Below the pieces are notes generated by a model, which saw only the letters and a list, made by a program, of their open reading frames with translations, was not told the DNA's origin and did not search any database. From a virus, in the IMG/VR virus record IMGVR_UViG_3300047509_000024, positions 1-25,419 of that record: a stretch of DNA of 25,419 nucleotides. One strand, 5' to 3'. A program made the position numbers and the translations under genes. Positions 1-25,419 of the stretch are shown piece after piece (the stretch's first letter is position 1; each line of letters begins with the position of its first letter).

Positions 1-2
1 CA

Positions 3-446
3 AAAGCTAATTCTGTTCCTACAGTTATCGCAAGTGATCAACTTGGACCTGCCGCTGATACCGCAGCATTACCTATAATTACCACTCCTACATCTAATTC
101 AGCTTCAGGCATAACCCCTGTTGTTGGCGGTTCTGCTGTATCTAGTCTTGTTCTTAAGAACGCTGCTGGTAATCTTTATTCGGTTTATGCAAATTGTACT
201 GCTGCTTGTTGGCTGATGGTATTTAATGCTACTTCAGCACCGTCTAATGGAGCTACTACAGCAGGTAATGCAGCTAGTAATATGGTTGAATGTGTTCCAA
301 TTGGTGCTGGATCAATTGGTGGTATAAATTATAGTGTTGGTCCTCCTGCTATTTATTCAACTGGTATTACAGCGACTATTAGTTCAACCGCATGTGCAAC
401 ATTAACATTGTCCACGGTTGGGTTCATCCACGGGATGGTGAAGTGA
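3..446 (+). CDS. Tail/virion structural protein, C-terminal part (5' end outside window)
   Basis: The reading frame is open from the left edge, first full codon at base 3, and stops at 444-446, so only the last 147 residues are present. It begins with NSVPTVIASDQ, a phrase I know as recurrent in phage tail and other virion proteins. The rest is rich in Ala, Gly, Ser and Thr, contains LVLKNAAGNLYSVYA and FNATSAPSNG, and reads as beta-strand structure with a few Cys. The family is widespread in environmental phages but has no assigned biochemistry that I know of. The next gene starts one base after its stop, so the two are probably co-translated. Role inferred: part of the tail fibre or adsorption apparatus, from composition and neighbours. 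An internal ATG at 216 would give a 76-residue product, but the open frame upstream shows it is not the true start. Confidence 0.6.
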   Translation, partial: KANSVPTVIASDQLGPAADTAALPIITTPTSNSASGITPVVGGSAVSSLVLKNAAGNLYSVYANCTAACWLMVFNATSAPSNGATTAGNAASNMVECVPIGAGSIGGINYSVGPPAIYSTGITATISSTACATLTLSTVGFIHGMVK

Positions 447-447
447 C

Positions 448-1200
448 GTGAAAAAGTTTCTAGCAAGTTTAGCGATTGCACTAATTTTATCAAGCTCTGC
501 TCTTGCGCAAGGTGTTTATGGTGGTGCTGCAACGATTTTCGGTAGTGTTACTACTCAATACTTCACAACCAGCGCTAACGGCACCTATACCCCGAATGCC
601 AATTTGCTCTATGCAATTGTTGAGTGCGTTGGACAGGGTGGCGGCGGGGGAGGCTCAACATCGAGCGCTACTGGCGTATCTTCTGGTGGTGGTGGCGGTG
701 CTGGAAGCTATGTGCGCGTGCGTCTCACGGCTGCGCAGATCGGTGCTTCACAAGCGACAACCAATACAGCGGCGGCAAATGCCGGCGCAACGGCAGGCGG
801 TAATGCTACTGCCGGTAATGATACATCGCTTGGCGCTCTTTGCGTAGCCAAGGGCGGTTCTGGTGGAAGTGGCGCTGCCGTGAACGCTGATGGCGCTGGC
901 GGTGCTGGCGGCTTGGCTTCAGGTGGCACTGGCGATTTCAAGGTTAACGGTAATGCAGGATCAGGTGGCGAGGGCGCTTCAATTACGACCGCCCCGACTG
1001 CTGCCGGAAAAGGTGCCGAAGGACCATGGGGTGGTGCTGCGGTTGCCGTACAGGGAGCGGCCTCAACGGTCACTGGTAATGCTGGTGGCATCTGTGGGGC
1101 GGGTGGTGGCGGGGCCTCAACGGTCGGTACTGCTTCCGGATCGGCTGGTGGTCAGGGTGGTAATGGATGTGTGCTAATTACAGAATACAATAGCCGTTAA
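448..1200 (+). CDS. Glycine-rich tail/adhesin-like protein with signal peptide
   Basis: This 250-residue protein starts at a GTG one base after the previous stop. Residues 1-20 look like a classic Sec signal peptide: MKK, a hydrophobic run, then SSALAQ with likely cleavage after ALA. The mature part opens with YFTTSANGTYTPNANLLYAIVECVG and continues as glycine-rich sequence with runs of four to six Gly. It closes with GGQGGNGCVLITEY. That architecture matches the glycine-rich domain of phage tail-fibre tips and adhesins, where Gly-rich loops form the host-binding surface. The role in receptor binding is inferred. GC content is clearly higher than in most of the window and codons shift to GGC/GCC, suggesting acquisition from a GC-richer source. 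A cytoplasmically assembled phage protein should not need a signal peptide, so it may instead be a secreted protein. Confidence 0.65.
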   Translation: MKKFLASLAIALILSSSALAQGVYGGAATIFGSVTTQYFTTSANGTYTPNANLLYAIVECVGQGGGGGGSTSSATGVSSGGGGGAGSYVRVRLTAAQIGASQATTNTAAANAGATAGGNATAGNDTSLGALCVAKGGSGGSGAAVNADGAGGAGGLASGGTGDFKVNGNAGSGGEGASITTAPTAAGKGAEGPWGGAAVAVQGAASTVTGNAGGICGAGGGGASTVGTASGSAGGQGGNGCVLITEYNSR

Positions 1201-1203
1201 ATT

Positions 1204-2853
1204 ATGAAACGTGCATTTTCCATTATCATTCTTTGGCTATGGTCCAGCTTTGCAATCGCGGCATGGCTTCCGCTTGCCTCTACTCAACAGTTTACTTTTT
1301 ATGTTGATAGCATCAATGGTAATAATGCTAATAGTGGTACGTCTAAATCCTCCCCTCTCAAAGATATAACATCCCTCTCTGCGATCACGAATGGGCAGAG
1401 TATAGGACTTGCGGGCGGATCATATTGGCGTCAAGAATTAAGAATTATAGCAAATAATGTAACAGTCGGTTGTTATGGTAATTGTTATTCTCGCCCAATT
1501 TTAGATGGTTCTGATCAATATTTAAATACAAATTTTACTAAAACTGGTGGTTTGACAAATGTTTATCAAACTACAAGTATTACATTTGCTGCTGGTAGCA
1601 CAGCAGCATGGATTAATGTATTTGAAACTGGTGGACCGGGAGATAATGCAACAGGTTCTTTTTTAAATTTTGTTGCTAATAATGCTACTGTTGATAGCAC
1701 ACCTTGTAGTTATACGATTTCAGGAATGACACCAGACGGTACATTACCTGCTACTGGTCAAATTTTTATACATGGTTGTGACCCTGCTGCACTTAATTTG
1801 ATTACAAATGGCTATGTTTACGAGTTTTCGAACCGTCCAACCGGGCTCTACATTCAAGGCAATAACCCCATTGTCACCGGTATTGAGACGCGCAAAAGCG
1901 CAGACGATCTCGGTTCGCTTCAAGTTCAAGGTGATGGTGCGGCGGCTACCTTTACCAATGTACTGGCGCGCGATGGCGGTAAGCACAATGCGTTTGCGCC
2001 TTGTGGCTCTACGGTAACGGGATCATATTTTGTTAATGGCTATTACTCGACGACCGTTGGTAATCTGCTGGTGTTCTTCGATAACATTGGCAGCGGCAAG
2101 CCGCTCTCGGTAATTGGAAGCTTTTTCCAGCAAGATCAGACCCTCGCTGGCGCTAATCCGACAGCGGCGCTTCAGCACACCGGGAGCGGCAATTGTGGTG
2201 CCGTTACTTTCAATTCCAATTGGCTAATTGCAAAGAACAGCGCCAATCTCAGCGGGATCGCGTTCTCGAACGTCAGCAGCATCTCCACCAACGGTAATTT
2301 TGCCAGTCAGCTTCAAAACTATATTTCGCCCGGCATCAACATGACGGTGACGAACGATCAATATGTCAGCGATCTAAATAACAATACGCCGGTTGTCGCA
2401 ATCGCCAATAATATAACCCTAACATTAGTCGGCGCAAAGATTTGTAGCAGCCACAATCAAAATGGGCTGATTTTTAATAACGCAAGTACTGGATTAACTT
2501 ACAATATTACTAATAGTCTGCTTTATCTTAATACACCTTTATCAGGTGCGTATCCATTCGCAATAGCTTTTCAAATTGGAGCAGCAATTACTTTAAATGT
2601 AAATGGAAGTAATTTAGGTTCTGCTAATTCTGAATTTTATAACTACAACATGTTCGTTGGCGGCAATACCTTCACCGGAAACAACAATATTTACGAGTTG
2701 TCGGCCACGACGCATTGGGTCAAAGATGGCAGCACGTTTAATTCGCTAGCTGCATGGAAGGCGGCTGTATCACCACAAGATGCTGCTTCTGTGACTACAG
2801 GAGGAAATGCTGTATCAGCTTGTACTTTACCAACAATTCCAGTGATTTTATAA
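1204..2853 (+). CDS. Right-handed beta-helix tail-spike-like protein with signal peptide
   Basis: This 549-residue protein begins three bases after the previous stop. Residues 1-19 form an apparent Sec signal peptide: basic MKR, hydrophobic IIILWLWSSF, then AIAA. The start of the mature part, FYVDSINGNNANSGTSKSSPLKDI, is the typical entry of right-handed parallel beta-helix (pectate-lyase-like) proteins, including many phage tail spikes. The body is rich in Asn, Thr, Gly and Ser with repeated NN and short hydrophobic strands, as expected for beta-helix rungs. I see no recognisable catalytic motif, so glycan depolymerase activity is only possible. Base composition is a mosaic: about 1805-2440 is GC-richer, while about 1440-1800 and 2440-2640 are AT-rich. 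The next gene (GIY-YIG) starts two bases after the stop. A host-surface-binding spike is the likely role; a secreted host-like protein is the alternative. Confidence 0.65.
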   Translation: MKRAFSIIILWLWSSFAIAAWLPLASTQQFTFYVDSINGNNANSGTSKSSPLKDITSLSAITNGQSIGLAGGSYWRQELRIIANNVTVGCYGNCYSRPILDGSDQYLNTNFTKTGGLTNVYQTTSITFAAGSTAAWINVFETGGPGDNATGSFLNFVANNATVDSTPCSYTISGMTPDGTLPATGQIFIHGCDPAALNLITNGYVYEFSNRPTGLYIQGNNPIVTGIETRKSADDLGSLQVQGDGAAATFTNVLARDGGKHNAFAPCGSTVTGSYFVNGYYSTTVGNLLVFFDNIGSGKPLSVIGSFFQQDQTLAGANPTAALQHTGSGNCGAVTFNSNWLIAKNSANLSGIAFSNVSSISTNGNFASQLQNYISPGINMTVTNDQYVSDLNNNTPVVAIANNITLTLVGAKICSSHNQNGLIFNNASTGLTYNITNSLLYLNTPLSGAYPFAIAFQIGAAITLNVNGSNLGSANSEFYNYNMFVGGNTFTGNNNIYELSATTHWVKDGSTFNSLAAWKAAVSPQDAASVTTGGNAVSACTLPTIPVIL

Positions 2854-2854
2854 T

Positions 2855-3466
2855 ATGCAATTACAAAATAATAATCAACTTGAATTTCCTGAAAAAAGCG
2901 GTATTTATGCTATTATAAATACTATTAATGAGAAGCACTATATTGGTAGTGCAATTAATTTTAAAATTCGCCATAGATTGCATTTTAATACTTTAAAAAG
3001 AAATGAACATAAAAATCAAAAACTTCAAAATTCTTGGAATAAGAATTGGCCTTTTCATTTTATATTTGTTATTTTAGAATATTGTGAAAAAGAAAAATTA
3101 ATTGAACGTGAACAATGGTGGATTGATAGATTACAGCCTGAATATAATATAGCTAAAGTAGGTAGTGTTTTAGGTCATAAACATAATGATATAACCAGAG
3201 CTAAAATGAGAGCTAATTTTAACAGATCAGAAAAAACTAAAAAAAGACGTTCTCAAAGTAAATTAGGAAAAAAACAAACACCAGAACATATAGCAAAAAT
3301 GATTGCTGGTAAGAAAGGATTTAAACATTCTGAGCAAACTAAACAAAGAATGTCTGAAGCAGCTAAAAAGCGAGGAATACAAGAAAGTTTAAGAATTGGT
3401 CATAAAAAATATTTTGAAAATAAATATAAACTAGAACTGGATACTAAATGTCTGATCCAGTTTTAG
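2855..3466 (+). CDS. GIY-YIG homing endonuclease with NUMOD3 motifs
   Basis: This 203-residue protein has an N-terminal GIY-YIG nuclease domain. G16-I17-Y18 and Y29-I30-G31 are visible, followed by an Arg at 39 for catalysis, the metal-binding Glu at about 86 in REQWWIDRL, and N98 in PEYN. The C-terminal half carries three or more NUMOD3-type DNA-binding repeats, seen as KHNDITRAKM, KQTPEHIAKM and KHSEQTKQRM. This is the layout of free-standing phage homing endonucleases, which cut a target allele and spread by repair. No good Shine-Dalgarno sequence precedes the ATG, which is one base after the spike stop, so translation is probably coupled. Its last 19 bases overlap the start of the terminase gene. 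Residues 9-14 (LEFPEK) closely resemble residues 6-11 of terminase (LEFPER), suggesting the element sits in the terminase start region. Strongly AT-rich. Confidence 0.9.
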   Translation: MQLQNNNQLEFPEKSGIYAIINTINEKHYIGSAINFKIRHRLHFNTLKRNEHKNQKLQNSWNKNWPFHFIFVILEYCEKEKLIEREQWWIDRLQPEYNIAKVGSVLGHKHNDITRAKMRANFNRSEKTKKRRSQSKLGKKQTPEHIAKMIAGKKGFKHSEQTKQRMSEAAKKRGIQESLRIGHKKYFENKYKLELDTKCLIQF

Positions 3467-4836
3467 AATTTCCAGAACGTTTAAGTTTCCTACTTTTTGA
3501 AAGCGCGCGACTTAAAATTGCGTTCGGTGGTAGAGGCGGGGGCAAAAGCGAGAATTATTGCAGAGCTTTAATACTTTTATCTCGCACTAGAAAGCTTCGT
3601 ATTTTATGTGGGCGCGAGTTTCAAAATTCAATTGATGAGAGTGTTAAAGCAACTATTGAAGCTAATATAGAGGAAATGGGATTAGAAAGCGATTTTTTAA
3701 TTTTAAAAAAACAAATCGTTTGCCGTTCTACTAGTAGTCGTTTTATCTTTATGGGTTTACGATATAATATTAGTAAAATTAAATCTATGGGTAGAATTGA
3801 TATTTGTTGGATAGAGGAAGCAGATAAAACTTCAGCAAATACACTTGATAAGCTTTTCCCCACAATTCGCGGTAGATCAGACTTAGAAGAAGATAAAGGC
3901 GGTCCTTTTGGTAATGGCCCTGAAATCTGGCTTTCGTTTAATCCTGATTTAGAAGATGATGAAGTTTATAAGCGATTTGTTTTAAATAGAATTAAATATG
4001 CTCCTGAATTTGTTACTGATGCTAAAGGTAATCAAGTTAGATATGCAATTGTAACTAAAATTAACTATTGGGATAACAAATGGTTTCCTCCTGATCTTAG
4101 AATGGAAATGGAGGTTATGCGAAATGCAAGTGAAGATAAATATCTTCAAGTGTGGGAAGGAAATACTAAGCAAGTTTTAGAAGGTGCTATTTATGCTGAA
4201 GAATTACAACAGGTAATTAAGGAAGGCAGACGCGGACATATTCCTTATGATCCTAATAAGCCTGTTTTAACATTTTGGGATTTAGGACATTCTGATAAAA
4301 CTGCTATTTGGTTTGTTCAACGTGCTGGTGTAGAATTTAATGTTATCAATTACTATGAAGATAGATTAAAAAAGATACCATTTTACGTTAAAGTTTTAAA
4401 TGATCTTGGTTATAATTATAGTGTTCATAATTTGCCGCATGATGGTTCTGCTGAAACAGTTTCTAATATTACTCCTGAAAAGCAGTTGAGAAAGGCTTTT
4501 CCAAACGCCACAATAAGAATTATTGACAGGCCAGCTAAGAAAGCTTTAGGTATTAATGCTGTTAGAAGTCTATTTCCTTTGCTGAATTTCGATGAAGAAA
4601 ATACTTCAAATGGTTGGCAATGTCTCTCACGCTATGCCTACAAAGTAGATGAAGAAACAGGAGTATTTAGTAAAGAGCCTGAGCATGACACGCCTTGGTC
4701 ACATGGTAGTGACGCTCTGCAAACGATGGGACTTAGTATTAAGTCAGAAGCAGATGAAAAGAAACCAAATAAGCGTGATCAAATTAAAGAGCGAGTTAGG
4801 CAAGGTAATGCTAATAATTGGATGGGAAGTTTATAA
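3448..4836 (+). CDS. terL: Terminase large subunit (DNA-packaging ATPase/nuclease)
   Basis: This 462-residue protein powers DNA packaging into the procapsid and cuts the concatemer. The N-terminal ATPase shows Walker A GGRGGGKS at residues 27-34, a Walker B strand IDICWIEEA around 117-125 with the catalytic Glu at about 124, and the GREFQNSIDES segment typical of the Terminase_3/PBSX-type family. The C-terminal nuclease domain supplies D278 (FWDLG), D332 (PHDG) and D422 (SHGSDALQT), the expected three acidic metal ligands. Length is normal for the family. The start at 3448 gives the usual LEFPE-type N-terminus and overlaps the end of the GIY-YIG gene by 19 bases, so it may depend on translational coupling. 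No small terminase gene is recognisable in this window. A 50-residue ORF follows with a TAATG overlap. Confidence 0.95.
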   Translation: MSDPVLEFPERLSFLLFESARLKIAFGGRGGGKSENYCRALILLSRTRKLRILCGREFQNSIDESVKATIEANIEEMGLESDFLILKKQIVCRSTSSRFIFMGLRYNISKIKSMGRIDICWIEEADKTSANTLDKLFPTIRGRSDLEEDKGGPFGNGPEIWLSFNPDLEDDEVYKRFVLNRIKYAPEFVTDAKGNQVRYAIVTKINYWDNKWFPPDLRMEMEVMRNASEDKYLQVWEGNTKQVLEGAIYAEELQQVIKEGRRGHIPYDPNKPVLTFWDLGHSDKTAIWFVQRAGVEFNVINYYEDRLKKIPFYVKVLNDLGYNYSVHNLPHDGSAETVSNITPEKQLRKAFPNATIRIIDRPAKKALGINAVRSLFPLLNFDEENTSNGWQCLSRYAYKVDEETGVFSKEPEHDTPWSHGSDALQTMGLSIKSEADEKKPNKRDQIKERVRQGNANNWMGSL

Positions 4837-4988
4837 TGCGAGAACGAGATTATAAATATCATTTAGAAATGATGCTTAAAGAATTAAATGAATTAAAGTT
4901 TGATAAAGGTACTCGTGATAATTTATTTATTGATAATGATGAAAAGCAAATCTTAATTAAATTAATAGAAGAAAAATTAAATGCCTGA
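4836..4988 (+). CDS. Small hypothetical protein between terminase and portal
   Basis: This 50-residue ORF starts MRERDYKYHLEMM in a TAATG overlap with the terminase stop. It ends eight bases inside the portal gene. The product is highly charged (Lys, Glu, Asp) and predicted helical. It has no motif I recognise. It fills exactly the gap between two essential genes with overlaps at both ends, the pattern of a translated gene. It may simply keep ribosomes moving into the portal cistron, or encode a small assembly factor. Base composition is AT-rich like its neighbours. Confidence 0.6.
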   Translation: MRERDYKYHLEMMLKELNELKFDKGTRDNLFIDNDEKQILIKLIEEKLNA

Positions 4989-7900
4989 TCTTAACGATTG
5001 GTTCACAGAAGATGAAAAGATAGTAGAGGAAGCGCAAAAGCGTTTTCGTGCTTGTGAAGATTGGGAAAGTCAGGCATGGGCAAACTTTGAATATGATTAT
5101 AAATTCGCTAATGGCGATAGCGTTAATATGTTTCAATGGGATAATTGGGTTATTGGAGATAGATTAGATCAAGATAGACCGTGCCTCACTATCAATAAAA
5201 CAATGCAGCATAATCTGCAAATCATCAATGATGGTAAGCAGAATAAGCCGGGAGTAAACATTCGTCCTGTTGGTGATGAAGCTTCATTTGATGCTGCTCA
5301 AATATTTGAGGAGATTTGTAGGCATATTGAATATATCTCAAGTGCTGAAAATATTTACGATAAAGCATCAGAGTTTCAAGTTATTGGTGGTATAGGTTAT
5401 TGGCGTATTATTACAGATTGGGTTGATCCTGCTAAGGGATTTGATCAGGAAATTTATATTAAGGGAATTAAACATCCTAGATCAGTTAGGCTTGATCCTA
5501 ATATAACTGAAACAGACGGTTCTGATGCTCGCTTTGGTTTTATATTCAATGATATTCCAAAAGATTTATATGAAGCTGATTATCCTGATTTTAAAGATGT
5601 TGGCGGCAGTGGTGTTTTAGGTAATACTTCTGATGGATGGTACACTAGGGATCATGTTAGAGTAGCTGAATATTTTAGAAAGAGTAACAAAAAGGATAAA
5701 TGGATTTGGTTTATTTTACCAGAAACTAAAGAAGAAATTGACGGATATTATTCAAAATTAAAGAAAGAAAATCCTGAAGGAATTGCTTGGTTTGAAGCAA
5801 TTAAGAAACACGAAAAAGATAAACCTGTTGAGGAAAGAACCTATCGCGAAAGAGAAGTTACTTTAAATAATGTTGAATGGTTTAAAATTGCTGGTAATAA
5901 AATAATTTCTAAAAAGCCTTGGCTTGGAAAATATATCCCAATTGTTCGTATTGTGGGCTTAGAAACAATTATAGACGGTCAATTAGATCGTAAAGGCCAT
6001 ACCAGAGCATTATTAGACCCACAGCGCATCTATAACGTCAACCCTTTAGCATTGAATACTTTAGTACCAACTCCTAGTGGTTGGTCTACGATGGGAGAAT
6101 TAAAATCTGGCGATTATGTATTTAATGAATGTGGTGAACCTGTTAAAGTTGTAGGTGAAAGTCCTATATTTCTGCAACATAAATGCTATAGAGTTGAATT
6201 TACTGATGGCTCACATATTATAGCTGATGAAAATCACCCTTGGATAGTAGATGAAAAAAGATCACAAAAAGATAAATATGGGAATCATTTTAATGAAACT
6301 TTAAAATTAACTACTAAAGAACTTAATTCTTCTCATAGAATTTGGTCTACACAATCATTAAATATGCCTGAAATTGATTTACCAGTACACCCATATATAT
6401 TAGGGCTATGGCTTGGTGATGGTGTAACAGTAAATAACAGAATTTCTACTTGCCTTGAAGATTTAGATGAAGTTATAGAAAATATTAATAGTTGTGGGTA
6501 TCGCGCTGGCAATCCAGATATTAGTAAAAATTCAAATTGCGCTAGCTTAACTATTCATGGATTAAGAGAAGGTTTGAGAAATTTAGGTCTTTTTGGTAAT
6601 AAACACATTCCTAATATTTATCTAAGATCATCAATAGAACAAAGATTTGCTCTATTACAAGGTTTAATGGATACAGATGGGCATTCTTCTATAAATGGAA
6701 AATGTGTATTCAATAATTCAGATAAAAGTGTCATAAGTGGAACTGCTGAATTAATTAGATCATTAGGGATTAGAACATTTATTCAATGGTTTGAAGCTAA
6801 AAGAACTACTTTTCCGAATGGAATTACTAGTGATATTCAGCCTTTTAGTAGAATTAGATTTACTGCAAATCCTGAAGTTCCTATTTTTAAATTAAAAAGA
6901 AAGGCTATTAATCACAGTAAACCTAGACTTACTCATGAGCGTAGAACCAAATATCATGTTATTAAATCTGTAACAGAAGTACATTCTGTTCCAGTAAAAT
7001 GTATTACTGTAGATAGTTTATCGCATTTATTTTTAGTTAGCGAAAGCATGATTGCTACTCATAACTCTAGCGCGAACGTAGAATTTGGAGCTTTACAGAC
7101 TAAATCTCCTATTACCGCTTCTGGTGATGCGATTGAAGGTTATGAAGAATATTATAAAAACGCAAATATAAATAATCCTGCTTGGCTTCCATTTAATGCT
7201 TATGATGATGAAGGAAGGCCGTTACAACCTCCTTCTAGGATGGAAGCTCCAAAAGCTTCTCCTGCTTATGTGCAACAGATGAAAATTGCACAAGAAGAAA
7301 TGATGATGGTGTCTGGTCAATATCAGGCACAGATGGGAGAAAATGAAAATGCTAAATCTGGTGTTGCTATTAATCAAAGGCAACGTCAAGGTGATAGAGC
7401 TACTTATCACTTCTTAGATGGTCAAGGTATTGGTATTCGATACACTGGAAAACAATTGATTGATTTAATGAAGATTGAAGCTAAGGATGGATCAATTATT
7501 AATTTAACAATTGATCCTAATCATGATCAAGCTATGACTAAACAATTACCTGATCCTAATCAACCTCAAATACCTGATCAGCCGATTGATATTATTTTTA
7601 ATCCTAATGTTGGTCAATATGCTGTAGTATCCGATACAGGACCAAGCTTTGCAACTAGACGGCAAGAAGCATTTAATGCTCTTACTCAAATTGCAGCACA
7701 AAATAAAGAATTTATGAATGTTGGTGGTGATCTTCTTTGGAAAGTTGCTGATTTCCCTGAAGCTCAAGAGCTTGCTAGAAGGTGGCGCAGACTTATTCCA
7801 CCTAATATCACTGGCGATGCTCCAAATCCACAGCTTACAGATGCTATGCATCAAGCCGCTAATAAAATTGAACAACAACTTGGTATTATTACACAACAGA

Positions 7901-8226
7901 CTAAAGAATTGGCTGATAAAAATAGAGAACTTGATCTTAGAGAACGTGAAATAGCATTGCGTGAAAAGGAAGCAGAAGCAAGAGAAAATAGAGAAGATTA
8001 TAAAGCTGAAAATCAAAGAATACAGGTGTTGGGTAATTCTGGTCCTGCTATTACACCAGAACAAATACAACCTGTTTTGCAGCAATTATTAAGAGGAATG
8101 TTAATTGCTGGCGAGCTTGATCCTGTTAAATTAGCAATGGGTATTAGAGATATTGAACATAATGCGCAAACTAGTGAAAAATTAGCTGCGGCTAATGGTA
8201 GTGCTGGCGATGCCACTCCCGCTTGA
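4981..8226 (+). CDS. P22-like portal protein precursor, intein-containing
   Basis: The portal forms the ring at one capsid vertex through which DNA enters and leaves. The 1081-residue precursor comprises N-extein residues 1-354, an intein at 355-695 and C-extein residues 696-1081. Splicing would leave 740 residues, close to the 725 of P22 gp1. Family features are the region around DRPCLTINKTM, GIGYWRI, the LLDPQRIYNVN motif before the intein and SANVEFGALQTKSP after it. Rejoining gives an uninterrupted YNVN-SSANVEFGALQ, as in intein-free relatives. The C-terminal part (about 955-1015) is a charged coiled coil containing KNRELDLREREIALREKE. The gene overlaps the 50-residue ORF upstream and the next gene downstream. 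Without splicing the portal would be interrupted at a conserved site, so the intein must be active for viable phage. Confidence 0.93.
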   Translation: MPDLNDWFTEDEKIVEEAQKRFRACEDWESQAWANFEYDYKFANGDSVNMFQWDNWVIGDRLDQDRPCLTINKTMQHNLQIINDGKQNKPGVNIRPVGDEASFDAAQIFEEICRHIEYISSAENIYDKASEFQVIGGIGYWRIITDWVDPAKGFDQEIYIKGIKHPRSVRLDPNITETDGSDARFGFIFNDIPKDLYEADYPDFKDVGGSGVLGNTSDGWYTRDHVRVAEYFRKSNKKDKWIWFILPETKEEIDGYYSKLKKENPEGIAWFEAIKKHEKDKPVEERTYREREVTLNNVEWFKIAGNKIISKKPWLGKYIPIVRIVGLETIIDGQLDRKGHTRALLDPQRIYNVNPLALNTLVPTPSGWSTMGELKSGDYVFNECGEPVKVVGESPIFLQHKCYRVEFTDGSHIIADENHPWIVDEKRSQKDKYGNHFNETLKLTTKELNSSHRIWSTQSLNMPEIDLPVHPYILGLWLGDGVTVNNRISTCLEDLDEVIENINSCGYRAGNPDISKNSNCASLTIHGLREGLRNLGLFGNKHIPNIYLRSSIEQRFALLQGLMDTDGHSSINGKCVFNNSDKSVISGTAELIRSLGIRTFIQWFEAKRTTFPNGITSDIQPFSRIRFTANPEVPIFKLKRKAINHSKPRLTHERRTKYHVIKSVTEVHSVPVKCITVDSLSHLFLVSESMIATHNSSANVEFGALQTKSPITASGDAIEGYEEYYKNANINNPAWLPFNAYDDEGRPLQPPSRMEAPKASPAYVQQMKIAQEEMMMVSGQYQAQMGENENAKSGVAINQRQRQGDRATYHFLDGQGIGIRYTGKQLIDLMKIEAKDGSIINLTIDPNHDQAMTKQLPDPNQPQIPDQPIDIIFNPNVGQYAVVSDTGPSFATRRQEAFNALTQIAAQNKEFMNVGGDLLWKVADFPEAQELARRWRRLIPPNITGDAPNPQLTDAMHQAANKIEQQLGIITQQTKELADKNRELDLREREIALREKEAEARENREDYKAENQRIQVLGNSGPAITPEQIQPVLQQLLRGMLIAGELDPVKLAMGIRDIEHNAQTSEKLAAANGSAGDATPA
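6043..7065 (+). mobile_element. Class 3 (WCT) intein with LAGLIDADG homing endonuclease, inside portal
   Basis: This in-frame insertion covers 341 codons, portal residues 355-695. Block A reads PLALNTLVPTPSGW, placing Pro, not Cys or Ser, at position 1. Block B is DGSHIIADENHPW: the usual TxxH is ADENH followed by Trp (intein residue 67). Block F is VPVKCITVDS, with Cys (intein residue 320) where Asp is usual. Block G is MIATHN with Thr 339, then Ser as first C-extein residue. Non-nucleophilic residue 1 plus this Trp-Cys-Thr triplet and Ser/Thr+1 defines class 3 inteins, which start splicing from the block F Cys. The endonuclease domain has DOD motifs LGLWLGDG (Asp at precursor 480) and LLQGLMDTDG (Asp 566), so both catalytic acids are present. 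The N-terminal boundary was chosen because removal restores continuous portal sequence. Confidence 0.92.
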
Positions 8227-9187
8227 AACTCCTGAAGGTAGATTGTATGTATCACCAAATATGCCCGTTGGTGATGGTGGTTTGCCTGTGCAACAGCCTA
8301 TGACAGAAACACCAGTTGATGACACTCCAATGGGGCAAAGAATACTTGATAGATTGCTTGGTACTAATGGGCAAGAGCGTTATCAGTTATGGCCTGAGAA
8401 GTTAGTACGTGATGCTCTATCAGCACCACATGATGTTTTAAATAGTAAAGTACCTTCTACTAGCGGTGATTTAATTAAGCCTGCTTTAGATGTATCCGCT
8501 TTAGCTGGTACAGGCGGTTTAGCAGGAGTTTCGGAAGGCGGGGCTGCTGCGCTAGGGGCTGGTCCTTTTCTTCGCCCTGCATTAAAGTATGAGGGAAAGA
8601 TTTATAAAGCTCCGATGGGCGGGGAACATATGGATGCTATTCCGGCTGATCTTAGACCGGAATTTACTAGACAAGCTATGTCGGGTGAAGATATAAGCAA
8701 TTTTAATTTTGGTTTCATGAACCACAAAGGACATTTTCTAAATAGAGAAGATGCTTTGAAATATGCAATTGATGAAGGGTTAATGTCGCCACATGATGCT
8801 AAGTTTGGTGCGTTGACAAGTACGTTGATGGCGGATAGTAGTAAACCAGCAATAGCTACTAAAGAAATGGAAAGTCTGTTAGCTAAGAAAAATAATGTTC
8901 AAATGAATAGTGATGCTGAAGTTTTAAAAAATCCAAGTAAAAAAGATATTAGAGACTTAGCAAAAGACAGCGAAAGTATTAGAACATTCACCGATAAAGA
9001 CGGAAATTTATATGCTTGGGATGGTGCTGCTGGCACTCATGAAGGTATTGCAAATTCTTTAGGATTAAAAGTTGATAATTGGGGACATTCTTGGGATAAA
9101 CATAAAGGTAAGTTAAGTACAGATATTACAAATAGCCTTGGTAATAAAGGCTATCCAAATTGGTTAGTAGATGGAATGAGATTATAA
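8210..9187 (+). CDS. Hypothetical virion-region protein
   Basis: This protein has about 325 residues, starting MPLPLETPEGRLYVSP at the ATG at 8210. A longer start at 8195 exists in the same frame but adds only five residues and lacks a better ribosome-binding site. The start overlaps the portal end by 17 bases. The N-terminal third is Pro/Gly-rich with a hydrophobic Ala/Gly stretch (about residues 85-120). The middle has GGEHMDAIPADLRPEF and FGFMNHKGHFLNREDALKYAIDEGL, and the C-terminus has FTDKDGNLYAWDGAAGTHEGIANSLGL. These phrases resemble modules I have seen in large phage polyvalent or internal proteins of unknown function. The GRLYVSP heptapeptide recurs in the 649-residue protein at 21726. 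It could be an ejected internal protein; I cannot assign a reaction. Confidence 0.7.
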   Translation: MPLPLETPEGRLYVSPNMPVGDGGLPVQQPMTETPVDDTPMGQRILDRLLGTNGQERYQLWPEKLVRDALSAPHDVLNSKVPSTSGDLIKPALDVSALAGTGGLAGVSEGGAAALGAGPFLRPALKYEGKIYKAPMGGEHMDAIPADLRPEFTRQAMSGEDISNFNFGFMNHKGHFLNREDALKYAIDEGLMSPHDAKFGALTSTLMADSSKPAIATKEMESLLAKKNNVQMNSDAEVLKNPSKKDIRDLAKDSESIRTFTDKDGNLYAWDGAAGTHEGIANSLGLKVDNWGHSWDKHKGKLSTDITNSLGNKGYPNWLVDGMRL

Positions 9188-9334
9188 ATGCCCCTTAAAT
9201 CCGGAACAAGCAATGCCACACGAGAAAAGAACATCAAAAAAGAAATTCATTCCGATTTACCGATCAAGCAAGCGGTTGCAATCGGATATAGTGAGCAAAG
9301 AGAAGCCAAGAAAAAGAAAAAGAAGAAAAAGTAA
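9188..9334 (+). CDS. Small Lys-rich protein (DUF6496-like)
   Basis: This 48-residue ORF starts with ATG immediately after the previous TAA. It reads MPLKSGTSNATREKNIKKEI, then PIKQAVAIGYS, and ends in eight lysines. The MPLK-GxS opening, the KNIK segment and the KQAVAIA-type motif match a small phage protein family that I recall as DUF6496, found near portal or head genes and of unknown function. The lysine tail could bind nucleic acid, but that is a guess. The resemblance is by eye only. Confidence 0.65.
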   Translation: MPLKSGTSNATREKNIKKEIHSDLPIKQAVAIGYSEQREAKKKKKKKK

Positions 9335-9362
9335 GAGGATTTGCGTATAGGAATTAATTAAA

Positions 9363-9527
9363 ATGAACATTAAAGAAGTCTTAGAAGAAGCTGCTAAGGA
9401 TCATATTAAAAAGTTATTTGAAACTTACATTTCAAATATGATTTCAGATAGTAAGGAAGCAAGACCGCGTTATGAAAATGGAAAGAAATTGTGCTTAGAT
9501 GCTTTGAAAGAATTGAGTGATGGATAG
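9363..9527 (+). CDS. Small hypothetical protein
   Basis: This 54-residue ORF starts MNIKEVLEEAAKDHIKKLFE and ends CLDALKELSDG. An AGGA-like ribosome-binding site lies about ten bases before the ATG. It is predicted to be almost entirely helical and has no motif I recognise. Its last eight bases overlap the start of the following gene, so it looks like part of the same translated string. Confidence 0.6.
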   Translation: MNIKEVLEEAAKDHIKKLFETYISNMISDSKEARPRYENGKKLCLDALKELSDG

Positions 9528-9966
9528 ATTACAACCTAAGCTTATTAAGCCAGAGTCGACACTAATTGAAAAAACAGCATTAGAGCTTGCCGCCGCATTT
9601 TATGAAATTGGTCGCGGTCAAGGATTAAAATCAAAATATAAAACTCCTCAAGAATATGCAAAAAAGTATCTGACTAAATTTATACCTAAAGCGGTTGACA
9701 TTCTTATGGATATGTTAGCCAAAGATAGCACTCCTAAAGAACAAAAGGATGCTATCTATGATGCTTTAATGGAAAGAAGTAACGATAAAGACCTTTCCAC
9801 TTCTGGTATTCCTGTTTTTGAAAATCCATTAGCTGCTACATTTGTTTCTGATAAAGTTATTCCGCAATCGCCTTTGGTAATTAATACACCGAAGAAAAAT
9901 CGTGGTAGAATTGAAGATTTACCATTAGACAGTATGATGTATAAAAGGAATTCATATCATGGCTAA
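9520..9966 (+). CDS. Hypothetical protein, conserved phage type
   Basis: This protein has 148 residues from the ATG at 9520; a GTG at 9517 in the same frame would add one Met. The first two thirds are helical with FYEIGRGQGLKSKYKTPQEY, FIPKAVDILMDML and IYDALMERSNDKDL. The last third is extended and Pro-rich. The pattern resembles an uncharacterised phage protein found near portal genes. Because no small terminase was found, I considered it for that role, but there is no helix-turn-helix motif to support it. It overlaps the preceding ORF by eight bases and the following gene by eight. Confidence 0.65.
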   Translation: MDRLQPKLIKPESTLIEKTALELAAAFYEIGRGQGLKSKYKTPQEYAKKYLTKFIPKAVDILMDMLAKDSTPKEQKDAIYDALMERSNDKDLSTSGIPVFENPLAATFVSDKVIPQSPLVINTPKKNRGRIEDLPLDSMMYKRNSYHG

Positions 9967-10186
9967 AGGATTGCCAGTTAAATCAACTAAGCCGGTTCCT
10001 GTTAAAATTGTTAGTGATGTTGCTGATAGTCCTAAATCAGATGAAGCTCGCGAAAAGAAATGGCGTGCTGAAAGTGATCTTAGAACTATGCAGGAAGCTG
10101 AAGGTATCAAAAAAGATAAAGAACGAATGAAAGCTATGAAGCAAGTAGCTAAGGAGCAAATGAAAAACTTACAAAAGATTTGTTAA
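9959..10186 (+). CDS. Small basic/charged hypothetical protein
   Basis: This 75-residue protein starts at ATG 9959 with an AAAAGGA ribosome-binding site about ten bases upstream. The N-terminal 25 residues are Pro/Lys/Val-rich; the rest is a charged helix with many Lys, Glu, Arg and Met, probably a coiled coil. I do not recognise a family. It overlaps the upstream gene and ends directly against the next start. Confidence 0.6.
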   Translation: MAKGLPVKSTKPVPVKIVSDVADSPKSDEAREKKWRAESDLRTMQEAEGIKKDKERMKAMKQVAKEQMKNLQKIC

Positions 10187-10423
10187 ATGAAATATGGCGA
10201 TAAAGAAATATCAGAATTAGATGATAGAGTGTTGATTGCTGCACATCATAATTGTGGGCAAGCTCAAAAACTACGCGATAATGCATCCAAGCATGAAAAA
10301 TTTAATAAAGATGGATGGGGTACAGGTAATAAAAAGAAACTGCAATTCCCTCCACCTAATCCAAATTTTACACAAATGAAAAATGAAATTGAAGCAGAAA
10401 TGAAGAAACGGAAATTGATTTAA
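10187..10423 (+). CDS. Small hypothetical protein
   Basis: This 78-residue protein starts at the base after the previous stop and ends in a TAATG overlap with the next gene. It has an acidic N-terminus, a central HHNCGQAQKLRDNASKH helix and a basic C-terminal helix (NEIEAEMKKRK). There is no recognised domain. The tight spacing indicates coupled translation within the cluster of small genes between portal and scaffold. Confidence 0.6.
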   Translation: MKYGDKEISELDDRVLIAAHHNCGQAQKLRDNASKHEKFNKDGWGTGNKKKLQFPPPNPNFTQMKNEIEAEMKKRKLI

Positions 10424-10758
10424 TGACCAATAAACCATTTGAAGCACTTCAAAATATGTATTTGTTTGATCCAATGACGGGGAAACCTCTACCGACTGCT
10501 AATAAAACATTATTAAAATTAGCAATACAAAATAATAGAAAATCAGATCGTTTAGAAGTAATTAAAAATTTAGATATACTAAATGTCAAATCTGTTCCTA
10601 CTCATTGGATTAATTCAATTCATATTACTGGTAGTGATATTAGTGATGAAATGAAACTAAATATTTTAGCTGATAAATTAGCTTATGATAATAAATGGCC
10701 ATTAGAAATATGTAAAATGAATGATACGATTTGGATTAGGACTGGATCATCAAAATGA
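10423..10758 (+). CDS. Hypothetical protein
   Basis: This 111-residue protein starts at ATG 10423, sharing a base with the preceding stop, and ends in an ATGA overlap with the scaffold gene. It contains NMYLFDPMTGKPLPTANKTL near the N-terminus and a mixed helical/strand remainder. No family is recognised. Position just before scaffold suggests a head-assembly or DNA-binding accessory, which is inference from context only. Confidence 0.6.
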   Translation: MTNKPFEALQNMYLFDPMTGKPLPTANKTLLKLAIQNNRKSDRLEVIKNLDILNVKSVPTHWINSIHITGSDISDEMKLNILADKLAYDNKWPLEICKMNDTIWIRTGSSK

Positions 10759-11666
10759 ATAAATTATTCACCCGATATATGAATAGCGCCGCTGTCTTTT
10801 CTCCTGATAAGGATGGCAATGCTACTCAAGAAGAATTAGTTGAAGCTCAACGTAAAGGTATTAAGGTTGAAAGTGTTCAACGTGAAGAAAATAATCCTGA
10901 TCCTGATAAGGAAAAGGACGATGAAGATGAAGATAAAGACCCTGATAAGGTAAAAGAACCTGAAAATGAAACTGATGAACAAAAAGTAGAACGATTAGCA
11001 GCGGAAAAAGCTGAAAAAGAACAGCGTAAAGCAGAACGTCAACAACGAAAATGGGATAAACTTGCTGCTGAAAAGACTGCTGCTGAGAAGCGAGTTTTAG
11101 AATTAGAAGCTCAGTTAAAAGAAAAACCAAAAGAAGGTCTAACAGAAGAAGAAATTAATAGACGTGCTGAAGAATTAGCTGCTGAAAAACTTAAATCTAA
11201 ATCTGCTGAAGATGCTACTACACAATTTCAGCGAACAGCAGACACTTTAATTAAAGATGCTAAAAAGATTGATAAAGACTTTGAGAAAAAGATTAATGAA
11301 GTAGCTGAAGATACTGGTGTTAAGATGCCTGCCTATATGGTAGATATTTTAGCTGATCTTGATAACAAAAATGGGCATGAAATTTTAGCTCAAATGGCTG
11401 CTGATCCTGATTTGTATGAGGAGCTTTGCGGTTTAAATGAAAGGCGAATGATTAGACGTTTAGATAAAATGTCTGATGAAATTAAAACTAAGACTAAAAA
11501 AGAAAAGCCATCTAATTTACCTGATCCGATTGAACCTATTAATGATGGTAGTAATAATAGAGGAAATACTATACCTAAAGACCCAACTAAAAATATGGAC
11601 GAATATGTGAGAATTAGAGCTTTGCAAGTTGCTGATCAGCGTAAGTTGGGTAAGAATATTTATTAA
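10755..11666 (+). CDS. Capsid scaffolding protein
   Basis: This 303-residue protein is highly charged. After a short N-terminal segment there is an acidic stretch at about residues 45-75 (Asp, Glu, Lys, Pro), then a long Ala/Glu/Lys/Arg coiled coil to about 150, a helical middle and a C-terminal tail with DEYVRIRALQVADQRKLGK. Phage scaffolds are typically acidic and elongated, with a basic helical C-terminus that binds coat protein, and lie just upstream of the coat gene. P22 gp8 is also 303 residues. Function would be to direct coat polymerisation around the portal and then leave the procapsid. No primary-sequence signature is decisive, so the call rests on composition, length and position between portal and coat. 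Confidence 0.8.
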   Translation: MNKLFTRYMNSAAVFSPDKDGNATQEELVEAQRKGIKVESVQREENNPDPDKEKDDEDEDKDPDKVKEPENETDEQKVERLAAEKAEKEQRKAERQQRKWDKLAAEKTAAEKRVLELEAQLKEKPKEGLTEEEINRRAEELAAEKLKSKSAEDATTQFQRTADTLIKDAKKIDKDFEKKINEVAEDTGVKMPAYMVDILADLDNKNGHEILAQMAADPDLYEELCGLNERRMIRRLDKMSDEIKTKTKKEKPSNLPDPIEPINDGSNNRGNTIPKDPTKNMDEYVRIRALQVADQRKLGKNIY

Positions 11667-11687
11667 TTATTTTTGAAAATCAATCCA

Positions 11688-11834
11688 ATGATATTGTTAG
11701 CATGGGCTTATTTAGTGTGGATAGCTCCTAATCAATTGGAAGAAATAATTACCTACACTAAAAAGCAATGTGAGCAATCGAGACAAGCTAATTCAATACA
11801 GCAGCAAACGAGTAAATGTTTTAGGAAATTATGA
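11688..11834 (+). CDS. Small putative membrane or secreted protein
   Basis: This 48-residue ORF starts MILLAWAYLVWIAPNQ; an in-frame TTG at 11673 would add LKINP, which looks more like a signal-peptide N-region. The N-terminal 13 residues are hydrophobic, and the rest is polar with two Cys (KKQCEQ and SKCF). Similar short one-helix proteins with paired Cys occur in phages, function unknown. It ends exactly against the next ATG. No clear ribosome-binding site is visible. Confidence 0.5.
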   Translation: MILLAWAYLVWIAPNQLEEIITYTKKQCEQSRQANSIQQQTSKCFRKL

Positions 11835-12041
11835 ATGTTTAAAGTTGGTCAAAAAGTTGAATGTATAAATGATGGCCCTGATGAAGAAGGTTGTGATTGT
11901 TCATGGGCATTGAAAAAAGGCCATCTTTATACAGTTACTAAAAAATTAAATAAAAAGTATAATACCATTTGGATTAACACTATTCCAGATGAAGGTGGGA
12001 ATTGCGGTTGGAATGTAGAACGATTTAGAGCATTAAATTAA
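11835..12041 (+). CDS. Small hypothetical protein (MFKVGQKV type)
   Basis: This 68-residue protein starts with the ATG right after the previous TGA. It reads MFKVGQKVECINDGP, contains CDCSW and WALKKGHLYTV, and ends GWNVERFRALN. The pattern of KVGxxVxC at the start, KGxxYTV in the middle and W..RFR at the end is one I have seen in small phage proteins with a probable SH3-like beta fold. No function is known to me. The second GIY-YIG gene follows with zero spacing. Confidence 0.65.
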   Translation: MFKVGQKVECINDGPDEEGCDCSWALKKGHLYTVTKKLNKKYNTIWINTIPDEGGNCGWNVERFRALN

Positions 12042-12671
12042 ATGACTATTGATCCAGTAATTTATGCAATATTTAATATTGTAAATGATAAGTGTTATGT
12101 TGGGCAAGCTCTTAGAAAAAATAGGAGATTGAGCGATCACAGATGTTCATTTATTTTAAATACCCACAAAAATAAACATTTACAGGCTGCTTATAATAAA
12201 TATGAGAAAGATGCTTTTATTTATGTAATTTTAGAAAATCTATTTGATGCTTCTAATATTAATAAACGTGAGCAATGGTGGATTGATAAACTAAAACCAG
12301 AATATAATCAAGCTCCTGTCGCTGGAAGTTGTGTTGGCTTTAGACATTCGCAAGAAACAAGAGATAAACTTTCGCAAATCCGTAAAGGTAAGAAACGTAC
12401 AGGGCAAGCTTTAGAAAATATTAAGAATGGATGGAAAAAGCGAGGCCCTGTCTCTGATGAAGCTAGAGAGAATATGAGAAAAGCTCAATTAGGAAGCAAG
12501 CAATCAGAGCAAACGAAGGCAAAAAGAGCTTTGGCTATGAAAGGTAATAAAAACAATGTTGGTAAAAGACGTTCTCAACCTATGCCAAAAGAAACTAGAA
12601 AAAAGATAGGTGCTGGTAATTACGCTGCTCATAGACGCAAAAATTCTATAAAGGCTCTTGACGAAATTTAA
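12042..12671 (+). CDS. GIY-YIG homing endonuclease with NUMOD3 motifs (second copy)
   Basis: This 209-residue protein starts at the base after the previous stop. The nuclease domain has V6-I7-Y8 in place of GIY, Y19-V20-G21 for YIG, Arg at 28/29, His 33, the metal-binding Glu 77 in REQWWIDKL and N89 in PEYN. C-terminal NUMOD3-like repeats follow (RHSQETRDKLSQIRKG, SDEARENMRKAQLG, KQSEQTKAKRALAMKG, MPKETRKKIGAG). REQWWID(R/K)L(Q/K)PEYN is nearly identical to the copy at 2855, so the two are close relatives. It lies between the small genes and the coat leader, which suggests homing near the coat gene. The Gly-to-Val change in the first motif is a variation seen in active enzymes of the superfamily, so loss of activity cannot be concluded. 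It is AT-rich and shows no frameshift. Confidence 0.88.
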   Translation: MTIDPVIYAIFNIVNDKCYVGQALRKNRRLSDHRCSFILNTHKNKHLQAAYNKYEKDAFIYVILENLFDASNINKREQWWIDKLKPEYNQAPVAGSCVGFRHSQETRDKLSQIRKGKKRTGQALENIKNGWKKRGPVSDEARENMRKAQLGSKQSEQTKAKRALAMKGNKNNVGKRRSQPMPKETRKKIGAGNYAAHRRKNSIKALDEI

Positions 12672-12865
12672 AATTTAAGATTGATTGTAGATATAAGCGC
12701 CTTGGTTCGCTTCATAAGCCTTGTTTTTTAGTTGGCCGCCTTAGTCCGGTATAAATTGGCTACTGATAGCTTGATTTTTTAATAAACCGTTTTCAAGCAC
12801 GGTTATGAATAATCACTTTCAGTAAATTATAAAAACCCAATTTATATAAAAGGATTATACTAAAT
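12672..12865 (+). promoter_or_regulatory. Coat gene leader, hairpin-rich non-coding spacer
   Basis: This is the largest gene-free stretch in the window, 194 bases directly before the coat gene. Visible elements: a hairpin AAGCG/CGCTT (12695-12712); a weak terminator-like GCTA/TAGC hairpin followed by TTGATTTTTT (12759-12780); a hairpin AACCG/CGGTT (12785-12804); and an AAGGA ribosome-binding site at 12849-12853, eleven bases before the ATG. It probably ends upstream transcription and/or sets high coat expression. I see no convincing -35/-10 pair. It could also be a remnant of the mobile element upstream. No small ORF of note is present. Confidence 0.5.
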
Positions 12866-14083
12866 ATGATAACGGCAGAGGCAGTACGCCTCTTTAAAAA
12901 CAGTAATCTATTCGTTATGAATATGGATACTCAGTATAGTGATGAATTTGCGGTTGATGGTGCTAAAATTGGCGACACTCTCCGTATTCGTCTGCCTTCT
13001 GACTTTATCGTTACTGATGGCCCTGCGATGCAGTTGCAGGATAATACACAACAGTTTACTACTTTAACTGTTTCTAGTCAGAAGAATGTTGCAACCCCTT
13101 ATACTACCGCAGAACGCACTATGAGCATTGATAGGTTCAATGAACTTACTCTTGCTCCGATGATTAACAACCTTGCTGGCAAGGTTGCTCTTGATATTAT
13201 GCTTGGTTCTGAAGGTGGCGTTTGTAACTTTGTAAGCAATGTTGATGGTGGAGGTAATATTATCTCTCCTGTCTCTGATCAATTCTTGCAAGCAAATGCT
13301 ATTCTTGATGATCAGGGCGCAAATATGATGGATAGGCGAGTTGTTAACTCTCCTACCACTGATGCCCGTACCACTACTGCATTACAGGGCTTGCTTAATC
13401 CTGCTACGGAAATTTCACAACAATTCCGTAGTGGTTCTATGAAATCTGGCCTTGGCTATGATCGGTGGTTCCGCGATCAAACTGTTATCAGCCATACTTC
13501 AGGCACCTATGCTAATGCCTCTACTGTAAATGGTGGTAATCAGACTACTGGTACAGGTGGTGGTAATATTGCTGTTACAGCATTAGGTGGTACGCTTCGC
13601 AAAGGCGATATTATTACCTTTGCTGGAACCAATGGTGTTAATCGCACTACAAAGCAATCACAGGGCACTTTAAGGCAGTTTGTTGTAACTGCGGATTGCC
13701 CGATTGGTGCTGTTACCATTCCTGTTTATCCGGGCTTAATTCCTTCAGCTACGTTTGTCGCTGGTGGTCCTGATCAGCAGTATCAGACTGTTGATGCTTC
13801 ACCTATCAATGGTGCAGCAGTTACTATGGTTAGCAAGGCTGGCGAAGTCTATCGCAAGTCGATTGCCTATACTCAAAAGGCAGTCACAATGGCTACCGCT
13901 GATCTTGTGTTGCCCCGTAAGGCCATTGAGGAAGGCGCTAGGGCTAATTATGATGGTATTGCTATGCGTATCATCACTGATTACTTACCGCTTAGCGACC
14001 AATTAGCAACGCGAGTTGATGTTTTATTTGGTAAGAAATACATAAGGCCTGAATGGCTTTGCGTGGTTGCCGACCGCGTTTAA
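12866..14083 (+). CDS. Major capsid (coat) protein, P22 gp5-like
   Basis: This 405-residue protein would form the icosahedral shell. The N-terminal part (MITAEAVRLFKNSN, then MDTQYSDEFAVDGAKIGDTLRIRLPSD) and the segment around APMINNLAGKVALDIM match the P22-type coat family of many short-tailed phages. The C-terminus RVDVLFGKKYIRPEWLCVVAD is the usual family ending (DVLYG...RPE..CVI). The central insertion region (about 200-300) is Gly/Thr-rich. Relatives as I remember them carry roughly ten more residues before MITxEA (of the type MANTLLTI), absent here: the frame is closed by a stop at 12830-12832 and no start codon lies between it and 12866, so the N-terminus is probably trimmed. A ribosome-binding site AAGGA precedes the start. 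Codon use is richer in C-ending codons than neighbours, consistent with high expression. Confidence 0.9.
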   Translation: MITAEAVRLFKNSNLFVMNMDTQYSDEFAVDGAKIGDTLRIRLPSDFIVTDGPAMQLQDNTQQFTTLTVSSQKNVATPYTTAERTMSIDRFNELTLAPMINNLAGKVALDIMLGSEGGVCNFVSNVDGGGNIISPVSDQFLQANAILDDQGANMMDRRVVNSPTTDARTTTALQGLLNPATEISQQFRSGSMKSGLGYDRWFRDQTVISHTSGTYANASTVNGGNQTTGTGGGNIAVTALGGTLRKGDIITFAGTNGVNRTTKQSQGTLRQFVVTADCPIGAVTIPVYPGLIPSATFVAGGPDQQYQTVDASPINGAAVTMVSKAGEVYRKSIAYTQKAVTMATADLVLPRKAIEEGARANYDGIAMRIITDYLPLSDQLATRVDVLFGKKYIRPEWLCVVADRV

Positions 14084-14107
14084 TCTGATATACTTTTTCC
14101 TTGACTT

Positions 14108-14146
14108 CTCCTCTGAGGCTGTTCTAAAAGAACAATCTCAGAGGAG
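14108..14146 (+). promoter_or_regulatory. Long hairpin sequestering the ribosome-binding site of the HNH gene
   Basis: Bases 14108-14125 pair with 14129-14146 around an AAA triloop. Of 18 positions, 16 are Watson-Crick, one is G-U (14118/14136) and one is a C/A mismatch (14119/14135). The outer ten pairs, CTCCTCTGAG with CTCAGAGGAG, are perfect. The 3' arm contains the strong Shine-Dalgarno GAGGAG, six bases before the ATG at 14153. In long transcripts the site would be hidden, limiting HNH translation. There is no T-tract after it, so a terminator role is unlikely. Confidence 0.85.
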
Positions 14147-14152
14147 CATAAG

Positions 14153-14863
14153 ATGCCTAGAAAGAAATTAATCGGATTTTGCACTATTGAAGGTTGCGAG
14201 CGTCCTTTAAAAACTACAACTGGTTTGTGCCAATATCATTACAATAAAAAGAGGTTAGAAGAAAATCCTAAAAAAGCTTTTGCTGGTGTTCGTGGTCATC
14301 CTCTCTATATGATTTGGTGGGAGCGCAAGCAAAATAATTTACTTTGTTGGGAATGGACGTGTTTTGAATATTTTGTAGAAGGAGTAGGACAAAGGCCAGA
14401 AGGTGAATTTTTTCTAATGAGAATTAGAGATAGTGAACCATTTGGGCCAAATAATTTTAAATGGGTAGAACATCTAAGAAGAAAACCAAATGAAACTAAT
14501 TCGGAATGGTGGGCTAGAAAATTAGAAGCTAGAAAAAAATCTTATCCTAATTTGTATAGCGATAGAAATATCAAAAGAAAATATGGATTAACTAGAGAAC
14601 ATTATGAAGAAAAATTAAAATCACAAAATTACTTGTGTGCCATATGTGGAAAACCAGAAATTGTAATTGATCATAGAATTAATGTACTTAAAAGATTAGC
14701 TGTGGATCACTGTCATAATTCAAATAAAATAAGAGAGCTTCTTTGTAATAGATGTAATACCACACTTGGTAAAATAGAAGATAATGTAGAGCTTTTACAA
14801 AAAATGATTGACTATTTAAATAAACACAATGGAGCTATGGAGCTAGCTAATGGCCTTTGCTGA
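14153..14863 (+). CDS. HNH (endonuclease VII-like) homing endonuclease
   Basis: This 236-residue protein has three parts. Residues 10-29 form a small Cys/His cluster (C10, C15, C26, H29) that probably binds zinc. About 60-110 contain a conserved W/F/G pattern (CWEWTCFEYF, GQRPEGEF, EPFGPNNFKWVE) common in phage HNH/AP2-type homing proteins. About 150-220 match recombination endonuclease VII: YGLTREHYEEKL, C162-x2-C165, the catalytic D185-H186, and C198-x2-C201 in LLCNRCNTTLG. It cuts DNA as a free-standing homing enzyme or, less likely, resolves branched packaging DNA as T4 endonuclease VII does. Translation appears restrained by the hairpin at 14108-14146. The gene sits between coat and the next virion-region gene, overlapping the latter by 14 bases. 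Confidence 0.88.
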   Translation: MPRKKLIGFCTIEGCERPLKTTTGLCQYHYNKKRLEENPKKAFAGVRGHPLYMIWWERKQNNLLCWEWTCFEYFVEGVGQRPEGEFFLMRIRDSEPFGPNNFKWVEHLRRKPNETNSEWWARKLEARKKSYPNLYSDRNIKRKYGLTREHYEEKLKSQNYLCAICGKPEIVIDHRINVLKRLAVDHCHNSNKIRELLCNRCNTTLGKIEDNVELLQKMIDYLNKHNGAMELANGLC

Positions 14864-15275
14864 TATGAAAGATAAGAGCATTCCACAGCCTGATATTGTT
14901 GCAGCGCAGGATGCTAAGTATGTGAAAACATTCCAGAATTATGATGTTTCTAATCCACATCCCGGTTTTGGTAAAGACCCTAACATTTTAAATGAATTTG
15001 GGCATACTAAATATCCTAAATGGGTTACTAAGCCTGATGGTGAGAAAGTCATAGTACAGAGTGAGGAAGAAGAAATAGCATTGACTAAGAATGATAATAA
15101 TAAGGCAGAACTTAATCAGAATGCTTCTGAGCTTAAGCAAGATGGTCCTACAGTAGAGCAATATGTTGCCGCTGGTTATGATCCAAGTACTTATCCACCT
15201 AAAGGATATGCTTCTAAAAGTACTCCTGAAGAAATTAAAGTATTTGTTGATAAGCATAAGAAAACAGGTTGGTAA
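14850..15275 (+). CDS. Conserved hypothetical protein downstream of coat
   Basis: This 141-residue protein starts at ATG 14850, with GGAGC upstream inside the end of the HNH gene. It has an acidic, polar middle with many Asn, Glu and Lys, and a C-terminal motif VEQYVAAGYDPSTYPPKGYASKS. That AGY...YPPxGY motif recurs in phage proteins next to coat genes. The function is unknown to me; a virion or head-tail accessory role is suggested only by position. The next gene starts six bases after the stop. Confidence 0.65.
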   Translation: MAFADMKDKSIPQPDIVAAQDAKYVKTFQNYDVSNPHPGFGKDPNILNEFGHTKYPKWVTKPDGEKVIVQSEEEEIALTKNDNNKAELNQNASELKQDGPTVEQYVAAGYDPSTYPPKGYASKSTPEEIKVFVDKHKKTGW

Positions 15276-15281
15276 TAAATT

Positions 15282-16280
15282 GTGGGTATTCAACCCGAAA
15301 CAGCGCGCGATGTTTGTATAATGGCATTAAAAGAGGCTGGCGTCTTGGGCGTCGGTCAATCTCCATTAGCAGAAGATATAAATGATACTTTTACTCTAAT
15401 GAACCGCATGTTTGCTCAATGGGCAAGGCGACGTTGGATAGTACCATCTTTATATGATCTAGCAGCTATTGGTAATGGAGCCAAATCTAATCCTATAGGG
15501 CCGGGACAATTCTGGAATGCTCAAAGGCCAGATAAGATACAAGCTGCTTACTTTATTCAGAATATATCTGGTGCAGGGCAAAATGCTGTCAGCTTTCCTT
15601 TAATTCCTATTTTTAGCTATGAAAATTATGCAAATCTTGCTCTAAAACAATTAGCATCTTGGCCGCAATATTTCTTTTATGATAATCAATTTCCGAATGG
15701 TAATGTTTTTATCTGGCCTATTCCTGATGCCACTTATGAAATTCATTTAATTTTAAAAAGTCCTATTGGATTTACCATTGAGTTAGAAGCTGGAATTATT
15801 AGTAATGTTGGTTCTCTCTATACTCCCGGTACTTATACTGATGTACCGTTTCAAAATTTAACCGGCTATGGTAATGGTGCAACTGCTGATGTTACAGTAG
15901 GAGGTTTAGGAACTATAACTAGTGTTGTTTTAGATGCTGCTGGTGATGGATATAATATTAATGATAGTTTAACTTTTAATAAAGCTGATATTGGTGGTAC
16001 TGGATCAGGATTTATTTATACTGTTACTGATGTTACAGACGATTTAGATGCTGTGATGAATATGCCTCCTGAATATTATGAAGCTATTCATTATAATTTA
16101 GCTAGACGTTTATTAGAAATGTATAATTATGAAGTACCTCCTTCTAAAGCTGCTTTAGCTAGAGCTTCACTCAATACGATACGTGTTGCCAATGCACAGG
16201 TGCCCACAATGGCGATGCCAAAGTCATTGAGAAATGTTCGTGGTAGTAACTTCTATATCTTTAATGCAGATGCAAGGTAA
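15282..16280 (+). CDS. P22 gp4-like head-closure/tail accessory protein with inserted beta module
   Basis: This 332-residue protein starts at GTG 15282. That start is preferred over ATG 15321 because ETARDVCIMALKEAGVLGVG aligns with the conserved N-terminal helix of the gp4 family. Further family-like segments are LMNRMFAQWARRRW, then MNMPPEYYEAIHYNLARRLLEMY near the C-terminus. P22 gp4 adds to the portal after packaging to retain DNA and begin the tail. This copy is about twice the P22 length (166). The excess includes an extra beta-rich module at about residues 172-250 (YTPGTYTDVPF ... IGGTGSGFIYTV) inserted just before the C-terminal helices. The same module type is in the next protein. 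The gene is separated by two bases from that gene. Confidence 0.78.
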   Translation: MGIQPETARDVCIMALKEAGVLGVGQSPLAEDINDTFTLMNRMFAQWARRRWIVPSLYDLAAIGNGAKSNPIGPGQFWNAQRPDKIQAAYFIQNISGAGQNAVSFPLIPIFSYENYANLALKQLASWPQYFFYDNQFPNGNVFIWPIPDATYEIHLILKSPIGFTIELEAGIISNVGSLYTPGTYTDVPFQNLTGYGNGATADVTVGGLGTITSVVLDAAGDGYNINDSLTFNKADIGGTGSGFIYTVTDVTDDLDAVMNMPPEYYEAIHYNLARRLLEMYNYEVPPSKAALARASLNTIRVANAQVPTMAMPKSLRNVRGSNFYIFNADAR

Positions 16281-16282
16281 AT

Positions 16283-18016
16283 ATGCCTCGCGTTGAAATC
16301 ATTGGTTCTGCTTATTCTGGTAAAAGCATAATTAGTTCTGGGCAAGAAACCGTTAATCTATATGGTGAATTAAGTAAAATTGATCCTGAAGCACCTGCAA
16401 CAGTAACTTATTATCCAACACCGGGTACACTTTTATATTCACAAGTTATTCCTCCTTTTGTTAAGAAAGCTAGAGCGGCTTATAGAAGCAGTATAGGAAC
16501 AGCCTATTATGTAATTGGTCAAAATGTTTATGTTCTGACTGTTGCTCAAGTTCTAGTTTTTATTGGTGCTATTGCAGATTTACCTTCTCAGGTTATTTTT
16601 TCTGATAATGGCATTGTAGCTACAATGGTTGATGGTCAAAATGGTTATGTTATAGACCTTCAAACTAATCAAATAGGAATTATAATTGATCCTAATTTCT
16701 ATCCTGCTTCTTGGGTTGCTCTATTAGATACATTTTTTATTTATAATCGTTTTGGAACTAATCAATTTTTTATTTCAGGTTCTAATGTAGATTTCGGAAT
16801 ATTAACTAATTCTGCTGTTTCTACTGGTACAATAGTTGCTGGTGCTGCTTATACAAACGGAACATATAGTAATATTCCTTTGACTGGTGGCCACGGTAGC
16901 GGGGCTACTGCTGAAATTACTGTTGCTGGCGGTGTTGTTACTGTTGTTCAAATAGATAATGGTGGAAAGAACTATATTGCTGGTGACGTATTAAGTGCTA
17001 CCGCTGCAAGTATTGGAGGTACAGGGGCAGGTTTTACTTACACTGTAACAGGTTTTGCTACTGGATTTGATCCTTTAGATATTGCAGCAAAATCAGGCTT
17101 TAGTGATCCTATTGTGGGTATTGTTGCTATCCATCGCGAGCTTTGGCTAATCGGACAACTTACTACTGAAATATGGATTGGTACTGGCGCTGCTGATTTT
17201 TATTTTCAAGAAGTTCAAGGCGCTTATATTAATCATGGTTGCGCGGCTCAATATTCGATAGCTACTCAAGATGTTTTAGCATTTTTCTTACAGCAAGATT
17301 TACAAGGTAATTGTTTAGTTTTAATGGGTCAAGGTTATGATATTAGTGAAATATCTACTCCTAGATTAGTTTCAATATTTAGAACTTATACTGTAATAAA
17401 TGATGCTATTGGATTTTGCTTTCAAATTGAAGATCATTCTTATTATGCTTTAATATTTCCAACTGCTAATAAAGGCTGGCTTTATGATTTAACTACTAGT
17501 AAACAATTAGGCACTCATTTTTGGTCTGAATGGAATTTTAATGATGCAAATGGTAATTTTAATAGACCACGCGCTAATTGTTGCATGTTTTTTAACGGAG
17601 CTAATTTAGTTGGCGATTGGGAAAATGGAACTTTACTTAAATTAGATATTAACACCAATACTGATTATACTGATAATAAAACTGTTAATCCTATTATTAG
17701 AGTTAAGACTTTCCCACACATGGTAGCAACTAATAATCGAATTGTATACAGTAGTTTTGATGCTGATATAGAATGTGGTACAGCTAAAGAAGGTGCTCCT
17801 ACTCCACAATTATCTTTAAGTTGGTCTGATGATAAAGGTAGAACTTATGGAAATCCATTGATGCAAAGTATGGGTAATATCGGTGAATATCTTACTGTGC
17901 CATCTTGGAATAGATTAGGAGAAGCTCGCGACCGCGTTTTTAAATTAAGTTGGTCTGATGATGTTGTAACTGCTTTAAATGGTGCATTTATTGAAACTAG
18001 ACAAGCTAGAACATGA
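16283..18016 (+). CDS. P22 gp10-like packaged-DNA stabilisation / tail hub protein
   Basis: This 577-residue protein begins MPRVEIIGSAYSGKSIISSG, continues with ETVNLYGELSKIDPEA and YYPTPGTLL, and later has FGILTN and AHYSIAT-like blocks (GCAAQYSIATQDVLAFFLQQD). These are characteristic of the gp10 family that plugs the tail below gp4 in P22-like phages. The rest reads as beta-propeller-like blades with repeated aromatic strands, and LSWSDDKGRTYG at about 512-523. P22 gp10 has 472 residues; here an inserted beta module at about 183-258 (YTNGTYSNIPL ... IGGTGAGFTYTV) accounts for much of the difference and is related to the one in the upstream gp4-like protein. The gene ends in ATGA, shared with a 14-codon ORF. 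Confidence 0.85.
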   Translation: MPRVEIIGSAYSGKSIISSGQETVNLYGELSKIDPEAPATVTYYPTPGTLLYSQVIPPFVKKARAAYRSSIGTAYYVIGQNVYVLTVAQVLVFIGAIADLPSQVIFSDNGIVATMVDGQNGYVIDLQTNQIGIIIDPNFYPASWVALLDTFFIYNRFGTNQFFISGSNVDFGILTNSAVSTGTIVAGAAYTNGTYSNIPLTGGHGSGATAEITVAGGVVTVVQIDNGGKNYIAGDVLSATAASIGGTGAGFTYTVTGFATGFDPLDIAAKSGFSDPIVGIVAIHRELWLIGQLTTEIWIGTGAADFYFQEVQGAYINHGCAAQYSIATQDVLAFFLQQDLQGNCLVLMGQGYDISEISTPRLVSIFRTYTVINDAIGFCFQIEDHSYYALIFPTANKGWLYDLTTSKQLGTHFWSEWNFNDANGNFNRPRANCCMFFNGANLVGDWENGTLLKLDINTNTDYTDNKTVNPIIRVKTFPHMVATNNRIVYSSFDADIECGTAKEGAPTPQLSLSWSDDKGRTYGNPLMQSMGNIGEYLTVPSWNRLGEARDRVFKLSWSDDVVTALNGAFIETRQART

Positions 18017-18057
18017 AAATATATTTTATATTATTTTTTAATGCAGCTAAAACATGA
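18004..18057 (+). repeat. Direct repeat pair bounding a 14-codon mini-ORF
   Basis: AGCTAGAACATGA (18004-18016) and AGCTAAAACATGA (18045-18057) differ at one base and lie 41 bases apart. Each contains the ATGA at which one cistron stops and the next starts. The mini-ORF 18013-18057 (MKIYFILFFNAAKT) therefore occupies exactly one repeat unit between the gp10-like gene and the next gene. This may be a local duplication that inserted a coupling cistron; the encoded peptide is hydrophobic and its expression is unproven. Confidence 0.5.
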
Positions 18058-18368
18058 CTACCAATACTCGCCCTGTTCCTAATACTCAATCGCCTGTTGT
18101 CGATACTCAAACTGGTAGATTATTAGCACCTTGGATACAGTTTTTTCAGCAGTTTGTTCAAAAGGCAGCAACGATAATAGATGTTAGTACCCAATCTCCT
18201 TATACAGCTAATCAGAATGGAACTGTAATTATTACTGGTGGTACAGGAATTAGTTTAAAAAGAGGATTAGTAACAATAAATTTATCCAATGGTCAAGCAA
18301 TAATTCCAATAGCAATTAGTGATACTGTTACTTGGGCAAGTGGAACAGTAAAATTTTTAGGGAGTTGA
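18054..18368 (+). CDS. Small structural protein of unknown role
   Basis: This 104-residue protein starts in an ATGA overlap with the preceding mini-ORF. The N-terminus is Pro/Thr/Asn-rich with VVDTQTGRLLAPWIQFFQQF, a phrase I associate with small tail-region proteins of short-tailed phages (a Pro-rich lead, then W.QFF helix). The C-terminus is a small beta domain: SPYTANQNGTVIITGGTG, ISLKRG and DTVTWASGTVKFL. It could be a tail-needle or fibre-attachment component, but the evidence is only position and style. It is followed four bases later by the cupin gene. Confidence 0.65.
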   Translation: MTTNTRPVPNTQSPVVDTQTGRLLAPWIQFFQQFVQKAATIIDVSTQSPYTANQNGTVIITGGTGISLKRGLVTINLSNGQAIIPIAISDTVTWASGTVKFLGS

Positions 18369-18372
18369 TTAT

Positions 18373-18855
18373 ATGCAGCAACAAGAAATTACTCTAAATA
18401 GATCATATGATACTGGCTTATCTAATCCTAAAAAATCTAAAGTAACAATCGACAAAATCCTAGCATTTGAAGAATTACTAAAGCAGCAACCGCAATTAGA
18501 TTTAAAAGTAATCAATCATTTTTCTCATGGTGTTTATGCTCGTGAGCTTCTTATTCCAGCAGGAACTATTTTAACTGGTGAAATTCATAAACATAGCAAT
18601 TTAAATTTATTGATGAAGGGTAAAATTAAAGTTTCTATTGGCGATGAAATCGAATTGATTGAAGCTCCATTTATCGTTGTTTCTCCTCCCGGTACTAAGC
18701 GAGTTGCAGAAGCATTGACTGAATGTGTGTGGGTAACAGTACATGGTACTTTTGAAACTAATATTAATAAAATAAGGGAATATTTTATAGCTAATAGCTA
18801 TATGGATTGGTTAGAATTTTCTAATCAAAATCAATTGGAATTGCCGTTATGCTGA
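18373..18855 (+). CDS. Cupin-fold protein, phage type
   Basis: This 160-residue protein has a single cupin barrel at about residues 45-130. The order is YARELLIPAGTILTGEIHKH, then NLNLLMKGKIKV, VVSPPGTKRVAEA and CVWVTVHGT. H72, H74 and H124 could form a metal site. The combination of PAGTxLTG-IH, a lone KGKI turn and SPPGTKR is typical of a small protein family seen in phage late operons; its substrate is not known. The C-terminal 30 residues are helical. It could be a virion-associated or modifying protein. The stop overlaps a 13-codon ORF leading into the next gene. Confidence 0.75.
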   Translation: MQQQEITLNRSYDTGLSNPKKSKVTIDKILAFEELLKQQPQLDLKVINHFSHGVYARELLIPAGTILTGEIHKHSNLNLLMKGKIKVSIGDEIELIEAPFIVVSPPGTKRVAEALTECVWVTVHGTFETNINKIREYFIANSYMDWLEFSNQNQLELPLC

Positions 18856-18890
18856 TAATGAATATATTTTATATAACTGGAATACTATGA
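18849..18890 (+). other. Bridging mini-ORF (13 codons)
   Basis: This ORF encodes MLIMNIFYITGIL. It overlaps the cupin stop at its 5' end and the start of the ejection-protein gene (ATGA at 18887) at its 3' end, bridging an otherwise untranslated 31-base gap. It may serve translational coupling only. The product is hydrophobic. Expression is uncertain. Confidence 0.35.
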
Positions 18891-19699
18891 TGATTATTAG
18901 TGATAGGGTCAATTGGGAATTTGAATATATTGATCCTTGCTTATGTAATGCTTGGGTAGCTGCTGCTATTATTGGTACTGGCTTAGTTAGTGCTGGTGTT
19001 CAAGCCTATATTGCTAATAAAGCCGCTAATGCTCAAGAAACTGCTTCTGCTAATGCTGCTAATACTCAATTACAAATGTATAATCAGACTAATGCTAATT
19101 TATCTCCTTTTAGACAAGCTGGTGTTGATGCTACTAGTAAATTACAGGCTATGTTGCCTGATTTAACTAAGGGTGTTAATGTTGACACTTCGATTTTAAA
19201 TGATCCTAATTCAACTATTGCTCAAGGTTATAAATTTATAAATTCTCAGGGTCAAAGAGGGGTTACTAATTCTGCTGCTGCTAGAGGTTTAGCTACTTCT
19301 GGTGCTGCTCTTAAAGGAGCATCTACATTTGCAACTGGATCAGCAGATACTTTTTATAATAATTTATTTAATATGGGTGTTACTAATCAAACGAATGCCT
19401 ACAATCGTCTAAAAGGTTTAATTGATACTGGTGAAAATGCTGCTGCTCAAACTGGTACAGCCGCTACATCTACTGGTACTGGTATAGCAAATACTCAAAT
19501 TGCAAGCGGTAATGCGGCTGCTGCTGGTATTAATGCTGCTGGTACAGCAGTGAGTAATGCTGGAAATAGTGTTGGCACTGGATTATTAATTAGCGGATTA
19601 TATGGTAAGGGTAATAGTACTTCACCTTTATTTCCCGGTTCTAGTATTCCCGGTGCTTCTGGTCCTACATCTGTTAATGGATTACCTCTAGCTCCTTAA
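18887..19699 (+). CDS. DNA transfer/ejection protein (P22 gp7 position)
   Basis: This 270-residue protein contains, after a short N-terminal lead, a hydrophobic Ala/Gly helix (AWVAAAIIGTGLVSAGVQAY, about 23-42). A helical region follows with NANLSPFRQAGVDATSKLQAML (about 67-88) and then QGYKFINSQGQRGVTNSAAARG, LATSGAALKGASTFATGSAD and FYNNLFNMG. The ...PFRQAG...L..ML..., Y.F...QGQR...NSAAARG...SGAALK...YNNLF order is the signature of an ejected internal virion protein family often annotated as DNA transfer protein. It would be packaged in the head and injected to help DNA cross the cell envelope. The C-terminus is low-complexity Ala/Gly/Thr. A second in-frame ATG at 18890 is an equally good start. 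Confidence 0.8.
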   Translation: MMIISDRVNWEFEYIDPCLCNAWVAAAIIGTGLVSAGVQAYIANKAANAQETASANAANTQLQMYNQTNANLSPFRQAGVDATSKLQAMLPDLTKGVNVDTSILNDPNSTIAQGYKFINSQGQRGVTNSAAARGLATSGAALKGASTFATGSADTFYNNLFNMGVTNQTNAYNRLKGLIDTGENAAAQTGTAATSTGTGIANTQIASGNAAAAGINAAGTAVSNAGNSVGTGLLISGLYGKGNSTSPLFPGSSIPGASGPTSVNGLPLAP

Positions 19700-19708
19700 G
19701 AAGATAAA

Positions 19709-20359
19709 ATGGCCGATGGTCTTACTGCGATAGATTTAAATCAATCTGGAATTTATCAAATCAAAAATTTGATAAACGGATTAATTTATATTGGGAGTGC
19801 TACTAAATTTAGAAAAAGATGGAGTTTACATAAATGGCAATTAAATAAAAATATTCATGAAAGTCGGCATTTACAATACGCTTGGAATAAATATGGTTCT
19901 GAAGCTTTTGAGTTTAAAATTCTAGAATATTGTGATATTCAATCTTTACAAAAAATTGAACAAGCTTGGTTAGATTGGACAAACTGCTATGATCCAAAAA
20001 TAGGTTATAATATTTGTAAAGATGTTGCTAAAGGCAGGCTTGGTGTTAAATCTTCTCCTGAGCATGTTGCAAAAATTAGTAAGGCTCATTTGGGTCAAAA
20101 ACGCTCTAAAGAAGCTTGTGTAAATATAGGTTTAGCAAAAATCGGTACAAAATTAACTGAAGAACAAAAACAAGCTAGGCGAGATTATAGACACACTAAA
20201 GAAGCAAAAATGAAAATTGGAGAACATTCAAAAGGAAAACAATATAGATTAGGATTAAAATCTAGTATAGAAACTAAAGAAAAACTTAGTGAAATTATTA
20301 GAATTAGATATGGTAATTTGCCATTGAATTTAGATACTTCAAAAAGGCTTGAAATCTAA
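19709..20359 (+). CDS. GIY-YIG homing endonuclease with NUMOD3 motifs (third copy)
   Basis: This 216-residue protein starts at ATG 19709 after an AAGAAGA ribosome-binding site. The nuclease domain shows G14-I15-Y16, Y27-I28-G29, Arg 35/37, His 41, and the metal-binding Glu 84 in KIEQAWLD. NUMOD3-type repeats follow (KSSPEHVAKISKAHLG, KRSKEACVNIGLAKIG, SSIETKEKLSEIIR). Here EQAWLDW replaces the EQWWID seen in the copies at 2855 and 12042, so it is more distant from them. It sits between two internal-virion-protein genes and ends in a TAATG overlap with the next gene. The first residues, MADGL, resemble MADNL at the start of the downstream gene, hinting at insertion at that gene's start. Confidence 0.9.
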   Translation: MADGLTAIDLNQSGIYQIKNLINGLIYIGSATKFRKRWSLHKWQLNKNIHESRHLQYAWNKYGSEAFEFKILEYCDIQSLQKIEQAWLDWTNCYDPKIGYNICKDVAKGRLGVKSSPEHVAKISKAHLGQKRSKEACVNIGLAKIGTKLTEEQKQARRDYRHTKEAKMKIGEHSKGKQYRLGLKSSIETKEKLSEIIRIRYGNLPLNLDTSKRLEI

Positions 20360-21711
20360 TGGCAGATAATCTTTCAGTGGATACTTCTAGTTACACTAAG
20401 CCGGTAGCTCCTCCTAATCCGTTGGATACCGTAAGTAAAGTTATTGGTATTCAACAGGGTCAACAAAATTTACAAAGTGGTGCGTTAACTATTGATAAAC
20501 AGAAGCTTGATTTGGTCAATCAACGATTTGGTGAAGTTGCAAAGGGTTTAACTGCATTAGCTACTGATCCTAATGTAGATGAAAATAAAGTTAGGCAATA
20601 TTTTCAAAATCAAGTTAAGCTTGGTTACATGCCTCCTGAAATGGCTGCAACTGCTATTAGTCAATTGCCTCCTACACAGGGATTAAAACCTCAAGAAGCT
20701 GCTGCTGCTATAAAACAACATTTAGAAACTCAATTAGCACATGCTCAAACTGTTCAAGAGGCAATTAATTTTCATTATGGTACACCCGGTACTGTTAATA
20801 CTGGTAGTTCTCAACAGCCAGTTGTAACTAGTCCTAAGTTTGGTATTCAATCAACTGGATTACCAATTCAAAATCAATTACCAACAGGAACACCCGGTTT
20901 TGATGACAATGGTAAACCGGCATTTGCGCCACCTAATCCCAATGCTGTTACTGCCCCTCCTCCTAGACCGGGAACGCCAACTGTGCCCGGTAGTGCTCCT
21001 ACACCATTACCTATAGCGCGTCCTGAAGCTGCTCCTGCTACATTTGCGCAACGATCTAGCTTTGCTCCTGCCCCGCCTCCTTTATTTGAGAAGGGTACTC
21101 AGGCTTATACAGAGGATCAGGCACAAGCTCTTGCTCGCGCGACTGCATTAAAGCCTGCGGAGCAAGCATTAAAGCTCTTGCCCGGTCTTAGGTCTGGTCC
21201 TACTACAGAAGCCTTTAATAAGGCCGTTGCTGCATTAAAAGCTAATGGTATCATTGATACCGATACTAAAAATGATCCTACAGCGATTTATCAAGAGGTT
21301 AATAAAAAACTCTCTCAATATGTAGGTAACAATCCAAATGTCAGCAGGTCCGATGCTGGTCAAGCATTAGCTGAAGCTGGCAGTCCTAGTGTTAGTCATC
21401 AAATTAGCCCTGCTTTAATTAAACTAACTCGTGATGCTATTGCATTAGATAGAGTACAAATTGCTAGACCAAATGCATTTGAAGGTAATGATTATCAGAA
21501 CTATGGAAAGCATAGAGCAACATTCCCACAATCAATAGATGAAAGAGCTTTTGGATTAGGTGATTTACCAAAGGATGAAGCAAAAAGTTTAGTTAAAACA
21601 ATGTATGATAAATATAAGAAAAATCCAAATGATCCTGAAGCAAAGAAATTCTTACGTTCTTATGATATTGCTAAGAAGCAGGGATTTGGTACAACTGGTG
21701 TTGAAGAATAA
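20359..21711 (+). CDS. Internal virion protein candidate (450 aa)
   Basis: The N-terminal third is helical (SKVIGIQQGQQNLQSGALTI, QRFGEVAKGLTALATDPNV). The middle, about residues 145-245, is a Pro/Thr/Gly-rich linker with PPPRPGTPTVPG. The C-terminal part contains LKLLPGLRSGPTTEAFNKAV, KNDPTAIYQEVNKKLSQYVG and a final helical region. The LPGLxxGPxTEAFNKAVA segment is one I have seen in phage internal or ejection-associated proteins of unknown role. No catalytic motif is visible. It lies between the DNA-transfer-type gene and another large internal candidate, where P22 has gp20 and gp16, so a role in genome ejection is inferred. The start is TAATG-coupled to the GIY-YIG gene, and a 4-codon ORF (21711-21725, MELI) joins its stop to the next start. 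Confidence 0.7.
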   Translation: MADNLSVDTSSYTKPVAPPNPLDTVSKVIGIQQGQQNLQSGALTIDKQKLDLVNQRFGEVAKGLTALATDPNVDENKVRQYFQNQVKLGYMPPEMAATAISQLPPTQGLKPQEAAAAIKQHLETQLAHAQTVQEAINFHYGTPGTVNTGSSQQPVVTSPKFGIQSTGLPIQNQLPTGTPGFDDNGKPAFAPPNPNAVTAPPPRPGTPTVPGSAPTPLPIARPEAAPATFAQRSSFAPAPPPLFEKGTQAYTEDQAQALARATALKPAEQALKLLPGLRSGPTTEAFNKAVAALKANGIIDTDTKNDPTAIYQEVNKKLSQYVGNNPNVSRSDAGQALAEAGSPSVSHQISPALIKLTRDAIALDRVQIARPNAFEGNDYQNYGKHRATFPQSIDERAFGLGDLPKDEAKSLVKTMYDKYKKNPNDPEAKKFLRSYDIAKKQGFGTTGVEE

Positions 21712-21725
21712 TGGAACTGATCTAA

Positions 21726-23675
21726 ATGGATTTCGATAGCATAGCATCTGAAATGGCGACCGATCATGGTATCGGCACAGCTAAAAAGAATAGCGAATTA
21801 GATGCTATTGCTAAGTCTATGGCTGAAGATCATGGTATTGAGCCTGTTGTTATTAAAAAAGGCAGGCTCTATGTTTCTCCTGTAGCTCCTCCTCGTTCTG
21901 GTTTTACTAAAGAACAAAGCGATGAATTGAATAGACAACCATCTGTTAAAGGTGGTGAAAATCCAAGAGAAATTATTCCTCCTACTTCTGTTCAAGAAAG
22001 CATGGCTAATGCTGGTATTGTGGCAAAGCAATTAGCTGGTCAAGGTGTTGAAGATATCCAATCCGGCCATCCATATAAAGGCGCTGCTAAAGTTATTGGT
22101 GGTGCTTTATCAGGTGTGTTATCTCCTATTACTGGTGCCATAGAAGGTGGTCCTGAAAAACTAGGTACTGAAATAAGTGGAAATCCAGATATAGGCTCGC
22201 GGCTAGGTTTTGTTATTGGATCAGCTTTACCTATCGCACCCGGTTCTAAAGCCATTGTAGGAGCAATACCTAAGAACAAAGCATTTAATACATTGGTTGA
22301 AAGCATTGGTCCTGAGAATGTGGGCAATGTTGCTAAGGAAATGCGAGCTAATTCGCGTTTAACTCCGGCTGATTTATCGCCAGCTACTAGGCAAACTGTA
22401 CAAAAGCTTTTTGTTACTGAAGGTGATAAAACTAAAAATTATTTAGCTGAAACTGTTCAAGGCAGATTACAAAGCGCAAAACAAGCTGTTGAAAGTGCCT
22501 TTGACACTTCAATGGGAAAGATTGTTGATCCAGTTGCGAAGCTAAAAGAATTAAGTGATAATATCAAAGCTGTTGGCGCTAAAGAAATAAATCCTGTTTT
22601 AAAAGCTACTAAACCTGTTGATTTAACACCAGTGATTGAACATATTGATAATACTCTGAAACCGGGTGTTACTCATGTTATATCAAATCCTGAAAGTATG
22701 TTGCCTTATAATAAGGTTCAAAAATTATTAGAAGGCTGGCGCGGTCAATTAACTAACGATAAAACTATTCTAACTAGTCCTGATGTTTTAAATAAAATTC
22801 AATCAAATATTAGGCGTCAAGCTGAACAATTAATGCGTACTCCTGATGCTGAAAGTAAAGCAATGGGATATGCTTTATTTCAATTAAGAAATAAAATGAT
22901 AGATGCTATTGGCAAAGCTGGTCCACAAACTGTTGATAAAGAAGGTAAAGCTATTAGCTCTTATCGCGCTGGATTGAGCAAATATAAAGATGAAAATGAT
23001 GTAGCTACTGCTTTTGAACATGGACACGATGCTATTATTAAAAATAGTCGCAATTTAGAAGATCATCCTTCTTATTTTGAAAATTGGGTTAAGCAAGCAA
23101 CTGATGGTGAAAAAGAAGCTGCTAGAGAAGGTGCAAGAGTAGCTTATGATACTCAAGTCAATGGATTTAAAAATGCAGCTAGGCGCGGTACAGATATAGG
23201 ACAATCAGAATTTAATCATAGACGAATGGAAGCTTTGTTCGGAAAAGAAAAAGCTGACGAAATGTTTAAAAAGCTAGAGCATGAAAGGCTCATAGCTGAA
23301 ACCAATTCTGATCTTGTTAAAGGCAGTCAAACTGCTATGCGTATGACTGCCGATAGCAGAATTGCTTTACCCACAATGAAAGAAGTTGGTCATAATGCTT
23401 TATCTGCTGCTGCATTAGAAGTTCCTAATATTTTAGGTGGCGGTTATGCTGGTGTAGGTACAGCAGCATTTGGAGCTTTAAAAACTGGTAACTATATTAA
23501 GCATGAAATAGCAACAAAACTTGCTAAGGAGCATAATGCAAATTATGCAAAGCTCGCCTTACCAGTTGAAGGACCAAGCCGCGATGAATTAATAAAGTCG
23601 CTTGAAGCGGTTGCTAATAAAAATGCTTTTAAACTTCCGATTGCTAAAAAATTGTCTCTGGCATTTAAACCATAA
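21726..23675 (+). CDS. Large internal virion/ejection protein candidate (649 aa)
   Basis: This large, mostly helical protein starts with two related 15-residue units, FDSIASEMATDHGI at residues 3-16 and LDAIAKSMAEDHGI at 25-38. These are followed by GRLYVSPVAPPRSG, then a Gly/Ala-rich hydrophobic region (about 100-180: GGALSGVLSPITGAIEGG, IGSALPIAPG). A long charged helical body follows, with a second Ala/Gly-rich stretch near 560-585 (GGGYAGVGTAAFGAL). Size, hydrophobic glycine-zipper-like segments and position after other ejection candidates fit a gp16/gp20-type protein that enters the host envelope with the DNA. No lysozyme or protease motif is seen. Assignment is by context; there is no decisive motif. 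Confidence 0.7.
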   Translation: MDFDSIASEMATDHGIGTAKKNSELDAIAKSMAEDHGIEPVVIKKGRLYVSPVAPPRSGFTKEQSDELNRQPSVKGGENPREIIPPTSVQESMANAGIVAKQLAGQGVEDIQSGHPYKGAAKVIGGALSGVLSPITGAIEGGPEKLGTEISGNPDIGSRLGFVIGSALPIAPGSKAIVGAIPKNKAFNTLVESIGPENVGNVAKEMRANSRLTPADLSPATRQTVQKLFVTEGDKTKNYLAETVQGRLQSAKQAVESAFDTSMGKIVDPVAKLKELSDNIKAVGAKEINPVLKATKPVDLTPVIEHIDNTLKPGVTHVISNPESMLPYNKVQKLLEGWRGQLTNDKTILTSPDVLNKIQSNIRRQAEQLMRTPDAESKAMGYALFQLRNKMIDAIGKAGPQTVDKEGKAISSYRAGLSKYKDENDVATAFEHGHDAIIKNSRNLEDHPSYFENWVKQATDGEKEAAREGARVAYDTQVNGFKNAARRGTDIGQSEFNHRRMEALFGKEKADEMFKKLEHERLIAETNSDLVKGSQTAMRMTADSRIALPTMKEVGHNALSAAALEVPNILGGGYAGVGTAAFGALKTGNYIKHEIATKLAKEHNANYAKLALPVEGPSRDELIKSLEAVANKNAFKLPIAKKLSLAFKP

Positions 23676-23790
23676 GTACCAAAAAGCAGGCTCGATTTTC
23701 CACCACAAGTAAGCCAAGATCACAAGTATTGTGGGCATCCATATTAAACGACGAAAATTTAAAATTATATAGATTAATGGAATTAAGCAG
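23676..23790 (+). other. Spacer before the terminal tail gene, with weak small-ORF signal
   Basis: This 115-base spacer holds no clear promoter or terminator. One frame is open from 23669 to the TGA at 23792-23794 and would end SILNDENLKLYRLMELSR. The only starts are TTG at 23729 or ATG at 23777 (five codons, overlapping the next ATG), so it is either a small coupled cistron or a decayed gene end. GGAA about ten bases before 23791 can serve as ribosome-binding site for the next gene. Confidence 0.3.
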
Positions 23791-25419
23791 ATGAACTCCA
23801 TTTTTAAAACTTTCTTTTTATCATTGGCTATGATTGCTAATGTTCATTTTGCTTATGCTCAGCAAAGCATAATTCCGAATGGAAAGGCAACTTTTTTAGA
23901 TCAGAATGGCAAGCCTCTTTCAAGTGGAAAAGTTTATTTTTATAATCCTTCTACCACTATCGCTAAAACAACTTATCAGGATATTAATGGAACAACTCCT
24001 AATACTAATCCAGTTACTTTAGATGCCGCTGGTAGAGCTTTACTTTGGGGTACTGGTAATTATCGTCAACAAGTTTATGATAAAAATAATAATTTAATTT
24101 GGGATGTTACTACTTCTGCTGCTGGTAGTGGTTCTGGTGGAGGAGGTACAGCAACAGGTGATGGTGATCTAGTTGGTACAATTAAGCCTTGGGCTGGTAT
24201 GACTGCTCCTAATCAGTATATGTTTACTTATGGTCAGGAAGTTTCAAGAACTACTTATTCAGTTTTATTTGCAGCTATTACTTCTACACAACCTGTTTTT
24301 TGTAATTCTGGTAGTCCTATTTTAACAGGTGTTGGGGATACTACTAATTTTTGGGTTGGAATGAGCGTTGAAGTTTCTTGTGTTAGCGGTGGTACATCTA
24401 CTGTTGCTTCTAAAACTTCATCTTCAGTTACATTAGCCGCAAATGCTAATCTTACCACAAATGTTAATGCTATATTTTTCCCTTGGGGTAGAGGTAATGG
24501 CTCTACAACTTTTAATTTACCAGATTTTAGAGGTTTAATCCCTGTTGGCAATAATATTATGGGAGGAGTTGCTTCTACTAATATTAGTAATACTTATTTC
24601 GGTTCTACTTTAGCTGAAAGCTCTGGCGCTAGAGGAGGTTCTACTAATGGAAGTCAAACATTAGGATTAACTAATTTGCCTACTGGGATAACTTCAAATG
24701 GTTCGATTACTGGTACTGCTGTTCCTGCTTCTGGTCATATGGCTCAGAGTACTGTTACCATGCAAGAATTTGATGCAAATATTGGTGGCGGCGGTACAAT
24801 TCGCATTCCATCAAATAATCCAACTAATAGTGGAACTATCACAGATATAACATCACTAACTGTTACTGGTACAACTACTGTTACTTCAAATAATACTAGT
24901 GGAACAGCATTTGGTATTCTTTCTCCTATTAAATCTACAAATTATATTATTAAAGTTACTCCTGATACTAATTCATCTTCCGCTAGTGGTGTTACTTCAT
25001 TAGGAGGAATGACAGGCGATATTGCTTGTGGAACTGGATTAACTTGTACAGGAAATATAATATCATTACTAGGTAATCTTAATTCTCTAACGATTGGAAC
25101 AGCTACACTTAGTGCTCCAAATAATAACAATATCTGGCAGCAAACTGGAAGTGGCAATAGCGCGACAACTTCATATCATATAAATCCGGGACCGGGGACG
25201 ATAACTACCGGAACTATTGCTGAATTTGTTATTCAAAGTACTAACCTTCAAGCATTTGGTAGTAATTATGGGAGATGGAGTTTTACAACATTAGGAAGCG
25301 CTAACGGTTATCAAGCTGGTATTTTAGGAGAATATGGCGGAACAACTGCAACAGGTGCAATGGGAAATTTCGTCATTCAAAACGGAATTGAAAACCCACC
25401 AAGCACGTTCACTATTCAG
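23791..25419 (+). CDS. Tail fibre with signal peptide and tail-collar domain (3' end outside window)
   Basis: The frame is open from ATG 23791 to the window end, 543 codons. Residues 1-24 resemble a Sec signal peptide (MNSIFKTFFLSLAMIANVHF, then AYAQ). Next comes a head-binding-like domain with NGKATFLDQNGKPLSSGKVYF, NPVTLDAAGRALLW and YRQQVYDKNNNLIWD, a pattern known at the N-terminus of podovirus tail fibres. After a Gly-rich linker is a Phage Tail Collar domain: GTIKPWAGMTAP (129-140), SRTTYSVLFAAI, and GNGSTTFNLPDFRGLIPVGN. Between its two halves about 65 extra residues (165-231, ILTGVGDTTNFWVGMSVEVSC) form a separate beta module. Further on is a fibre repeat of the SLGGMTGDI...GNIISL type. 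Likely receptor-binding fibre. No stop is reached, so the C-terminal tip is not seen. Confidence 0.82.
   Translation, partial: MNSIFKTFFLSLAMIANVHFAYAQQSIIPNGKATFLDQNGKPLSSGKVYFYNPSTTIAKTTYQDINGTTPNTNPVTLDAAGRALLWGTGNYRQQVYDKNNNLIWDVTTSAAGSGSGGGGTATGDGDLVGTIKPWAGMTAPNQYMFTYGQEVSRTTYSVLFAAITSTQPVFCNSGSPILTGVGDTTNFWVGMSVEVSCVSGGTSTVASKTSSSVTLAANANLTTNVNAIFFPWGRGNGSTTFNLPDFRGLIPVGNNIMGGVASTNISNTYFGSTLAESSGARGGSTNGSQTLGLTNLPTGITSNGSITGTAVPASGHMAQSTVTMQEFDANIGGGGTIRIPSNNPTNSGTITDITSLTVTGTTTVTSNNTSGTAFGILSPIKSTNYIIKVTPDTNSSSASGVTSLGGMTGDIACGTGLTCTGNIISLLGNLNSLTIGTATLSAPNNNNIWQQTGSGNSATTSYHINPGPGTITTGTIAEFVIQSTNLQAFGSNYGRWSFTTLGSANGYQAGILGEYGGTTATGAMGNFVIQNGIENPPSTFTIQ

Follow-up and report, generated by a model that had tools for sequence, protein, structure and literature searches.

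The portal gene of a metagenomic virus contains an in-frame intein, and its sequence and predicted structure very probably identify it as a mobile element of class 3 whose host is a P22-like portal gene and which would be removed by protein splicing and propagated by homing. The window analysed here is the whole virus record of 25,419 bases, which is classed as linear and is possibly a fragment; it consists of one metagenomic contig of 25 kb. The portal precursor ORF (4981..8226) encodes 1081 aa, or 740 aa after the predicted splicing, and like all portal and intein features of the window given below it lies on the + strand. It comprises the N-extein (residues 1-354, 4981..6042), an intein of 341 aa from Pro1 to Asn341 (precursor residues P355-N695, 6043..7065), and the C-extein (residues 696-1081 and the stop codon, 7066..8226). 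The intein starts with PLALNTLVPTPSGW and ends with MIATHN, followed by Ser696 as the +1 residue (7066..7068).

The portal flanks match the Pfam family P22_portal (PF16510, E 2.9e-119) and phrog_156, and the 740 aa portal formed by joining them matches the PDB entries 7sfs (8.5e-26) and 3lj5 (4.8e-18). These significant matches, to the family and to solved structures of P22-type portals alike, identify the host as a P22-like portal. The gene belongs to a cluster of head genes, in which it is preceded by the terminase large subunit and followed by the scaffold and major head protein.

Several other genes of the window were recorded. Two free-standing GIY-YIG/NUMOD3 homing endonuclease genes are found at 2855-3466 and 12042-12671 (Pfam E 2.6e-9 and 1.6e-9), one of which overlaps the 5' end of the gene for the terminase large subunit; counting the LAGLIDADG domain of the intein, the 25 kb hold three homing-type nucleases. 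A 236-aa protein with a C-terminal recombination endonuclease VII domain (14153-14863; PF02945, 5.2e-21) is encoded inside the head cluster, directly after the major head protein gene. The interval between terminase and portal contains no ORF of 80 aa or more, unlike that of the nearest intein-free relative, L022, where a 223-aa ORF (1995-2666), by eye a cell-wall hydrolase, occupies this position. The large ORFs at 1204-2853, 8195-9187, and 20359-21711 gave no Pfam match, and the first two gave no PHROG match either.

The boundaries of the insert were determined from intein-free relatives. In about 70 of them from IMG/VR, the nearest being 75-76% identical, YNVN/SSANVEF is continuous, the two exteins abut, and there is no gap at the junction in DNA or protein. 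In L022, for instance, the matches to the N-extein (2667-3731) and C-extein (3732-4913) are contiguous DNA. When 30 portals without and 13 portals with an intein were aligned, the 37 columns around the site contained zero gaps. These gap-free empty sites therefore fix the junctions at Asn354/Pro355 and Asn695/Ser696. The initial annotation had described the same insert (6043-7065, 341 residues, with the Cys at precursor position 674 and a spliced portal of 740 aa), and all of these coordinates were reproduced. An N-terminal junction at a Cys, Ser, or Thr was also sought against the intein-free portals, and the empty sites place it at Asn354-Pro355. As initially proposed, the insertion lies within the conserved portal motif DPQRIYNVN/SSANVEF, and by conservation the site ranks in the top 1.6% of the portal's 22-residue stretches. 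Exact in-frame removal of the insert restores the host portal, its frame is open throughout with no stop or frameshift, and the predicted fold is of the HINT type (Z 15-28 against inteins), with a terminal Asn341 preceding the Ser. The presence of an in-frame intein in the portal gene is confirmed, with matches of insert and flanks far stronger than chance would give, and, judged from its sequence, the intein looks intact.

According to PMC5050341, class 3 inteins are defined by the lack of a nucleophile at position A1 and by the WCT triplet, whose residues occupy blocks B, F, and G; Cys, His, and Thr form their catalytic triad (PMC7664689). Residue 1 of the window intein, as set by the empty sites, is Pro and offers no nucleophile. 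Alignment with relatives and with 6bs8 places W67 in block B, C320 at position 4 of block F, and T339 at position 5 of block G. Block B, H65-P-W67 (6235..6243), supplies the catalytic His together with the Trp; block F contains Cys320 (precursor Cys674, 7000..7002), the predicted initiating nucleophile; and block G contains Thr339-His340-Asn341 (7057..7065). H65, W67, C320, T339, and N341 are invariant in alignments with class 3 relatives. The motifs ADENHPW, VKCITVD, and ATHN and the +1 Ser named in the initial annotation were all found in the translated insert. Pro1 was also considered as a special feature, which was dropped because 20 of the 80 relatives share it.

The class 3 DnaB inteins with solved structures, from Mycobacterium smegmatis and M. 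chimaera, are matched at both ends of the insert (phmmer E 3.6e-23 to 3.9e-21). In the AlphaFold2 model of the intein (mean pLDDT 88.5), the splicing domain is nearest to 6bs8 from M. smegmatis DnaB (Z 23.6, 1.1 Å over 126 residues, 40% identity), with 6riy and 6rix next; among class 1 mini-inteins the highest score is Z 20.1, for gp41-1 (6qaz). The nearest relatives by phmmer and by structure are thus class 3, and the relatives found by profile carry WCT. An NCBIfam search returned nothing useful. With the sequence hallmarks all present and the closest sequences and predicted fold both class 3, the original reading of a class 3 (WCT, Pro1) intein in a portal is supported.

The intein also carries a LAGLIDADG homing endonuclease domain at about residues 109-299 (6367..6939; Pfam Hom_end 3.1e-8, LAGLIDADG_3 1.2e-5). 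Motif 1, PYILGLWLGDG (6391..6423), and motif 2, LLQGLMDTDG (6652..6681), keep their catalytic Asp126 and Asp212, respectively, each invariant in the alignments. PI-SceI, a full-length intein with endonuclease, aligns to the whole modelled chain (Z 28), and I-Tsp061I aligns over modelled residues 109-299 (Z 15.2). The endonuclease looks intact.

Comparison with known systems shows what sets the window intein apart. It shares with the mycobacterial DnaB inteins 6bs8, 6rix, and 6riy the absence of a residue-1 nucleophile, the WCT triplet, and the Cys-His-Thr set, and their splicing domains are 40-41% identical and superpose within 1.1-1.7 Å. However, those are mini-inteins without a LAGLIDADG domain and occupy a helicase Walker A site, whereas the window intein has such a domain and a portal as host. 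The class 3 inteins of the terminase large subunit, DnaB, and RecB/Cas4-like nucleases, described in mycobacteriophages and others (PMC5050341), are full-length inteins with LAGLIDADG domains and are 35-39% identical to it over the whole length; they sit mostly at the GK|S/T Walker A motif of ATPases, while the window intein sits in a non-enzymatic ring protein. Portal inteins (PORT) are reported in C1 mycobacteriophages by the same paper, in the text consulted without a class. They resemble the window intein in their host gene, but the C1 example Cane17 has Cys at residue 1, lacks WCT, and is located in a portal unrelated to that of the window. The Cys1 and the missing triplet assign the Cane17 intein to class 1.

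Portals turned out to host class 3 inteins recurrently. Searching IMG/VR with a class 3 intein profile yielded 80 loci; in 12 of them (11 distinct, since L126 and L127 are nearly identical) the intein interrupts a portal at the motif used in the window. All 12 precursors match P22_portal, and these loci include the nearest relatives of the window intein (38-46% identity). A second profile search added L202, whose host was recognized as a portal by its flanking motif and alignment. IMG/VR therefore holds, beyond the window, 12 distinct portal class 3 inteins at 13 loci (L120-L128, L131, L179, L181, and L202), all from uncultivated phages, with the same host family, motif, and LAGLIDADG domain as the window and at 39-46% identity. 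Gap-free alignment revealed two insertion registers. In one, represented by the window, L128, L131, and L202, the intein follows YN-x-x, whereas in the remaining nine of the 12 the insertion point is exactly one codon later. Both registers have Ser, Thr, or Cys at +1 (13 of 13 distinct portal inteins, with the window). The registers are not separated in the intein tree, and a single origin for the window's register was not rejected (AU p 0.21). One guess is that the shift arises from a free residue 1 combined with the requirement for a nucleophile at +1.

The portal host had been suggested to be perhaps unprecedented, a view that the C1 mycobacteriophage portal inteins and the 12 further metagenomic class 3 portals led us to revise. 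As far as checked, what appears to be new is the P22-like portal as a recurrent class 3 site with two adjacent registers. In the open-access literature we found no report of this uncultivated-phage group or of any class 3 intein in a portal, a weak absence given that surveys of class 3 host genes were covered in part; one such source lists 1701 class 3 inteins, with host genes not given in the section consulted (PMC7891396). A search of 50,697 phage records gave terminases, nucleases, and a helicase of at most 37% identity among the matches listed (the best 60 and 60 spread over the 749 matching records), with no annotated portal, so close kin of the portal lineage seem absent there; the L120 intein as query gave a concordant result. 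A degenerate DNA pattern combining the portal motif with LAL[DN]T..PTP had zero matches in IMG/VR, which is uninformative because the pattern requires Ala3 and misses true portal inteins such as that of L202 (PLSL). A single-sequence scan of genome contigs found one distant match, after ..HDYK and outside a portal. The best plasmid match, L200, was rejected as a portal intein since it sits in a terminase-like motif of the VFMKGAQVGG type. Together with L136, L140, L145, L148, L158, L160, L161, L163, and L166, it belongs to a set of Pro1 class 3 inteins at Q-x-G-[AG]/PL..THN/TE, apparently the terminase Walker A site, where Ala or Gly, rather than Lys, precedes the intein. One intein of this set comes from an Endozoicomonas record of 39.5 kb that is labelled as a plasmid.

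Intein and portal histories appear to be decoupled. In the portal tree, the sister of the window, L022, is empty (full support), and the starred branches force at least six intein gains or losses. Identity to the window stays at 39-45% for the inteins but spans 25-51% for the portals. The L202 portal belongs to the clade of the window (99% support), yet the L202 intein pairs with that of L122 (96/92). This pattern fits homing between phages, and the sporadic distribution of the intein accords with an endonuclease that would cleave intein-free alleles. The G+C content of the intein is 30.8%, compared with 34.8% and 37.7% for the flanks, which lends weak support to a foreign origin.

Whether the window intein descends from one portal-site lineage or reached the portal independently, so that the motif was hit twice, concerns its history alone and is compatible with the class 3 mechanism either way. 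Independent arrival is possible but rather doubtful in our estimate. In a 104-row tree and a careful 49-row tree the other portal inteins form a cluster to which the window does not belong, and its register, one codon earlier, is common only to L128, L131, and L202. Against this, the inteins with the highest identity to that of the window are from portals (L120 first, at 45-46%), a pruned tree groups it with them in a starred set of 14, of which 13 are from portals, and the likelihood improves slightly when all portal inteins are constrained to group (AU p 0.55). The pruning and the AU test led us to abandon the reading of the first intein tree as proof that the window intein arrived independently.

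On the class 3 mechanism, the precursor would fold and Cys320 would attack the Asn354-Pro355 bond with the assistance of His65 and Thr339, producing a first branched thioester. The N-extein would next be received by Ser+1, and cyclisation of Asn341 would release the intein and leave the 740-residue portal joined as YNVN-SSANVEF. In mixed infections, the LAGLIDADG domain would cut intein-free portal alleles, and repair would copy the intein in. We infer the dependence on Cys320, splicing, and endonuclease activity, as well as the need for splicing ahead of ring formation. The residue at -1 is Asn in the window versus the Lys usual at Walker A sites, and the first step could be slowed by having Asn-1 and Pro1, the latter common among relatives, on either side of the scissile bond. 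The intein might instead be of class 1 or 2 and merely resemble class 3, for instance with a direct class 2-like attack by Ser+1 and an incidental block F Cys. The lack of a residue-1 nucleophile is indeed a trait that class 2 shares (PMC5222942), but the full WCT triplet, a Cys invariant across class 3 relatives, and a nearest sequence and predicted fold that are both class 3 make this highly improbable; nor does the intein group with the lone class 1 outgroup in the tree, although the branch of this outgroup is very long. Equally hard to credit is a degenerate, splicing-dead insert that leaves the portal broken or its function to another copy: splicing activity is a prediction from sequence and a second portal gene could lie elsewhere in this incomplete virus record, but the open frame, the intact catalytic residues and both LAGLIDADG Asp, and flanks 75-76% identical to an intact relative, as expected under selection, argue otherwise.

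Portals form the ring by which phages package their DNA and usually comprise, in order, a wing, a stem helix, a clip, a second stem helix, and a tunnel loop. The junction falls in the middle of a predicted helix (residues 343-364 in L022, junction 355/356, block pLDDT about 89-93), which by this order is probably the first of the two stem helices. With 341 extra residues in such a helix the ring should be unable to form, and splicing is therefore presumably required before portal ring assembly. A broader proposal is that this P22-like portal helix, probably a stem helix, is a preferred class 3 target, hit repeatedly in two registers one codon apart, and that splicing gates ring assembly and hence capsid formation; we consider it unlikely as a whole.

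Most known hosts of class 3 inteins are enzymes that act on DNA, and the insertion is often at a Walker A motif. The window element stands as a well-formed class 3 intein by its predicted features and is added to this class. A class 3 set in a ring-forming structural portal suggests that essentiality and conservation suffice for hosting, and that enzymatic activity is unnecessary. Since the unspliced domain should block the ring, capsid assembly would report splicing. The one-codon shift among related inteins would offer a natural case of insertion-site drift with residue 1 chemically unconstrained.
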